Source: a bacterium (GTDB lineage Bacteria > Sysuimicrobiota > Sysuimicrobiia > Sysuimicrobiales > Segetimicrobiaceae). Taken from it: a stretch of DNA of 64,000 bases. Below, piece by piece: positions 1 to 64,000 of this stretch (its first letter is position 1; the number at the start of each line of letters is the position of its first letter). The stretch is from NCBI GenBank assembly GCA_035691305.1, contig DASSJF010000059.1:1-64000 (forward strand), written 5' to 3'. The position numbers and the translations under genes were made by a program. The notes under the pieces were generated by a model. It ran no database searches. It saw only the letters and a list, made by a program, of their open reading frames with translations, and had not been told where the DNA came from.

Positions 1-554
1 GCCGGTCCGGCAATAAAGCCCGAGAGAATCGCCGGGATCACGATCACCGGACTGGTCGGGGCGAGAACGATCAGCCGTCCGAGGTAGAGGATGATCAGCA
101 GCGCGCCCTGTGCGTAGGCGAGCGTGCCGAGACCGCGCGGCACGGCGGCGCCGCCGGAAATCAGCGCGCCGAACACGATGAGCGCGAGCCCCGAGACCGC
201 GAAGGTCAGCAATCCGCGCGGATCAATCTGGCTCGGCGCGTCACTCGGGGGCCCGGCCTGCGCCGGATGAAGCGCGCCGGCCAAATCGTAGCCGCCGTGA
301 ATCGCGGCGCCCATTACGCCCGCAAGGCCGAGCAGCAGCGCCCAGAGAGCCAGCCCCTCGCCTTTGGTGTTCCGAAGCCGTTCGAACAGCGCCGTCAGCG
401 CGCCCGTGGAGAAGAGCCCGCCGAGCAGCAGAAAGATCGCGCTCCATAACCGGCCCGCCTCCGGCGACGCCCGCGACACGACGAGGAACGCGACCGAGTA
501 GACGAACCCCGCAACACCGGCCAAGATCGCACATAGCCCCCCGATCGCCTGCAT
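1..554 (-). CDS. Partial multi-pass membrane protein, family not recognised
   Basis: A frame opening at ATG 554 (reading leftwards) runs 184 codons to the window edge without a stop, so the C-terminus is missing. A strong ribosome binding site, GGGGAGG, sits 5 nt before the start. The protein begins MQAIGGLCAILAGVAGFVYS and shows about six hydrophobic stretches (roughly residues 5-26, 38-56, 68-88, 113-133, 143-160, 165-184), so it is an inner-membrane protein. A short soluble loop around residues 92-110 is rich in Pro and Asp. No catalytic motif was recognised. It is divergent from the DUF4331 gene and shares its upstream region. Confidence 0.75.
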   Translation of the reverse strand, partial: MQAIGGLCAILAGVAGFVYSVAFLVVSRASPEAGRLWSAIFLLLGGLFSTGALTALFERLRNTKGEGLALWALLLGLAGVMGAAIHGGYDLAGALHPAQAGPPSDAPSQIDPRGLLTFAVSGLALIVFGALISGGAAVPRGLGTLAYAQGALLIILYLGRLIVLAPTSPVIVIPAILSGFIAGP

Positions 555-765
555 ATGCGCCTCCCCAGGACGTCCTCACGATCTCTTCGTATCCGCGCCC
601 GCCTTGGATTGGTGCCGAGGCGCGGCGGCACGGTCATCGCGAGCGCAGCGCTCCGCCAATCCGCGTCTCGCTGTGCTGCGAAGTATCGCGGTGACGGAAG
701 ATGCTGCCGAGCGCGCGCGGAGTTCCGGTAGGCGGCCGCTTCCGAGACGATGAGGAGGTGGCTCG
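555..765. other. Divergent intergenic region
   Basis: This 211-bp gap separates a leftward membrane-protein gene from the rightward DUF4331 gene. It must hold promoters for both, but no clear TTGACA/TATAAT pair was found. A promoter read by the ECF sigma factor encoded downstream is possible but was not identified. A strong ribosome binding site, GAGGAGGT, lies just before ATG 766. Confidence 0.4.
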
Positions 766-1965
766 ATGGCTCGATCCAGATGGTGGCTCTCCGCCCTCGC
801 GCTTGTCGCGCTGGCGGGCCTCGTAATCACGCCCCGGCTGCTCGTGGCCTCCAACCATGACGACGGCGAGCTCGATATGAAAGGCAGGGCGCTGCACACG
901 ACGGACCTCTTCGTGTTCCGCGAGGCGGACCAGAATCCTGGCGCGGGCGCCGGTGACCTGGTGCTCATCATGAACGTCAACCCGCGGTCGCTGCCGCGGC
1001 AGGAGTACAACTTCAGCACCAACGCCCAGTACGACTTCCATATCACGCGGGCGATGAACAACGACGCGACGCCGACCGGGAAGACCGACGCGATGCTGCG
1101 GTTCGAGTTTGGCGCTCCGGCGAAGGACGGCTCGCAGCCGATCAAGCTCACGGCGTGGCGGGACGGCGCCGGCAGTACCGCCGCGAGTGGCGCGGCACGC
1201 ACCACGCCGCTCGCCGCGGCGGGCGCGCCGATCGTGACGCCGGTCAATATCGCGGGCGGATCGATCTCCGTGTTTGCCGGACTGCGCGAGGATCCGTTCT
1301 TCTTCGACGTCGAGCAGTTCTTCCGTGTCCGGGCGGGAGCGCTGGGAATGGGCCCGAAGGTCGGGTTCCGCGAGCCCGGGTACGACTTCACGGCCGGCTA
1401 CAACGTGCTCTCGATCGCGGCGCGCGTGCCGCGGGCATGGCTCGCGGGATCGACCGGCGCAACGACATTTGACGTCTGGACAACCGTCAGCGTCGGCGGC
1501 AAGCAGGTCGCCCGCCTCGGCCGGCCGGCTATCGGCGAAGGGCTGCTTACCACGACGGCCTACCAGAATGCGCTCAACGGCGTGGGGCCGGAGTTCGAAG
1601 CGGCCGCGCTCGCGGGGCACAAGGCGGAGGCGGAGGCCGCGGGGCCGATCGTCGCCGAGGCCAAGAAAACGCTGATGGCGTTCGGCAACGACGACAAGCG
1701 CGCGACGGCGCTCATCCTGGCATTTCTGCCCGACGTAATGCGCATCGACACGACGGGCCCGAGCGGCTACGCGGCAGCGCTGAACGCGAAGGGCAGCCCC
1801 ATTCGCGGCCGCAAGATCACCGACGACGTGATTCACGTGACGCTCTCGGTGGTGACGAACGGCGCGGTGAAGACCGACAACGTGACGTACGCCGGTCCAA
1901 ACGGCGGCGGCAGCGGGCACAAACCCCTGCTCACGTCCTTCCCGTACCTCGCGGAACCGAACTAG
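766..1965 (+). CDS. DUF4331 domain secreted protein
   Basis: 399 residues with an N-terminal signal sequence (hydrophobic core about residues 8-27) followed by the DUF4331 opening pattern: SNHDDGELDMKGR, then HTTDLFVFRE. The family domain fills nearly all of the mature protein. A later stretch, FAGLREDPFFFDVEQFF, is also typical of the family. Its biochemical role is unknown; members are exported. It heads a set with a TPR protein, a HupE/UreJ-type membrane protein, an ECF sigma factor and an anti-sigma factor, so it may be part of a stress- or metal-linked envelope module; that role is inference. The start is supported by GAGGAGGT upstream. Confidence 0.85.
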   Translation: MARSRWWLSALALVALAGLVITPRLLVASNHDDGELDMKGRALHTTDLFVFREADQNPGAGAGDLVLIMNVNPRSLPRQEYNFSTNAQYDFHITRAMNNDATPTGKTDAMLRFEFGAPAKDGSQPIKLTAWRDGAGSTAASGAARTTPLAAAGAPIVTPVNIAGGSISVFAGLREDPFFFDVEQFFRVRAGALGMGPKVGFREPGYDFTAGYNVLSIAARVPRAWLAGSTGATTFDVWTTVSVGGKQVARLGRPAIGEGLLTTTAYQNALNGVGPEFEAAALAGHKAEAEAAGPIVAEAKKTLMAFGNDDKRATALILAFLPDVMRIDTTGPSGYAAALNAKGSPIRGRKITDDVIHVTLSVVTNGAVKTDNVTYAGPNGGGSGHKPLLTSFPYLAEPN

Positions 1966-1979
1966 CCCGACCGCGCCTC

Positions 1980-2011
1980 GGGGCGCCGGCGGCTCATCCC
2001 GCCGGCGCCCC
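1980..2011 (+). terminator. GC hairpin between the DUF4331 and TPR genes
   Basis: A perfect 13-bp GC-only stem (1980-1992 with 1999-2011) with a 6-nt loop CTCATC lies 15 nt after the DUF4331 stop. There is no T-tract, so it is not a classical intrinsic terminator. It may protect the 3' end of the upstream transcript or lower expression of downstream genes. Confidence 0.5.
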
Positions 2012-2059
2012 CGCCGCCGGCCGCGGAGATCGACCGCACATTCGATGGAGGCGCCCACG

Positions 2060-3469
2060 ATGAAACCGACGCGTCGCCGCTCCGGGATGCTCGCGCTCGC
2101 CCTCGCCGCGCTGCTCGCGGCCGGCATCGGTCTCGCCCAGGCCGCCCGCGCCGGGCGCGCGGACCCAACGCGCCCTTTCGCGACCCTAGCCGCTCCATTG
2201 GCATCGGCCATGGGCGTCTCTGACCGGATGGGTCGCGTCGATCGCCTGTACCGCTACCGCTTTGTACGGCCGCCGCAGGGGGCGATCTCGAATCTCCTGC
2301 GCGCCGAGATCGCGTTCTACGAAGGCCGACTCGCGCGCAATCCGGACGGCGCCCTCGACCGGGCCGGCCTCGCGGGCGCCTACCTCAAAGAGGCCCGAGT
2401 CACCGGGGACCTGCGATGGTACCTGCTCGCCGAACAGACGGCGCGCGCATCGCTGGCCCGGCTCAGCATCAATAACGACGGGGCCCTGTTGACGCTCGCG
2501 CGGGTGGGGGAAGCCCGCCACGATTTCGCGGACGCGATGCGCCTCGCCCGCGCGGCCGGGCCGAGCGATCAGGCGCTGCCGGTCATCGTCACGTCGAGCC
2601 TGGCCACCGGCGATGTGCCGGCGGCGGCCCGAACGGTGCGGGCGCTCCTCGCCGCGGATCCGTCGCTCCGGGGGTATGCGCTGCGGGCGCTCGTGGAGAT
2701 CGCACAGGGCCGGGACGCGGAAGCCGAGGCCGACTTCCGCCGCGCGCTCCAGCTCGAGGAGCCGGAGGAGACCGCAAGCTCCACGTGGGTGCGCAGCCTG
2801 TACGGACGCTTCCTCTACCGGCACGGCCGGTTCGACGAGGCGCGGGCGTTATTCACCGAGGCGCTTCGAATTCTGCCCCAGTACCCTCTCGCACTCACGG
2901 ACCTCGCCGTGCTCGACCTCCGGCAGGGCCGTTACGAGGCGGCCGTCGACCACCTGACGCGGGTGGTGACGGTAACCCGTGACGCCCCCAACGTCTACGA
3001 CCACGTCGTCCTGCGCGGTGTCGCCCAGGCGCGCGATCTTCAGGGCCGCCACACCGAAGCGGCGCGGTTTTGGAGCGACGCCGAGGCGCGCCTGCGGCAG
3101 GACGCCGCCTCGGGCGCGTACGGGCACCGTCGGGAGCTCGCGCGTCTGCTGCTCACCCGCGGCCGGGCCGCCGATCTTCCCGAGGTGCTCCGTCTGATGC
3201 GGCAGGAGCTGGCCGTGCGCACCGATCCCGACACGCTCGACACGATGGCGTGGGCGCTGTGCCGCGCCGGACGGTGGGAGGAGGCGCGGCGCGCCGAGGG
3301 CGCGGCGATGCGCTGGGGGGTGCGGGACGCACGCTACTTCTATCGCGCGGCCCAGATCGCGCGGGGTCTCGGCGACGAGGTTCGGGCACGCACATACATG
3401 GGCCTCGTACGTGCGACAGATCCCACGTTTGATGCGCGCGCGCTTGACGTGGCCCTGATCGGCCTGTAG
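2060..3469 (+). CDS. Secreted tetratricopeptide-repeat protein
   Basis: 469 residues from ATG 2060. An earlier in-frame ATG at 2045 overlaps the GGAGG site (2047-2051) that serves 2060 with an 8-nt spacer, so 2060 is preferred. The N-terminus is a signal sequence (hydrophobic residues about 10-27, ending in AQAARA). The rest is a helical Ala/Arg/Leu-rich array with TPR-like pairs, for example YGRFLYRHGRFDEARALFTE followed by a second copy with LAVLDLRQGRYEAAVDHL. It is probably a periplasmic scaffold working with the DUF4331 and HupE-like neighbours. No enzymatic motif is visible. Confidence 0.82.
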   Translation: MKPTRRRSGMLALALAALLAAGIGLAQAARAGRADPTRPFATLAAPLASAMGVSDRMGRVDRLYRYRFVRPPQGAISNLLRAEIAFYEGRLARNPDGALDRAGLAGAYLKEARVTGDLRWYLLAEQTARASLARLSINNDGALLTLARVGEARHDFADAMRLARAAGPSDQALPVIVTSSLATGDVPAAARTVRALLAADPSLRGYALRALVEIAQGRDAEAEADFRRALQLEEPEETASSTWVRSLYGRFLYRHGRFDEARALFTEALRILPQYPLALTDLAVLDLRQGRYEAAVDHLTRVVTVTRDAPNVYDHVVLRGVAQARDLQGRHTEAARFWSDAEARLRQDAASGAYGHRRELARLLLTRGRAADLPEVLRLMRQELAVRTDPDTLDTMAWALCRAGRWEEARRAEGAAMRWGVRDARYFYRAAQIARGLGDEVRARTYMGLVRATDPTFDARALDVALIGL

Positions 3470-3523
3470 ATCCCCTTGCGGCCCGGCTGCACGAACATGC
3501 GGAGGAAGGGAGACCGACCGGCG

Positions 3524-4654
3524 ATGACGCGGCGCATTCTGTTCTACGGCGTGCTGATCGCCGCGCTGGCGGCGCGGTGGTTCCTCGGCGGCTTCGGGGT
3601 CGCCGAGGCGCACTGGGCCGATCAGGCGGCGGCCGAGATCGCGGTGACCGGATCGCAGGCGCGGGTCACGCTGACGGTGCCGACCGGTCTCGTCGCGTTC
3701 GCCGGCGGCCCCCGCGGGGACCGTCTGGCCGGCGACGATATTCGCGCCCGCCGCGCCGCGCTCCGGCGAATCCTCGCCGCGCACGTCCGGCTGTCCGCCC
3801 GGCTGCGGACGCCCGGGGGCGGTGTCCGGGAGGGCGTGCTCGCGGTGCAGCCGTTCGCCGGGACGCCTGCGGCGGCGTCGGGACCGGCCGGGTTCGCCCC
3901 GTCGACCCACACCACGCTTGCGCTCATCTACACGTGGCCCGGGCCGATCGACTCGCTCTCGATCCGCTACGATCTGTTCCCGTCCGGCGCCTCGACCGCG
4001 AGCTGTCTTGTGACCGTCCTCGCCGACGGCCGGGTCCACAACACGGTCTTCACGCCGGGACACGAGGAGGACACGATCGCGCTGGGCGCCCCCGCCGTGT
4101 GGCGGGCGGCCGGCGGCTTCGTGCTGATGGGGATCGAGCACATCCTGACGGGTTACGATCACCTGCTGTTCCTGGCGAGTCTGCTTATGGTCGGTGCGAC
4201 GCTCCCGCAGCTGCTCAAGATCGTGACGGCGTTTACAGTCGCGCACTCGATCACGCTGTCGCTCGCGGTGCTCGGCATCGTCGATCTCCCGTCCCGGTGG
4301 GTGGAGAGCGCGATCGCGCTCAGCATCACGTACGTGGCGGCCGAGAACATCTGGCGGGGCCGGGCATCGCTCGGGTCGCGGTGGCTGGTTACGTTCGGCT
4401 TCGGGCTGGTCCACGGCCTCGGCTTCGCATCCGCGCTGACGGAGTTGCACCTGCCGCGTGCCAACCTCGCCGCGTCGCTGGTCGGATTCAATCTCGGCGT
4501 GGAGATCGGTCAATTGTCGGTGATCCTGCTGGCGACCCTCGCCCTCGACGCGATCCGGCAGTACGGCTGGGCGCCGGTCTTCCGCCGCCGGGTATCCGCC
4601 GCGGCCGCGCTGACGGGCTTCGTGTGGTTCGTGCAGCGGGTATTCGGCGCCTGA
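3524..4654 (+). CDS. HupE/UreJ family membrane protein with a periplasmic N-terminal domain
   Basis: About 376 residues from ATG 3524, preceded by a purine-rich GGAGGAAGGGAG site; ATG 3497 is an alternative. A signal sequence (to about residue 30) is followed by a soluble domain of about 170 residues and then a C-terminal block of about six membrane segments. That block has the His/Asp-rich motifs of the HupE/UreJ_2 family: GIEHILTGYDHLLFL, FTVAHSITLSLAVLG and FGLVHGLGFASAL. HupE and UreJ relatives are linked to nickel or related transport for hydrogenase and urease, but no such enzyme is in this window, so the substrate is unknown. Confidence 0.8.
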   Translation: MTRRILFYGVLIAALAARWFLGGFGVAEAHWADQAAAEIAVTGSQARVTLTVPTGLVAFAGGPRGDRLAGDDIRARRAALRRILAAHVRLSARLRTPGGGVREGVLAVQPFAGTPAAASGPAGFAPSTHTTLALIYTWPGPIDSLSIRYDLFPSGASTASCLVTVLADGRVHNTVFTPGHEEDTIALGAPAVWRAAGGFVLMGIEHILTGYDHLLFLASLLMVGATLPQLLKIVTAFTVAHSITLSLAVLGIVDLPSRWVESAIALSITYVAAENIWRGRASLGSRWLVTFGFGLVHGLGFASALTELHLPRANLAASLVGFNLGVEIGQLSVILLATLALDAIRQYGWAPVFRRRVSAAAALTGFVWFVQRVFGA

Positions 4655-4666
4655 CCTTACGCCGAC

Positions 4667-4873
4667 ATGGGACCGCTCGTCGCGCTCGTCGCCTACGCCG
4701 CCGTGATGCTTGCCGTGGACCGTTTCGTCGGCCCAGCCGGTCAGACGGTACTCGGCATCGCGACGGCGGCGGTGTTGACGGCCGCGTGCAGGCCGCTGTC
4801 GTTCGAGGAGCGCCTGCCGGTGCTGGGTGTCGTCGTCGCGACGTGTTTTGAGGGGACCATCCGGGCTGCCTGA
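4667..4873 (+). CDS. Small two-helix membrane protein
   Basis: 68 residues, mostly hydrophobic: one segment at about residues 3-17, a second at about 24-40, and a hydrophobic C-terminal stretch at about 49-58. It begins 12 nt after the HupE-like gene. No clear ribosome binding site was seen and the family is not recognised. It lies between the transporter-like gene and the sigma factor, so it could be an accessory subunit. Its short length leaves some doubt that it is translated. Confidence 0.5.
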   Translation: MGPLVALVAYAAVMLAVDRFVGPAGQTVLGIATAAVLTAACRPLSFEERLPVLGVVVATCFEGTIRAA

Positions 4874-4989
4874 TGTATGAAGCTGCGACCGTCCGGGAGG
4901 GAACATCCCTCGGAGGCGCGAACCACCGCGCCGCCGGCGCACTTCCCCGCCGGGTGCCGGGAAGACTCGGTCGCGCCGCAGCGAGGCCG

Positions 4990-5580
4990 ATGAGGGGGAG
5001 CCAAGTCTCACTGGTCAACGCCGAGGACGACGAAGCGCTTCTGGCGCGCGTGGCCGAGGCGGACTCCCGAGCCTTCGAGGCGCTGTACGATCGTTACAGC
5101 GGGCGGGTGTACTCGATCGCGATGGGGATGCTGCGTGACGCCGTGCGCGCCCAGGAAGTTACCCAGGACGTCTTCTTCGCGATCTGGCGTGGCGCCCGCG
5201 ACTTCGATCGTGCGCGCGGCAGCGCGCGCACCTGGATCCTCTCGGTAGCCCACCACAAGAGCGTGGACGCGGTGCGCCGGGCGCGGCGCACCCCGACCGT
5301 ACCGCTCTCCGAGACGGTGGCGGCGGAGACGGATGTCATCGAGGCGGCGCAGGCCCGCGTCGACGCGGGGCACGTGCGCCGGGCACTGGAGGCGCTGTCC
5401 GTCGAACAGCGGGCCGCGATTGTACTCGCGTACTACGGCGGCTATACGCAGCAGGAGATCGCGCAGCGGCTCGGCGTTCCGCTCGGCACGATCAAGACCC
5501 GCGTTCGCGATGGACTGATCCGGCTGCGCTCGCTGCTGCCGTCGGGGACAGGATCCCCGCAGGGGGAGACCGCCCGATGA
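4990..5580 (+). CDS. ECF-family RNA polymerase sigma factor
   Basis: About 196 residues if ATG 4990 is used; no ideal ribosome binding site decides the start. Region 2 is clear: FEALYDRYSGRVYSIAMGML, then AQEVTQDVFFAIWRGA and a WILSVAHHKSVDAVRR segment. Region 4 carries the helix-turn-helix YTQQEIAQRLGVPLGTIKTR. There is no region 3, as expected for ECF factors of the SigK/RpoE type. It redirects RNA polymerase to a small regulon. The next gene overlaps its stop (ATGA) and encodes an RskA-type anti-sigma factor, so the pair forms a membrane-linked signalling switch that probably also controls the upstream DUF4331 genes. Confidence 0.9.
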   Translation: MRGSQVSLVNAEDDEALLARVAEADSRAFEALYDRYSGRVYSIAMGMLRDAVRAQEVTQDVFFAIWRGARDFDRARGSARTWILSVAHHKSVDAVRRARRTPTVPLSETVAAETDVIEAAQARVDAGHVRRALEALSVEQRAAIVLAYYGGYTQQEIAQRLGVPLGTIKTRVRDGLIRLRSLLPSGTGSPQGETAR

Positions 5581-6287
5581 GGACCCACGACGATATTCGC
5601 GAATCGCTGGCAGCCTATGCGCTGCACATACTGGCCGCCGACGAGGCGGGAGAGGTCGAGGCGCACCTCGCCATCTGCGAGGGATGCCGCCGCGAACTCG
5701 CGGGGTTCGGGACGGCGGCCGCGGCGCTCGCGGAGGGCTTTGCCCTTCAAGCGGCGCCGGACACGCTGCGCCGGCGCGCGCTCGAAGCGGCGCGGGCTCC
5801 AAAACGAGACGCGCGGGGCTGGGGTTGGGGCGCCGCCCTCGCCGCGGCCGCGGCGGTCATTTTGGTGCTCGCGGCGGTGACCGTGTCCCTCACGCAGCGT
5901 CTCGGCGCGCTCAACGGCCGCATTGCGGCGCAGACCCAGGCGCTCGCGGTCCTGGCCGATCCCGCCTCGCGCATCGTGACGCTCAGCGGCTCGGCGGCCG
6001 GCAGCGTGCGCTTTGTCTTCGATCCGGCAACCGGCCGCGGGGCGCTCGTTGCGAGGGGACTCCGCGACCCCGGCCCGGATCTCGTGTATCAACTGTGGCT
6101 GGTGGCGGGCGCGACTCCGCAGAGCGCGGGGGTGTTCCGTCCCGAGTCGGGCGCGCCGGTCATCGTGGCGGTGGGCGGCAACTTCCCGCGCTATCAGGCG
6201 GTCGCGATCTCAATCGAACGAGGACCCAACGGCGCGACGCGCCCTTCGGCGGCGCCGATTTTGGTCGGTAAGCTGGGCGGTGGATAA
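5577..6287 (+). CDS. RskA-type anti-sigma factor (zinc-binding, single membrane helix)
   Basis: 236 residues with the anti-sigma-K layout. The N-terminal cytoplasmic part holds an H-x3-C-x2-C zinc motif (HLAICEGC, about residues 33-40). A single membrane helix lies at about residues 84-104 (ALAAAAAVILVLAAVTVSLT). The C-terminal extracytoplasmic RskA domain contains DLVYQLWLVAG and a final AISIERGPNGATRPS. Its ATG overlaps the sigma-factor stop by 4 nt. It should hold the sigma factor inactive until proteolysis or an oxidative signal releases it. Zinc and the regulated-proteolysis mechanism are known for the family, not shown here. Confidence 0.9.
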   Translation: MRTHDDIRESLAAYALHILAADEAGEVEAHLAICEGCRRELAGFGTAAAALAEGFALQAAPDTLRRRALEAARAPKRDARGWGWGAALAAAAAVILVLAAVTVSLTQRLGALNGRIAAQTQALAVLADPASRIVTLSGSAAGSVRFVFDPATGRGALVARGLRDPGPDLVYQLWLVAGATPQSAGVFRPESGAPVIVAVGGNFPRYQAVAISIERGPNGATRPSAAPILVGKLGGG

Positions 6288-6327
6288 AACGGCGCCGCCG
6301 GCGACCGCGGCTCAAGGAGGCAGGTCC

Positions 6328-6408
6328 ATGTCGGTAGACCGCTCCAAAGCGGTACGCCCCGGGGACGGCCGCGCGCGCCAGTACGGCGTCGAGCTCTCGC
6401 TCGGCTGA
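6328..6408 (+). CDS. 26-residue leader ORF upstream of the SRPBCC gene
   Basis: ATG 6328 is preceded by a near-perfect ribosome binding site, AAGGAGG (6314-6320), with a 7-nt spacer, the best Shine-Dalgarno sequence nearby. The ORF encodes 26 residues (MSVDRSKAVRPGDGRARQYG and six more) and ends with TGA 6406-6408, which overlaps the ATG of the next gene (TGATG). The next gene has no site of its own, so this small ORF probably drives its translation by coupling. The peptide is basic and hydrophilic and has no recognised family. Confidence 0.6.
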   Translation: MSVDRSKAVRPGDGRARQYGVELSLG

Positions 6409-6932
6409 TGGACGCACGCGTCGATCCGCGATCCCCCGGTTCGCTGCCCCGCGGCCTTTGGAACTACTATTTCTGCGAGGAGTGGCGGGTTGCGGCGTCG
6501 ATTGACCGCGCGTGGACGGCGATCCGGGATCTCGAAGCCTACCCGCGCTGGTGGAGGGAGTTTGTTGAGGTCAAGCGGCTCAACGATCTGGACGGTGTCG
6601 GATCGCAGGTGGCCGTCCACGCGAAGGCGGCGCTGCCGTATCACATGTATTTCAACCTCGAAGCCATCGTCGAAGAGCGGCCGCGCCTGGCCATCGTCCG
6701 GGTCCGGGGCGATCTCAACGGCGAGATGCGCTGGCGCCTCGAGCCGGATCCCGAGTTCGTGGCCGCGGGCGGCGCCGGCACGCACCTGATCTTCGACGAA
6801 TCCGTGCGAACCGGCAAACCGCTGCTGAACGTCTTGGCTCCGCTCTTCAAGCCGCTGTTCGCGTGGAACCACAAAGTGATGATGGCGAACGGCGAACGAG
6901 GCCTGCGGCGGTACCTCGGCGCGCAGCCGTAA
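6408..6932 (+). CDS. SRPBCC (START-like) family protein
   Basis: 174 residues with the helix-grip pattern of polyketide cyclase/dehydrase-like proteins: an opening strand EEWRVAASIDRAWTAIRDLE, then AYPRWWREFVEVKRL, a central strand pair, and a C-terminal long helix (LFAWNHKVMMANGERGLRRY). The fold usually binds a hydrophobic ligand in a deep cavity; here the ligand is unknown. Translation is likely coupled to the 26-codon ORF whose stop overlaps its start. No catalytic residues were identified. Confidence 0.78.
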   Translation: MDARVDPRSPGSLPRGLWNYYFCEEWRVAASIDRAWTAIRDLEAYPRWWREFVEVKRLNDLDGVGSQVAVHAKAALPYHMYFNLEAIVEERPRLAIVRVRGDLNGEMRWRLEPDPEFVAAGGAGTHLIFDESVRTGKPLLNVLAPLFKPLFAWNHKVMMANGERGLRRYLGAQP

Positions 6933-6978
6933 CGGCGGCGGTCTGACGCCGGGCCGCTGCTACTTGCTGTTCGTTCGG

Positions 6979-7007
6979 TTGACTAACGAACATATGTTCG
7001 TTATTCT
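6979..7007 (+). promoter_or_regulatory. Sigma-70-type promoter of the imuA-imuB-dnaE2 cassette
   Basis: TTGACT (6979-6984) and TATTCT (7002-7007) are separated by exactly 17 nt. The spacer is filled by the SOS palindrome, so a repressor bound there would block polymerase. Transcription should start near 7014, about 55 nt before the GTG of imuA. Confidence 0.8.
6984..7003. promoter_or_regulatory. SOS box (LexA-type operator)
   Basis: TAACGAACATATGTTCGTTA is a perfect 20-bp palindrome. Its core, CGAACATATGTTCG, matches the SOS box known from Bacillus and Actinobacteria (CGAAC-N4-GTTCG). It overlaps the promoter of a mutagenesis cassette that is LexA-controlled in other bacteria. A further GTTCGTT half-site lies at 6969-6975. 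No lexA gene is in this window. Confidence 0.88.
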
Positions 7008-7068
7008 ATGGCTCACCGCGGTGCCGGCGCGAACTCGGCCCGGCCGCGTCAAAAGCTAAGGTGACCTC

Positions 7069-7716
7069 GTGATCGTCTCGCCGGCCAGACCGATTTCCGA
7101 CCTTCGCCTCGCTGCCCCGGGGGTGGCGCGTCTTCACGACAACACTGCGTGGACGCTCACGCACCTTTCCGGCCGCCTGGTCCAACTGGAGGGGGAGGGC
7201 GACTCGGCCGCGTTGACACTCGCGTGTTCATTGATTCTTGAAGCCCAGCAGGCCGGAGAACCGGCCGCGTGGGTGGTTCGGCGGGGGGAGCCGCGCGAAC
7301 CATCGCTGTTCTATCCGCCGGATGCGCACGAGAACGGCATCGATCTTGCGGCGCTGCCGGTCGTGCGGGTCCCCGATCTCACCGCCGTATTCTCCGCGTC
7401 TGATTTGCTGCTGCGCTCCGGCGGCTTCGGACTCATCGTGGCGGATCTCGGCGTGCCGTCCGCCGCGCCCTCGACCGCGCTCGCGCGTCTGGCCGGACTC
7501 GCCCGGCGTCATCAGACCGCGGTGGTATTTTTGACGCGCCGGACGGCGGACTCGCACGGCTCACTCGGCTCACTCATCGCCGTTCATGCCCTCGCCCGGC
7601 GCCGGCGCGCGGGGACGGATCGATTCCACTGCGGAATCGTGGCGTTGAAAGACAAACAACACGGTCCCGCCTGGCGACACCTGGAAGTGCGCCGTGGAGC
7701 GTCTGGCCTGCGCTGA
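7069..7716 (+). CDS. imuA: ImuA-like mutasome accessory protein (degenerate RecA fold)
   Basis: 215 residues, GTG start at 7069 behind AAGGTG. The position next to imuB and dnaE2 and the RecA-like layout support the call: a strand-loop-helix opening (GRLVQLEGEGDSAALTLACS) sits where RecA has its P-loop but lacks the Walker A lysine, and FGLIVADLG resembles a Walker B strand. In other bacteria ImuA/ImuA' acts with ImuB and DnaE2 in error-prone bypass of DNA lesions. The sequence itself is weakly conserved, so the call rests largely on context. Confidence 0.75.
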   Translation: MIVSPARPISDLRLAAPGVARLHDNTAWTLTHLSGRLVQLEGEGDSAALTLACSLILEAQQAGEPAAWVVRRGEPREPSLFYPPDAHENGIDLAALPVVRVPDLTAVFSASDLLLRSGGFGLIVADLGVPSAAPSTALARLAGLARRHQTAVVFLTRRTADSHGSLGSLIAVHALARRRRAGTDRFHCGIVALKDKQHGPAWRHLEVRRGASGLR

Positions 7717-9160
7717 GATCCCGGCGCTTCCGCTGCAGCTGCTGCTGCGCGAACGTCCGGAATGGCGGCAGCATCCCAGCGCGGTCGTCGCCGAAGATCT
7801 GCCGCAGAGCCCGGTCCTCTGGGTCAACGCCCGGGCGCGCGGCGGGGGCGTCGCGCCCGGGCTGCGCTACGGCTCCGCGCTCGCGATCGTCCCTGAACTT
7901 CGGGCCGCGCCGGTGGCGGAGGCGGAGATCGCGCGGGCCGTCGACGCCCTCACCGGGACGCTGCGCCGGTTTTCTCCCCACGTCGAGCCGGCGATCGAGG
8001 AGCCGGGCGTGTTTTGGCTCGACGCGTCGGGGCTCGAGCGTCTGCACGCGTCGCTGACCGCGTGGGCCGAGCTAATCCGGCGCGCGCTCACGCGTGCGGG
8101 ATACGAGGCGGCCGTCGCGGTCGGGTTCACGCGGTTCGGGACGTACGCGGCGGCGCGGACGGCCGGCCGCGGCGTGCTGGTCTTCGACGGCCCGGATGAC
8201 GAAGAGACCGCCGTCCGGCGGGTGCGCCTGCGCGATCTCTATCTGCCGCCGGAAACCGTAGAAGCGCTCGGGCGGCTCGGCGTGCGCACGGTGGACGATC
8301 TGCTGCGTCTGCCCCCCGGCGGGCTGCTGGAACGCTTCGGTCCGGCGGCGGAGCGCCTGCACCGGAGGGCATCGGGAGATCTCTGGTCGCCGCTGGTTCC
8401 GCGGGCCGCGGTCGATCCGGTGCGGCGCCACATCACGCTCGATACGGCGGAGACAGACGCGCAGCGCCTCGTGTTCATCATCAAGCACATCTTGGATCCG
8501 CTGCTGGCGAGGCTGGCGTCGCGCGGACAGGCGCTCGGCGCGCTCGTGGTGCGGCTGCGGTTGGAACGCGAGTGGTCCGCGCACGTCATTCGCCCCGCAT
8601 CGCCGACGCTCGACGCGGTGCGCCTCGTCGATCTCGTGCGCTTGCGCGTGGGGAGCATCCATCTCGCGGCGGGCGTCACCGAGATCTGCCTGGAAGCCGG
8701 CGGCGTCCCGGCGACGCCCGAGCAACTTGCGTTGATCGCCGCGCAGCCGGCGCGTGATCTCGAGGCCGGCATGCGCGCGCTCGACCGGCTTCGCGCCCGG
8801 TACGGCGACGAGGCGGTGGTCGGCGCGGTGCTGCGCGACGGGCATCTGCCGGAAGCGCGATTCGGGTGGGTTCCGATGTCGTACCTGCCGCCCCCGCGGC
8901 CCCGGCGGATCGAGGGACTATCCCTCGTCCGCCGGGTCTTTGCCAGACCCGTGGCGCTGCCCGTTCCGGCCGTGGACGTTGCGGTCGTGGCCGGCCCGTT
9001 TGTTATCTCGGGAGGATGGTGGGCGGCCCCGCCGCGCGAGGACGGGGTACGTGAGGCCCACCGGACCTACTATTTTATGGAAGGCTTGCGGGGCGAGCTG
9101 TGGTGGGTGTTCTACGACCGGACCCGCCGACGCTGGTACGTTCATGGGCAGGTCGAGTAA
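7694..9160 (+). CDS. imuB: ImuB, catalytically inactive Y-family polymerase homologue
   Basis: 488 residues, GTG start inside the end of imuA (23-nt overlap). Y-family features include FWLDASGLERL in the palm and a helix-hairpin-helix stretch (TVEALGRLGVRTVDDLLRLP). The first metal-binding motif, normally VDMDxFF, is ACAEIPAL here, and the SxDE motif has become LDAS, so at least two catalytic carboxylates are missing. This is typical of ImuB, which acts as an adaptor binding the sliding clamp and DnaE2. The last 60 residues (WWAAPPREDGVREAHRTYYF) match the ImuB tail that precedes dnaE2. Confidence 0.9.
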   Translation: MERLACAEIPALPLQLLLRERPEWRQHPSAVVAEDLPQSPVLWVNARARGGGVAPGLRYGSALAIVPELRAAPVAEAEIARAVDALTGTLRRFSPHVEPAIEEPGVFWLDASGLERLHASLTAWAELIRRALTRAGYEAAVAVGFTRFGTYAAARTAGRGVLVFDGPDDEETAVRRVRLRDLYLPPETVEALGRLGVRTVDDLLRLPPGGLLERFGPAAERLHRRASGDLWSPLVPRAAVDPVRRHITLDTAETDAQRLVFIIKHILDPLLARLASRGQALGALVVRLRLEREWSAHVIRPASPTLDAVRLVDLVRLRVGSIHLAAGVTEICLEAGGVPATPEQLALIAAQPARDLEAGMRALDRLRARYGDEAVVGAVLRDGHLPEARFGWVPMSYLPPPRPRRIEGLSLVRRVFARPVALPVPAVDVAVVAGPFVISGGWWAAPPREDGVREAHRTYYFMEGLRGELWWVFYDRTRRRWYVHGQVE

Positions 9161-9169
9161 CGAACCGGC

Positions 9170-12100
9170 ATGATGTACACGCCGCTGTGGTGCAAAACGC
9201 ATTTTTCGTTTCTGGAAGGCGCGTCGTCCCCCGAAGAGCTGATCGAGACGGCCGCCCGCCTCGGTTTGACCGAGATCGCAGTGACCGACCGCGACGGCGT
9301 CTATGGAGTCGTAGAAGCCTACTCGGCCGCGAAGGAGCGGGGGGTCCGGCTCATCACGGGCGCGCAGGTCACCGTCGCCGAGCGCGTACCCGATACTCCG
9401 CTCCCAACGAAATTGAAGCCGGGGTCGAAGGCGCGGTCCCCGGTCCCCCTGTTGCGACCGGGCGACTCGACGCTGATTCTCCTTGCCGCGGACCGCGGAG
9501 GGTATGGGAACCTCTGCCGGCTGCTGACCGCCGGACGGCTGCGTTCCATGAAAGGCGTAAGCCGCGTGTCGTGGCGGGAGGTCGCGGAGCACGCCGCGGG
9601 ACTGGTCGCGCTGTGGGGCGGGGAGACGAGCGCGCTTGCGGCGGCCGGCCCCGATCCGGACATCCCGGCGGCGCTCCTGCGCGAGGCGTTCGGCGACCGG
9701 CTGTACGCGCTCGTGGGGCGCCACCGGCGCGATCTCGAGGTGGTCCAAGAACGCCGGCTGCGCGACCGTGCGACCCGCCACGGACTACCTATCGTTGCGG
9801 GGCACGAGGTGCTGTACCACGCGCCGTCGCGCCGTCCTCTCCAGGACGTCGTCACGTGCATCCGGCACGGCATCGATCTCCCGGCGGCGGGGACGCGCAT
9901 CAAGCCGAACGCCGAGCACGCGCTCAAAAACCGGGCTGAGTTTGCGGCGCTGTTCGCCGACGACCCCGACGCCGTCGCGCGGACCCGCGAGGTCGCCGAG
10001 CGGTGCACGTTTGCGCTCAACGAACTCCGGTACCGCTATCCGCTCGAGCGTCTGCCGGAAGGCACGACGTCGTCGGCGTGGCTGCGGACGCTCACCTTCG
10101 CCGGAGCGGCGGAGCGGTACGGCGGGCGCGTGCCGTCCGAAGTCGCCGCGCAGCTTGACCGGGAGCTCGAGATCATCGGCGATCTCGACTACGGGGGCTA
10201 CTTTCTCACGATGCACGAGATCGTCCAGTACTGCCGGGCGCACGGCATCCTCTGTCAGGGCCGCGGGTCGGCGGCGAACTCCGCCGTCTGCTACTGCCTC
10301 GGCATCACCGCGGTGAACCCCGTCCGGACCGACCTGTTGTTCGAACGCTTTCTCTCGCGCGAGCGCGCCGAGCCGCCGGACATCGACCTCGACGTCCAGC
10401 ACAACCGGCGTGAAGAAGTGATCCAGTGGGTCTACGAGACGTACGGCCGCGACCGCGCCGCGATGGTGGCCAACGTGATCCGCTACCGCTTCCGGTCGGC
10501 GGTGCGCGACGCGGGCAAGGCGCTCGGCCTGCCGCTCGTCGCGCTCGACCGCGTCGCAAAGCTCGTCTGGCACGAAGACGAGGCTACGTCGAAGCTGCTG
10601 CGCGACGCCGGCCTCGATCCCGCACGCCCGCTCCACCAGCATCTCGTCCGGATCGCCGGGGAGATGCAGGACATGCCGCGGCATCTTTCGATCCATCCCG
10701 GCGGCTTTCTCCTCGGCCACGAGCCGGTGTCCCAGATCGTCCCGATCGAGAACGCGACGATGCCGGACCGGACCGTGATCCAGTGGGACAAGGACAGTGT
10801 CGAGGGCATCGGACTGTTCAAGGTCGACGTGCTTGCGCTCGGCGGGCTTTCGCTCCTCGACATCGGGTTCCGGCTGCTCGATGAGCACGGGGTGCGCGCC
10901 GCCGGCGGCCGCGTCTTGTCGATGGCGACGATTCCCGAAGGGGACCGCGAGACCTACGAGATGATGTCGCGCGCGGACACGATCGGAGTTTTTCAGGTCG
11001 AGAGCCGCGCGCAGATGTCGATGCTGCCGCGCCTGCGGCCCAAGACCTTCGACGATCTCGTCGTCCAGATCTCGATCGTGCGCCCCGGTCCGATCGTCGG
11101 CGGCATGGTGCACCCGTACCTCCGGCGGCGCGCGGGCGAAGAGCCGGTCGAGTACCCGCATCCGTCGCTCGAGCCGGTGCTGGCGAAGACGCTCGGCGTC
11201 CCGATCTTCCAGGAGCAGGTGATCCGCATCGCGATGGTCGCGGCGGACTATACGCCCGGCGAGGCGGACCAACTGCGCCGCGACATGGCGGCGTGGCGCC
11301 GGTCCGGGCGGCTCGAGCGTCACCACGACCGTCTCGTCGGGGCGCTGGTGGCCAAAGGCGTGACAGCTGAGATGGCGGAGCGCGTTTTCGAGCAGATCAA
11401 GGGATTCGGGGAGTACGGATTTCCGTTGAGCCACGGGGCGAGCTTCGCGCTGATCGCCTATGCCACCGGCTACCTTAAGTGTCACCACCATCCCGAATTC
11501 ACGTGCGGGCTGCTCAACGCGCAGCCGATGGGCTTTTACGCGCCGTCCACGCTCGTCGACGACGCGAAGCGCCACGGCGTCGAAGTCCGGCCGATCGATG
11601 TGACGGCGAGCGACTGGGACTGCACGCTCGAGCCGGTCGCGGCGCCGCCGGCGGCAACGTCCGGTGTGCGCGACGGCCGGCCGCGATGGTCCCACGCCGT
11701 CCGCATGGGCCTGCGTTATGTCCAGGCGCTCGCGGAGGCCGACGGCCGGCGGCTCGTGCGGGTACGCGGGGACACGCCGTTTCACTCACTCGACGATCTG
11801 ATCCGCCGCACGCGGCTCGACGCCGGCTCGCTGGTCGAATTGGCGGAGAGCGGTGCGTTCGCGGCCTTGGGGATCGACCGCCGGGCGGCGTTGTGGGACG
11901 CGCGGGCGCTCGTCCGCCGCCGCGACATGGCGCTGCCGGTCGAGGTCCGCGAGACCTCGCCGCTGTTCGACGGGCTCAGCCACTCCGAAGAAATCGCGTG
12001 GGACTACCGGGCGTCGTCGCACAGCACACGCGGGCACCCGCTCTCGCCGATGCGGCCGGCGCTGCGAGAGGCCGGGCTGCCCGATGCCCGCGCGGTGCTC

Positions 12101-12397
12101 GCGATGCGGGACGGTGCGCGCGTCCGCTACGCGGGCATCGCGATCTGCCGGCAGACGCCGGGGACCGCGTCGGGGGTCACGTTCATGACGCTCGAAGACG
12201 AGACTGGATTCGTCAACCTGGTCGTCTGGCCCGCGGTGATGGACGAATTCGCGCAGGTGGCCCGGACGGCGGTCTTCCTCGGGGTCACGGGGCGCATCCA
12301 GCGGCAGCACGAGATCGTGCACGTCATCGCGCGGAAGTTCTGGCGGCCGCGCCTCTGGCCGCGCGTTCCCGACGTCGCAAGCCGGAATTTCCGCTGA
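9170..12397 (+). CDS. dnaE2: Error-prone DNA polymerase III alpha subunit DnaE2
   Basis: 1075 residues, starting 9 nt after imuB. It opens with a PHP domain (THFSFLEGASSPEELIETAA). The polymerase core contains CQGRGSAANSAVCYCLGI, the catalytic PDIDLD at about residues 404-409, and a third catalytic Asp in LFKVDVLALGG. FPLSHGASFALIAYATGYLK and LNAQPMGFY are typical of DnaE2. A C-terminal OB domain contains FMTLEDETGFVNLVVWP. It performs translesion synthesis with ImuA and ImuB after DNA damage and is expected to be SOS-induced from the promoter at 6979. Confidence 0.96.
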   Translation: MMYTPLWCKTHFSFLEGASSPEELIETAARLGLTEIAVTDRDGVYGVVEAYSAAKERGVRLITGAQVTVAERVPDTPLPTKLKPGSKARSPVPLLRPGDSTLILLAADRGGYGNLCRLLTAGRLRSMKGVSRVSWREVAEHAAGLVALWGGETSALAAAGPDPDIPAALLREAFGDRLYALVGRHRRDLEVVQERRLRDRATRHGLPIVAGHEVLYHAPSRRPLQDVVTCIRHGIDLPAAGTRIKPNAEHALKNRAEFAALFADDPDAVARTREVAERCTFALNELRYRYPLERLPEGTTSSAWLRTLTFAGAAERYGGRVPSEVAAQLDRELEIIGDLDYGGYFLTMHEIVQYCRAHGILCQGRGSAANSAVCYCLGITAVNPVRTDLLFERFLSRERAEPPDIDLDVQHNRREEVIQWVYETYGRDRAAMVANVIRYRFRSAVRDAGKALGLPLVALDRVAKLVWHEDEATSKLLRDAGLDPARPLHQHLVRIAGEMQDMPRHLSIHPGGFLLGHEPVSQIVPIENATMPDRTVIQWDKDSVEGIGLFKVDVLALGGLSLLDIGFRLLDEHGVRAAGGRVLSMATIPEGDRETYEMMSRADTIGVFQVESRAQMSMLPRLRPKTFDDLVVQISIVRPGPIVGGMVHPYLRRRAGEEPVEYPHPSLEPVLAKTLGVPIFQEQVIRIAMVAADYTPGEADQLRRDMAAWRRSGRLERHHDRLVGALVAKGVTAEMAERVFEQIKGFGEYGFPLSHGASFALIAYATGYLKCHHHPEFTCGLLNAQPMGFYAPSTLVDDAKRHGVEVRPIDVTASDWDCTLEPVAAPPAATSGVRDGRPRWSHAVRMGLRYVQALAEADGRRLVRVRGDTPFHSLDDLIRRTRLDAGSLVELAESGAFAALGIDRRAALWDARALVRRRDMALPVEVRETSPLFDGLSHSEEIAWDYRASSHSTRGHPLSPMRPALREAGLPDARAVLAMRDGARVRYAGIAICRQTPGTASGVTFMTLEDETGFVNLVVWPAVMDEFAQVARTAVFLGVTGRIQRQHEIVHVIARKFWRPRLWPRVPDVASRNFR

Positions 12398-12507
12398 TCG
12401 AGCAGAAACGACATGGCGCGCGCGACGGTCTTGCGTTCGGACCCCCACGCCCGGGGGAACAGTCCAATCGAGCGAATGCGCCGAACGCCTTGACGGGAGC
12501 GAGTGGT

Positions 12508-13035
12508 GTGGAAAAAACGCCGGGGAGGCTCTACATAGGACAGTCGGGACGATCTCGGGTCGCGGGCGGTTCCACCTTGACGGCCCTCATGGCCGGCGCC
12601 GGCGCCGGCATCGCGGCCGGCCTCGTCGACGTCGCGATTCTGTTGGTCACGCACTCCCACGTTCCGCCGGTCAGAGCGACGTTCGGCTCGTGCGTTCTCG
12701 CGGGGGCGCTGGCCGGCCTGGCCTACGCGCTCTGGACCCGCGTCTCGCCGCGTCCCGTCGCCGCGTTGTGGATTACCACGCTGCTCGTCGCGACGATCGA
12801 CACCGTGCTCATTTTCGCGCTCCCCTTCCCGACGGGCGGGCGGCGCCTCGGCCTCGGGGCGATCGCCGGGATCGTGACGCCGCTGCTGCAGATCCTGGCG
12901 CTGTTCGGCGTCGGACACTTTGGCCGCGGGCACATGCCGGCGTCGTTTCTCGGCATCTACACCGTCATTCACTACACGAGCGCCATCGTGGCGGGTCTTC
13001 TCATTCCGCTCTTCGCGCGGTTCAAGTCCGCCTGA
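12508..13035 (+). CDS. Membrane protein of unknown function
   Basis: About 175 residues from GTG 12508, which has a GGGAG site 8 nt upstream; later starts (TTG or ATG near 12575-12590) are possible. After a short polar N-terminus there are four to five hydrophobic segments, for example GAGAGIAAGLVDVAILLV, VLAGALAGLAYALW, ALWITTLLVATIDTVLIFAL and YTSAIVAGLLIPLF. No family was recognised. It lies between dnaE2 and cobyrinate diamide synthase and overlaps the latter's proposed start. Confidence 0.65.
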   Translation: MEKTPGRLYIGQSGRSRVAGGSTLTALMAGAGAGIAAGLVDVAILLVTHSHVPPVRATFGSCVLAGALAGLAYALWTRVSPRPVAALWITTLLVATIDTVLIFALPFPTGGRRLGLGAIAGIVTPLLQILALFGVGHFGRGHMPASFLGIYTVIHYTSAIVAGLLIPLFARFKSA

Positions 13036-14483
13036 GCACCGGCGGCGCGTCTTCGCGGTTCGTCGTCGCGGCCGCGCACACCGGCGCCGGCAAGACGACC
13101 GTCACGTTTGGCCTGATCGCCGCGCTGCGGCGGCGCGGCCTCGACGTGCGGCCCTTCAAGGCGGGTCCCGACTACATCGACCCGGGATTCCTTTCGCGCG
13201 CTGCGGACCGCCCGGCGCGCAACCTCGACGGGTGGCTGCTCGACGCCGCGACCGTGCGCTGGGCGTTCGACCGGCACGCCGGTGCGGCGTCCGCAGTCGT
13301 CGAAGGAATGATGGGCCTCTTCGACGGGCTGACGGGGTCCGACGACACGGCCAGCACCGCGCATCTCGCGCGGCTGCTCGATCTGCCGGTCGTGATGGTG
13401 CTCGACGCCTCTCGCGCGGCGCGCAGCGTCGCCGCCGTCGCGCGCGGCTGTCAGGTGTTCGATCGTCGCGTCCGGATCGCCGGATGGATCCTGAACCGCG
13501 TCGCCGGCGACACGCACCGGAACTGGGTTGCCGATGCGGTGGAGCGCGCGACCCGCCTGCCGGTTTTCGGATCGCTGCCCGAGGATCCGCGTCTCGCGCT
13601 CCCGGAGCGGTACCTCGGGCTGGTGCAGGCGCACGAGGCCTCGTCGCTCGGGCGGCTGCGGGCGCGCCTCGCGCATGAGGTCGAGCGGCGGTTCGACCTC
13701 ACGCGGCTGCTGCGGATCACGCGCGCGGCCCGCGGCCGGGCGGCCGCCGCGGCGCCGCGGCGTCTGGCGCCGGTGTTGTCGGCTCCGGCGGAAGGGCCGC
13801 GAAGGGGAAACCGCCCCGTCATCGCGTGGGCACGCGATGACGCGTTTACCTTCCAGTACGCCGACAACATCGAGTTGCTGGAAATGCTCGGGGCGCGCGT
13901 CGCGCCCTGGAGCCCGCTGGCCGACCGCCGTCTGCCCGACGGGATCGGAGCGCTGGTGCTCGGAGGCGGCTATCCCGAGCTGTTCGCGCCGGCGCTGGCC
14001 GACAACCACGCCGCGCTCGAGGCCGTGCGCGCCTTCGCGCAGAGCGGCCGGCCGGTCTACGCGGAGTGCGGCGGGCTCATGTACCTCGCCCGCGGCATCG
14101 CGGCGGAGGGCGCCGCCCCGGGCCGCGGCCGGCGGCTGGCCGGGGTCGTCCCCGTCTGGGCCCGGATGCGTCCCCGCGCCCGCGTCGCCTACGTGCGGGC
14201 GCAGACTCTTCACGACACGGTCCTGGCCCCGCGCGGCACGACCGTGCGGGGGCACGAATTTCACATGTCGTCGCTCGTTCCGGCGCCCTCGGCGGCCGAG
14301 GCGGCGTACCGCGTGGCGGACGCGTCGGGCGGTCCGCCCCGCCTCGACGGCTGGTCGAGGGTCGGCGTGCTCGCGTCGTACGTGCACGTGAATTTTCTCA
14401 GCGATCCGCGCATGGCGGCTCGTCTTGTCGCGCACGCGTCGGCCGAGGGTTCCGCGGCGGTGGCGGAGCGAATTCGCAGGTAG
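13032..14483 (+). CDS. cobB: Cobyrinate a,c-diamide synthase (CbiA/CobB)
   Basis: About 483 residues. It uses glutamine and ATP to amidate cobyrinate (or hydrogenobyrinate) in corrin synthesis. The N-terminal P-loop is VVAAAHTGAGKTT, followed by DVRPFKAGPDYIDPGF and AVVEGMMGLFDGL. The C-terminal class I amidotransferase domain has LVLGGGYPELFAP, the nucleophile in YAECGGLMYL, and the His of YVHVNFLSDP. The frame has no ATG, GTG or TTG near the conserved N-terminus; CTG 13032, overlapping the previous stop TGA, is the only reasonable start. No other corrin gene is in the window. Confidence 0.88.
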   Translation: MSTGGASSRFVVAAAHTGAGKTTVTFGLIAALRRRGLDVRPFKAGPDYIDPGFLSRAADRPARNLDGWLLDAATVRWAFDRHAGAASAVVEGMMGLFDGLTGSDDTASTAHLARLLDLPVVMVLDASRAARSVAAVARGCQVFDRRVRIAGWILNRVAGDTHRNWVADAVERATRLPVFGSLPEDPRLALPERYLGLVQAHEASSLGRLRARLAHEVERRFDLTRLLRITRAARGRAAAAAPRRLAPVLSAPAEGPRRGNRPVIAWARDDAFTFQYADNIELLEMLGARVAPWSPLADRRLPDGIGALVLGGGYPELFAPALADNHAALEAVRAFAQSGRPVYAECGGLMYLARGIAAEGAAPGRGRRLAGVVPVWARMRPRARVAYVRAQTLHDTVLAPRGTTVRGHEFHMSSLVPAPSAAEAAYRVADASGGPPRLDGWSRVGVLASYVHVNFLSDPRMAARLVAHASAEGSAAVAERIRR

Positions 14484-14552
14484 GCCGCGGCGGGGCCACG
14501 AATCTTGCGTGCGCGCCGCCCCGACGGCAGGCGCGCTTCTGGGGGGCTTTTT

Positions 14553-15941
14553 TTGGCGCAGGCGGGAGGGACCGGGCAGACGGCGGCCGTGGTGCTGGCC
14601 GCGGGGAAGGGTACGAGAATGCGCTCGGACCTTCCCAAGGTGCTGCATCCGCTCCGCGGCCGGCCCATGCTCGCCTACGCCGTCGATGCGCTCCGGCGGG
14701 CCGGCGTCCGCCGTCCCCTGATCGTCGTCGGCCCGGACCACCGGGCGGTGCGCGAGGCCCTCGGCGACGGCGTCGATTTCGTGATCCAACGCGAGCCTCG
14801 GGGAAGCGGGCACGCTCTGCTTCAAGCCGTTCCCCGGGTACGCGGCCGCGCCGTCGCGTTCGTCGTCAACGGCGACATGCCGCTCGTCTCCGTTGAAACG
14901 CTGCGCGCCCTGCGCCGGGCCGTGCGGGAGGGTGCGGCCGCGGCCATCGCGGCCGGCACCCCCGATCCCACCCCACCGTACGGGCGGATCGTGCGCGACG
15001 CGGGCGGGCGCTTTCTGCGGATCGTCGAGCATGTCGACGCGACGCCGGAGGAGGCCGCGGTCCGCGAGGTCAACGCGGGGTTCTACTGCGTTCGCGTCGC
15101 GCAAATCGCGGGCGCCCTGCGCCGGGTCCGGCCGGCGAACCGTCAGGGTGAGTACTACCTGCCCGATGCCGTAAACGTCCTCGCCGCGGAGGGGCGCGAC
15201 ATCGCGGTCGTCCCCGTCGATGATCCCGAGGAGCTGGCCGGGGTGAACACCCGCGCGGAGCTCGCCGCCGTCGACGCGATCCTGCGCCGCCGCGTGCTCG
15301 GGCGGTTGATGGCCGACGGGGTGACCGTTCTCGACCCCGCGACCACGTTCGTCGACGACACCGTCAAGGTCGGCCGCGACACGGTCCTCCACCCCGGGAC
15401 GTTTCTGACGGGCCGCACCGTCATCGGCGCGGAGTGCATCGTCGGTCCGGGAGCGCGTCTTCACGACTCGGTGCTCGCCCGGCATGTGCGCGTGTGGGAC
15501 TCGTGGATCGAAGAGAGCCGGATCGGCGAGGGGACGCGGATCGGTCCCTTCGCGCACCTGCGCCCCGGCACCGTCGTCGGCCGGGGCGTGGAGATCGGCA
15601 ACTTCGCCGAGTTGAAGAACTCGCGGGTCGGCGACCGCACGAAGGTGCATCACAAGAGCTATCTCGGCGACGCCGAGATCGGCGTCGACGTGAACATCGG
15701 CGCGGGCACGATCACGTGCAACTACGGCCTGGACCGCCGCAAGCACCGGACGACGATCGGCGACCGTGCCTACATCGGCAGCGATTCGATGCTGGTCGCC
15801 CCGGTGCGCATCGGCCGCGAGGCGGCGACCGGCGCCGGCTCCGTCGTAACCAAGGACGTGCCGCCGCGGCGCGTGGCCGTCGGCGTGCCGGCGCGGGTGA
15901 TTCGCTCGCTTGACGGGTCCAGACCGTCCCGGGGCCGGTGA
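14553..15941 (+). CDS. glmU: Bifunctional GlmU: GlcNAc-1-phosphate uridyltransferase / glucosamine-1-phosphate acetyltransferase
   Basis: About 462 residues from TTG 14553, with GGGGGG six nt upstream; an upstream TTG at 14505 is an alternative. The uridyltransferase half has LAAGKGTRMRSDLPKVLHPL, the metal-binding Asp in NGDMPL and VNAGFYCV. The acetyltransferase half is a left-handed beta-helix of hexapeptide repeats with KVHHKSYLGDAEIG (catalytic His) and NIGAGTITCNYG. It makes UDP-GlcNAc, the precursor for peptidoglycan, for lipid A (through lpxA at 36 kb) and for the WecA/WecB-like enzymes just downstream. The glmU-prs order matches Bacillus. Confidence 0.96.
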   Translation: MAQAGGTGQTAAVVLAAGKGTRMRSDLPKVLHPLRGRPMLAYAVDALRRAGVRRPLIVVGPDHRAVREALGDGVDFVIQREPRGSGHALLQAVPRVRGRAVAFVVNGDMPLVSVETLRALRRAVREGAAAAIAAGTPDPTPPYGRIVRDAGGRFLRIVEHVDATPEEAAVREVNAGFYCVRVAQIAGALRRVRPANRQGEYYLPDAVNVLAAEGRDIAVVPVDDPEELAGVNTRAELAAVDAILRRRVLGRLMADGVTVLDPATTFVDDTVKVGRDTVLHPGTFLTGRTVIGAECIVGPGARLHDSVLARHVRVWDSWIEESRIGEGTRIGPFAHLRPGTVVGRGVEIGNFAELKNSRVGDRTKVHHKSYLGDAEIGVDVNIGAGTITCNYGLDRRKHRTTIGDRAYIGSDSMLVAPVRIGREAATGAGSVVTKDVPPRRVAVGVPARVIRSLDGSRPSRGR

Positions 15942-16002
15942 CTCGGCGCCTGCACCGCGTCTCTGGGCAAACAGGATAGTAAAGGGGAGGGCAGGAGCGG
16001 CG

Positions 16003-16983
16003 ATGGCCGACGCGCGGATCCGGATCTTCAGCGGCACCAGCAATCCGGAGCTCGCCCGGGGGATCGGGGCGTATCTCGGCGTGCCCGTCGGTGCGATGAA
16101 CGTCTTCCGGTTCGCCGACGGCGAGGTCGGGGTCCGCATCGACGAGAGCGTGCGCGGCCTCGACGTCTTCGCCGTGCAGTCGACGTGCCCGCCCGCCAAC
16201 GAAAGCCTGATGGAGCTGCTCATCATCATCGACGCGCTGCGGCGGGCCAGCGCCGCGCGGGTGACGGCGGTGATCCCGTACTTTGGCTACGCGCGGCAGG
16301 ACCGCAAGATCAAACCCCGGGAACCGATCTCCGCGAAGCTCGTGGCCAACCTGCTCACCACGGCCGGCGCGGACCGCATCCTCACCGTCGACCTCCACAC
16401 CGGGCAGCTGTGGGGCTTCTTCGACATCCCGCTCGACCATCTGCCGGCGCGCATGATCCTCGGTGACCATTTCCGGTCGCTCGCCCTCGAGCATCCGGTC
16501 GTCGTGTCGCCGGACATCGGCGGCGTCAAGCGCGCGCGCGAGTTCGCGCAGTACCTCGGCGCGCCGCTCGCGATCATCGACAAGCGGCGCGACCGGCCCA
16601 ACCAGGTCGCCGAGATCGTGCACGTCATCGGCAAGGTGTACCGGCGCACGGCGATCCTGGTCGACGACATCATCGACACCGGCGGTACGCTCGCGCTCGC
16701 GGCGGAGGCGCTGATGAAGCGCGGTACGCGCGCCGTGTACGCCTGCTGCACCCACGCGATTCTGTCGCCGCCGGCGATGGCGCGCATCCAGCGCTCGCCG
16801 ATCGAGCAGCTGGTCGTCACGGACACCATTCCCGTGCCGGGGGAGAAGCGCACCTCCAAGCTCGCCGTGATCTCGGTGGCGGGGTTGATCGGCGAGGCCG
16901 TCCAGCGCGTCCACGCGGAACAGTCCGTCAGCGAGCTCTTCGGCGCGCCGCGTCCGGCGGTCGCCGCGACCGAGGGCGAGTAG
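16003..16983 (+). CDS. prs: Ribose-phosphate pyrophosphokinase
   Basis: About 326 residues from ATG 16003, behind GGGGAGGGCAGGAG. It makes PRPP from ribose 5-phosphate and ATP. Motifs seen: IFSGTSNPELARGIGAYLGV, FADGEVGVRI, PYFGYARQDRK (ATP binding), the DLHTGQLWGFF metal/ribose loop and the PRPP loop ILVDDIIDTGGTLALAA. Its length fits the family (about 315). PRPP feeds the hpt, guaB/guaA and pyrF genes found later in the window. Confidence 0.96.
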   Translation: MADARIRIFSGTSNPELARGIGAYLGVPVGAMNVFRFADGEVGVRIDESVRGLDVFAVQSTCPPANESLMELLIIIDALRRASAARVTAVIPYFGYARQDRKIKPREPISAKLVANLLTTAGADRILTVDLHTGQLWGFFDIPLDHLPARMILGDHFRSLALEHPVVVSPDIGGVKRAREFAQYLGAPLAIIDKRRDRPNQVAEIVHVIGKVYRRTAILVDDIIDTGGTLALAAEALMKRGTRAVYACCTHAILSPPAMARIQRSPIEQLVVTDTIPVPGEKRTSKLAVISVAGLIGEAVQRVHAEQSVSELFGAPRPAVAATEGE

Positions 16984-16996
16984 GGCACCGCGCGCC

Positions 16997-18244
16997 GTGA
17001 CGATCTCCCCGTTCCTCGTCGCCGGTACCTTCGGCCTGGTCATCGCCTACCTGCTGACCCCGGCGGTCGCCTGGGTCGCGACGCAGCTGGGGGTGCTCGA
17101 CCGTCCCGGCGGGCGGCACATCCACCGCGTGCCGGTGCCGCGTCTCGGCGGCATCGCGATCTATCTCGCTTTCGTCGCGGCCGTGCTGGTCGGGCTACCG
17201 GTCGAGCGGCCGATTCACGTGGCCTTCGAGACGCAGCGCATCACGGTCGTGATCCCGTACCTGCCGGCGATCGACCGGCCGATCATTGCGCTGCTGCTCG
17301 GCGCGACGCTGATCACGCTCGTGGGCGTCGTCGACGACATCCGCGGCATGCGGCCGGTGATCAAGCTGATCGGGCAGGTCGCGGCGGCCGCGGTGCTGCT
17401 CCCGTTCGGCGTGGGCATGGACGTGCTGACGAACCCGCTCGGCGGGATGTTCTTCGTCGGCCCGCTCGGCGCGATCGTCACCGTCGCGTGGATCGTGGCC
17501 CTCTGCAACGTGATGAATCTGATCGACGGCGTAGACGGCCTCGCGTCCGGCATCGCCGCGATCGCCGGCGCCACGCTGCTGGTCGCGTCCTACCAGCGCG
17601 GCGACATCGGCACCGCGATCCTCGCCGCGGCGCTGGCCGGTGGAGCGCTCGGTTTCATTCCCTACAACTTCAACCCGGCGCGGATCTTCCTCGGCGACAC
17701 CGGTTCGATGCTGCTGGGGTATCTGCTCGGCGCGCTGTCCGTCCTCGGCACGTACAAGAGCTACACCGCGCTCTCGCTGCTGGTCGCGCTCGCGGCGCTC
17801 GGCGTGCCGGTGACGGACACGGCGTTTGCGATCGCGCGGCGGTGGCGCAACCGCCGGCCGATCTTCGAGGCGGACACGCAGCATCTGCACCACCGCCTCC
17901 TGGCCCGCGGGCTCACGCCGCGCCAGACCGCGGCGGCGCTCTACCTCGTGACCGGCATCCTCAGCGCGGGCGCGCTCATGATGAGCGGCGTCGGTCTCGG
18001 CCGCTTCCCTCTCATCGCGATCCTCGGTCTCTTGCTCGCGCTGCTCGCGCTCGGCGCGCGCAAGACCGGGCTGCTGCTGCCCTCTCAGGCCGCCGGGCCG
18101 GCGTCCGCCGCCTCGGAGCTACCGGTCGCCGCCGCGCCGCTCACGGCCGGCGCGCCTGCCGCCCCGTCCGCGGCCGTGTCCGGCGTGCCGGTGGAGACGC
18201 CGCCCCCGGCGGCCGCGGGCACCTCCGGCAGCGTCGAGGAGTGA
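16997..18244 (+). CDS. Undecaprenyl-phosphate N-acetylhexosamine-1-phosphate transferase (TagO/WecA family)
   Basis: 415 residues, GTG start at 16997. A polytopic membrane enzyme with about ten hydrophobic segments. It has the hallmark motifs of the MraY/WecA superfamily: LTLVGVVDDIRGMRP (Asp pair), NLIDGVDGLASG, FLGDTGSMLLGYLLG and HLHHRLLARG. It loads GlcNAc-1-phosphate (or a relative) onto the C55 lipid carrier to start a surface polysaccharide. The last 75 residues are an Ala/Pro-rich cytoplasmic tail. A WecB-like epimerase follows 1 nt later, which suggests synthesis of a ManNAc-containing envelope polymer. Confidence 0.92.
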   Translation: MTISPFLVAGTFGLVIAYLLTPAVAWVATQLGVLDRPGGRHIHRVPVPRLGGIAIYLAFVAAVLVGLPVERPIHVAFETQRITVVIPYLPAIDRPIIALLLGATLITLVGVVDDIRGMRPVIKLIGQVAAAAVLLPFGVGMDVLTNPLGGMFFVGPLGAIVTVAWIVALCNVMNLIDGVDGLASGIAAIAGATLLVASYQRGDIGTAILAAALAGGALGFIPYNFNPARIFLGDTGSMLLGYLLGALSVLGTYKSYTALSLLVALAALGVPVTDTAFAIARRWRNRRPIFEADTQHLHHRLLARGLTPRQTAAALYLVTGILSAGALMMSGVGLGRFPLIAILGLLLALLALGARKTGLLLPSQAAGPASAASELPVAAAPLTAGAPAAPSAAVSGVPVETPPPAAAGTSGSVEE

Positions 18245-18245
18245 G

Positions 18246-19427
18246 GTGAGCGGTTCGGGGGAGACGGCCGGTCCCGCGCGCCGGACGGTGCTGACCGTCG
18301 TCGGCACCCGCCCGGACGCGGTCAAGATGGCGCCGGTCGTCCGCGCGCTGGCCTCACGCCCGTCCGAGTTCAAGCCGGTGCTGGTGGCGACCGCGCAGCA
18401 CCGGCACATGCTCGACCAGGTGCTGGAGGTTTTCGATCTGCATCCCGACTACGATCTCGACATCATGACGGAGCAGCAGACGCTCGCCGACATCTCGGTG
18501 CGAACCCTCGCGGGACTGGACGGGCTGCTGCCCGCGATCGCGCCGGACATGATCGTGGTGCAGGGCGACGCGGCGCCGTGCTTTCTCGGGGCGCTCGCCG
18601 CGTTCTACCGCAAGATCCCCGTGGCCCATGTTGAAGCCGGGCTGCGCACCGACGACAAGTATCAGCCGTTTCCGGAGGAGATGTACCGGCGCATGGTGTC
18701 CGTGCTCGCGGATCTGCACTTCGCGCCGACGGCCGCGGCGCGCGCGAACTTGGAGCGGGAGGGGGTGGCGCGCTCGCGGATCGCCGTGACGGGCAATACC
18801 GTGATCGACGCGCTGCTCGAGGTCGCCCGCCGCGACGTGCCGCCGGCGGCGCCCCGGCTGCGCGAGGCGCTCGCGCGGCCCGGGCGGCGCCTCCTCATGA
18901 CTTCGCACCGGCGGGAGAACTGGGGCGAGCCCCAGCGGCACATCTTCACCGCGACGCGCCGTCTGCTCGACGAGTTCGACGACCTCGCGCTGATCTTTCC
19001 GGTCCACCTCAATCCCACCGTCGCGCGGCCCGCGCACGAGATCCTCGGCGCGCATCCGCGCGCGTACCTGTTCGAGCCGTTCGACTACACGACGACCGTG
19101 GCGGTGATGAAGGCCTCAACGCTCATCCTCACCGACTCCGGCGGCATTCAGGAAGAAGCGCCGGCCCTCGGTCGTCCGGTGCTCGTCTTGCGCGAGACGA
19201 CCGAGCGGCCGGAAGGCGTGACGGCCGGGACGGCGCGCCTGGTCGGCACCGACGAGGCGGCGATCCTCGGCGCGGCACGCGAGTTGCTCACCGACGCGAA
19301 GGCCTACGCGCGCATGAGCCGGGCGCGCAATCCGTACGGCGACGGCCGCGCGGCGGAGCGCATCGTCGGCGTGCTGCGGTACTTCTTCAAATTCGAGCGG
19401 AACCTGCCGGACGAATTCGGCGTTTGA
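18246..19427 (+). CDS. wecB: UDP-N-acetylglucosamine 2-epimerase, non-hydrolysing
   Basis: 393 residues, GTG start 1 nt after the previous stop. It interconverts UDP-GlcNAc and UDP-ManNAc. Motifs: VVGTRPDAVKMAPVVRAL at the N-terminus, VQGDAAPCFLGALAAFY (usually HGDTxT), VAHVEAGLRTDDKYQPFPEE, LMTSHRRENWG, and LTDSGGIQEEAPALGRPVLV for nucleotide binding. It probably supplies ManNAc units for the polysaccharide started by the neighbouring transferase. The stop lies inside the -35 element of the next promoter. Confidence 0.92.
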   Translation: MSGSGETAGPARRTVLTVVGTRPDAVKMAPVVRALASRPSEFKPVLVATAQHRHMLDQVLEVFDLHPDYDLDIMTEQQTLADISVRTLAGLDGLLPAIAPDMIVVQGDAAPCFLGALAAFYRKIPVAHVEAGLRTDDKYQPFPEEMYRRMVSVLADLHFAPTAAARANLEREGVARSRIAVTGNTVIDALLEVARRDVPPAAPRLREALARPGRRLLMTSHRRENWGEPQRHIFTATRRLLDEFDDLALIFPVHLNPTVARPAHEILGAHPRAYLFEPFDYTTTVAVMKASTLILTDSGGIQEEAPALGRPVLVLRETTERPEGVTAGTARLVGTDEAAILGAARELLTDAKAYARMSRARNPYGDGRAAERIVGVLRYFFKFERNLPDEFGV

Positions 19428-19453
19428 CAGTCGAAGCGGGCCGCGCCTATAAT
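19424..19453 (+). promoter_or_regulatory. Consensus sigma-70 promoter before the lipoyl-fold gene
   Basis: Perfect TTGACA (19424-19429) and TATAAT (19448-19453) with an 18-nt spacer. The -35 overlaps the wecB stop codon. The expected start site near 19460 gives a short 5' leader before ATG 19493. Confidence 0.88.
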
Positions 19454-19492
19454 GATGCGGCCGCGGGCATATATTTCTGCGGTGGAGAGGTG

Positions 19493-19825
19493 ATGGGGAT
19501 GCGCCGGCTCGCAGGTTCTGCGGCAATCGTGCTTGTGATGCTGGCGGCCGGGGCTCTTTCCGCGCCGGGCGGCACGGCGTCGGCGCAGACGGCTCCCAAC
19601 GTCGTCGTCCGGTCCGTCATCTCCGGCCAGGTGCTGCCGCTGCAGCTCGCCGCGGTGGGACAGGCGGTGAAGCTCGGCGACACGCTGATCTTCGTGCGCA
19701 CGTCGACCGGCAGCGCGAGTCCGGCGGCCCGGGCGACGGCCAACGGCAAGATCGTGCAGGTGATGGTACGGGTCGGGGATTTCGTGAACATTGGCGACCC
19801 TGTGGCCGTGATCGAGGCCCAGTAG
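19493..19825 (+). CDS. Secreted single-domain biotinyl/lipoyl-fold protein
   Basis: 110 residues from ATG 19493 behind GGAGAGG; ATG 19499 is also possible. A signal sequence (about residues 5-32, ending TASAQT) precedes one barrel-sandwich domain: VISGQVLPLQLAAVGQAVKL, GDTLIFVR, then GKIVQVMVRVGDFVNIGDPV. The turn that would carry the modified Lys (MKM or DKA) is replaced by a Ser/Ala-rich insertion, so it is probably not biotinylated or lipoylated. Similar folds occur in HlyD-type adaptors, but the membrane and coiled-coil parts are absent. It is a monocistronic unit with its own promoter and terminator. Confidence 0.75.
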   Translation: MGMRRLAGSAAIVLVMLAAGALSAPGGTASAQTAPNVVVRSVISGQVLPLQLAAVGQAVKLGDTLIFVRTSTGSASPAARATANGKIVQVMVRVGDFVNIGDPVAVIEAQ

Positions 19826-19850
19826 CGGAAGGCCGCACTCGACCGTAATG

Positions 19851-19882
19851 ACGAGGGGGGGCCTTTCCCCCTCGTGTTGTTT
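19851..19882 (+). terminator. Intrinsic terminator after the lipoyl-fold gene
   Basis: A 9-bp stem, ACGAGGGGG (19851-19859) with CCCCCTCGT (19867-19875), closes a 7-nt loop and is followed by the T-rich GTTGTTTCT. It lies 25 nt after the stop. Confidence 0.85.
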
Positions 19883-19947
19883 CTAGGAAGTCGCCGCGGT
19901 CCCGCTCGTCGCGGGGGAAGACACCGGCGCGGCGGACGGAGGGGGAC

Positions 19948-21774
19948 GTGCGCGGGATGATGCGTGCGGTGGCGGCGATCGTCGCGGTCGGCCTGGGTCT
20001 GGCCACGGCCGGACTTCCCTCCGCGGGCGCGGATCCCCAAACCATCCTGCCGCTGTCTGCCGTTCACGCCGGAATGCGGGGGTACGGTCTCACCGTCGTT
20101 CACGGCACGACGATTCAGCGCTTCGACATCACCGTCCTCGGGGTGCTGCAGGGCGAAAGCAGCTCTGACACCGACTTGATCCTCTTCCGCGCAAGCGGCC
20201 CGCTGATCCGGCAGGCCGGCGGAACGGCGTCCGGCATGAGCGGCAGCCCCATTTTCCTCAATGGCCGGCTCGCCGGCGCTCTCTCGTACGGCTACCATTT
20301 CCCCGGTCCCGACGCAGACCTGAGCCTGGCCACTCCGATCGAACAGATGCTGAAGATGCTGGCGCCGCCCCCCGCGGCCACCACGCGGCGGGATGCGCCG
20401 GCGCCGTCCTTCCGCCGGGCCGTCTATCGCAGCCGGATGCCGATCGCGACGTCCGCGGGTCCGCTGCGGCGCCTGCTTGTCGTAGGATCGACGGCGGAGG
20501 CCGCGGCGTACAACGCGCACCGCGTCCAGGACACGGCCGCGGTCGCTCCGGCGATGGTGCCGATGACGGCCGCCGGCGTGACGCCGGCCGGAATGCGCGT
20601 ACTCGAGCAGGCCTTCAAGCGGTTCAACCTCGTGCCGCGCCAGGGGTACGCCGGCGGCCGGAACTTCACGGCGCCGCCGCTCGAACCTGGCGCGTCGCTC
20701 GGCGTGGAGTTGGTCCGGGGCGATGTCGAGGTCGGCGCCATCGGCACCGCCACGTACCGCCGCGGCAACACCGTACTGGGGTTCGGCCATCCGCTCTTGA
20801 ACTCCGGCACCGCCGCGATGTTCATGACGAGCGCCTGGATCGACACGATCGTCCGCTCCCTGGACTTTCCATTTAAAGAGGGCAGCTTCGGCCCGGCCGC
20901 CGGTACCCTGACGCAGGACCGAACCACCGGGATCGCGGGGGTGATCGGGCAGTTCCCGCGTGCGTTCGCGATCAGGGTCAACACCAAGGACCTCGATACC
21001 GGGGTGGCCCACTCCTACGGCGCGCAGATCATCCGGCGCCAGGACCTGGCCGAGAGCCTCGTGCCGACGGCCGTGCTGAGTCTCATCCAGCGCGGGCTCG
21101 ACCGGGTCGCGGGCGGCTCGGCCGCCGTGCGGATCACGCTACGGGCGCGGCACCTCAAGCAGGCCGTCGTGCGGGAGGATCTCGCGTACGACGTCGGCGA
21201 CATCGCGACCGCCTCGGCGCTCGACGTCCCCGCGGCGACGCAGCTCCTGTTTACGAACTTCTTCGACGAGCTCGAACCGGTGGACATGACCGTCGATGTC
21301 GCCGTCACGAGCAAGACCAACATGGCGCTGCTCGTCGGCGCCCGCCCCAATGTCCGCACGGTGCACGCCGGCGACCGGATTCAGGTCGCCGTGCATGTCC
21401 GTCCGTTCGCCGGCGGGGAGCCCGAGAGCAAGACGGTCACCTTCACCGTGCCGAAGGACTTTCCGGAGGGCCCGGCGTTTCTGCTCGTCGGGACCATCGG
21501 CGCGCTCAACGATTCGTCGGCGCCGGCCGACAAGTTCCAGGTGCTGGTGGCGGCCGAGAGTACGCCGAGCGGCGCGGAATCGCTCGCGTCGGCGATCGAC
21601 CAGTTCGAGAACGACGGGAAAAACACGGATCTGATCATCCAGCTGGTACCCGAGTCGGTCCTCACGGCCGTCGGCGCGAACGCCAACCCGAGTTTCGAGT
21701 CGCCGGCCGGGACCACGCTCGAGACCGACTGGGTGGTGCTCGGCAAGTACCAGATTCCCATGACGGTCAAATGA
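19948..21774 (+). CDS. SpoIVB/S55-like secreted protein, first copy
   Basis: 608 residues, GTG 19948 with GGAGGGGGA upstream. A signal sequence (about residues 5-28) is followed by an S55-like core. Seen in order: VHAGMRGYGLTVVHG (about 41-55), the serine motif ASGMSGSPIFLNGRLAGALS (Ser near residue 96), LATPIEQMLKML, then a His motif VLGFGHPLLNSG (near residue 275) and TLTQDRTTGIAGVIG. In SpoIVB the catalytic His precedes the Ser; here it follows. The C-terminal third looks like beta-rich interaction domains. It is probably an extracytoplasmic protease or a catalytically altered relative; the substrate is unknown. A paralogue follows directly. Confidence 0.75.
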   Translation: MRGMMRAVAAIVAVGLGLATAGLPSAGADPQTILPLSAVHAGMRGYGLTVVHGTTIQRFDITVLGVLQGESSSDTDLILFRASGPLIRQAGGTASGMSGSPIFLNGRLAGALSYGYHFPGPDADLSLATPIEQMLKMLAPPPAATTRRDAPAPSFRRAVYRSRMPIATSAGPLRRLLVVGSTAEAAAYNAHRVQDTAAVAPAMVPMTAAGVTPAGMRVLEQAFKRFNLVPRQGYAGGRNFTAPPLEPGASLGVELVRGDVEVGAIGTATYRRGNTVLGFGHPLLNSGTAAMFMTSAWIDTIVRSLDFPFKEGSFGPAAGTLTQDRTTGIAGVIGQFPRAFAIRVNTKDLDTGVAHSYGAQIIRRQDLAESLVPTAVLSLIQRGLDRVAGGSAAVRITLRARHLKQAVVREDLAYDVGDIATASALDVPAATQLLFTNFFDELEPVDMTVDVAVTSKTNMALLVGARPNVRTVHAGDRIQVAVHVRPFAGGEPESKTVTFTVPKDFPEGPAFLLVGTIGALNDSSAPADKFQVLVAAESTPSGAESLASAIDQFENDGKNTDLIIQLVPESVLTAVGANANPSFESPAGTTLETDWVVLGKYQIPMTVK

Positions 21775-21784
21775 GGGACGCAGG

Positions 21785-23539
21785 GTGACGACGCGGCTCG
21801 CGGCGGCTGTTCTGGCGGCGATCTCGCTCCTCGGGCTGGGCATCTTCTCGCCGGCGGGGGCGGCGGGGCCGGCGATCATGGCGGCGCGCGCCATCGCCGT
21901 CGGGATGACCGGCGTCGGCAAGACGGTCATCATCGGCACCGCGGTCGTGCCGTTCGAGGTCCGCGTGCTCGGGATCCTCCACAACGCCGGTCCGGCGGGC
22001 GACCTCGTGCTGTTTCGCGCCTCGGGGCCCGCGATCAAGAGCGTCGGCGGCATCGCCGCGGGGATGAGCGGCAGTCCGATCTATCTCCGGGGACGGCTCG
22101 CGGGCGCGCTCTCGTACACCTTCGAGGCGTCGGATCCGACGGTCGGGCTGTTCACGCCGATCGAGGACATGCTGCGCGTCCTGCCCACGCCGGCGCCGGC
22201 GGGCGCGGCCGCGCCCCGGGTATTCGCGGTGGCGCCGACGCTGATCGGCGGGCGCGTGATCCGCCGCGTGGCCGTTTCGGCGTGGGGCGCTCGGGCGGCC
22301 GCGGCGCCCGATACGCTCGTCGCGACACCCGCGGAGACGCCGCTGTTCGTCTCGGGCCTCGGCGGCGGAGAGCTTCAGACGCTTGCGAACGTGCTGGCCC
22401 CGATGGGACTGGCGCCCGTGGCGGGCGGATCAGACGCCAACCTTCCCGCGTCGCTGCCGCTCGAACCCGGCAGCGCGATCGGCGTCGCTCTGCTCAGGGG
22501 CGATATCGCGGCCTACGCCATCGGCACGATGACCTACCGGGACGGTAACCGCATGCTGGCCTTCGGCCATCCGTTTACGGGGATTGGGCCGTCCAGTTAT
22601 CTGTTGATGAACGCGACGATCTTTCAGGTGGTGCAGGGCCGGCAGCAGAACGTCAAGATCGGCGCCGTCGGCTCGCCCGTCGGCATCGTGTCCCAGGACC
22701 GTCCGGCCGGCATCGGCGGGACGATCGGCGTGATGCCGCGGATGTTTGGCGTTCACGTGCACGTGAGCGACGCGGATGGCGGCGGCGCGCACGACTACAA
22801 TTTTCAGGTCATCCCGAGCACGGAGATCGCGCCGGTGGTGGTGCCGGTGGGGTCGCAGGGCGCCATCGCGCGCGCGCTCAACCGCAACGGCCAAGGGACG
22901 GCGACCGTGCGTATGGTGCTCTACGGCCGGGGACTGCCGAAGCCGGTCGTCCGTGAGAACATGTTCTACAGTCCCGGCGCCATCGCGTCGCGCGCGCTCG
23001 CCGAGCTGCCGCAGGCAATGAACCTGCTGTTCGACAATGAGTTCAAGAACGTCGGTCCGACGGGCATCGACCTCGACGTCCGTGTGACGTCCGCGCAGCG
23101 CACCGCCTCGATCGTGGGGGCGGTGGGGCCGCACGCCCCGGTGGCGCCCGGCGACACGGTCCACGTCCGCGTGACGGTGCGGCCGTACCGCGCCGAGCCG
23201 GAGACCCAGGACGTGGCCTTGACCATTCCGGCGAACGCGGTGGCCGGTCCCGCGACCCTCGTTGTCCGCGGTGTCGGCGGTGGACTTCCGGGCGGAGGCC
23301 CCGCTGGCTCCGCGCAGGGCGTCCAGGGGCCGGGGCCCGCGACGCTCGACGACGCCATCAAGGCATTTGAGACCGGCGACAAGAACACCGACGTCGTGGT
23401 CGAACTGACGGGCGGCCTGCCGCCGCGGACCGACGCCGCGTCCGGGCCGCCGGCGAAGCCATCCGCGCAGTGGACGACGCCGTGGGTCGTGCGCGGCCGG
23501 ATCCAGTTGCCGATCGTCATCAAGGGAGGCACACACTGA
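21785..23539 (+). CDS. SpoIVB/S55-like secreted protein, second copy
   Basis: 584 residues, GTG 21785, starting 10 nt after its paralogue. It has the same order of motifs: signal sequence, IAVGMTGVGKTVIIG, AAGMSGSPIYLRGRLAGALS, FTPIEDMLRVL, then MLAFGHPFTGIGPSS and GIVSQDRPAGIGGTIGVMP. The GMTGVGKT string resembles a P-loop but aligns with a non-ATP-binding segment of the first copy. A Gly/Pro-rich linker near residues 495-520 precedes the C-terminal strand region. The pair probably arose by duplication and may act together in the periplasm or at the outer membrane, next to tamB. Confidence 0.75.
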   Translation: MTTRLAAAVLAAISLLGLGIFSPAGAAGPAIMAARAIAVGMTGVGKTVIIGTAVVPFEVRVLGILHNAGPAGDLVLFRASGPAIKSVGGIAAGMSGSPIYLRGRLAGALSYTFEASDPTVGLFTPIEDMLRVLPTPAPAGAAAPRVFAVAPTLIGGRVIRRVAVSAWGARAAAAPDTLVATPAETPLFVSGLGGGELQTLANVLAPMGLAPVAGGSDANLPASLPLEPGSAIGVALLRGDIAAYAIGTMTYRDGNRMLAFGHPFTGIGPSSYLLMNATIFQVVQGRQQNVKIGAVGSPVGIVSQDRPAGIGGTIGVMPRMFGVHVHVSDADGGGAHDYNFQVIPSTEIAPVVVPVGSQGAIARALNRNGQGTATVRMVLYGRGLPKPVVRENMFYSPGAIASRALAELPQAMNLLFDNEFKNVGPTGIDLDVRVTSAQRTASIVGAVGPHAPVAPGDTVHVRVTVRPYRAEPETQDVALTIPANAVAGPATLVVRGVGGGLPGGGPAGSAQGVQGPGPATLDDAIKAFETGDKNTDVVVELTGGLPPRTDAASGPPAKPSAQWTTPWVVRGRIQLPIVIKGGTH

Positions 23540-23588
23540 TCGCGTGGGGCCACACGAGCGCGTGCCCGCGGGGGTGCCGCGGGCGGGC

Positions 23589-26500
23589 ATGAACGCGCAG
23601 CCGCGCGCCCGTTTCCGCCCCCTCCGGCGCGGCGCCGCGATCTTCGGTGTGATCCTCGTCCTGGCCGCCGCGGGCTGGGCGGGGGCGGTCTCGAGCGGTT
23701 GGATGGCGCACGCGATCCGACAGGCCGTCGTCTCGCGCCTCGGCCACTCGCTCGGCCGTGCCGTGGCGCTCGGCGGGGTCGGCGGCAACCTGCTCGAGGG
23801 GATCGAGCTGCGCGACCTGGTAATCGCGGAGCGCGGCGGTTTCAGCCACGGCGCCGCCTTCTCGGTCGACCGCGTGCACATCACCGTGTCGCTCTGGGAC
23901 TTCGTGCGCCGTCCGCGGGACGTGCTCGCGAGTATCAGCCGCGCCGAACTCACGACTCCCCACATCGTGCTCGTGCGAGACGCGCGCGGGCACTGGAACC
24001 TCCAGGATCTGCTCGCACAGCCGCAGAGTCCGCTGGGTCCGGCGTTCCACGGTCTGGTCGTGGTGCACGGCGGCGTCATCGCCTACGCGGACTCCTACGG
24101 CGTGGAATCGCCGCCGTTCGTCACACGGTTCGAACTCATCGACGGTACTCTCACCACCGAACCCGGCGGCCGGCTCGTCATCGCGCTCTCGGGGCGGAGC
24201 ACCGCCGGCGAGACGGCCGCGGTTCACGGGCGCTACGCCGCGTCCGACGGGACCTACGACTTCGACATCACCGCGGACCGCGGATCGGTACGGCACTGGG
24301 GCGGCTACCTCGTCCACCTCGGACAGCTGCGCTGGGTCGGCGGACGGTTCTCGGGCCGCGTTCACCTGCTCGCCACGTCCGTGAAGTCGGGCCTGGACGC
24401 GACTTATACCGCGACGATCCGGCTCAACGACGCCCAGGCGCTGTACCGGCCCGCCGCGATGCCGCTCCGCCACGTGAACGGCGAAATGCAGGTGACGTCG
24501 GGGCACGTCTCCGCGGACGGGATAACGCTGATCGCCGGCGACTCACCGGTCTGGGTGCGGGGCGACGTCTCCTACGCAGGCGACCCGTGGTTGAATCTGG
24601 TCGTCCGGTCGCAGCGGCTCGACCTGGCACGGGCGCGGGCCCTGTTCTTCCCCGGTACCGGTTTAACGCTCGTCGGGCGGGCGACGGGTGACATGTGGAT
24701 CTCCGGGCCGGTGAGCGCGCCGTCGTTTGCGGGCACCGTGGCGGCGGCGGACGGCCGCTTCAACGGCCAGGACTTTGCGGGGCTCACGGCGCGGTTCGCC
24801 TACGGGGACGGAGTCCTCTCGCTGCGCGACCTCTCGGCCGGAGTCGGCGACGGGCGGGTCGCCGGCGACGCCGTCATCGATTTGGCGACGGAGGAACCCT
24901 CCTTTACATTCGCCGCGACGGCGGAGAACATCGACGCCGCGGCTCTGCCGCGGGCCGGGCTTCCGGTCACCGGCGGCCTCGTGGCCCGCGGGTCCGGCAC
25001 GATCGCAGGCGCCGGACAGGGATCGCGGATGCGGGTGCTGGGCGACATGTCGCTCGAGCGCGGCGCGATGCGCGGGCAGGCGTTCGACAGCCTGACCGCA
25101 TTCTTCTGGAACGACGGCGGCGCCCTGCAGTTCGACGACCTCCGGATGCAGTCCGGGTCCGCCACGGTCTACGCGTCGGGCGCCGTGGCGCCGAGCGGGG
25201 CGCTCTCGCTGACCGCGGAAGGACACGATATTCCCCTCGGCGCGATCGCGGGCCGGACGGGGCTCGCCCCGTCGGAGCTCACTGGCACCGGGCGGTTCAG
25301 CGGGCGCGTCGGCGGCACGCTCAATTCGCCCGCGCTGTCCGGCGAGGTCGCGGCATGGGACGGGCGCCTCGGACCGATGCCCTACACGTTCGCCGCCGGC
25401 AGGTTCAACGTCACCGGCGCGTTCCTGTCGACCCCTCACGCGGACCTCTACCAGGACGGTGCGTACTTCGGGGTGAGCGGAGCGCTGGCGCTCCGGCCGC
25501 TCGCGGCGCGGGACGTCACGATCGACACCCAAGGGGTGCCCGCTCAGTCGTTCCTGCGCGACGTAATCCGGATCGACTCCGTTGCGGGAACGCTCTCCGG
25601 ACACGTCGTGGTCAACGGCCCGGTTGACCGGCCGTCCGTCGCCGGGCACGTCGCCCTGCTCAACGGCGGCGTGCTGGGGCAGCCGGTAGACCAGGCCGAC
25701 GCCGATCTCGGGGGCGGCCCCGGCGGCTTGATCCAGGTGACCCGGCTCGACGCGCGCGTCAAGGGCTCGCAGGTCCACGCCTCGGGGGCCGTGGATCCGC
25801 GCGGCCCGATCGATCTCAACCTCCAGGCCGATCGCGTCCGCCTCGCGGACGTTTCGCTCCTGACGCGCTTCGGCGTGGTCCCGTACGGCAGCGTGACCGT
25901 GGACGGGCATCTCACCGGCACGCTGTCCGACCCGGAGTTCAAGGGCCGGCTCGTGTCGCCGGACCTCTGGATGCAGGGGCAGGCGTTCTCCGCCTCCGGG
26001 ATGATCGATTATCGGAACGGCCAGGTGCAGCTCGCCCCGCTCGACGTGGTCCAGGGCGACGCCAGCTACAGCCTCACCGGTAGCGTCTCCTGGGCGGGCG
26101 AGCCCACAGCGGACCTGAACCTCCACGTCACCCACGGCCAGATCGGGACCCTCGTCGACGCGGCGAGCTTGAAGCTGCCGGCGCGATTCGAGGGTTTGAT
26201 CGACGGCGACGTGTCCCTTGCCGGGCCGCTACGCGACCCGTCGGCGCAGCTGACGCTCAGTCTGAGCAATGCACGGGTCGGGGGCGTGCCGGCGGGTACC
26301 GGGACGGCGGATCTCGTGCTGAGCCACGGCGCGATCGACATCCGGCAGTTCGAGCTCCACCCCGGCCGCGGCGAGATCGCGGCGCGGGGACAGGTCGCGA
26401 TCAACGGGACCAGCAACGTCGAAGTGTCGGCGCACGATCTCGACCCGGCGATTTTCGTGCCGATCTTCCACCTTTCGCAGCCGCTCGTCGGCGGTCTTGA

Positions 26501-28007
26501 TTTCACGATGCAGTGGACCGGGCCGGCGCGGAACCCTACGGCGGGTCTCTCTCTCGAGGCCACCGACGCCGGCGTGCCGGGCGCGACCGTCGACCGGGTT
26601 GCGGCGCTCGCGTATTACAAGGACGGCACGATCACCATCCAGGACGGCATCGTGGCCAAGGGCGAACATCGCCTGGTCGTGCAGGGCACGCTGCCGGTGG
26701 CCGCGGACCGGTTCGAGCTGGATCCGCGGGGGCCGATTCAGCTCACGCTGCACCTCGAGGATACCGATCTCAGCCTCCTCAGCCTGCTGACGCCGGCGAT
26801 TCAGGACGCGTCCGGGACCGTGGCGGGGCAGGTCGCGGTCGGCGGCACGGTCGCCCAGCCGACGATGACCGGGTCGATTCAGACGACCGGCGGCCGCCTG
26901 CGGTGGGCGCCGATGCGCACCCCGCTCGAGAACGTCGCGGCCGACATCACGTTTTCGCAGAACCTGGTCGAGGTACACGACGTCTCCGCGGACGTCGGAG
27001 GCGGTCATCTCGCCATTCACGGGACCGCGGCGGTCGGCAACTTCCACCTGCAGACGCTCGATCTGAGTCTGACGGCGAACCGGCTGAACGTCGACGTGCC
27101 GAGGGTATACACCGGCCGCCTGGACGCGACCCTCGCGCTCCGGGGACCGGCCGCCGATCCGACTCTCTCCGGAGGCGTCACCGTCTCCGGCGGCCGCGTG
27201 ACCTACGCGGGCGGCGCCCCCGGCGGCGCCGCCGCCAAGACGCGCGTCCCGCCGGTGCGGCTCGACGTCAACGTGGCGACCGGTGCGGACGTGTACTACG
27301 GCGAAGGCCCGGTGCAGCTCGCGCTGGCCGGCAGCGTCCACGCGGGCGGCACGCTCGCCGATCCGAAGCTGTCCGGCGAGGTACGATCGGACGGGGGCAG
27401 CGTTGATCTCTTCGGCACGGTGTTTACCGTGGTGGAAGGCCGCGCCACTTTCTCCGAAGGCCGCGGCCTCACGCCGCTCGTCACGGCGCGGGCCCAAGGC
27501 CAGGTCGGTGACACCCGCGTTTTCGTCGACGTAGCGGGGCCGCTCTCCAACCCCTCGGTCGTCTGGAGCTCGGAACCGCCGATGAGCCAGTCGGACATCC
27601 TGGCGATCGTCTTCGGCGCGACCGGCGAAGCGGGGACGCCCACGGGGCTGGCGGGACGGGAGCTCGGCCGTCTGCTGATCGGCTCGGTGACGTCCGCGAT
27701 TCAGCGCGCCCTGCACCTCGACGAGCTGTCGATCTCCTACGATACCCAGAATCCCGTCACGCTGCGGATCGGGAAGTTTCTCTCAGCCAAGTTCTACCTG
27801 ACGCTGACCGAGGTGTTCGCGCAGGCGAACACCCCCGGCACGGCCCCGGCGGTGCTGTCGGGGACGTTCGCGCGGCCGACGCTCGCGGGGCAGTCCTACA
27901 CCGTGCTCGGCCTCGAATATCTCGTGAGCCCGAGCGTGTCGTTCTCCTACGACGTGGACACGGTGGGGGACAACGGTTTCTTCCTCCTGACGCGCTTCCC
28001 GTTCTAG
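23589..28007 (+). CDS. tamB: TamB-like translocation and assembly module protein
   Basis: About 1472 residues from ATG 23589; GTG 23544 is an alternative start. It has an N-terminal membrane anchor (AAIFGVILVLAAAGWAGAV), then a very long run of repeated beta-strand units of the AsmA/TamB type (recurrent G-x-V-x-G-D patterns), and the DUF490 C-terminus: TPLVTARAQGQVGDTRVFVD, PPMSQSDILAIVFG, and a final beta-signal-like end FFLLTRFPF. TamB spans the periplasm and moves phospholipids and helps outer-membrane protein insertion. It fits the Omp85 gene (bamA) 1.3 kb downstream. It is the first gene of the outer-membrane cluster. Confidence 0.92.
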   Translation: MNAQPRARFRPLRRGAAIFGVILVLAAAGWAGAVSSGWMAHAIRQAVVSRLGHSLGRAVALGGVGGNLLEGIELRDLVIAERGGFSHGAAFSVDRVHITVSLWDFVRRPRDVLASISRAELTTPHIVLVRDARGHWNLQDLLAQPQSPLGPAFHGLVVVHGGVIAYADSYGVESPPFVTRFELIDGTLTTEPGGRLVIALSGRSTAGETAAVHGRYAASDGTYDFDITADRGSVRHWGGYLVHLGQLRWVGGRFSGRVHLLATSVKSGLDATYTATIRLNDAQALYRPAAMPLRHVNGEMQVTSGHVSADGITLIAGDSPVWVRGDVSYAGDPWLNLVVRSQRLDLARARALFFPGTGLTLVGRATGDMWISGPVSAPSFAGTVAAADGRFNGQDFAGLTARFAYGDGVLSLRDLSAGVGDGRVAGDAVIDLATEEPSFTFAATAENIDAAALPRAGLPVTGGLVARGSGTIAGAGQGSRMRVLGDMSLERGAMRGQAFDSLTAFFWNDGGALQFDDLRMQSGSATVYASGAVAPSGALSLTAEGHDIPLGAIAGRTGLAPSELTGTGRFSGRVGGTLNSPALSGEVAAWDGRLGPMPYTFAAGRFNVTGAFLSTPHADLYQDGAYFGVSGALALRPLAARDVTIDTQGVPAQSFLRDVIRIDSVAGTLSGHVVVNGPVDRPSVAGHVALLNGGVLGQPVDQADADLGGGPGGLIQVTRLDARVKGSQVHASGAVDPRGPIDLNLQADRVRLADVSLLTRFGVVPYGSVTVDGHLTGTLSDPEFKGRLVSPDLWMQGQAFSASGMIDYRNGQVQLAPLDVVQGDASYSLTGSVSWAGEPTADLNLHVTHGQIGTLVDAASLKLPARFEGLIDGDVSLAGPLRDPSAQLTLSLSNARVGGVPAGTGTADLVLSHGAIDIRQFELHPGRGEIAARGQVAINGTSNVEVSAHDLDPAIFVPIFHLSQPLVGGLDFTMQWTGPARNPTAGLSLEATDAGVPGATVDRVAALAYYKDGTITIQDGIVAKGEHRLVVQGTLPVAADRFELDPRGPIQLTLHLEDTDLSLLSLLTPAIQDASGTVAGQVAVGGTVAQPTMTGSIQTTGGRLRWAPMRTPLENVAADITFSQNLVEVHDVSADVGGGHLAIHGTAAVGNFHLQTLDLSLTANRLNVDVPRVYTGRLDATLALRGPAADPTLSGGVTVSGGRVTYAGGAPGGAAAKTRVPPVRLDVNVATGADVYYGEGPVQLALAGSVHAGGTLADPKLSGEVRSDGGSVDLFGTVFTVVEGRATFSEGRGLTPLVTARAQGQVGDTRVFVDVAGPLSNPSVVWSSEPPMSQSDILAIVFGATGEAGTPTGLAGRELGRLLIGSVTSAIQRALHLDELSISYDTQNPVTLRIGKFLSAKFYLTLTEVFAQANTPGTAPAVLSGTFARPTLAGQSYTVLGLEYLVSPSVSFSYDVDTVGDNGFFLLTRFPF

Positions 28008-28059
28008 TGAGAGAAACGCGGCCGCGCCGTCCGGACACTAGAGGGATGGAGATCCATCT

Positions 28060-28689
28060 GTGCTGAACGAGTACCTCCGTGAACTGCACCGGGTGGCGCT
28101 GCTGCGGCCGGCCGAGGAGCGGCGTCTCTGGCAGGCCTACAGGCGGCGGGGAAGCCGGCAGAGCCGCGCGCGCCTGATCGAGGCGTATCAGCCGCTCGTT
28201 TTCAAGGTGGCGATGGCGCTGCGGCTCCGCGAGACCGTGGTGATGGACATGATCCAGGAAGGCACCGTCGGTCTGATCCAGGCCGTCGAGCGATTCGACC
28301 CGGACCGGGGCGTGCGGTTCAGCACGTTCGCCACCTACCGGATTCGGGGACGCATCCTCAACGCGCTGCGGCGGGAGCGCGGCCGAGGGCCCGACGTCGA
28401 GGATGCCGCGGAGTCGCTCGCGCGCGTGCCGGACGTGGCGGCCGCGGACGCGCTCGCGTCGGTCGAGGACGCCGTGCTGGTGCGGCAGATCGTGTCCGCG
28501 ATCGACGGGCTGCCCGCCCGGGAACGCCGCATCCTCGTCGGCGCATTTCTCTCGGCGGAGGAGCCGGGGCGCATCGCCGACGAACTGAGAATCAGCTTGT
28601 CGCACTTCTACCGCCTCCAACAGCAGGCGCTGCGGAGGATCCGCGAGATGCTCGCGCCGCCGCTCCGGCCCCGGCCGGCAGAGGAGTAG
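28060..28689 (+). CDS. Sigma-70 family factor (regions 2 and 4) inside the outer-membrane gene cluster
   Basis: 209 residues, GTG 28060 behind GAGGGATGGAG. Region 2 reads LIEAYQPLVFKVAMALRLRE, VVMDMIQEGTVGLIQAVERF, DPDRGVRFSTFATYRIRGRI, which is closer to primary/sporulation-type sigma factors than to ECF factors. Region 4 carries IADELRISLSHFYRLQQQAL as helix-turn-helix. Region 3 is shortened or absent. It sits between tamB and a small membrane protein before bamA. It may control envelope genes, but its targets cannot be read here. The downstream neighbour is a candidate regulator. Confidence 0.85.
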   Translation: MLNEYLRELHRVALLRPAEERRLWQAYRRRGSRQSRARLIEAYQPLVFKVAMALRLRETVVMDMIQEGTVGLIQAVERFDPDRGVRFSTFATYRIRGRILNALRRERGRGPDVEDAAESLARVPDVAAADALASVEDAVLVRQIVSAIDGLPARERRILVGAFLSAEEPGRIADELRISLSHFYRLQQQALRRIREMLAPPLRPRPAEE

Positions 28690-28696
28690 GGTCGCC

Positions 28697-29230
28697 GTGG
28701 GCGGTGGAGCCGACCCGCTGCTGCGGCACATCCGGCACGCCGAAGAATGGCTCGGCCGGGCCCGCCTCGACTGGCGCCGCGGGAACGCGCCGGCGGCGAT
28801 GCTGCGGCTGATGCTCGCCGAAGCGGAAATCCGGCACGCCCGGGAGACCGGGATGGCGGCGGTTCCCGGCGCCGACCCGACGGGTACCACCGCGTCGACG
28901 CCGGCCGCGCGCGGGGGGAGCAGTTGGCCGAAGGTGGCGGCCGCGATCGCGGCCGCCGCGGTGCTGGCCGGCGGGCTCGGCTACGCGTCGATGCGGCCCG
29001 AGCAGCAGGGCGCCCTCGTCGAACGCGCGGGATCGGCGGTGGGGCTGCGCGGCGAATCTTCGCGGACGATCGTGCGCCTGGATTCAGGACAATTCTTGCT
29101 GCCTGACCGCGAACAAGCCGCCGGGGTCGGTCCGAACACCCCCGAACCCTCGACGGGTGACGCCCAGCCCTTCCAATTCGCGGTGCCGGCGGTGCCGGTG
29201 GATCTCAAAACGCCTTCGCCGACGTTCTAG
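28697..29230 (+). CDS. Single-pass membrane protein following the sigma factor, candidate anti-sigma or envelope sensor
   Basis: 177 residues, GTG 28697, 7 nt after the sigma gene. The N-terminal 55 residues are helical and charged (LLRHIRHAEEWLGRARLDWR). A linker leads to one membrane helix at about residues 78-97 (VAAAIAAAAVLAGGLGYASM). An extracytoplasmic tail of about 80 residues ends Pro/Thr-rich. No family domain was recognised and no zinc motif is present. The topology (cytoplasmic helices, one helix through the membrane, outside tail) and the position after a sigma gene suggest an anti-sigma role; this is inference. Confidence 0.7.
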   Translation: MGGGADPLLRHIRHAEEWLGRARLDWRRGNAPAAMLRLMLAEAEIRHARETGMAAVPGADPTGTTASTPAARGGSSWPKVAAAIAAAAVLAGGLGYASMRPEQQGALVERAGSAVGLRGESSRTIVRLDSGQFLLPDREQAAGVGPNTPEPSTGDAQPFQFAVPAVPVDLKTPSPTF

Positions 29231-29295
29231 ACCGCGCATCCGACGCACACCGCGTCGGGCGCGCCGAACGCCGGGACTCGAGACGGAGGTCGCTG

Positions 29296-31296
29296 TTGAC
29301 CGCACCCAAGGACGAACGCAAACAGGGACGCGTGCGCGTGCTCGTGACCGTACTCTGCCTGGCGCTCCTGCCGGGCGCCGCATTCACGCTGGCCCCGGCG
29401 CTGGCAGGGCGGCCGGTGGTGCTGCCACCCGTGCTGCGGGCACAGACGCCGGCGACGGCACCGGTGACGCCGACGGCGCCGGTGACGCCGACGGTGCCGG
29501 TGACGCCGACGGCGCCGGTGACGCCGACCGCCCCGCTCACGCCCACGGCGCCCGTTTCGCCGACCGGGCCGATCGTGCCGCCGCCCGGCCCGGCCGTTCC
29601 GTCACCATTCGTGCCGCAGCCGGGCGTGCCGCCCCAGGTCGTACCGCCCCAGCGCGTCGTCGACGTCGTGGTGCAGGGCAATGTACACGTGCCCACCGCT
29701 CAGGTGCTGGCCGTGGTCTCGACGAAGCCCAACGACCCGCTGAACGAGGAGAAGGTCCGAAACGACGTGCAGTCGATCCTCGGCACCGGGCTGTTCGCAG
29801 ACGCGGTCGTGCGGCTTGAGCCCGCGCCGGAGGGCGTGAAGATTGTCTTCGTCGTCGTCGAGAACCCCGTCGTCACCTCGGTTGTCATCAAGGGAAACAC
29901 GGTCGAGCCGACAGACGCCATCGTGAAGGCGATCGGCGTGCAGACCGGGCAGGTGCTGAATACGGTGTCGGTCCGCGACGGCGCGCGCGCCGTCGAGAAG
30001 CTCTATCAGGACGCCGGCTACATCCTGGCACGCGTTTCCGATGTGGCGATCAGCGATCAGGGTGTACTGACCATCACCCTGGCGGAAGGCCGCATCGAGG
30101 CCGTCAAGATCGAGGGCCTGCACAAGACCAAGGACTACGTGGTGCGGCGGGAACTGTCGTTCAAGCCCGGCGACGTGTTCAACGCCAACAGCGTGAACGC
30201 GAGCCTCAAGCGGTTGTTCCAGCTGCAGTATTTCTCCGACGTGAAGGCGCAGCCGGGGCCGGGGACGACCCCCGACACGGTCGACGTGACGATCATTGTG
30301 ACCGAACAGAAGACCGCGTCCGTCGGCTTCGGCGTCGGCTACCAGACCGTGTTCGGTCTCCAGGGCATCGTGTCGTACCGCGACAGCGACTTCGGCGGGA
30401 ACGGGCAGGGGGTGAACGCGCAGTACAACAGCAGCGCCTTGAACGGGGGCGGCTACACGCTGACGTTCCACGAGCCGTACTTCGAGGGCACGCGCACGGC
30501 GCTGGACCTGCAGATGTTCAACCTGGTCTCGATTCCGACCGACTATTCGTTCGGGCTCAACAACACCTTTAACTACAACATGTATCAGACCGGCGGCAGC
30601 GTGGCGTTCACGCAGCCGCTGTCCCCGGAGCGGCCTCCGGTGTACTCGCTCAACTACGGTCTGAAATACCAGAGCACAACGTTCGGCCAGCCGTCCGTCG
30701 GAACGAGCCCGCCGGCGAACTTCGTCTTTACGCCGGGCACGGTGACCGCGCTCATCCTGGGCGCCATCAAGGACACCCGGGACGACCCGCTCGACCCTAC
30801 CGCCGGAGAGCACATCACGCTCTCCGTCGAGGCCGCGTTCAACGCGCTCGGAGGCGACTTCAACTTCCAGAAGTACGAGCTGGACTACGCGCGCTTCTTT
30901 CCGGTGGCGCCCGGCACGGTCATCGTCGGGCACGCTCACTTCGGGACGGCAAGCGGGCCTCTGCCGATTCAGGAGCAGTACTACCTCGGCGGGCAGAACA
31001 CGCTGCGCGGTTACGCCGCGGGACGGTTCCGCGGCGATCAGATGGCGCTCCTCACAGGCGAATACCACTTCCCGCTCAGTAATCTCCCGCTGCTGCACAA
31101 CTTCACCGGGCTGACCGGCATCGTGTTCGCCGACGCCGGGGATACCGAGCCGTTCGGCAGCGGTCTGAGCTTCAACCCGAAGTACGACTACGGCGCCGGG
31201 ATCGCGATCAAGACGGGGTTCGGGCCGTTCCGGCTCGACTACGGATTCAGCCAGGAAGGCAACCAGTTGTGGATCTCCACGGGCGTGCTATTCTGA
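29296..31296 (+). CDS. bamA: BamA/Omp85 outer-membrane assembly factor
   Basis: 666 residues, TTG 29296 with GGAGGT 5 nt upstream. After a signal sequence there is a Pro/Thr repeat region of VTPTAP units (residues about 55-92). Three POTRA domains follow: VVDVVVQGNVHVPTAQVLAV, VVIKGNTVEPTDAIVKAIGV, then IEAVKIEGLHKTKDYVVRRE. The C-terminal bacterial surface antigen barrel contains YYLGGQNTLRGYAAGRFRGD (the loop-6 RGF-like motif). Three POTRAs instead of five is the cyanobacterial/Terrabacterial layout. It inserts beta-barrel proteins into the outer membrane, probably including the porin at 46.6 kb. Confidence 0.95.
   Translation: MTAPKDERKQGRVRVLVTVLCLALLPGAAFTLAPALAGRPVVLPPVLRAQTPATAPVTPTAPVTPTVPVTPTAPVTPTAPLTPTAPVSPTGPIVPPPGPAVPSPFVPQPGVPPQVVPPQRVVDVVVQGNVHVPTAQVLAVVSTKPNDPLNEEKVRNDVQSILGTGLFADAVVRLEPAPEGVKIVFVVVENPVVTSVVIKGNTVEPTDAIVKAIGVQTGQVLNTVSVRDGARAVEKLYQDAGYILARVSDVAISDQGVLTITLAEGRIEAVKIEGLHKTKDYVVRRELSFKPGDVFNANSVNASLKRLFQLQYFSDVKAQPGPGTTPDTVDVTIIVTEQKTASVGFGVGYQTVFGLQGIVSYRDSDFGGNGQGVNAQYNSSALNGGGYTLTFHEPYFEGTRTALDLQMFNLVSIPTDYSFGLNNTFNYNMYQTGGSVAFTQPLSPERPPVYSLNYGLKYQSTTFGQPSVGTSPPANFVFTPGTVTALILGAIKDTRDDPLDPTAGEHITLSVEAAFNALGGDFNFQKYELDYARFFPVAPGTVIVGHAHFGTASGPLPIQEQYYLGGQNTLRGYAAGRFRGDQMALLTGEYHFPLSNLPLLHNFTGLTGIVFADAGDTEPFGSGLSFNPKYDYGAGIAIKTGFGPFRLDYGFSQEGNQLWISTGVLF
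29461..29568 (+). repeat. 18-bp tandem repeat encoding VTPTAP units in BamA
   Basis: Six consecutive 18-bp units. The unit ccggtgacgccgacggcg is exact at 29461-29478 and 29497-29514, and others differ by one to several bases. It is in frame, so copy number changes would alter only the length of the Pro/Thr linker before POTRA 1. Confidence 0.85.
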
Positions 31297-31366
31297 CACA
31301 CATGAAGGACGGCCGGCGCGCCTCGGCTCACGCCCTGGGCACCGGGCCGGCCGGCGGTTGGATAAA

Positions 31367-31407
31367 CATGGCGGCCGGCGAGTCCGCCGGATGGCGGTCC
31401 GCCGGCG
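31367..31407. repeat. 41-bp intergenic palindromic repeat, copy A
   Basis: GC-rich element between bamA and the first Skp-like gene, beginning CATGGCGGCCGGCGAGTCCG. About 86% identical (by eye) to 63107-63147, with the identical 15-mer GGCGGTCCGCCGGCG at its end. It contains nested inverted repeats (CCGGCG-AGTC-CGCCGG and GGCGGTCCGCC). Confidence 0.55.
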
Positions 31408-31422
31408 GGAGGAGTTGACGGC

Positions 31423-31878
31423 ATGATGCGGTGGGACGTGAAGACGCTCGGAATCGCGATCGCCGTGATCGTGGTGCTCGCCGCGGCGGGCCTGTTCGTG
31501 GCGCGGTCCGGCACCCCGGCGTTCGGACAGTCGATGACGATCGGCTATGTGGACATGGCGCGCGCGCTCGACGCCCATCCGGGACGCGCCAGCGCCGAGT
31601 CGGCGCTTCGGGACTACGCGCGGGCCCAGGTCGCGGACGCCCAACAGAAGATGAAGACCATGTCCGCCACCCAAAAGCAAGATTTGCAGCGCCAGGTCGA
31701 CCAGGCGATCTTCAAGAAGCGTTCGGAGCTGCTCGGCGGCCTCGACAAGGACATCCGCGCCGCGGTGGACAAGGTCGCGAAACAGCAGGGTGTAAACGTC
31801 GTGCTCACGCGCGACGTGGTGCTGTACGGCGGCGTCGATCTCACCGATCAGGTGATCAAGGTCGTCAGTGGCAAATAG
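31423..31878 (+). CDS. Skp/OmpH-like periplasmic chaperone, first of three
   Basis: 151 residues, ATG 31423 with GGAGGAG upstream. A signal-anchor or signal sequence (about residues 8-33) is followed by the OmpH pattern: TIGYVDMARALDAHPGRASA, a charged coiled-coil (ARAQVADAQQKMKTMSATQK), and a C-terminal strand region KQQGVNVVLTRDVVLYGG and VDLTDQVIKVV. Skp holds unfolded outer-membrane proteins on their way to BamA, which is the upstream gene. The next gene starts within its last codons. Confidence 0.88.
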   Translation: MMRWDVKTLGIAIAVIVVLAAAGLFVARSGTPAFGQSMTIGYVDMARALDAHPGRASAESALRDYARAQVADAQQKMKTMSATQKQDLQRQVDQAIFKKRSELLGGLDKDIRAAVDKVAKQQGVNVVLTRDVVLYGGVDLTDQVIKVVSGK

Positions 31879-33058
31879 CGTTCGTCCGCTGGTCCGCGCC
31901 GCGTTCGCCGCGGCGGCCGTCGCCTCACTCACCGGGTGCGGCGGCGTGCAGCTGCCGTGGGCCCGGCAGGCCCCGCCCGCGGCACCGGCGGTCCGCTCCG
32001 TCCGCATCGTCGTGGTCGACCTCGTGCGGGCGACCCACGCGCATCCGCGCTGGCCGGAGGTCGATGCCGTCGACCGCCGCACTCAGGACCTGGTCGGCCA
32101 GCTCTCCGCCGTCACGGCTTCGGCCGGGACGGTCGCGCCGCCGGCCGTGGACTTGACGCCCGAGATACGCGCCGCCGCGCAGCAGGAATCTGCCCGCCTC
32201 GTACCCGAGTTCCGCCGCCGCATGGACGCGGAGGTCCAGGACGCGCACGCCGCGGGCAAGCGTGAGCTCGACGCCTATGCCGCCAAGGTCCGCGCGGACC
32301 AGCAGCGCCAGTTCGACGCGAAGCGCGCCGAACTCGAGGCGGCCATCCAAAAGACGGTGCAGGACAAGGCGGCCGCCCTGCAGCAGGATTCGGCGCAGTT
32401 CCAGCAGCAGACACTCGAGCAGTACCGGCTGCCGTTGCTGAACCTGCGGCTGAAGCTCGACGCCGCGGCGACCACCGACAGGAAAGAATCCGAGCGGCTT
32501 TCTCAGCAGATGCAGACGCTGACCAAGGAGCGCGACGACAAGATCGCGGCGCACGACAAGGCCAATCAGGACGCGCTGGCCGCCTTCCAAAAGCAGCAGC
32601 AGGACGCGTTCACGGCGCAGCTCAAGGCGCTGAGCGACGGGCTCGCCAAGGAGGGTCAGCGGCTCGTCGATCAAAAGGTCGCCGAGATCACGGCGCGGAT
32701 GCACACCGACCTCTCGGCGAAGCAGGCGCAGATCAACGCGGAGCTGAGCGCGCGGATGCGCGCGGACATGCAGTCCCGGCAGCAGGCGATCATCTCGAGC
32801 GCGCGCTCGCAGATCGACGCCGCCCACTCGCAATCGCTGCAGACGCTCCAAGTCCGCGTCACGTCGCTGCGCGCGCAGATCTCGGAGGCCCAGGCCGAGC
32901 GGGCGCGGCTCATGGCGGCCATCATGGCGGACCTGCGTGTGGACACCGCCGAGCTCGCGCAGCAGAAGGGCTGGGACGTGGTGCTCACGCTGACGGTCGA
33001 CGCCCCGGACGCGCCGGACGTGACCGCGCTGCTGATCGACCGGCTCAACAAGAAGTGA
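31868..33058 (+). CDS. Large OmpH-like coiled-coil lipoprotein, second of three
   Basis: 396 residues, GTG 31868 overlapping the previous gene by 11 nt. It has a lipoprotein signal peptide with lipobox LTGC (Cys near residue 23). The mature protein begins like OmpH (IVVVDLVRATHAHPRWPEVD), then has about 250 residues of Gln/Ala/Lys/Glu coiled coil, and ends with the OmpH-type strand WDVVLTLTVDAPDAPDVTAL. At more than twice normal Skp length, it would give long tentacles anchored to a membrane by lipid. It probably assists outer-membrane protein transit, but could bridge envelope layers. Confidence 0.8.
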   Translation: MANSVRPLVRAAFAAAAVASLTGCGGVQLPWARQAPPAAPAVRSVRIVVVDLVRATHAHPRWPEVDAVDRRTQDLVGQLSAVTASAGTVAPPAVDLTPEIRAAAQQESARLVPEFRRRMDAEVQDAHAAGKRELDAYAAKVRADQQRQFDAKRAELEAAIQKTVQDKAAALQQDSAQFQQQTLEQYRLPLLNLRLKLDAAATTDRKESERLSQQMQTLTKERDDKIAAHDKANQDALAAFQKQQQDAFTAQLKALSDGLAKEGQRLVDQKVAEITARMHTDLSAKQAQINAELSARMRADMQSRQQAIISSARSQIDAAHSQSLQTLQVRVTSLRAQISEAQAERARLMAAIMADLRVDTAELAQQKGWDVVLTLTVDAPDAPDVTALLIDRLNKK

Positions 33059-33480
33059 GGGGTTCATCGTTGTCGACGGGCGGGAAGCTTTGGGGGGCGG
33101 CCCTGGTGCTGAGCGCCGCGATGGTGGCAAACGGTTGCGGCGGCGCGATCGGCGTCGTGGACAGCCAGCGCGTGCTGAACGAAAGCGTGAAGGCGCTGCA
33201 GTATCAGCGGCAGCTCGACGACCGCGAGAAGCAGATGGCCGCCGAGCTCCAGGCGCTCGCGCCGCAGGTCAGCCAGGCGGAGCTGACGGCGCGGCGCGCC
33301 CGGCTGCTCACGGAGCTCGGGCAGATGCGGCGCGATCTGGAAGCGCAGCTCAACCAGGAGATCTATCAGGTCGCGGGGCGTGTGGCCCGGCAGGACGGCC
33401 TGCGCGTCGTGATCATCAAAGGCGCGGCCCTCGTCGGCGGCCGCGACGTCACGCAACAGGTCATCGATCAGCTCAAATAG
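33055..33480 (+). CDS. Small OmpH-like putative lipoprotein, third of three
   Basis: 141 residues, GTG 33055 overlapping the previous stop (GTGA). A signal peptide ends at ANGC, a non-ideal lipobox (Cys near residue 28). The mature part follows the OmpH plan: [20 protein letters not shown], a coiled coil [20 protein letters not shown], and [30 protein letters not shown]. Length is that of ordinary Skp. Three consecutive family members of different length and anchoring suggest division of labour along the periplasm. Confidence 0.82.
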
Positions 33481-33490
33481 GGGCGGATCC

Positions 33491-34534
33491 ATGCGGTTGG
33501 CGGATCTGGCCGAACGTGTCGGGGGCGCCGTGAGCGGCGACCCGGACGTGGAGGTTGTCCGGGTGGCCGCCCCGGCGGAGGTGACCGCGGACGCGGTGGT
33601 GGTGGTCGCCGACCCGGGCCTCCTGCCTGGGATCGACGGCCGCGCCGGCGCCGTCATCATCCGCGAGGACGCACCGGCCACGCGCGGGCCGGCGATCCGC
33701 GTGCGTGACACCCGGCTCGCGCTCGCGCTCGCGCTGCGCGCACTCGCGCCGGCGTCCCGCCCCGCGCCCGGGATTCATCCGACCTGCGTGCTCGGGGAGC
33801 GCGTCCGGCTCGGCGACGGCGTTTTCCTCGGACCCTACGTCGTCGTCGGCGCGGACGTGGTCCTCGGCGACCGCGTCCAGATCCACGCGCACGGCATCGT
33901 CGAGGACGGCGTCGAGGTCGGCGCCGACTCGGTGCTCCACGCGCACGCGACCGTCCGACGCGCGTGTACGCTCGGCGCCCGGGTCGTCATTCAGTCGGGC
34001 GCGGTGATCGGCAGCGACGGCTTCGGATACGCGCAGGACGCCGCGCGCCGGCACGTTCCGATTCCACAGATCGGGACCGTGGTGCTCGGCGACGACGTCG
34101 AGATCGGCGCGAACTCCACCGTCGACCGGGCGACGCTCGGGGCGACCCGGATCGGCCGGGGGACCAAGCTGGACAACTACGTGCACGTCGGCCACAATGT
34201 CGAGATCGGCGAGGACGTAGCGATGGCCGCCGGCTGCCTCATCGCCGGCAGCGTGCGGATCGGTAGCCGCGTGCTGATGGGCGGGATGAGCGGGGTCGCC
34301 GACCACCTGACGATCGGCGACGACGCGATCGTGCTCGGGGACACCGGCGTCACCCGCGACGTGCCACCGCGCGCGGTGGTCGCCGGCCGGCCGGCGCGGC
34401 CCCGGATGGAGTACCATCGCGCCGCCGCCGCGGTGCTGCGGTTGCCCGAAGCGCTGCGCGAGCTCGCCGACCTGCGGCGGCGGCTCGACCGGCTCGAGCG
34501 CCGCACGGTCGACCCTACCCGTCCCGCACCCTAG
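33491..34534 (+). CDS. lpxD: UDP-3-O-acylglucosamine N-acyltransferase
   Basis: 347 residues. Third step of lipid A synthesis: N-acylation of UDP-3-O-acyl-glucosamine using acyl-ACP. An N-terminal uridine-binding domain ([20 protein letters not shown]) is followed by a hexapeptide left-handed beta-helix with [30 protein letters not shown] and the catalytic His in [15 protein letters not shown]-terminal helix ([17 protein letters not shown]) is typical of the trimer. Its last base overlaps the GTG of lpxC. Confidence 0.95.
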
Positions 34535-35370
34535 TGGCCTCCCAGCAGACGATCGCCTCCGCGCGCACCCTACGCGGCACCGGCCTGCACACCGGGCGGG
34601 ACGTCGCGATGGTGCTGCGCGCCGCGGAGCCGGGAACAGGCATCGTTTTCCGCCGCACGGACCGTCCAGGGGCGGAGATTCCCGCACGGCTCGACCGGGT
34701 TACCGGGACGGCGTCGTGCGTCGCGCTCGGCGGCGACGGCGGGGTGCGGACCGTTGAGCATCTGCTGTCGGCCGCCCGGGCGCTCGGCGTCGACAACCTG
34801 CTCGTCGACGTCGACGGCCCCGAGGTCCCCGGCATGGACGGAAGCGCGCTGCCGTTCGTCCTCGCGCTGCGGGAGGCCGGCCTGCGCGCCCAGGACACGC
34901 CACGCCGCGTGGTTCGGGTCGGCGTGCCGGCGTGGGCGGGAGACGGCGAGGGCGGGTGGGCGGTCGCGCTTCCGGCGGAGCGCCTCTCGATCACCTGCGT
35001 CGTCGCCCTCCGCGAGCCGGCCGCGCAGGAGCAGGCCGCCACGTTCGACGCCGCGGCGGACGGCTACGAGGAGACGATTGCACCGGCGCGAACGTGGGGA
35101 TACGAACGCGACGCCGCCGCGCTGCGCGCGCGGGGGCTGGCGCTGGGCGCCTCGCTCGAGAACACGCTCGCGATCGGCGGGCGGGGATTCCTCAACGCGC
35201 CGCGATTTCCAAACGAGCCGGCGCGCCACAAGGTACTGGACGTCCTGGGCGACCTCGCGCTGCTCGGCGCGGAGCTAAGGGCCGCCGTGATCGCGGTGCG
35301 CGCCGGCCACACACTGCACGTGGCGCTCGCGCGCGCGCTCGCCGCGCAGACGCAATCGGCGAGTTCGTAG
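34534..35370 (+). CDS. lpxC: UDP-3-O-acyl-N-acetylglucosamine deacetylase
   Basis: 278 residues, GTG overlapping the lpxD stop by one base (TAGTG). Committed, zinc-dependent step of lipid A synthesis. Zinc ligands and catalytic residues are visible: [16 protein letters not shown] (Glu-His pair), [17 protein letters not shown] (His, Lys, Asp), and [13 protein letters not shown] (general-acid His). The substrate loop [12 protein letters not shown] is also present. Slightly shorter than the E. coli enzyme (305). Confidence 0.95.
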
Positions 35371-35434
35371 CGGACCGCCTCGCCGCCGCTCCGCCGCGAT
35401 CCATGCGAGGCGGCCGGCCGACGCGAACGGAGGG

Positions 35435-35953
35435 ATGACGGTGAGCGGCGACAGACCCGGCCCGGGGACGATGGACGTCGAGGCGATCATGGCGCGCATC
35501 CCGCACCGGTACCCGCTGCTGCTCGTCGACCGGATCCTCGAAATCGAGCCGGGGCGGCGGATCGTCGGCCTCAAGAACGTCTCGGCGAACGAACCGTACT
35601 TCCAAGGGCATTTCCCCGGCCACCCCATCATGCCGGGCGTGCTCGTCGTAGAAGCGATGGCGCAGGTCGGCGGTGTGCTGGCCGCGTTGATGCCGGGCGC
35701 GGAGGGGCAGATCGCCTATTTCGCCGCGATCGACCGGTGCCGGTTCCGCCGGCCGGTCCGGCCCGGCGATCAGCTCATCACGGAGGTCGTGGTGCTCCGG
35801 ACGCGGTCGCGCATCGGCCAGATGCAGGCGACGGGCCGTGTCGACGGCGCCGTCGTCGCGGAAGGCATGTTCACGTATTCGATGGCGCCGCTCGACCGCG
35901 GGACGGGCGCGGCCGGTCCCGCAACACTCCGCGAGAGCGTGCCGCGTGCCTGA
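35435..35953 (+). CDS. fabZ: 3-hydroxyacyl-ACP dehydratase FabZ
   Basis: 172 residues with the hot-dog fold of FabZ. Motifs: [20 protein letters not shown], then the catalytic [20 protein letters not shown] with active-site His and Glu, and [20 protein letters not shown]. It dehydrates 3-hydroxyacyl-ACP in fatty acid elongation and competes with LpxA and LpxD for this substrate, which explains its place between lpxC and lpxA. The C-terminus extends about 20 residues past the usual end and overlaps the start of lpxA. Confidence 0.94.
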
Positions 35954-36794
35954 CCCGCACTCGGCATCCCGGTCGGTCCGTCCGGCCTCGCCGGAGCCGG
36001 CGGCGGAAGGTCCGCCCGCCGTCCATCCGACGGCAATCGTTTCGCCGGGGGCGACGCTGGGTCCCGGCGTGCGAATCGGCGCGTACACGGTGATCGCCGA
36101 TCATGTGACGATCGGGCCGGGGACGTGGATCGGTCCGCACGTGGTCGTCGAGGAGTGGACGAGCCTCGGCCGCGACTGCCGGGTCGCCGCCGGGGCCATC
36201 CTGGGCGGCACCCCGCAGGACCGGCACTTCAACGGCGAGCGGAGCTATCTGCGGATCGGCGACCGGGTCGTGTTGCGGGAGTACGTTTCGATCAGCCGCG
36301 CCACGGGCGAGGACGAGGCCAGCACGATCGGTGACGACGCGCAGATCCTCGCCTACAGCCACGCCGGCCACAACTGCCGCATCGGCCGGGGCGTGATCAT
36401 CACCAATGGGTGCCAGCTCGCCGGGCACGTCGTGGTTGAAGATCTGGCCAACATCGGCGGGATGGCCGGCATAATCCAGTTCGCGCACGTCGGTACGCTC
36501 GCGATGGTCGGCGGCTTTACGCGCGTGGACAAGGATGTGCCGCCGTACATGCTGATCAACGGCACCCCGTACCGGACGGTGGCGATCAACCGGATCGGAC
36601 TCGAGCGGGCCGGCGTGCCCGACGACGTGCAGGCACAACTGCGGCGGGCGCACCGGCTGCTGGTCCGCTCCGGATTGGACCTCTCGCACGCGATCGAGCG
36701 GATCGCCGCGGAGTGCGGCGGCGGGGCGGAGGTGCGCCACCTGGTGGAGTTTCTCCGGGCCAGCCAGGAACGCGGCACGGGCATCCGGCGGTGA
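35946..36794 (+). CDS. lpxA: UDP-N-acetylglucosamine acyltransferase
   Basis: About 282 residues from GTG 35946, which overlaps the fabZ stop by 8 nt. First step of lipid A synthesis: 3-O-acylation of UDP-GlcNAc. After about 25 variable residues come hexapeptide repeats beginning [34 protein letters not shown] and [20 protein letters not shown] (catalytic His) are diagnostic, followed by [20 protein letters not shown]. The helical tail ([20 protein letters not shown]) is normal. Next comes lpxI with a GTGA overlap. Confidence 0.95.
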
Positions 36795-37660
36795 GCCCGG
36801 GCGGCGGCTGTGATGATATCGCGGCCGGCGGACCCGCCGGCGCGGTCGGTGTCATCGCGGGACGCGGCGTTCTGCCGGTCGAGATCGCCGAGGGGGCGCG
36901 CCGCGAGGGGCGCCGCGTCGTTTGCGTCAACGTGTTCGACGCGGATCCGCGGCTCGGCGAGATCGCGGATGCCTACGAGACGATCGCGATCGGCCGCCTC
37001 GGTGCGTTGGTCGAGGCGTTCCGCTCCCGAGGCGTGCGGGAGATCGTGCTGGCCGGCAAAGTGGACAAGCTCGCGGCGGCCGGCGCCGCGTCGTTCGACG
37101 CGCTCGGCCGCGCGGTCGCGAGCCGCCTCACGGACTTCGGCGACGCGAGCATCCTCGCCGCGCTCGTGGCGGCGCTCGAAGAGTCGGGCTTCGTCGTCGC
37201 GCCGCAGGCGCGGTACGCGCCCCATCTCGTCGCCCCGGCGGGCGTGCTCGGCCGCCGGGCTCCCACGACCGAGGAAGCGCGCGACATCGCGCTCGGCGGC
37301 CGGATCGCGTCCGCGGTCGCCGGTCTCGACATCGGGCAGGCCGTCGCCGTGCGGCGCGGCATCGTGATCGCCGTCGAAGCGGTCGAAGGCACCGACGCGA
37401 TGATCACGCGCGCCGGCTCGCACGGCGGCGGCATCGTCATCGTCAAGGTCGGGCGTCCGCGGCAGGATCCGCGATACGATCTGCCGGCCGTCGGGCCGCG
37501 GACGGTCGCCGCGCTCGCGGCCGCGGGCGGCGCCGTGCTGGCCGTCGAGGCCGAGCGCACGCTGCTCCTCGAGCGCGCGCGGCTGATCGCGTGCGCCGAC
37601 GACGCGGGCATCGCCGTCGCGGCCGTCGCCCTCGGCGCAGACGGGGCCGCGCCGGCCTGA
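36791..37660 (+). CDS. lpxI: UDP-2,3-diacylglucosamine pyrophosphatase LpxI (DUF1009)
   Basis: About 289 residues from GTG 36791, overlapping the lpxA stop (GTGA). It splits UDP-2,3-diacylglucosamine to lipid X, replacing LpxH. Family features: VGVIAGRGVLPVEIAEGARR at the N-terminus, VREIVLAGKVDKLAAAG, LTDFGDASILAALVAALEES, then DIGQAVAVRRGIVIAVEAVE and GTDAMITRAG near the catalytic region, and QDPRYDLPAVGPRTVAAL. Position between lpxA and lpxB supports the call. The N-terminal about 15 residues are Gly-rich and partly encoded by a palindromic GC stretch. Confidence 0.93.
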   Translation: MSPGGGCDDIAAGGPAGAVGVIAGRGVLPVEIAEGARREGRRVVCVNVFDADPRLGEIADAYETIAIGRLGALVEAFRSRGVREIVLAGKVDKLAAAGAASFDALGRAVASRLTDFGDASILAALVAALEESGFVVAPQARYAPHLVAPAGVLGRRAPTTEEARDIALGGRIASAVAGLDIGQAVAVRRGIVIAVEAVEGTDAMITRAGSHGGGIVIVKVGRPRQDPRYDLPAVGPRTVAALAAAGGAVLAVEAERTLLLERARLIACADDAGIAVAAVALGADGAAPA

Positions 37661-37665
37661 TCCAG

Positions 37666-38820
37666 GTGGGACGGCGCGTCTTCGTCGTCGCCGGCGAAGT
37701 CTCGGGAGACCATCAGGCGGCGCGGCTGATCGGAGAGTTGCGGCGGGCCAGGCCGGCTCTCGAAATCGTCGCCGCCGGGGGCCGCCTCATGGCGGCCTCG
37801 GGCGCCCGAATCCTGGTCGACAGCACGGCCTGGGGCGTCATCGGCTACGCTGAAGCCTACGTCCGCCTTCCGGTCTTCGCGCTCCGGTACTTCCGACTCG
37901 TACGGCTGATCGAGCGCGCGCGTCCGGACCTCCTGCTGTTGGTCGACTTTCCCGGTATGAACCGAGAGCTGGTGCGGCGGTTCTCCGGCCGGGTGCCCAT
38001 CGTGTACTTCGTCCCGCCGCAGACCTACGCGCGGCGCGGGCGTTCCGCGGCACGCATGGCCGCGGCCTCGGTGCGGCTCCTGGCGATCCTGCCCTTCGAG
38101 GCGGAGGCGTACCGGCGCGCGGGGGCGGATGCCGTCTACGTCGGGCACCCCGCGGTCGACGAACGGCCGCGCGCGAACGCTCGGGCCGGCGGTGATTTCA
38201 CGGCGGCCGGCGGCCCGCGCGTCGCGCTGCTTCCGGGAAGCCGCGTCCAGGAAGTCCGCGCGCTGTTGCCGCCGATACTCGCGGCGGCGCGTGAGCTCGC
38301 GGCCCGCCGCGGTGCCCGCTTCGTGCTGCCGCTCGCCTCGCCGCACCTCCGAGGCGAGGTGGCCGCCGCGATCGCGGCGGCCGGCGTGCCGGTGCGTGTC
38401 GCCGACGGCCGGGCCGTCGACACGATGGCCGCGGCGGACGCGGCGGTGCTGGCGTCGGGGACGGCGGCGGTGGAGGCCGCCTGCGCCGGTGTCCCGATGG
38501 TGGTCGTGTACCGGGTGTCGCCGCTCACGGCGTGGATCGCGCGGCGGTTTGTTATCAACGAGGACCTCGAGCGCACGGGGTTTTCGATTCCCAATATCGT
38601 CCTCGGCCGCCGGGCCGTGCCGGAGCTGCTGCAGCGTTCGGTGACCGGGCCGCGCATCGCGCGCGAGGTGGAAGCGCTGCTCGACCCTGCGGCGGCCGCG
38701 CGCGTGCGCGAGGACCTCGCCGAAGTGCGCCGCCGCCTCGGCCCTCCCGGCGCCGTCGAACGCGCTGCGGCGGAGGTGCTCGCAGCGCTGGACAGCGGGG
38801 CGAAGGCCACGATACCATAG
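37666..38820 (+). CDS. lpxB: Lipid-A-disaccharide synthase
   Basis: About 384 residues from GTG 37666; E. coli LpxB has 382. It joins lipid X and UDP-diacylglucosamine. Motifs: VFVVAGEVSGDHQAARLIGE, GARILVDSTAWGVIGYAEAY, LLLLVDFPGMNRELVRRF, VPIVYFVPPQTYARRGRSAA (usually YYISPQVWAW), ALLPGSRVQEVRALLPPIL, and AAVLASGTAAVEAACAGVPM followed by VVVYRVSPLTAW. No lpxK, Kdo transferase or late acyltransferase gene follows; export genes come next. Confidence 0.94.
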   Translation: MGRRVFVVAGEVSGDHQAARLIGELRRARPALEIVAAGGRLMAASGARILVDSTAWGVIGYAEAYVRLPVFALRYFRLVRLIERARPDLLLLVDFPGMNRELVRRFSGRVPIVYFVPPQTYARRGRSAARMAAASVRLLAILPFEAEAYRRAGADAVYVGHPAVDERPRANARAGGDFTAAGGPRVALLPGSRVQEVRALLPPILAAARELAARRGARFVLPLASPHLRGEVAAAIAAAGVPVRVADGRAVDTMAAADAAVLASGTAAVEAACAGVPMVVVYRVSPLTAWIARRFVINEDLERTGFSIPNIVLGRRAVPELLQRSVTGPRIAREVEALLDPAAAARVREDLAEVRRRLGPPGAVERAAAEVLAALDSGAKATIP

Positions 38821-38951
38821 CCGTGTATGCCTGCGGCGGACCGCCTACGGGGGGACCGCCGGCCGGGCGGCCGGTCACCAGGAAACCAGAGCCGCCACGA
38901 TGCAACTGCAGCCCTCCGGCAACGTGGAGCGGTGAACGAACGGAGCGCTTG

Positions 38952-39665
38952 ATGAGCCAGTTGTGGACGATCCATCTGCGGCGCCTCGCGCTGTGGGCGA
39001 TTCCCGTGGTGCTGGTGGCGGCGCTCGTCTGGAGCGCGCTGCCGCGCGGCGGCGGGGAGCCGGTGACGCCGCCCAAACTGCCTCCGGCCCCGGCGGAGTC
39101 CTCGGCGTCTCCGCCGACGGCTGGCGGCTCGGGACAGGCCGGCGGCGCCTCCGGCACGGAGACCGCACGACCGCGGGGCGGAACGGGTTCGCCGAGCGCA
39201 GGGACACCGTCGGCGGAAGCGCAGCGTCCGGCCGCCGGCATGGCCTCCGGCGAGATCAAAGCCGGCAACCTCGTCGGCACCGACGACAAGGGGCACATGC
39301 GGTGGCAGATCCTCGCGGACGACATGACGCTGCAGCAGGCGCAGCAGACGGTCGCACTCAAGCACGTGCGCGCGACCTTTTTCGACAGAGACGGTTCGCG
39401 CATGCTGGTGAACGGCGACACCGGCACCTACGATACGCGGAGCCGCGAGGTGACCGTCGGCGGCAACGTACACGGGGTGACGAGCACCGGCCGCGAATTG
39501 TACGCCGACTCCGTGTACTACTCGCCGCGCTCGCAGCAGGTCGAGGGACGCGGGCACGTTCGCGTCGTCCAGGAGCGCGTCATCATGTACGCGGACAGCA
39601 TGGTCTCGGATCTGACGCTCGGCCAGACCCGTTTCTTCGGCAACGTCCACATGACGCTGCGGTAA
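38952..39665 (+). CDS. lptC: LPS export protein LptC
   Basis: About 237 residues from ATG 38952. An N-terminal membrane anchor (LALWAIPVVLVAALVWSAL) is followed by an unusually long Pro/Gly/Ser/Ala-rich linker (about residues 30-95), then a beta-jellyroll LptC domain: GHMRWQILADDMTLQQAQQT, VKHVRATFF-like strands, RMLVNGDTGTYDTRSREVTV, and QVEGRGHVRVVQERVIMYAD. It links the inner-membrane ABC exporter to the LptA bridge. The long linker is atypical and may span a thicker periplasm. The stop overlaps the ATG of lptA (TAATG). Confidence 0.88.
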   Translation: MSQLWTIHLRRLALWAIPVVLVAALVWSALPRGGGEPVTPPKLPPAPAESSASPPTAGGSGQAGGASGTETARPRGGTGSPSAGTPSAEAQRPAAGMASGEIKAGNLVGTDDKGHMRWQILADDMTLQQAQQTVALKHVRATFFDRDGSRMLVNGDTGTYDTRSREVTVGGNVHGVTSTGRELYADSVYYSPRSQQVEGRGHVRVVQERVIMYADSMVSDLTLGQTRFFGNVHMTLR

Positions 39666-40588
39666 TGACGCGGATCGACAACCGGGCCGGCAGTCCCTTG
39701 CGGTTCGTGTGGTGCGCGGCGGCCGCGTTGGCGTTCGCCGTGACCGCTGCGCCGGCTTCGATCGCCGCGCCGCCCCTCTCGGGAAACAGTCTGCGACATG
39801 CGCAGGCGTCGCCGGAAGAAACGCCCAAAGGTCCACCCGTTCCGGTCGACGTGGCCGGCGCCGACCGCATCGAATACGATGCGGCCGCGCAGTCCTACAC
39901 GTTCATCGGCGCGCACGTGGTCGTCACCCGGGGCGACGAGAAGCTCGAATCCTCGGAGATCCATTACGACGGCGCGAAGCGCCGCGCCGTGCTGCCCCAC
40001 CACGGCAGGATGTCGTCGCCGACGATGGGGCTGGAGGCCGACGCGATCACCGCCGACCTCGGTACGCGGCACGTGCTGGCCGAGGGCGACGTGCAGGGAA
40101 AGTTTTTGGACAAGGGGGTGTGGGCGACGGTGACCGCGGCGCGTGTCGAGGCGGACGACCGGCCCGATCTCCGCCGCGTCGAGGCGTCCGGGAACGCGAT
40201 CGTCACCCGCGGCGACCAGCAGCTGCGCGGCAGCCGGATCGTCTATGACCGCACGGCGCAGCACGGGACCGTGGAGGGCCGCGCCGTCGCCGTGCGCGGT
40301 GGCGACCGCCTCGAGGCCGATCACATCGAGGGCAATCTTGCGACGAACGACGGTGAGGCGACCGGGCACGTCGTGTTCGACCGTCCGGCGACCCATATGC
40401 ACGGCACCGCGGACCGCGCGACGTATTCCGGCGCCGGCGACACGGTGGTGCTGATCGGCCACGCCGTCGTGACGCGGGACCGGGACAGTCTGGAGGGCGA
40501 GCGCGTCACCGTGCACCTGCGCACCAACAGCGCGGTGGCCGACGGCCACCCGAAGATCGTCGCCTACCCCACCGACACATCGCCGTGA
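39665..40588 (+). CDS. lptA: LPS transport protein LptA (OstA-like)
   Basis: 307 residues, ATG overlapping the lptC stop. A signal peptide (about residues 10-35) precedes repeated OstA-type strands: GADRIEYDAAAQSYTFIGAH, EAD-x-I-x-x-D patterns at ATMGLEADAITADLG-like positions, GNAIVTRGDQQLRGSRIVYD and GHAVVTRDRDSLEGERVTVH. It forms the periplasmic bridge for LPS. It is longer than E. coli LptA (185) and contains more repeats, which may reflect a long bridge or partly cover for a separate LptD, which is not found in this window. Confidence 0.88.
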   Translation: MTRIDNRAGSPLRFVWCAAAALAFAVTAAPASIAAPPLSGNSLRHAQASPEETPKGPPVPVDVAGADRIEYDAAAQSYTFIGAHVVVTRGDEKLESSEIHYDGAKRRAVLPHHGRMSSPTMGLEADAITADLGTRHVLAEGDVQGKFLDKGVWATVTAARVEADDRPDLRRVEASGNAIVTRGDQQLRGSRIVYDRTAQHGTVEGRAVAVRGGDRLEADHIEGNLATNDGEATGHVVFDRPATHMHGTADRATYSGAGDTVVLIGHAVVTRDRDSLEGERVTVHLRTNSAVADGHPKIVAYPTDTSP

Positions 40589-41385
40589 ACGTTCCCGCGG
40601 CGTCCACGCCGGCGGACCGTCCAGCGGCGGGCCCGCCGGCCACGATGAAATCACAGCCGAACGCGGGCACGCTCCGCGCCGAAGGCCTCGTCAAGCGCTA
40701 CAACGGGCGCACGGTCGTGGACCACGTGTCGCTGACCGCCCGGCCTGGCGAGATCGTCGGTCTTTTGGGCCCGAACGGCGCGGGCAAGACCACGACGTTC
40801 TACATGATCGTCGGCCTCGTCCGTCCCGACGCCGGCGACGTGTGGATCGGCGGCGCGGCGGTCAGCGACGAGCCGGTGGACGTGCGGATCCGCGCCGGCA
40901 TCGGCTACCTGGCCCAGGAGCCGTCGGTCTTCAGACGTCTGACCGTGATCGAAAACGTGCTGCTCGTGCTCGAGCAGCGCGAGCCGTCTCGGGCCGCGCG
41001 CGAGCGGCGCGCCGTCGAACTGCTCGAAGAGTTTCACCTGGAGGGACTCGCCGGGCAGCCGGCCTGGACGCTCTCGGGCGGTGAGCGGCGCCGCGTCGAG
41101 ATCGCCCGCGCGCTTGCGCTCGACCCCTCGTTTCTCCTCCTCGACGAGCCGTTCACCGGCATCGATCCGATCTCGATTCAGGACCTGCAGCGGACCGTCC
41201 GCTACCTCCGCGAGCGCGGGCTCGGCGTCATCATCACCGACCACAACGTCCGCGAAACGCTGCAGATCACGGACCGGGCGGCGATCATTCACGACGGCCG
41301 CATCGTGGCCAGCGGGGCTCCCGAGCGCATTCTCGAGAGCCCCGAGGCGCGCCAGGTATATCTCGGCGAGGGGTTCCGGCTGTGA
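40585..41385 (+). CDS. lptB: LPS export ABC ATPase LptB
   Basis: 266 residues, GTG 40585 overlapping the lptA stop (GTGA). A variable 28-residue Pro/Ala-rich leader precedes the ATPase. Walker A is GLLGPNGAGKTTTFYMIVGL, the signature TLSGGERRRVEIARALAL, Walker B FLLLDEPFTGIDPISIQDLQ, and the switch His in GVIITDHNVRETL. These are diagnostic for LptB rather than other ABC ATPases. It powers LPS extraction with the LptF/G-type permease encoded next. Confidence 0.95.
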   Translation: MNVPAASTPADRPAAGPPATMKSQPNAGTLRAEGLVKRYNGRTVVDHVSLTARPGEIVGLLGPNGAGKTTTFYMIVGLVRPDAGDVWIGGAAVSDEPVDVRIRAGIGYLAQEPSVFRRLTVIENVLLVLEQREPSRAARERRAVELLEEFHLEGLAGQPAWTLSGGERRRVEIARALALDPSFLLLDEPFTGIDPISIQDLQRTVRYLRERGLGVIITDHNVRETLQITDRAAIIHDGRIVASGAPERILESPEARQVYLGEGFRL

Positions 41386-42467
41386 CGATGACCCTGCTCG
41401 ACCGCCTTCTCGTCTCCGAGGTCGGCTCGTCCTTCGGGGTGGCGCTCGGGCTGTTCACCGTCCTGCTCGTTATGAACCACCTGTTCTACCTGGCCCGGCT
41501 CATCATCGGTCAGGGCATCGCGATTCAGATCGCCCTCGTGCTGATGGTCTACAAGATCCCGTATTTCATCGCGTTCAGCGCCCCGATGGGCGCGCTGCTC
41601 GCGACCGTCTGGGGCATGGGCCGGCTGGCCGACCACAACGAGCTGGCCGCGTTGCGCGTGTCGGGAGTGAGCCTCGTGCGGATCGCCGCGCCGATCGTCG
41701 CCGTGGGCGTCGTCGTCGCGGCCGGCACCCTCGTCTTCACCGAGGGGGTCGTCAGCCTGAGCGAGGACCAGTATCGGGTGGCGATGGCCGACGTCATGGC
41801 GCGCGGGCCGGAGCTGCATCCGGTGGAGAACGTGTTCTTCCAGGCGCCGATCCCGCAGGGCAACGCGTTGTACAGCGCGCGCCGGTACGAGCCGAGGACA
41901 CGGACCCTGCAGGCCGTGACGGTCGTCTACATGACGCCGCGGCAGCCCCTCGAGGTCATCGAGGCCGACCACGCCAACTACGCCCAGGGCACCCAGTGGA
42001 CGTTCGAGAACGGCCACATGTACGTGCTCTCCGAAGGCCAGATGGTCTCGACGAAGTTCGACACGCTCCGCGTCACCGTGCCGCGGTCGCCGCAGGACTT
42101 CACGCTCGCGCCGAAGCAGCCCGCCGACATGAGCGTGCGCGAGCTGTTCGGCGAGATCGCGCGGTACCGGCGCAACGGCGGCGACGTGCGGCCGTTCGTC
42201 GGCGAAGTGAACACGAAGGTGGCGACCGCGTTGAGCTCAGTGGCGTTCGTTCTGCTGGCCGTGCCGCTCAGCATCCGGCCGCATCGGTCCGGGCCGAGCA
42301 TGGGCTTCGGCATGAGCATCCTCGTCCTCGTGGGGTACTACATCGTCGCCATCCCGGCGCAGCTGGCCTCCGACGGGCACGCGCTCTCGCCCATCCTCGC
42401 GGCGTGGCTGCCTGATCTGCTCGTCGGCGCCGCGGGCGTGATTCTGTTGATGCGGGCGGCGCGTTGA
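41382..42467 (+). CDS. LptF/LptG family LPS export permease
   Basis: 361 residues, GTG 41382 overlapping the lptB stop (GTGA). Family layout: two pairs of N-terminal membrane helices (SFGVALGLFTVLLVMNHLFY, YKIPYFIAFSAPMGALLATV), the coupling stretch MGRLADHNELAALRVSGVSL, a periplasmic beta-jellyroll domain (about residues 125-265), and two to three C-terminal helices ending in the family tail. E. coli uses an LptF-LptG heterodimer; only one permease gene is here, so it may form a homodimer or pair with a distant partner. Confidence 0.92.
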   Translation: MTMTLLDRLLVSEVGSSFGVALGLFTVLLVMNHLFYLARLIIGQGIAIQIALVLMVYKIPYFIAFSAPMGALLATVWGMGRLADHNELAALRVSGVSLVRIAAPIVAVGVVVAAGTLVFTEGVVSLSEDQYRVAMADVMARGPELHPVENVFFQAPIPQGNALYSARRYEPRTRTLQAVTVVYMTPRQPLEVIEADHANYAQGTQWTFENGHMYVLSEGQMVSTKFDTLRVTVPRSPQDFTLAPKQPADMSVRELFGEIARYRRNGGDVRPFVGEVNTKVATALSSVAFVLLAVPLSIRPHRSGPSMGFGMSILVLVGYYIVAIPAQLASDGHALSPILAAWLPDLLVGAAGVILLMRAAR

Positions 42468-44083
42468 GAGCGCCGGACTCCGGCCGCGAACGCCTCCTCC
42501 TCGGTTTCGTCCTCGCCTTCGCGGCGGGGCTCTTCCTGTTCTATCTCGGCGCCGGCAGCTTCTGGGACGTCGACGAGCCGCGGTTCGCCGAAGCGGGCCG
42601 CGAGATTCTCGCGACCGGCGATCCCCTGACCCAGCACCTGAACGGTGCCTTGTGGCTCGGCCAGCCGCCGCTCTGGATCTGGCTGCAGGCCGCGTCCGGC
42701 GCGGTGCTCGGCTTCTCGGAATGGTCGGCGCGCGTCTGGGCGGCGCTCTTCGGCGTCGCGGGCGTCTACGCGACGTACCTGCTCGGCCGCGAGTGGTTTG
42801 GCCCGCGCACCGGCCTGTTGAGCGCCCTCGTGCTCACCACCACCCTCGCGTACGCGGTGACGTCGCGGCTCGCCGTGCTCGACACCGCCGCGGTCACCTG
42901 GATGGTGCTCGCCCTGCGGGCGGGCTATCGCGCGTACCGGGAGGGCCGGCGGGGCGACTACGTCTGGTCGGCGCTGTTTCTCGGCCTCTGCGTGCTCACC
43001 CGGGGGCCCGGGACCGTCGTGCTGCCGGCGGCCGCGGTGCTGCTGTTCCTCGCCTACCGGCGGTCGCTCGGCCGGCTGCGCGACGTGCCGTGGCTGCCGG
43101 CCGCGGGCGCCTTTCTCGCGGTGTCCGCGCCCTGGTACGCGGTGGAGACCGCGCGATACGGCCGGGGGTTTCTCGACGCGGCGGTCCTGGGCCACGTCGT
43201 GCCGCGCGTGACCCCGCCCCCGGGCGCGCACGCGCGGACGCTGCTCACGGACTCGGCGATCGTCGCGGTCGGCGCGATCCCGTGGACGGCCTTCCTGCCG
43301 GGCGCCGCGGGGTATCACTACCTCCGCCGCTGGCAGGACGGGAGTCTCCTCTGCCTGCTCTGGGCCGCGCTCGTCTTCGTCCTGGTCGCGGCGGCGGGGG
43401 AACGCCTCCCCGCAGACGTGCTGCCGCTGTTTCCGGTGGCGGCGATCGCCGTCGGGCGTCTGTGGGAAGAGTTCCTTTTCGAAGGCGCAGGGCGCCTCGG
43501 CAGGACCCTCGGCGCGTCGTTCGTGCTGCAGATCGGGGTCGTCGTGCTGCTCGTCGTTGGGGCCGCCGAGTTCGCGACGACCCGCTACCCCCGCGAGTTC
43601 GCCGCGGTGCGGGATTTTCTGCTGGCTCCCATCGGCGCGCTCGTCCTCGGCACCGGCGTATCGGCCGTGCTCTTTCGCGTGCGCCGGTACACGGCCGCCT
43701 TTCTGTCCCTGGCCGCGGCGACCGCGGTGTTCATCGGCGTGCTCTACGCCGGCACCCTGCCGGCCGTCGAAACGCAGAAAGCGATGAAGCCGCTCGCCAC
43801 CGCGCTGGCGGCGCGCCTGCATCCCGGCGACCGCGTGGCGGCCTACATGATCGAGGCGCCCGCCGCGCTCGTCTTCTACGCCGGGCATACGGTCGTGCCG
43901 ATCGGCGATGCGGCGGCCCTGCGCCGCGATCTCTGCGCGCCGGGGAGGGTCTTCGTCGTCGCGCGCCGCGACGACCTCGCGGCCGCCTCGGGCCTGCCGG
44001 CAGGGCTCCAACTCGTCGATTCGTACGGTCCGTACGTTGTCGAGATGAAGCCGCCCCAGCTCGTGTGCGGAGGCGCCTCATAG
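42464..44083 (+). CDS. ArnT-like GT39 family membrane glycosyltransferase
   Basis: 539 residues, TTG 42464 overlapping the permease stop (TTGA). It has the first-loop acidic motif DVDEPRFAEAGREILATG (Asp-Glu catalytic candidates), LWLGQPPLWIWLQAASGAVL, AARL-like helices (about ten to twelve in total), TRGPGTVVLPAAAVLLF, and a C-terminal soluble domain of about 100 residues (RVAAYMIEAPAALVFYAG). ArnT moves 4-amino-arabinose from undecaprenyl phosphate to lipid A. Its place after the LPS export genes suggests decoration of lipid A or another surface glycan; the sugar is unknown. Confidence 0.85.
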   Translation: MRAPDSGRERLLLGFVLAFAAGLFLFYLGAGSFWDVDEPRFAEAGREILATGDPLTQHLNGALWLGQPPLWIWLQAASGAVLGFSEWSARVWAALFGVAGVYATYLLGREWFGPRTGLLSALVLTTTLAYAVTSRLAVLDTAAVTWMVLALRAGYRAYREGRRGDYVWSALFLGLCVLTRGPGTVVLPAAAVLLFLAYRRSLGRLRDVPWLPAAGAFLAVSAPWYAVETARYGRGFLDAAVLGHVVPRVTPPPGAHARTLLTDSAIVAVGAIPWTAFLPGAAGYHYLRRWQDGSLLCLLWAALVFVLVAAAGERLPADVLPLFPVAAIAVGRLWEEFLFEGAGRLGRTLGASFVLQIGVVVLLVVGAAEFATTRYPREFAAVRDFLLAPIGALVLGTGVSAVLFRVRRYTAAFLSLAAATAVFIGVLYAGTLPAVETQKAMKPLATALAARLHPGDRVAAYMIEAPAALVFYAGHTVVPIGDAAALRRDLCAPGRVFVVARRDDLAAASGLPAGLQLVDSYGPYVVEMKPPQLVCGGAS

Positions 44084-44859
44084 TGGTGGGGGACGGGGTC
44101 GAGACCGGCTCGACGCGCGCGGGTCCGCGGGAGGCGCCGGCCGCGACGGTCGTGGTGCCGACGTACAACGAGCGCGACACGATCGCGGAGCTCCTGCGCC
44201 GGGTTGCGCGCGCGGCCGCCGGCGGCCTCTCCGCGTGCGAAGTGCTCGTGGTCGACGATTCGTCGCCGGACGGCACCGGGCAGGTTGCCGCCGGGGTGGC
44301 CGCCGAACTCCAGGACGTTCTCTCGATCCTCGTGATCACGCGGCCCGGCAAGAGCGGACTGGCGTCGGCCGTCCTCGAGGGCGTCCGGCGGGCGCAGGGT
44401 CACGTCATCGTCGTGATGGACAGCGATCTCTCGCATCCACCCGAAACCGTGCCCGCGCTGCTCGGGGCCGTCGCCGGGGGCGCCGACATCGCGGTCGGCT
44501 CCCGGTACGTCCGCGGCGGCGGCGTCCGGCGGTGGCCGTGGCGGCGGCGAATGATGAGCCGCGGCGCTACGTGGTTGGCCCGTGCCGTCCTCGGCGTCCG
44601 CGCCGCCGATCCGATGTCCGGATTTTTCGCCGCGCGGCGGGGTCTGTTCGACGACGCTCCGATCGTGGGCCTCGGATACAAGATCCTGCTCGAGCTGATC
44701 GTGCGGCACCCTGCGGCGGCCGTCGTGGAAGTGCCCTATGTGTTCAGCGAACGCGCCGGCGGCCGCAGCAAGCTGAACGCCGGCGAAGTCCTGAACTACC
44801 TGCGGCTCTTGATCCGCCTGCGCGTGCGTTCCGCCGGCGGAGGTGCCGCGACACCGTGA
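44083..44859 (+). CDS. GT2 family polyprenyl-phosphate glycosyltransferase (DPM1-like)
   Basis: About 258 residues from GTG 44083, which overlaps the previous stop (TAGTG) and has GGAGG 9 nt upstream; GTG 44086 also fits. GT-A fold motifs: TVVVPTYNERDTIAELLRRV, EVLVVDDSSPDGTGQVAAGV, VIVVMDSDLSHPPETVPALL, and DPMSGFFAARR with FSERAGGRSKLNAGEVLNYL. Enzymes of this type charge a lipid phosphate carrier with a sugar from a nucleotide donor. It likely makes the donor used by the GT39 enzyme just upstream. No C-terminal membrane helices are present. Confidence 0.9.
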   Translation: MVGDGVETGSTRAGPREAPAATVVVPTYNERDTIAELLRRVARAAAGGLSACEVLVVDDSSPDGTGQVAAGVAAELQDVLSILVITRPGKSGLASAVLEGVRRAQGHVIVVMDSDLSHPPETVPALLGAVAGGADIAVGSRYVRGGGVRRWPWRRRMMSRGATWLARAVLGVRAADPMSGFFAARRGLFDDAPIVGLGYKILLELIVRHPAAAVVEVPYVFSERAGGRSKLNAGEVLNYLRLLIRLRVRSAGGGAATP

Positions 44860-45776
44860 GCGTCGCGGCGCTTCTGATCCCGCTGCTCATCCTGGTCAGC
44901 GGCCTCGTCGCGCTGATCGGCAACGCGGTCGGCCGCGCCATCGGCCGCAGGCGGCTCACCCTGTTCGGGGTACGGCCGCGCTACACCGCGCAGATCGTCA
45001 CCGTGCTCACCGGGATGATGATCACCGTGGTCACCCTTGCGGTCGTGCTGGTCGCGAGCCAGGACGCGCGCCAGGCGCTGTTCCACCTGCAGGAGGTGCA
45101 GCAGCAGACCCGCGAGCTCGAGACCCAGATCGCGACGCAGCAGCGCGAGCTGCGCGCGCTCCAGGTCCGCGACATCATCTACCAGAACGACCAGGAAGTC
45201 CTCCGGACGGTGATCGACGGCCGGGATTCCCTGGACGACATCCGCCGCCGGGTGGAGACGTTCGTGGATCTCGCGTCGCGCGCGGCGCGGGAGCGCGGCG
45301 CGGCCCCGGGCACGGACGGCGCGACCATCATCATCTCGCCGCCGGGGCTGACGGCGGACGTGATCGCGCGTGACATCGCCGAGCGGGCACAGCGGATGGC
45401 GGTCCGCATGATCGCGAGCGAAAACACCGTGCGCGGCCTGCCGGTCCACGCGACGGTGCTCGTGTTTCCCAACGCGGTCGTGTTCAAGGAAGGGGCGACG
45501 ATCGCGAGCGCCCAGGTCAACGGCCGCGACGCGCGGGCACAGATCGAGGCGGCCCTGGTCGATCTCGCCGCCCGGACGGCCGCGGAGGCCAAGCGTCGGG
45601 GTGTTCTCTCGCCGCCGTTCGCGCTCACGACCAGTCCGATCGACGTGCGTCTTGATCCTGCGGTGGTGCTGGAAACCGTCGACCGCATCAAGACGGCGGC
45701 CGCGGTCACGGGTGTCCGGGCCGTCGCGCTGATCGACACGTACACAGTAGGGCCGCTCGTCATCACCTTTCGATGA
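44856..45776 (+). CDS. DUF3084 domain membrane-anchored coiled-coil protein
   Basis: 306 residues, GTG 44856 overlapping the previous stop (GTGA). Two N-terminal membrane helices (ALLIPLLILVSGLVALIG and TVLTGMMITVVTLAVVLVAS) flank a basic loop with LTLFGVRPRY. A coiled coil follows (ALFHLQEVQQQTRELETQIA, about residues 65-115), then a mixed domain with VFPNAVVFKEGATIASAQVN and an ending near VGPLVITFR. DUF3084 proteins are common in Cyanobacteria; function unknown. Being last in the LPS block suggests an envelope role. Confidence 0.82.
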   Translation: MSVAALLIPLLILVSGLVALIGNAVGRAIGRRRLTLFGVRPRYTAQIVTVLTGMMITVVTLAVVLVASQDARQALFHLQEVQQQTRELETQIATQQRELRALQVRDIIYQNDQEVLRTVIDGRDSLDDIRRRVETFVDLASRAARERGAAPGTDGATIIISPPGLTADVIARDIAERAQRMAVRMIASENTVRGLPVHATVLVFPNAVVFKEGATIASAQVNGRDARAQIEAALVDLAARTAAEAKRRGVLSPPFALTTSPIDVRLDPAVVLETVDRIKTAAAVTGVRAVALIDTYTVGPLVITFR

Positions 45777-45786
45777 GGGCGGCCGG

Positions 45787-46200
45787 GTGACGGTGCTCGG
45801 TATCGATCCTGGGCGGGACAAGTGCGGTCTTGCCGTCTGCGAGCCGGGGAAGGTGCTGGCGCGGGCGATCGTGCCGCCCTCCGACGTGCCGCGGAGGGTT
45901 CTGGCCTGGGCGGCGGAGCGCGGGATCGACGCTATCGTTGTCGGCGGAGGGACCGGGTCGAGGCAGGTTATTGCGGCGCTCGCCGGCCTCGCCGCGTCCG
46001 GGCGCCTGCCAGATATCGCCTCGGAAGAGGAGCGCGACAGCACGCTGACGGCCCGACGCCGGTACTTCGAAGACCATCCGCCTCGCGGGTGGCGGCGCTT
46101 CGTCCCTCGGTCATTTCAAGTTCCGGCCGAACCGTACGACGATTATGCCGCCGTGGTAATCGCGGAACGGTATCTTGCGAGAAAGTTGAGTAATATTTGA
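45787..46200 (+). CDS. RNase H-fold protein (RuvC/YqgF-like)
   Basis: 137 residues, GTG 45787. It opens with TVLGIDPGRDKCGLAVCEPG, the RuvC/YqgF RNase H-fold strand with its first catalytic Asp. IDAIVVGGGTGSRQVIAALA fits the second strand-helix unit, then EEERDSTLTARRRYFEDHPP and EPYDDYAAVVIAERYLARKL with two acidic residues. It could process nucleic acid, like Holliday-junction or pre-16S rRNA nucleases, but it is neither a clear RuvC nor a clear YqgF. It follows DUF3084 as the last gene of the long operon. Confidence 0.75.
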   Translation: MTVLGIDPGRDKCGLAVCEPGKVLARAIVPPSDVPRRVLAWAAERGIDAIVVGGGTGSRQVIAALAGLAASGRLPDIASEEERDSTLTARRRYFEDHPPRGWRRFVPRSFQVPAEPYDDYAAVVIAERYLARKLSNI

Positions 46201-46216
46201 TGCAATAAATTGCATC
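46199..46216. promoter_or_regulatory. Operator-like palindrome upstream of the SLH porin promoter
   Basis: GATGCAATAAATTGCATC is an inverted repeat with 8-bp arms and a 2-nt centre, AT-rich in a GC-rich genome. It starts at the stop codon of the preceding gene and lies 30 bp upstream of the -35 element. It could bind a dimeric regulator. Confidence 0.5.
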
Positions 46217-46222
46217 TATCCG

Positions 46223-46236
46223 ATCGAATGTTCGAT
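46223..46236. promoter_or_regulatory. Second operator-like palindrome
   Basis: ATCGAATGTTCGAT, 6-bp arms around TG, lies 10 bp upstream of the -35 element. Its spacing does not match the SOS box at 6984, so a different regulator is expected. Confidence 0.45.
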
Positions 46237-46246
46237 ACGACGGGGG

Positions 46247-46276
46247 TTGTAAATGCTTTTCAGGTCCTGCTACTAT
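46247..46276 (+). promoter_or_regulatory. Extended -10 promoter for the SLH-domain porin
   Basis: TTGTAA (46247-46252) and TACTAT (46271-46276) with an 18-nt spacer, plus TG at 46268-46269 giving a TGn extended -10. Transcription from near 46283 would leave a 5' leader of about 340 nt before ATG 46626. Confidence 0.65.
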
Positions 46277-46282
46277 TGAAGG

Positions 46283-46625
46283 CGCCTCAATATCTTGCAG
46301 GATATTAGGTGATACTGTCGTAGATCGACACGGATATAGCCGGACTCGGGCCAACGGCTTAGTCCTTCTGAGTCGGAGGGCCATCCGGCGGATCTAGTTT
46401 TGTCTTGCTTTTCAGTCTTGGCTCTAAGTTGTCACCCGGTCCGAGCGGCCAAAAAGGTCGTGCCGGGTCTCGTCCGGAGAGGAGGGGCGGCACAACGGGA
46501 CGGGGCCGGGAGCGGGTGGACACGCGGGTGCTGGTCAGGGACGGACGGCACGAGAAAACACGGTCACTCGAGCCCGATGCCTCTGCCCAGCCCCGACATC
46601 ACAGCAGCAAGGGGGAATGGGTAGC
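46283..46625 (+). promoter_or_regulatory. Long, probably structured 5' leader of the SLH-domain porin
   Basis: This stretch has no convincing gene. Hairpins can be drawn: 46289-46294 with 46301-46306 (AATATC/GATATT, flanked by CCT/AGG); 46316-46320 with 46326-46330 (TGTCG/CGACA); and a larger element closed by GCCGGA (46339-46344) with TCCGGC (46384-46389), which encloses GACTC/GAGTC. A T-rich run (46397-46420) follows. The second half (46441-46600) is purine- and G-rich without clear structure. It does not match a riboswitch class that I recognise. It may control porin synthesis. Confidence 0.5.
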
Positions 46626-48332
46626 ATGAGACATATCGCGGTTGCAGTAGCGGCCGCGGTCATGTTTGCGATGGTTGCCCCCGCCTTTGCTCAGCCGTTC
46701 GCGGACGTGCCCACGAACCACTGGGCATACGACGCGATCGCGGAGTTGGCGGCGAAAGGTCTCGTCGAGGGCTATCCCGACGGGACTTTCAAGGGTGACC
46801 GCGCCATGACCCGGTACGAAATGGCCATGGTCGTTGCGCGCCTGCTGGCGCGGATCGAGAGCATCCAGATTCCCGCTCCCGCGCCCGCTCCGCAGGTGAC
46901 CAAAGCCGACCTGGACGCGTTGCAGCGGTTGATCAACGAGTTCCGGGCGGAACTCGCCGCGCTGGGCGTTCGAGTCACGGCGATCGAAGAGGAACTAAAC
47001 GCGATCAAGGCGCGGCTCGACAACGTCCGCATCAGCGGGAACTACCGGTTCCGGTACGACGGCGGGCCATCGGGGTCGGGCGCGAGCGTGAACGGCAACC
47101 CGCAGGCATTCGCCACCGATTCGGGTACGTCGCCCACGGTGTTCCGTGCGCGGCAGGGCATCAAGCTGATGTTTGACGGCAGCGTCGCCCCGGACATTCA
47201 TGCGATCATCGGCCTCGACCTGGCATCCGCCGGGACGAGCACACCCGGGACGTTCAACAGCTCCGCCGCGGGCGGCACTCCGCCCACCGTCACTCCCAAC
47301 TACATGCTCGCGGACCTGGCCGAACTCTACCTCGACTGGAACCATGCCTGGGGCTGGCCGCTTCGGATCCAGCTCGGCCGGATGGGTGGTATCCAGCAGG
47401 GCTTCGGCACGCTTCCCATGCAGTTCGGGCCCTTCGGCCTGCTCCTGAACACGAACAGCGATACCTACGAGGCCTCGACGAACGCCGCGGCCTGCGGCTG
47501 CCACCTGTTCGACGGCCTCCGGCTCTCGGGGAACATCCCGGCGTGGGCTGATTTCAACTGGCAGGCCGTCGTCGGCCGCATTCAGGGACCGAACGGCGGC
47601 AGCAGCTACTTCCTCGGTGAGGACGCCTACGGCGCCGATGCCAACATCCGGGTCATTCCGGGCCTCCGCGTCGGCGCATACTGGGTGGCCAACAATATCA
47701 ACTCCGCGTCCTCGGCGTTCGCGGCCGGCGCGACGAACGCGCTTTGGCACGTTTACGGTCCGGTCATTCCGATGGACAACCCGCCCACTTCGCGGTGTCC
47801 GGCGACGGCCACCGGCATCCAGTGCCCCGCGCTCGGCTCTGGCGGCGGCGGTTACGCGAGCTGGGACGTGGTGCCGGGAATCAAGCTTGACGGCGAGGTT
47901 GCCAGCTGGAACGACGGCGTGCTCGGCGGCAGCGACAGCGCGTACTACGTTGACGCCATCATTGACCTCGGCGCCATGACCGGCATCGGCCACAAGCTCG
48001 CGCTCACCCTGTCTTACGAGAACGCGGGTCAGAACTTCTACGCACCGTACCAGAACGACGCGGACTATGACATCTGCGGGTGCGTCGGTCCGGGCAACGC
48101 CCAGATGTTCACTGGCGACATTTCGTTCGACTTCACCGACCAGTGGGGCTTCCTCGGCGCGTACGAGACCGGCAACAACATCTCGAACGGCCAGGGCATC
48201 ACCGAGTGGCGGGTCGGGGTCGTCTACCGCTTCGCCCCCGGCGCGCGGATCTACACCCGGATGGAGAACCAGCGGATCAACGGCGTCTCGCAGTACACGT
48301 TGTACCGCTCGCAGCTCGACTACACGTTCTAG
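46626..48332 (+). CDS. SLH-domain outer-membrane porin (OmpM/SlpA-like)
   Basis: 568 residues from ATG 46626; AAGGGGGA ends 9 nt before it, while ATG 46617 would be too close. Signal peptide (about 1-22, ending AFAQ), then one SLH domain: PFADVPTNHWAYDAIAELAA and GYPDGTFKGDRAMTRYEMAM. A coiled coil follows (LQRLINEFRAELAALGVRVT, about 95-135), then a beta-barrel of about 430 residues ending with a C-terminal aromatic, SQLDYTF. Such proteins tether the outer membrane to the cell wall in diderm Terrabacteria. It has its own promoter, long leader and terminator, typical of an abundant protein. Confidence 0.92.
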   Translation: MRHIAVAVAAAVMFAMVAPAFAQPFADVPTNHWAYDAIAELAAKGLVEGYPDGTFKGDRAMTRYEMAMVVARLLARIESIQIPAPAPAPQVTKADLDALQRLINEFRAELAALGVRVTAIEEELNAIKARLDNVRISGNYRFRYDGGPSGSGASVNGNPQAFATDSGTSPTVFRARQGIKLMFDGSVAPDIHAIIGLDLASAGTSTPGTFNSSAAGGTPPTVTPNYMLADLAELYLDWNHAWGWPLRIQLGRMGGIQQGFGTLPMQFGPFGLLLNTNSDTYEASTNAAACGCHLFDGLRLSGNIPAWADFNWQAVVGRIQGPNGGSSYFLGEDAYGADANIRVIPGLRVGAYWVANNINSASSAFAAGATNALWHVYGPVIPMDNPPTSRCPATATGIQCPALGSGGGGYASWDVVPGIKLDGEVASWNDGVLGGSDSAYYVDAIIDLGAMTGIGHKLALTLSYENAGQNFYAPYQNDADYDICGCVGPGNAQMFTGDISFDFTDQWGFLGAYETGNNISNGQGITEWRVGVVYRFAPGARIYTRMENQRINGVSQYTLYRSQLDYTF

Positions 48333-48360
48333 CCCGTCCGCAACACGGTTCGGTTCGACC

Positions 48361-48399
48361 GGTGGCCCCCCCGATCCCGGAGGGGGCCACCCGGTTTTT
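48361..48399 (+). terminator. Intrinsic terminator of the SLH porin gene
   Basis: Perfect 10-bp stem GGTGGCCCCC (48361-48370) with GGGGGCCACC (48382-48391), 11-nt loop, followed by CGGTTTTTC. It is 28 nt after the porin stop. Confidence 0.9.
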
Positions 48400-48492
48400 C
48401 AAGACAACCTCCACGCGACGCCCCATGATGGGACGCGTTCGTCTCGCGGATGGACTATACTGTAGGTGGATCGTTTCCTGGAGGTGCACACG

Positions 48493-48789
48493 ATGCGGGG
48501 GCAGGCCGCCAGAGTCTTGCTATTCGTCGCGCTGTTGTCGGTGCTGGCCGCGGACATCAGCGTAGGCTGCGGCAGCAAAGCCTACGTCTTCGGACCCGTC
48601 GAGCAGAAGTACAGCACCGGCGCCGACGATGCGGACCGGATGATCATGGTGGGGGGGCAGACCTATCTGGTGCCGCCGCCCTTCTACTCGGCGATTTCTG
48701 TGGGCGACACCGTGAAGTACAACGGATCGAAATGGGCGATCGTCAAAACCGCCGACGGCCGGCCGGTCCCGGCGCAGTACGCGCCGTAG
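48493..48789 (+). CDS. Small exported protein, unknown function
   Basis: 98 residues from ATG 48493, GGAGG 8 nt upstream (48480-48484). A signal peptide (VLLFVALLSVLAADISVGCG) contains a Cys that could be a lipid site, though VGC is preceded by Ser and the lipobox is imperfect. The mature part has two short repeats of a strand pattern, MIMVGGQTYLVPPPFYSAIS and VGDTVKYNGSKWAIVKTADG, suggesting a small beta domain of SH3-like size. A TATACT -10-like hexamer lies at 48456-48461 without a clear -35. Confidence 0.7.
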   Translation: MRGQAARVLLFVALLSVLAADISVGCGSKAYVFGPVEQKYSTGADDADRMIMVGGQTYLVPPPFYSAISVGDTVKYNGSKWAIVKTADGRPVPAQYAP

Positions 48790-48794
48790 GAACG

Positions 48795-49424
48795 GTGGCG
48801 CGCCGCGTGGGGCATCTTCGCCGGGTCGCGGGGCTCTGTTTCGTCGTCGCGGCGGCGGCGCTGGCCGGCGTGCCCGCGGCGCGGGCCGCGGATCGGACCG
48901 TCGCGGTGGCGCTGTTCTACGCGCCGACACCGCTTACCACGTACGTCGGGGTCGTTCCCGAGGAATACGCAAGCGCGGCGCTGTCGGACCGTCTCGCGGC
49001 GGCTTCGGGCGGACATTTCTCCGTCGTGCCACCGGCCCGGGTCCGCGTCGAGGAGGCGGCGCTGCGCTGGCGGGGGGCGGACGCGCTGCGCTTCGCCAGG
49101 TTGGGCGAGCTCGCCCGCGCCGCCGGCGCGGACCGGCTGGTCGTGGGATGGATCCAATCCCTCGTTCTCGACCGCCTCGGCGGCGGGATGGGAACCGACT
49201 TCAGCGCCGGCGGCGACGGGGGCGGCGCGCTCGACGGCATGGCGGTCGTGACCGTGCAGATCTTCGACGCCCCTCAGGGGCGCATCGTGTATGAGGGGCG
49301 GGTGACGGGGTACGCGGTGGGCGCTGCGGCGTCCCGTGTCGTTGAAGCGACGCTCGACGACGCGGCCCGTCGCGGCGCCGCTCAACTGGCCGGTCCGCTC
49401 ACGGCGGCGCCCGGAGGAACCTAG
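48795..49424 (+). CDS. Exported protein of unknown function
   Basis: About 209 residues from GTG 48795, 5 nt after the preceding gene. Signal peptide about residues 10-34 (GLCFVVAAAALAGVPAARAA). The mature part alternates strands and helices: VAVALFYAPTPLTTYVGVVP, YASAALSDRLAAASGGHFSV, ADRLVVGWIQSLVLDRLGGG, VVTVQIFDAPQGRIVYEGRV. The pattern resembles periplasmic proteins that build a complex from a low-level signal, but no family was recognised. It probably forms an operon with the small exported protein before it. Confidence 0.7.
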   Translation: MARRVGHLRRVAGLCFVVAAAALAGVPAARAADRTVAVALFYAPTPLTTYVGVVPEEYASAALSDRLAAASGGHFSVVPPARVRVEEAALRWRGADALRFARLGELARAAGADRLVVGWIQSLVLDRLGGGMGTDFSAGGDGGGALDGMAVVTVQIFDAPQGRIVYEGRVTGYAVGAAASRVVEATLDDAARRGAAQLAGPLTAAPGGT

Positions 49425-49441
49425 AGGGCCCCGGCTCTGCG

Positions 49442-50173
49442 CTAACCGCGTCCCCCGCCGCCCATCTGCCGGAGAATCTCCTCGGCAGCGGCGCGTGAGT
49501 CGCGGGCGCGGGTGATCGCCCGTCCGACGACGAGCATGTCCGCGCCGGCCGCGATCGCCGCGGCCGGCGTCTCGGTGCGCCGCTGATCGTCGCGATCGCT
49601 GCCTTCCGGTCGGATGCCGGGAGTGACGATGAGAAAGTCGGGGCCGCACGCCTTCCGCACCGCCGCCGCGTCGAGCGGCGAGGCGACGACGCCGTCGAGC
49701 CCCCCGACCTGCGCCAGCCGCGCGAGGCGAAGAGCTTCCGCGGCCGGGTCTCCCTTTACGCCGATCTCCTCGAGGGTGGCGGCGTCATCGCTGGTCAGCA
49801 GCGTGACCCCGATGACCCGCATGCGCCCGCTCGGGCCGGGCGGCGCTTCGCGTGCCGCGCGTGACGCGGCCTCGAGCATCGCGCGCCCGCCGAGGGCGTG
49901 CACGTTGCAGAGCGAAGCCCCGAGACGCGCGGCGGCCTCGACGCCCGCGGCGACGGTCGAGGGAATGTCGTGAAACTTCAGGTCGAGAAAGATTTCACCG
50001 CGCCGGCGGATCGCGGCCACCGCGGCGGGCCCCGCCGCGGTGAACAGGTGCGGGCCGATCTTGAACCACCGCACGGCGCCGGCCAGCAGGTCCGCGAGCG
50101 CCTCCGCCTCGGGGAGCGACGGCGTGTCGAGGGCGACGATCAGCCGGTCGCGCGGATCGGTGCGGCGTTCCAT
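49442..50173 (-). CDS. pyrF: Orotidine-5'-phosphate decarboxylase
   Basis: About 243 residues reading leftwards from ATG 50173. Last step of UMP synthesis. Motifs of the type 1 enzyme: RLIVALDTPSLPEAEALADL, WFKIGPHLFTAAGPAAVAAI, the catalytic FLDLKFHDIPSTVAAGVEAA (Lys and Asp pair), VIGVTLLTSDD, GVVASPLDAAAVRKA, and LIVTPGIRPEGSDRDDQRR with the phosphate-binding loop VVGRAITRA. A TATACT box ends 7 nt before the ATG, so the mRNA may be leaderless. It converges with the preceding + strand genes. Confidence 0.95.
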   Translation of the reverse strand: MERRTDPRDRLIVALDTPSLPEAEALADLLAGAVRWFKIGPHLFTAAGPAAVAAIRRRGEIFLDLKFHDIPSTVAAGVEAAARLGASLCNVHALGGRAMLEAASRAAREAPPGPSGRMRVIGVTLLTSDDAATLEEIGVKGDPAAEALRLARLAQVGGLDGVVASPLDAAAVRKACGPDFLIVTPGIRPEGSDRDDQRRTETPAAAIAAGADMLVVGRAITRARDSRAAAEEILRQMGGGGRG

Positions 50174-50180
50174 CTCCGCC

Positions 50181-50186
50181 AGTATA
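50181..50186 (-). promoter_or_regulatory. -10 element of pyrF, suggesting a leaderless transcript
   Basis: On the - strand TATACT ends 7 nt before ATG 50173, placing the start site at or very near the A of the start codon. No good -35 was found. Confidence 0.4.
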
Positions 50187-50228
50187 CCGCGGCGACTCCG
50201 GCGGTAGTTGCACACCGGCACGCTTCGA

Positions 50229-50257
50229 TTGACATCCGCGAACGTCCGTCCTATAAT
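50229..50257 (+). promoter_or_regulatory. Perfect consensus promoter for hpt
   Basis: TTGACA (50229-50234), 17-nt spacer, TATAAT (50252-50257). Both hexamers are exact, which is rare in a genome this GC-rich. The start site should be near 50264, giving a leader of about 70 nt before GTG 50335. It drives the purine block. Confidence 0.9.
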
Positions 50258-50334
50258 CCAGAAAATTACCCGGGGCCGTGCACGCGGTTCCTGTGTACGT
50301 GTTTCCGGTTCCGCCGGGGGAGGGCCCGCATCGC

Positions 50335-50877
50335 GTGGGGCTGCTGGACGACGTCGCCGAGGTGCTGATCCGCGAGGATGAACTCGCGGAACGCATCGCG
50401 GACCTCGGACGGCAGATCAGCAGAGACTACGACGGCAAGACCCCGCTGTTCGTCGGCATTTTGAAGGGCGCGTCGCTGTTCCTCTCCGATCTGATCCGCC
50501 AGGTGTCCGTGCCGTGCATGCTCGACTTCATCGCGACGAGCGCGTACGGATCGGGCACCGAGAACTCCGGCATCGTCCGCATCCTGAAAGACCTCGACCA
50601 GACGATCGAAGGGCGCCACGTCGTGATCGTAGACGACATCATCGACACCGGTTTCACCATGGACTACCTGCTGGAGACGCTGAAGGCGCGGTATCCTGCG
50701 AGCCTGCGCGTGTGTGCGCTGCTCGACAAGGTGACGCGACGGCGGCGCCACGTGCCGATCGACTACCGCGGGTTCGAGATTCCGGACAAGTTCGTCGTCG
50801 GATACGGCCTCGACTACGCCGGCATCTACCGGAATCTGCCCTTTATTTGTGTCCTGAAGCCCGAGGTGTACACGTGA
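50335..50877 (+). CDS. hpt: Hypoxanthine phosphoribosyltransferase
   Basis: About 180 residues from GTG 50335, with GGGGGAGGG upstream (50316-50323). An upstream GTG at 50278 would add 19 residues not seen in the family. It salvages hypoxanthine or guanine with PRPP. Motifs: VLIREDELAERIADLGRQIS, GKTPLFVGILKGASLFLSDL, the PRPP loop VVIVDDIIDTGFTMDYLLET, and IPDKFVVGYGLDYAGIYRNL. The substrate comes from prs at 16 kb. It is followed by guaB3 and guaA, so purine salvage and GMP synthesis are grouped. Confidence 0.95.
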   Translation: MGLLDDVAEVLIREDELAERIADLGRQISRDYDGKTPLFVGILKGASLFLSDLIRQVSVPCMLDFIATSAYGSGTENSGIVRILKDLDQTIEGRHVVIVDDIIDTGFTMDYLLETLKARYPASLRVCALLDKVTRRRRHVPIDYRGFEIPDKFVVGYGLDYAGIYRNLPFICVLKPEVYT

Positions 50878-50885
50878 ACCGCCGA

Positions 50886-50939
50886 CGCCCCCGCCCCGCG
50901 GGGGCGCGATAGTTTCTCGGAGGCCCCGCGTAGACGGGG
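50886..50939 (+). other. Two GC hairpins between hpt and the IMP dehydrogenase gene
   Basis: Stem 1: CGCCCCCG (50886-50893) with CGGGGGCG (50899-50906), loop CCCCG, followed by CGATAGTTTCTC. Stem 2: CCCCG (50924-50928) with CGGGG (50935-50939). They may form a weak terminator or set the ratio of hpt to the downstream genes. Confidence 0.45.
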
Positions 50940-50954
50940 TGGGAGGGTGCAGGC

Positions 50955-52112
50955 ATGGAGTTCATAGGGAAGGGCCGCGCCGCACGGAGGACGTACGGCT
51001 TCGAGGAGATCGCGCTCGTGCCGGCGTCGGCGACGGTCGATCCGGAAGACGTCGACACCTCGTGGGACGTTGCCGGACGGACGTTCGCGCTGCCGGTCAT
51101 CGCGGCGGCGATGGACAGCGTCGTGGACGCCGGCATGGCGGTCGCCCTCTCCAAGCTCGGCGCGATGGCGGTCCTCAATCTCGAAGGCGTTCAGACGCGC
51201 TATTCCAACCCGCGCGAAGTGCTGGACAGGCTCGCCGACGCGGCGCCGGACCGCGTCGTCGGCGTGATGCAGGACGTGTACCGCGAGCCGATCAAGGACG
51301 AGCTCGTCGGCCGGCGCGTGGCGGAGATCCGCGCGGGCGGCGGCGTGCCCGTGGTCTCGACGACGCCGGCCGGAGCCGCGCGCCTTGCGCCCCTCGCGGC
51401 GGAGGCCGGCGCCGAGATCCTGCTCGTGCAGTCCACCGTCATCACCGAGCAGCACCGCAGCGAGCGCGGCCGCGCGCTGTCGCTGCGGGACCTCGTCACG
51501 CACACGAAGATTCCGGTCATGGCCGGCAACTGCGTCTCGTATGAAGCGGCGCTGCAGCTGTTCGAGTCCGGTGTGTCCGCGGTGTTCGTCGGGGTCGGGC
51601 CGGGCGCGGCGTGCACGAGCCGGAAGGTGCTGGGCGTCGGCGTGCCGCAGGCGACGGCGGTCATGGACGTCGCCGCGGCGCGCGCCGAGTTTGCGCGGCG
51701 CACCGGCCGCCACGTGCCGATCGTGGCGGACGGCGGGATCTCGGTCGGCGGGGAGATCGCGAAGTCGATCGCCTGCGGCGCCGACGCGGTCATGCTGGGC
51801 TCGCTGTTCGCGCGCGCCGAGGAGGCGCCGGGCCGCGGCTTCCACTGGGGGATGGCGACGCCGCACGCGGCGCTGCCGCGCGGCACCCGGATCAACGTGC
51901 GCAGCACGGGTACCCTGCGCGACATCCTCTTTGGGCCGGCCCGCGTCGACGACGGCTCGCAAAACCTCATCGAGGCGCTGCGCACCGCGATGGGCATGTG
52001 CGGGGCCCGCACGGTGCGGCAGATGCAGCAGGCGGAAGTGATCATCGCCCCCGCGCTGGTCACCGAGGGCAAGACGATGCAGATCGCGCAGCGGGTGGGG
52101 CAGGGGCGGTGA
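50955..52112 (+). CDS. GuaB3-type IMP dehydrogenase family protein
   Basis: 385 residues, ATG 50955. It opens [20 protein letters not shown], typical of GuaB3, and has no CBS domains. The IMPDH barrel shows [40 protein letters not shown], the catalytic loop [20 protein letters not shown] with its Cys, [20 protein letters not shown] and [20 protein letters not shown]. It should oxidise IMP to XMP, feeding guaA, which overlaps its stop. No canonical CBS-containing guaB is in this window, so this may be the main enzyme; GMP reductase activity is a less likely alternative. Confidence 0.87.
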
Positions 52113-53719
52113 CCGCGGCGGCCGTGCCGGGCGGCGAGACGGGCGTCGGCGTCCGGGAGCGGGTGACGCGCGCGCAGGTTCCCGCGACGGACGACCTGAT
52201 CGTCGTGCTCGACTTCGGGGCGCAGTACAGCCAATTGATCGCCCGGCGCGTCCGCGAGCTCCGCGTCTACAGCCTCATCCTGCCGTTCGACACGCCGCTC
52301 GCGGAGCTGATGGCGTTGCGGCCGAAGGGGCTGATCCTCTCCGGCGGCCCCAACAGCGTCTACGACGCCGGGGCGCCGCACTGCGATCCGGCGCTGTTCA
52401 CGTCCGGGATTCCGATCCTCGGCATCTGCTACGGCATGCAGCTGATGGCGCACGTGCTGGGCGGGCAGACCGGCCCCGCCGCGCGCCGGGAGTACGGCCG
52501 CACGCGCCTCTTCGTCGACGAGTCGCCCGACGCACTCTTTGGGGGCCTCGAGCGGCGGCTGATCGGCTGGATGAGCCACGGCGACTGCGTCGCGCGGCTG
52601 CCGGAGGGCTTCGAGACGCTCGCCCACTCCGACCATACACCCTACGCCGCGATCGCGCACCGGCCGCGCCGCCTCTACGGCCTGCAGTTTCACCCCGAGG
52701 TCTCGCACACGCCGTGGGGCACGGACGTCCTGCGCAACTTCCTCTATACGGTCTGCGGCTGTTCGCCCTCGTGGGAGATGGCGTCGTTCATCGACCGTTC
52801 GGTCGATGAGATCCGGGCCCGGGTCGGGACGGGGCGGGCGATCTGTGCGCTGAGCGGCGGCGTCGACTCTTCCGCGGCGGCCGCCTTGGTTTTCCGGGCG
52901 ATCGGCGAGCGGCTGACCTGCGTCTTCGTCGACCACGGGCTGCTGCGCCAGGGGGAGTCGGAGGGTGTCGTGTCGGTGTTCCGCGACCACTTCGGGATGC
53001 CGCTCGTGCACGTCGACGCCCGGCGCCGGTTCCTCGAGCGCCTCTCGAGCATCGTCGATCCGGAAAGGAAACGGATCCTCATCGGCCGCGAGTTCATCAC
53101 CGTGTTCGCGGAGGAGGCGTCGCGGCTCGACCGGCCGGAGTGGCTCGTGCAGGGCACGCTGTACCCCGACGTCATCGAGAGCGGCACCCGGACCGCGGCG
53201 CGCATCAAAACCCACCACAACGTCGGCGGGCTGCCGGACGTGATGCCGTTCCGTCTGATCGAGCCGTTCCGGACGCTCTTCAAGGACGAGGTGCGGGTGG
53301 TCGCGCGGACGCTCGGGCTGCCGGACGAGATGGTGGGGCGGCATCCGTTCCCGGGCCCCGGCCTCGCGATCCGGGTGCTCGGCGACGTCACCGATGCGCG
53401 GCTCGAGACGCTGCGCGCGGCGGACGCGATCGTGCGCGAAGAGCTCCGCCGCGCCGGCCTGACCCGGGAAGTGTGGCAGGCCTTTGCGGTGTTGCTGCCC
53501 GTGCACACGGTCGGCGTTGCCGGCGACGCCCGTACCTACGGGCAGGTGGTGGCCATCCGCGTCATCACGAGCGAAGACGGCATGACGGCCGACTGGGCGC
53601 GGCTGCCCGCCGACCTCCTCGAAACGATGAGCAACCGGATCACGGGCGAGGTGCCCGGCGTCAGCCGCGTGGTCTACGACGTCACCAGTAAGCCTCCCGC
53701 GACCATCGAGTGGGAGTGA
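52109..53719 (+). CDS. guaA: GMP synthase (glutamine-hydrolysing)
   Basis: 536 residues from GTG 52109, overlapping the previous stop (GTGA). Class I amidotransferase domain: [33 protein letters not shown], the nucleophile in [18 protein letters not shown], and [17 protein letters not shown]-pyrophosphatase domain: [20 protein letters not shown] and [14 protein letters not shown]. The dimerisation domain ends [18 protein letters not shown], the invariant GuaA C-terminus. The first 29 residues are an extra, poorly conserved leader. It converts XMP to GMP. Confidence 0.97.
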
Positions 53720-53925
53720 CCGGCTTCGCCCGGTAACGTCTCATTCGAGACGCCTACATCAAGAGAGGCGGGCACCCGTTTCGGACAGATCGGGGTTCCC
53801 GAACGGCCGCCCGCCGCATGCCGCCTTCCTCAACGCGGGCGTTCCGATCGAAGTCTCACCGGGTGGTACCATAGAGGCGCACTGCAACTACCCATCGTGA
53901 CCGTTGGGCGCCCTAGGAGCGATCA
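53720..53925. other. Hairpin-rich gap between guaA and the helicase gene
   Basis: Three hairpins can be drawn: ACCGG/CCGGT (53719-53734); CGTCTC/GAGACG (53737-53752); and a larger imperfect one, GGCGGGC (53767-53773) with GCCCGCC (53809-53815) enclosing CCGTTTCGG/CCGAACGG. No T-tract follows any of them. A weak promoter may lie at 53842-53871 (TTCCGA, 18 nt, TACCAT). The region may separate the guaA transcript from the helicase gene. Confidence 0.45.
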
Positions 53926-56136
53926 TTGCCCGAAGCTGAATCCACGCTCGAAACGCTGCTGAATCCACGTCAGCTCGAGGCGGTGCGGCACGGAGAGGGG
54001 CCGCTGCTCGTCCTCGCCGGCGCCGGGTCGGGCAAGACCCGCGTTCTCACCTACCGTATCGCGTCGCTGATCCGCGACCGCGGCGTACCGCCGTCCGGCA
54101 TCCTCGCCGTGACCTTCACGAACAAGGCGGCGGGGGAGATGCGCGAGCGCCTCGCCGCACTTCTCGGCCCGCAGGCGTCGCGGGCGCTGTGGATCGGGAC
54201 GTTTCATGCGACGTGCAGCCGGCTTCTACGGAAGTCGGGAGAGCCGGCCGGCGTCGATCGGCGGTTCGTCATCTACGACGGAGACGACCAGCGCACGCTG
54301 ATGCGCGACACGCTTCGGGCGCTCGATCTCGACGACCGCCGATTTCCCCCCGCGGTCGTCCTGCACGAGATCAGCCGCGCGAAGAACGAGCTGATCGACC
54401 ACGTCGCCTACGCCGCGCGGGCCGAGACCGCCCGTGAATCGATGCTGGCTCGAGTATACGCGGCCTACCAGCGCCGGCTCGACGACGCACGGGCGCTCGA
54501 CTTCGACGATCTGCTGCTGCGGACGGTGCAGCTGTTGCGGGGCGCGCCCGACGTGCTGGCGCGGTACCAGGACCGGTTCCGGCACATCCTTGTCGACGAG
54601 TACCAGGACACCAACCACGCGCAGTACATGCTGGTCGGGCTGCTCGCCCGCCGCCACCGCAACCTGTGCGTCGTCGGCGACGACGATCAGGCGATCTACC
54701 GGTGGCGCGGCGCCGACGTCCGGAATATCTTGGAGTTCGAGCGGGACTACCCGGAGGCGCGGATCGTCGCGCTGGAGCAGAATTACCGCTCGACGCAGCG
54801 CATCCTCGCCGTCGCCGGCGCGGTGATCCGGAACAATCCGCACCGCCATCCGAAGACGCTCTGGACCGCGAACCCCGAGGGCGCGCCGGTGACGCTGTAC
54901 GAGGCGTTCGACGGCTACGAGGAGGCGCGGCATGCCGGCGAGCAGATCCGCGTCCACCACTCCCGCGGTGGACGCTTCGGCGACGCCGCGGTGCTCTACC
55001 GGACCCACGCGCAGTCCCGGCAGTTCGAGGAGATGTTTCTGCGCCTCGGGATCCCGTATCAGATCGTCGGCGGCGTCCGTTTCTACGAGCGCGCCGAGGT
55101 CAAGGACCTGCTCGCGTACCTGCGGGTGGCCTTCAACCCGGCCGACGAGGCGGGGCTGCGCCGGGTCGTGAACGTTCCCCGCCGCGGCGTCGGCGACACC
55201 ACCCTGCGGCGGCTCGACGCCCACGCGCGGGAGTCCGGCGTCACCTTGTGGGAGGCGCTGCGCCGCACGGCTCGCGGAGGCGCGGAGGGCGGCGGGGCCG
55301 CGGGGGTCACGGGCGCCGTCCGCGCGGGCCTCACCCAGTTCGCCGACCTCGTCGAGGATCTGGCCGGGTTTGCCGCGGACCATTCCGCGCGCGACGTGCT
55401 GCTGCGCGCGATCGATCGCACGGGCTACCGCCGCCTGCTGGAGTCCGAAGGAACGGACGACGCCTACGCGCGCCTCGAGAACCTCGAAGAGCTCGCCGCG
55501 GTCGCCCAGGAAGTGGAGGCGATGAGCGGGGAGGGGACCCTGGAAGCCTTCCTGGAGCATCTCGCGCTGCAGACCGAGGTCGACACGTTCGAGGAGCGTC
55601 CCGACCGCGTGACGCTCATGACACTGCACAGCGCGAAGGGCCTCGAATTTCCGGTGGTCGTGCTGGCGGGGCTCGAGGAAGGCCTCTTCCCGCACATGCG
55701 CGCCCTGGAGGAAGACGTCGACCTGGCGGAGGAGCGCCGGTTGTGCTACGTGGGCATGACGCGCGCGCGCAGCCGTCTGCTCTTGACCTACGCCCGGCAG
55801 CGGACCACGTACGGCACCACCCGGCCCGGCCTGCCGTCCCGGTTTCTCGCCGAGATCCCCGCGGAGGCCGTCGAGCGCGTCGCGACGCCGCGCACCGAGA
55901 CCGGCGACTGGCCGGAGGAAGATCAGCGTCCCGTGCCTGAGGTCGACGTCGGCGATACGGTGCGACACAAGACGTTCGGCGTCGGCCGCGTGCTGGAGGT
56001 GGACGGCGAAGGGCCGCGCGCCATCATCACGGTCCGGTTCGACGGCCCGGCGGGGACCAAGCGGCTCGCGCTCGGCTACGCACCGCTCCAGCGCATCGCG
56101 GTCGACGCCGTACAACCCGGCGGCCGTCCCGGCTAA
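53926..56136 (+). CDS. pcrA: UvrD/PcrA-type ATP-dependent DNA helicase
   Basis: 736 residues, TTG 53926 behind AGGAG. Superfamily 1A motifs in order: Q-motif LNPRQLEAVRHGEGPLLVLA, Walker A GAGSGKTRVLTYRI, Ia AVTFTNKAAGEMRERL, II ILVDEYQDTNHAQYM, III VVGDDDQAIYRWRGADVRNI, IV EQNYRST, V VTLMTLHSAKGLEFPVVVLA, VI VGMTRARSRLLLTYAR. The C-terminus carries the PcrA-type Tudor-like segment VDVGDTVRHKTFGVGRVLEV. It unwinds DNA in nucleotide-excision and replication repair. It is a separate transcription unit from guaA. Confidence 0.96.
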   Translation: MPEAESTLETLLNPRQLEAVRHGEGPLLVLAGAGSGKTRVLTYRIASLIRDRGVPPSGILAVTFTNKAAGEMRERLAALLGPQASRALWIGTFHATCSRLLRKSGEPAGVDRRFVIYDGDDQRTLMRDTLRALDLDDRRFPPAVVLHEISRAKNELIDHVAYAARAETARESMLARVYAAYQRRLDDARALDFDDLLLRTVQLLRGAPDVLARYQDRFRHILVDEYQDTNHAQYMLVGLLARRHRNLCVVGDDDQAIYRWRGADVRNILEFERDYPEARIVALEQNYRSTQRILAVAGAVIRNNPHRHPKTLWTANPEGAPVTLYEAFDGYEEARHAGEQIRVHHSRGGRFGDAAVLYRTHAQSRQFEEMFLRLGIPYQIVGGVRFYERAEVKDLLAYLRVAFNPADEAGLRRVVNVPRRGVGDTTLRRLDAHARESGVTLWEALRRTARGGAEGGGAAGVTGAVRAGLTQFADLVEDLAGFAADHSARDVLLRAIDRTGYRRLLESEGTDDAYARLENLEELAAVAQEVEAMSGEGTLEAFLEHLALQTEVDTFEERPDRVTLMTLHSAKGLEFPVVVLAGLEEGLFPHMRALEEDVDLAEERRLCYVGMTRARSRLLLTYARQRTTYGTTRPGLPSRFLAEIPAEAVERVATPRTETGDWPEEDQRPVPEVDVGDTVRHKTFGVGRVLEVDGEGPRAIITVRFDGPAGTKRLALGYAPLQRIAVDAVQPGGRPG

Positions 56137-56294
56137 GATCCGCGGCAGGGGCGGGTGCCCGCCGCGCGCGAATACTCCGCGGCGCGGCTGTCCGGCACAC
56201 CGGCGATTCGTTCTTTCCGTGAAAAAGCGAGGAAAGTATCCCTAGGGAACCACACGCCAAGGAACGCCCGTACCCGGAGTTGGGAGGTCCCACC

Positions 56295-58022
56295 GTGCGA
56301 TTTGTCATTTGTGCGCTCGTCGCGACGAGCCTCTTCATGCCGCCGGCATGGGGGGCGGCCGCGCCGTCCCGCCATCCCAGCCTGCCGGGCCTGCCCAATC
56401 CCAAGGTCATGAACGGCGACGCCGGCAAGTTCGGCGGCGAGTTTCTCGATTCGCAGGTCAGCGACCCCCGGACATTCAACCCGGTCCTGGCGCAGGAGAC
56501 GTCGTCGACGGGCCCGCTCGGGACCCTCTTCGACGGCCTCGTCGAGGACAACGGCGAGACGACCGAGACCGAGCCCGCGCTCGCGGAATCGTGGAAGACC
56601 AGCCCCGACGGCAGAACGTGGACGTTTGTCCTGCGCCAGGGTCTGCAGTGGGACGACGGCCGGCCGCTGACGGCGGACGACGTCGTGTTCACCTTCGGCG
56701 TTATTTTCGACAAGAACATTCCGAACAGTCTCGCCGACGTGCTGAGCGTTGCGGGCAAGCCCATCCAGGTCGCCAAGGTCGACGCGCGCACGGTCCAATT
56801 CAAGACCGCGGAGCCGTTCGGCCCCTTCCTTCGCACGATCGGCGTCTCGATTCTGCCGCGCCACAAGCTGGAGGACGCCTACAAAGCCGGCAAGTTCAAA
56901 CAGACCTGGGGCGTGAACACCTCGCCCAAGGATCTCGTGGGTTCCGGGCCCTACATCATGACCGAGTACCGGCCGGCGGAGCGCATTTCATACGTGCGCA
57001 ATCCACGCTACTGGAAGGCGGACGCGCAGGGACGCCGGCTGCCCTACATCGACCGAGTCGTCCTGCGCATCGTGCCGAGTCAGGAGGCGCTGCGCCTGCT
57101 CTTCCAGGGCAAGCAGACCGACAGCTACGGCCTCCGGCCCAAGGAATACGCGGCGTTCAAGCGGGACGAGAAGTCCGGAAACTACACGGTCTTCGACGGC
57201 GGGCCGACGTTCGGCACCGAGTTTCTCGTGTTCAACCAGAATCCGCGCAGCGGAATGCCGGACTACAAGCTCAAGTGGTTCCAGAACCAGAAGTTCCGCC
57301 AGGCGGTGGCGTACGCCACGGACCGCCAGGCGATCATCAACCAGGTCTTCGCGGGGCACGCCGTGGCGCAGTACGGTCCGGAGAGCCCGGCGGACAAGTT
57401 CTTCTTCAATCCGCACGTGACGCAGTATCCGTATGACCTCGGCAAGGCCGCGCAGGTTCTCGCCGAGGCCGGCTTCAAGAAGGGCTCGGACGGCGCCCTG
57501 CGGGATGCCGACGGGCACGCCGTCGAGTTCGTGATCAGCACGAACTCGGACAACCAGGACCGGGTGGCGATCGCGAACATCATGCGGCAGGACCTCACCC
57601 AGCTCGGCATGCACGTCACGCTGGTGCCCGAGGCGTTCAACACGCTCGTCAACAAACTGGTGGAGTCGTTCAAGTGGGAGACGATGGTGCTCGGCCTCAC
57701 CGGCGGGATCGAGCCGCACAACGGCCAGAACGTCTGGAATTCCTCCGGCAGCCTCCACATGTGGAACCCGAAGGAACCGAAGCCGGCGACGGCGTGGGAG
57801 GCCCAGATCGACCGGTACTTCACGCTCGGTGCGACGACGGTCGACCAGAACCGGCGCCGCGAGTACTACTACCAGTATCAGGCGATCGTCGCCGAGCAGG
57901 TGCCGGTGGTGTACACCGCCATTCCGAACGCCTACGTCGCCGTCCGGAACAAGTTCGGCAACATTCGGTTCACCGCGTTCGGCGGGCCGTTCTGGAACTT
58001 CCCCGCGGTCTTCATCAAATAG
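56295..58022 (+). CDS. Peptide ABC transporter substrate-binding protein (family 5), first
   Basis: About 575 residues from GTG 56295, with GGGAGGT upstream. Signal peptide (about residues 1-22). Family-5 features: TEPALAESWKTSPDGRTWTF, FVLRQGLQWDDGRPLTADDV, VGSGPYIMTEYRPAERISYV, and a C-terminal lobe around VVYTAIPNAYVAVRN. There is no lipobox, so it is probably free in the periplasm, as expected in a diderm. It delivers oligopeptides or a similar ligand to the permeases encoded downstream. Confidence 0.92.
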   Translation: MRFVICALVATSLFMPPAWGAAAPSRHPSLPGLPNPKVMNGDAGKFGGEFLDSQVSDPRTFNPVLAQETSSTGPLGTLFDGLVEDNGETTETEPALAESWKTSPDGRTWTFVLRQGLQWDDGRPLTADDVVFTFGVIFDKNIPNSLADVLSVAGKPIQVAKVDARTVQFKTAEPFGPFLRTIGVSILPRHKLEDAYKAGKFKQTWGVNTSPKDLVGSGPYIMTEYRPAERISYVRNPRYWKADAQGRRLPYIDRVVLRIVPSQEALRLLFQGKQTDSYGLRPKEYAAFKRDEKSGNYTVFDGGPTFGTEFLVFNQNPRSGMPDYKLKWFQNQKFRQAVAYATDRQAIINQVFAGHAVAQYGPESPADKFFFNPHVTQYPYDLGKAAQVLAEAGFKKGSDGALRDADGHAVEFVISTNSDNQDRVAIANIMRQDLTQLGMHVTLVPEAFNTLVNKLVESFKWETMVLGLTGGIEPHNGQNVWNSSGSLHMWNPKEPKPATAWEAQIDRYFTLGATTVDQNRRREYYYQYQAIVAEQVPVVYTAIPNAYVAVRNKFGNIRFTAFGGPFWNFPAVFIK

Positions 58023-58053
58023 GGCGGGCGGCGCCGGCCGCCGCCGCGGATTG

Positions 58054-59028
58054 ATGCTCCGCTATATCCTGCGCCGCCTGCTGCTCCTGGGGCCGCTGCT
58101 CTTCGGCATCACGCTGGTGAGCTGGGCGGCGATCCAGCTCGTGCCCGGCTCGGGCAACTACTTCCAGTCGCTCGTGCTGCAGTATCCGCAGATCAGTCCG
58201 CAGACGATCGCGGCGCTCAAGGCGCAGTTCGGGATGGACCAGCCGCCGTGGGTGCAGTACTTCCGGTGGCTGTGGAGCATCGTGCACCTCGACTTCGGCC
58301 TCTCGTTCGCCTACAACGTCCCCGTGACGTGGCTGATCGGTAGCCGCGCGCTCAACACGCTGCTGCTGTCGCTTGCGTCGCTCGTCGTCGCGTGGTCGGT
58401 CGCGCTGCCGCTCGGCATCTACTCCGCGGTGCACCAGTACTCGGTAACGGACGGTGTTCTTAACACGGCGGCGTTCGTGGCGATCTCGATCCCGTCGTTC
58501 TTCAGCGCCCTGCTGCTGCTGTACGCCGCTTACTGGAGCCACCTGCTGCCGCTGCAGGGGCTCACGAGCGTGGACTTCGACACCTACCCGTGGTGGGGCA
58601 AGGCGTTCGACGTCGCCAAACACCTCGTGCTGCCGACGATCGCGCTCGGCCTCTTCTCCGTCGGCGGCCTGATGCGCTACATGCGCAACAACCTGCTCGA
58701 GGTGCTGCGCTCGGACTACGTCAAGACCGCGCGGGCAAAGGGCCTCGCCGAGCGCCGTGTCATCTACCGGCACGCCGTGCGCAACGCCATCAACCCGCTC
58801 GTCACGTTCTTCGGGTTCGAGCTCGGCGGCCTCCTGAGCGGCGCCGCGTTCGTGGAGAACATCATGGGCTATCCGGGTCTCGGCCGGCTGATCCTCGAGG
58901 CGCTGCTCAAGAAGGACGTCTTCGTGGTCATGGCGAGCCTGCTGCTCGGCAGCGTGATGTTGATCCTCGGCAACCTCACCGCCGATATCCTGCTGGCGTA
59001 TGTCGACCCGCGCATCCGGTATGACTAG
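58054..59028 (+). CDS. Peptide ABC transporter permease, OppB/DppB type
   Basis: About 324 residues from ATG 58054. Six membrane helices: the first is RYILRRLLLLGPLLFGITLV. A periplasmic loop has YFRWLWSIVHLDFGLSFAYN. The EAA-like coupling motif is RSDYVKTARAKGLAERRVIYRHAVRNAINP, of which DYVKTARAKGLAERRVIYRH is the core. The C-terminus ends in LAYVDPRIRYD, typical of DppB. It pairs with the DppC-type permease that follows. Confidence 0.93.
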   Translation: MLRYILRRLLLLGPLLFGITLVSWAAIQLVPGSGNYFQSLVLQYPQISPQTIAALKAQFGMDQPPWVQYFRWLWSIVHLDFGLSFAYNVPVTWLIGSRALNTLLLSLASLVVAWSVALPLGIYSAVHQYSVTDGVLNTAAFVAISIPSFFSALLLLYAAYWSHLLPLQGLTSVDFDTYPWWGKAFDVAKHLVLPTIALGLFSVGGLMRYMRNNLLEVLRSDYVKTARAKGLAERRVIYRHAVRNAINPLVTFFGFELGGLLSGAAFVENIMGYPGLGRLILEALLKKDVFVVMASLLLGSVMLILGNLTADILLAYVDPRIRYD

Positions 59029-59046
59029 CCTCGAGCGGCGCCGGCC

Positions 59047-60183
59047 GTGAGCACGGCGCACGAAGTCGCGACCGCGCGGCTCGCCGCGCAGCGGCGGGCC
59101 GAGGCGGCCCGGGCCCGCAGCCCGTGGCAGCTCGCGTGGCGGCAGCTCAAGCGCTACCGGCTCGCGGTCTGGGGCGGGGTCGCGCTTATGGTGCTGTACG
59201 CGGCAATGCTGCTGGCGGAGTTTCTGGCGCCGTACGGGCTCGACCAGAGCGACCGCAACCTCTTCTACGCGCCGCCGACCGGCATCCACTGGGTGGACGC
59301 GCGGGGACGGGTCCACCTGCGGCCGTTCGTCTACGCGTACCGCGTCGTCGATCCGTCGATCCCGCAGTACGCCCCGGACACGGCCCGGACGTACGACGTC
59401 AGGCTCATCGTGCGGGGAGCGCCGTACCGCTGGCTGGGCGTCGTTCCCGGCGACGTCCACCTGCTCGGCGTGGACGCGCCGGCGCGGTTGTTCCTGCTGG
59501 GCACGGACCAGTTCGGCCGGGATCTGTTCTCGCGCCTGCTCTACGGCAGCCGCGTGTCGCTCATGCTCGGCATCCTCGTCGTCGTGATCAGTTTCCCGGT
59601 CGGGATGGTGCTGGGCGGCATCGCGGGTTACTACGGCGGGCTCGTCGACAACGTGCTGATGCGCGCGGTCGAGGTGCTGGCGTCGTTTCCCCAGTTCTAC
59701 CTGATCCTGGCGCTGACGTCGGTGCTGCCGCCGACGCTCACCAGCCCGGAGCGGATCGTACTGCTGTCGGCCGTATTCAGCCTCACGGGGTGGGGCGGGC
59801 TCGCGCGCGTGATTCGCGGCATCGTCCTCGGCCTTCGCGAGCTCGAGTTCGTGCTGGCCGCGCGGGCGGCCGGCCTCAAGGACTTCCGGGTGATCGTCCG
59901 GCACGTGCTGCCGAGTACCTCGTCGTACATCATCGTCGCCGCGACCCTGACGATTCCCGGGGTCATCCTCGGAGAGAGCGGGCTCTCCTACCTCGGGATC
60001 GGCGTGCAGGAGCCGAGCACGAGTTGGGGGCTGCAGCTCGCGCAGGCGCAGAGCATCGAGGTGTTCACCCAGTTTCCATGGCTCCTGCTGCCCGGGCTCG
60101 CGATCGTGATCGCCATCCTCGCCTTCAACTTTCTCGGCGACGGCATCCGGGACGCCCTGGACCCGCGGCAGCGCTCGACGTAG
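59047..60183 (+). CDS. Peptide ABC transporter permease, OppC/DppC type
   Basis: 378 residues, GTG 59047. The N-terminal OppC_N segment (SPWQLAWRQLKRYRLAVWGG) leads into the first helix. An unusually large periplasmic part (about residues 65-155) precedes FLLGTDQFGRDLFSRLLYGS, the DppC motif. The coupling motif is FVLAARAAGLKDFRVIVRHV, and LTIPGVILGESGLSYLGIGV and FNFLGDGIRDALDPR end the protein. It forms the channel with the preceding permease. The extended periplasmic insert may contact the binding protein. Confidence 0.93.
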   Translation: MSTAHEVATARLAAQRRAEAARARSPWQLAWRQLKRYRLAVWGGVALMVLYAAMLLAEFLAPYGLDQSDRNLFYAPPTGIHWVDARGRVHLRPFVYAYRVVDPSIPQYAPDTARTYDVRLIVRGAPYRWLGVVPGDVHLLGVDAPARLFLLGTDQFGRDLFSRLLYGSRVSLMLGILVVVISFPVGMVLGGIAGYYGGLVDNVLMRAVEVLASFPQFYLILALTSVLPPTLTSPERIVLLSAVFSLTGWGGLARVIRGIVLGLRELEFVLAARAAGLKDFRVIVRHVLPSTSSYIIVAATLTIPGVILGESGLSYLGIGVQEPSTSWGLQLAQAQSIEVFTQFPWLLLPGLAIVIAILAFNFLGDGIRDALDPRQRST

Positions 60184-60184
60184 A

Positions 60185-60787
60185 ATGGCGGGTATGATGC
60201 CGCCGAACTCGTCGCAGATGAAGCCGCGCGGCGCGGCTCCGGCCGCGCGTACGGCGCGCCGTGCCGCGGAGCGCGGCGGCCGGCGAATGGGGCGCGGGAC
60301 GGGCCGGCCCGGCTCGAATCCGTCCGCGGTGCCGAAGATCGTGGCGGCGGCTCTGGCGGCCGCGGTCGTGGTCGGAGGCGGGTCTCTTTTGTATGGTAGG
60401 ATCGCGCAGGTGCAGCGCGGCGCGGTGTTGCCCGACATCCCGCAGGGCATGCAGCACGAGCCGGCGACCCGCGCCCGCGGCGCCGTGGTCAGCATCTCGG
60501 GGGAGGCGAGCCGTCCGGAGGCGTCGTACGACCCGTCGTCCGGTACCGTCACCGTCAGCTTCCAGTCCCGCTACTATGACCCGTCGCACACGGCCGCGCT
60601 CAACCGGCAGTACCTCGCGACCGAGGGCCGGCTGATCGTCCAGTTGGCGCTCTACCAAAACTCCTCGATCGCCCAGGTGGTCGCGAAGCTGTACCACGGA
60701 CGGCGGTATCTCGCGACCGTGTCGGGCGCCCCCGGCCAGGACTATGCCGCGTACTCCGTGCAGTACGCCCCCGATCTGCCGAAGTAA
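60185..60787 (+). CDS. Single-pass membrane protein within the peptide transporter operon
   Basis: 200 residues from ATG 60185, 1 nt after the permease stop; ATG 60194 is also possible. A basic, disordered N-terminus of about 50 residues precedes one membrane helix (IVAAALAAAVVVGGGSLLYG). The extracytoplasmic part shows GAVVSISGEASRPEASYDPS, VTVSFQSRYYDPSHTAALNR, and YLATVSGAPGQDYAAYSVQY, likely a small beta domain. No family was recognised. Its place suggests an accessory role for the transporter, but it may be unrelated. Confidence 0.7.
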   Translation: MAGMMPPNSSQMKPRGAAPAARTARRAAERGGRRMGRGTGRPGSNPSAVPKIVAAALAAAVVVGGGSLLYGRIAQVQRGAVLPDIPQGMQHEPATRARGAVVSISGEASRPEASYDPSSGTVTVSFQSRYYDPSHTAALNRQYLATEGRLIVQLALYQNSSIAQVVAKLYHGRRYLATVSGAPGQDYAAYSVQYAPDLPK

Positions 60788-60799
60788 AGCTCCCCTAAA

Positions 60800-60826
60800 G
60801 GCGGGGATGGAGGGAACCGCCCCGCC
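60800..60826 (+). other. GC hairpin before the transporter ATPase genes
   Basis: GGCGGGG (60800-60806) pairs with CCCCGCC (60820-60826), 13-nt loop, no T-tract. It lies 12 nt after the preceding stop and about 115 nt before the ATPase gene. It may lower readthrough into the ATPase genes. Confidence 0.4.
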
Positions 60827-60942
60827 CGACCGTCGAGTAAAGGATTTGGATACACCTTGTGGAATCCCGAGACCGCGCGCCGGGCCGTTCAGTCCGGCGC
60901 CAGCGATGCCGCCCGTTGGCGGCGAGTCCAGGGGGGCGACGC

Positions 60943-61986
<1,044 letters not shown>

Positions 61987-61994
61987 GAGGACCC

Positions 61995-63086
61995 ATGGCG
62001 ACGAACGCGGCGAAGAACGGCGCGATTCTGCTCGAGGTCAAGAACCTCGTCAAGCACTACCCCGTCACCAAAGGCTTCATCTTCCAGCGGCAGGTCGGGG
62101 CGGTGAAGGCCGTCGACGGACTGGACTTCTACATCCGCAAGGGAGAGACGCTCGGGCTCGTCGGCGAGTCCGGGTGCGGTAAGACGACTACCGGCCGCGT
62201 CATCTTGAGATTGCAGGAGCCCACGTCCGGTGAGGCGCTGTTCGAGGGGCGGGATATCTTCAAGCTGCACAAGGAAGAGCTGCGGCGGATGCGCCGGGAC
62301 ATGCAGATCATCTTCCAGGACCCGTATTCCTCGCTTAACCCGCGGATGACCGTCGGCGATATCATCGGCGAGCCGCTCGAGATCCACAACCTCGCGCGCG
62401 GCCGCGACAAGATCCGGCGGGTGCAGGAGCTGCTGGAGGTCGTCGGCCTCTCACCGTACCACGCCAACCGTTACCCGCACGAATTCAGCGGCGGCCAGCG
62501 ACAGCGGATCGGCATCGCGCGGGCCCTCGCCGTGAACCCGAAGCTGATCATCGCGGACGAGCCGGTTTCTGCGCTCGACGTCAGCATCCAGGCGCAGGTG
62601 CTCAACCTGCTCGAGTCGCTGCAGAAGGAGTTCGGGCTGACCTACCTGTTCATCGCGCACGACCTCTCGGTCGTCAAGCACATCAGCGACCGGATCGCGG
62701 TCATGTACCTCGGCAAGATCGTCGAGATGGCGCCCGCCGACGAGCTGTTCGCGAATCCGCAGCACCCCTACACGGAGGCCCTGCTCTCGGCGGTACCGAT
62801 TCCCAATCCGGAGATGCGCCGCGACCGCATCATCCTTCCGGGCGACGTGCCGAGCCCGATCAACCCTCCGGCCGGCTGCCGCTTCCACACGCGGTGCCTG
62901 TACGTGCAGCCGAGTTGCCGGATCGATCCGCCGGCGTTCGAAGACATCGGCGGCGGCCGCGACCACTACGTGGCGTGCCCGCCGCGGCCGTTCAAGAGCC
63001 AGCGGAGCAAGGCCGCGGTGGTCGGGGCGCCGGCGACGGCCGCCGGGTCGGTGGCGACGGCGCAGCCGCAGCAGGCGAATCCGTAA
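61995..63086 (+). CDS. Peptide ABC transporter ATPase, OppF/DppF type
   Basis: 363 residues, ATG 61995, behind AGGAGG. It begins [20 protein letters not shown], with the OppF insertion that carries the Q-R[10 protein letters not shown] stretch. Walker [22 protein letters not shown]-loop [20 protein letters not shown], signature [18 protein letters not shown], Walker [21 protein letters not shown]. The C-terminal domain has the Cys set [18 protein letters not shown]. The last 30 residues are an Ala/Gln/Pro tail. It drives uptake together with the OppD-type subunit. Confidence 0.94.
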
Positions 63087-63106
63087 CGCCGGATCGCCTG
63101 AGATGA

Positions 63107-63147
63107 CATGGTGGGCCGGCCAGTCCGCCGCGGGCGGTCCGCCGGCG
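63107..63147. repeat. 41-bp intergenic palindromic repeat, copy B
   Basis: Begins CATGGTGGGCCGGCCAGTCC and ends in the same 15-mer, GGCGGTCCGCCGGCG, as copy A at 31367-31407. About 86% identity by eye over 42 aligned columns. It lies between the OppF-type gene and the next binding-protein gene. It could form a cruciform or a hairpin in RNA. Confidence 0.55.
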
Positions 63148-63247
63148 CGGCGCCCGAGGGGACGCCGCACGCTAGGGGGAGCGACCGTAGGGCAAGACAG
63201 ATGTCGGAGCAACCATCGGTGCAACCAATGAAGGAGGCGGTGCGGCG

Positions 63248-64000
63248 GTGAAGGGCAGAGGAATCGCGCTCGTGCTGGCGCTCGCGATCGGCGTGCTCGC
63301 CCTCGGGACGGGCGCGCGCGGGGCGGGAGCGCCGGTCAAGAACCCCGATACCTTCGTCACGCTCAGAGCCGGGGACCCCGAGAGCCTCGATCCGGCCTAC
63401 CAGTACGACACGACGAGCTACGAGATCGTGTACCCCAACGTCTACGAGACGTTGATCGAATACGACGGCAGCGTCCTGTCTCGGTACCAGCCGATACTGG
63501 CCACCACGGTGCCGAGCCTGGCCAACGGGCTCATCAGCAAGGACGGCCTCACCTACACGTTCCCGATTCGGAAGGGCGTCAAGTTCCACGACGGCTCCAC
63601 GATGACGCCGGACGACGTGCGGTACTCGATGCTCCGGTTCATGCTCCAGGACCGGGACGGCGGGCCGTCGTGGCTGCTGCTGACCCCCTTGACCGGGCGC
63701 GACAGCACCCGCGATAAAGATAAGATCGCCGTCAACTTCTCGGACGTCGCGAAGACCGTCACGGTGCAGGGCGACAACGTGGTCTTCCATCTCGCGCACC
63801 CCTACGGCGCGTTCCTCAGCATCGTCGCGGCGTGGTCGTTCGTGATGCCGAAGGCGTGGGCGGCCGCGCACGGAGATTGGGACGGCCAGGGCGGAACCTG
63901 GCAGAAGTTCAACAATCCCAAGCTGCAGGACCGGTACGAATTCGACCACATGAACGGCACGGGCCCCTTCAAGCTCCAGCAGTGGGACCGGCAGGCCAAG
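63248..64000 (+). CDS. Peptide ABC transporter substrate-binding protein (family 5), second, 3' end missing
   Basis: GTG 63248 behind AAGGAGG (63231-63237). The frame stays open for 251 codons to the window end, so the gene is truncated by the boundary. Signal peptide (about residues 5-27). Mature part: FVTLRAGDPESLDPAYQYDT, PNVYETLIEYDGSVLSRYQP, TFPIRKGVKFHDGSTMTPDD and HMNGTGPFKLQQWDRQAK, all family-5 features. It differs strongly from the binding protein at 56.3 kb, so it likely has another ligand and may share the same transporter or belong to a second set downstream. Confidence 0.9.
   Translation, partial: MKGRGIALVLALAIGVLALGTGARGAGAPVKNPDTFVTLRAGDPESLDPAYQYDTTSYEIVYPNVYETLIEYDGSVLSRYQPILATTVPSLANGLISKDGLTYTFPIRKGVKFHDGSTMTPDDVRYSMLRFMLQDRDGGPSWLLLTPLTGRDSTRDKDKIAVNFSDVAKTVTVQGDNVVFHLAHPYGAFLSIVAAWSFVMPKAWAAAHGDWDGQGGTWQKFNNPKLQDRYEFDHMNGTGPFKLQQWDRQAK

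Follow-up and report, generated by a model that had tools for sequence, protein, structure and literature searches.

A sigma factor and its membrane-protein neighbour between tamB and bamA: a candidate controller of BamA supply in diderm bacteria

Why should a sigma factor and a membrane protein of no recognised family lie inside a gene cluster devoted to assembly of the outer membrane? The question is raised by the stretch of DNA analysed here (the window, 64,000 nucleotides), in which one strand carries, in this order, two SpoIVB-like (S55) proteins, tamB, the sigma gene, the gene for the membrane protein (hereafter MEM), bamA, three OmpH-like genes and lpxD-lpxC. A first-pass annotation had described a sigma factor and a membrane protein nested between tamB and bamA, and both open reading frames are indeed present, on the same strand, 7 nt apart and bounded by tamB and bamA. 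The features on which the argument draws are the following.

19948-21774 and 21785-23539, same strand as tamB: two tandem SpoIVB-like (S55) proteins, 5' of tamB
23544-28007, + strand: tamB (PF04357 TamB, 7.3e-44)
28011-28042, + strand: candidate promoter of sigma-MEM-bamA (GAGA at 28011-28014, an 18-nt gap, GGACACTAGA at 28033-28042)
28060-28689, + strand: sigma-70-type factor of 209 aa, with regions 2 and 4 and without region 3
28697-29230, + strand: MEM, single-pass inner-membrane protein of 177 aa, N-in (from the ORF and family topology)
28715-28858, + strand: MEM residues 7-54, cytosolic helical hairpin, candidate sigma-binding part (AlphaFold and conservation)
28925-28987, + strand: MEM transmembrane helix (family hydrophobicity and positive-inside rule; low-confidence AlphaFold helix 77-96)
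29296-31296, + strand: bamA (POTRA 6e-36, Omp85 7e-34), end of the conserved block

The sigma gene starts with GTG, and a ribosome site, GGAG, is found at about 28048-28051. The two S55 proteins carry the serine motif GMSGSP near the N-terminus and the GHP motif later, the reverse of the motif order of SpoIVB. In BamA, a Pro/Thr-rich repeat (PVTPTAPVTPT) encoded at 29440-29560 precedes the POTRA domains; long low-complexity BamA N-termini are present also in Negativicutes that have no sigma gene.

Judged by its sequence, the product of the first gene of the pair is a member of the sigma-70 family, with both Sigma70_r2 (7.5e-20; 70.9 bits against a cut-off of 24) and Sigma70_r4 (1.9e-6; 27.7 bits against 24.1) above the curated Pfam cut-offs. 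Region 1.2 is weak (0.013 in the window sigma and 5.6e-4 in L298), and the Pfam domain search gave no match to region 3 in the window sigma. The nearest sub-threshold models are those of RpoS, RpoH and SigBFG, while TIGR02937 spans both ECF and non-ECF types. The earlier description of the protein as having regions 2 and 4 and being 'not ECF-like' thus stands in part: the closest sub-threshold models favour it, but a layout of regions 2 and 4 without region 3 is ECF-sized.

Of 43 genomes of the window's phylum, 35 gave a match at E ≤ 1e-20 when searched with the window sigma; where the contig is long enough, tamB, MEM and bamA surround it, bar a few loci in which MEM is too divergent for the search. 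Negativicutes were first found through a locus labelled Sporomusaceae (L010), whose gene order is identical to that of the window. The sigma factor is present in 162 of the 201 Negativicutes genomes sampled. Across 150 loci that were read, TamB precedes the sigma gene every time, and MEM and BamA follow it in 149 and 148. A sample of 200 genomes from the phylum of Petroclostridium yielded 13 with the sigma factor, the other 187 lacking it even at 1e-18; four of the 13 are Negativicutes already counted, and eight of the remaining nine carry the full block. The ninth, G392, led to a third Bacillota class, where the sigma factor is matched at 1e-18 in 16 of 51 genomes. One of these 16 matches, L311, was rejected as an ordinary sigma of another kind. 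MEM follows the sigma gene at 13 loci of this class, with TamB recognised in 12 and BamA in 12. G392 and G440 (L284/L296 and L297) have tamB-sigma with neither MEM nor bamA nearby; at L284 the next gene on the strand encodes an HD-domain protein.

The same gene order in three deep lineages is far beyond chance. A tree of 56 sigmas separates the tamB-linked sigmas of all three lineages from 24 others by one branch (SH-aLRT 95), and the window's phylum (100) and Negativicutes (98) are each held together in it; this grouping in one clade fits vertical descent. Conservation of the pair in related genomes, which the first-pass annotation had proposed as a check, is therefore borne out across the window's phylum, Negativicutes and the third Bacillota class. 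Its view that the two genes are 'inserted' in the cluster has to be given up: with the order standing in three lineages, the pair is an old resident, and several lineages have since dropped it.

These losses are joint. BamA was found in 36 of the 39 Negativicutes genomes without a sigma match. Among 30 such loci read, 25 have TamB followed by BamA with neither sigma nor MEM between them, and three more lack both sigma and MEM, TamB being unrecognised. Two apparent cases, L223 and L238, were discarded since their contigs end with part of the pair still visible. A genome-wide MEM profile search of the 39 genomes was convincing only in G072, the genome of L238. Weaker candidates were set aside: the match in G110 looks like chance in unrelated sequence, that in G185 covers only a low-complexity tail, and a supposed MEM remnant fused to BamA in L232 is a low-complexity match only. 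No MEM is kept at any readable sigma-less tamB-bamA junction. Likewise in the window's phylum, sigma and MEM are both absent from three genomes (G035, G036 and G042), where tamB runs directly into bamA; a fourth candidate, G033, was not counted because its contig ends inside the sigma gene. On a BamA tree, about 10 changes between sigma presence and absence are seen, an approximate number obtained with FastTree from a short region. Linkage is broken and both genes are kept in G169, where thrS follows tamB-sigma and MEM-bamA lies on another contig. Covariation between sigma and MEM (5.05) above that between sigma and BamA (4.32, sd 0.25) is only suggestive, as the excess is modest and comes partly from one clade.

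The first-pass annotation had called the second protein an unrecognised single-pass membrane protein, and this description holds. MEM falls into no Pfam family, scores below the cut-off of every NCBIfam family and matches PDB entries at E = 0.045 at best; by hydrophobicity, a single membrane segment is seen in 160 of the 189 family members. Among members having a segment, Lys plus Arg are more numerous before than after it in 96%, which by the positive-inside rule places the N-terminus in the cytosol. AlphaFold predicts a hairpin of helices 7-27 and 31-54 (pLDDT about 93) and a disordered tail after the membrane helix, in models that were built from three sequences and are weak overall (mean pLDDT 56 and 51). 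Conservation across all three lineages is confined to the cytosolic hairpin and the membrane helix, and is lost between lineages at the periplasmic end. A conserved periplasmic C-terminal motif, MQKLVRAAGKSLRG / LIDLVLAAERSLR, closes MEM in Negativicutes and several families of the window's phylum; MEM of the window's own family is without it, and several members there end in Phe.

MEM thus has the general layout of membrane anti-sigma proteins: a gene beside that of the sigma factor, one membrane helix, N-in orientation and a cytosolic helical domain. As the earlier reading of its topology had supposed, a single-pass, N-in protein has the topology of a membrane anti-sigma factor, and topology, gene order and co-loss together make this the likeliest role, as a prediction. 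Against it, MEM bears no resemblance to known anti-sigma domains. No RseA match was obtained in the 25 MEM members tested, and the window MEM has no cysteine, so that it lacks the zinc anti-sigma motif (HxxxCxxC); no anti-sigma family scored above its cut-off (19 against 100 bits). Both observations agree with the first-pass view of a system distinct from sigma-E.

MEM might instead be an inner-membrane accessory of the BAM/TAM machinery, the sigma factor driving the operon under control of its own level or otherwise. MEM adjoins bamA and moved with it in G169, and the conserved periplasmic C-terminal motif of many members would suit such a part. We nevertheless regard this reading as unlikely, because sigma-less genomes lose MEM while keeping tamB and bamA, as would be expected of a protein whose role is linked to the sigma factor, and because the most widely conserved part of MEM is cytosolic rather than periplasmic.

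If MEM restrains the sigma factor, which promoter does the sigma factor serve? All 12 genomes of the window's family carry the site GAGA-N18-GGAYAYTNTA, 26-33 nt before the sigma start. The motif was derived from the 11 sigma-bearing genomes of the family, window included, with the gap taken as one variable base plus 17. Across their alignment GAGA is 100% identical, the spacer 39% and the -10-like part 83%, and the spacing is exact. The twelfth genome, G033, which stood outside the derivation, has a perfect site just after tamB, with the sigma frame beginning at the contig end. Within the window the motif matches only once at ≤ 2 mismatches, where 0.77 matches are expected by chance, so the weight rests on conservation of the site. 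A scan of the 12 genomes at ≤ 1 mismatch found the site in each, and the remaining matches about equal those of a reversed-pattern control; a broad regulon based on these extra matches was therefore rejected. One other perfect match (G002:C10) lies ahead of a short, uncharacterised ORF.

Similar elements precede MEM in the other lineages. In Negativicutes, where a median of 167 nt separates the sigma stop codon from the beginning of the conserved hairpin region, an element resembling the site of the window's family, GGATTATATA, precedes MEM-bamA. Of 64 distinct loci, 36 have GAYTRTA at 18-75 nt upstream of MEM, where shuffled sequences give 1.6 (sd 1.3), and this word is accompanied by A-rich bases at about the GAGA register. 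By eye, words like GGATA(A/C/T)TAT were seen in the sigma-MEM gap of the third class and of some other families of the window's phylum. Some Negativicutes have a SigA-like TTGAAT/TATAAT promoter before MEM instead, and in Sporomusaceae a TATAAT is also found close to the MEM start. Each genome searched holds a single copy of the full Sporomusaceae promoter block, chance-level matches aside; a broad regulon proposed from these was likewise dismissed, as the extra matches equal the reversed-pattern control. Just upstream of the promoter-like element, the Sporomusaceae gap contains a conserved imperfect palindrome, CCAGAATCTGG, which could be an operator.

These strict motif scans point to a regulon consisting of the sigma factor's own operon with bamA rather than a broad envelope set, although they would miss degenerate promoters and are compatible with a wider regulon. 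Alternatively, the housekeeping sigma or some other factor might read the site, with the pair acting on unrelated targets. The scans establish that the site is nearly unique and leave its reader aside, and the TATAAT near MEM in Sporomusaceae and the SigA-like promoter in some lineages would fit such a reader. We consider this improbable: the site stands at the head of the sigma operon in the window's family and of MEM-bamA elsewhere, in each case together with this sigma clade, and the GAGA element differs from the -35 of SigA.

Based on these findings, we propose that the sigma factor and MEM constitute an autoregulated sigma factor with a membrane-bound regulator, which together set the supply of BamA; we put the probability of this reading at about 0.55. 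Gene order, conservation, co-loss, the topology of MEM and the promoter-like site, conserved and nearly unique in the genome, are observed directly, whereas three parts of the model are inferred: reading of the site by this sigma factor, the inhibitory action of MEM, and the nature of the signal to which MEM responds. Diderm Bacillota and the window's phylum would carry, in their outer-membrane assembly cluster, an ancient control module whose two genes are inherited together. A single conserved, non-canonical promoter is the most likely target of the sigma factor: in the window's family it belongs to the sigma factor's own operon, sigma-MEM-bamA, and in Negativicutes to MEM-bamA. MEM most likely tethers the sigma factor at the inner membrane via the cytosolic helical hairpin and frees it, through cleavage or a change in shape, once the periplasmic part signals faulty assembly of the outer membrane. 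The outcome would be a feedback loop that sets the supply of BamA along with that of MEM, the sigma factor's own brake. That MEM is instead a positive partner, a membrane anchor or co-activator which the sigma factor needs, seems very doubtful, for although co-loss and neighbourhood suit it equally with a brake, in known cases a membrane protein whose gene adjoins that of an alternative sigma usually acts as an inhibitor.

For the proposed cleavage of MEM, the S55 proteins upstream of tamB are a possible protease. An S55 protein beside tamB is, however, also present at the sigma-less locus L293, and the cluster of Veillonella parvula likewise holds one by tamB (Poppleton 2017, PMC5491611), both of which argue against such a role.

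Taken further, the data allow a more tentative reading, to which we give less than even odds: that a sigma factor already present in an ancestor common to several diderm lineages acts at essentially a single promoter, that of its own operon with bamA, and forms, with a new family of membrane regulators, a dedicated controller of BamA supply, unlike the global envelope-stress sigmas. If ancestral, the pair bears on regulation of the outer membrane at a time before its loss from some lineages. Fixed in place between tamB and bamA, the pair also offers an experimental handle: its promoter and partner are defined, and the lineages that have lost both genes serve as natural knock-outs.

How does this locus compare with known systems? 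The outer-membrane cluster of diderm Firmicutes, with TamB, BamA, Skp/OmpH, LPS genes and a SpoIVB-like protein nearby (Antunes 2016, PMC5007114; Poppleton 2017, PMC5491611), is the same cluster as in the window. The word 'sigma' is absent from the main text of Antunes 2016, which described the cluster (PMC5007114). In V. parvula, TamB (Vpar_0526) and BamA (Vpar_0527) are numbered consecutively (PMC5491611), as in the sigma-less genomes here. No description of the sigma-MEM pair was found in the full text of the open papers searched, where the control of outer-membrane assembly in diderm Bacillota and their neighbours also appears undescribed.

SigI-RsgI and other membrane anti-sigma pairs of Bacillota share with the present pair a sigma gene followed by that of a single-pass, N-in membrane protein. 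They differ in that MEM members match neither the RsgI nor the zinc anti-sigma families, that the present pair is missing from 187 of the 200 genomes sampled from the phylum of Petroclostridium, and that it is linked to outer-membrane genes. RpoE-RseA is similar in combining a sigma factor with a neighbouring single-pass membrane protein that has a cytosolic N-terminal part, in its link to outer-membrane assembly, and in an autoregulated operon, which here is suggested by the promoter-like site. In contrast to RpoE-RseA, the membrane protein here has no RseA match and no RseB-like gene beside it, and the strict motif gives no broad regulon; in region 2 the sigma factor resembles RpoS/RpoH-type models more than a dedicated ECF model, region 1.2 is weakly present, and the pair itself lies within tamB-bamA.
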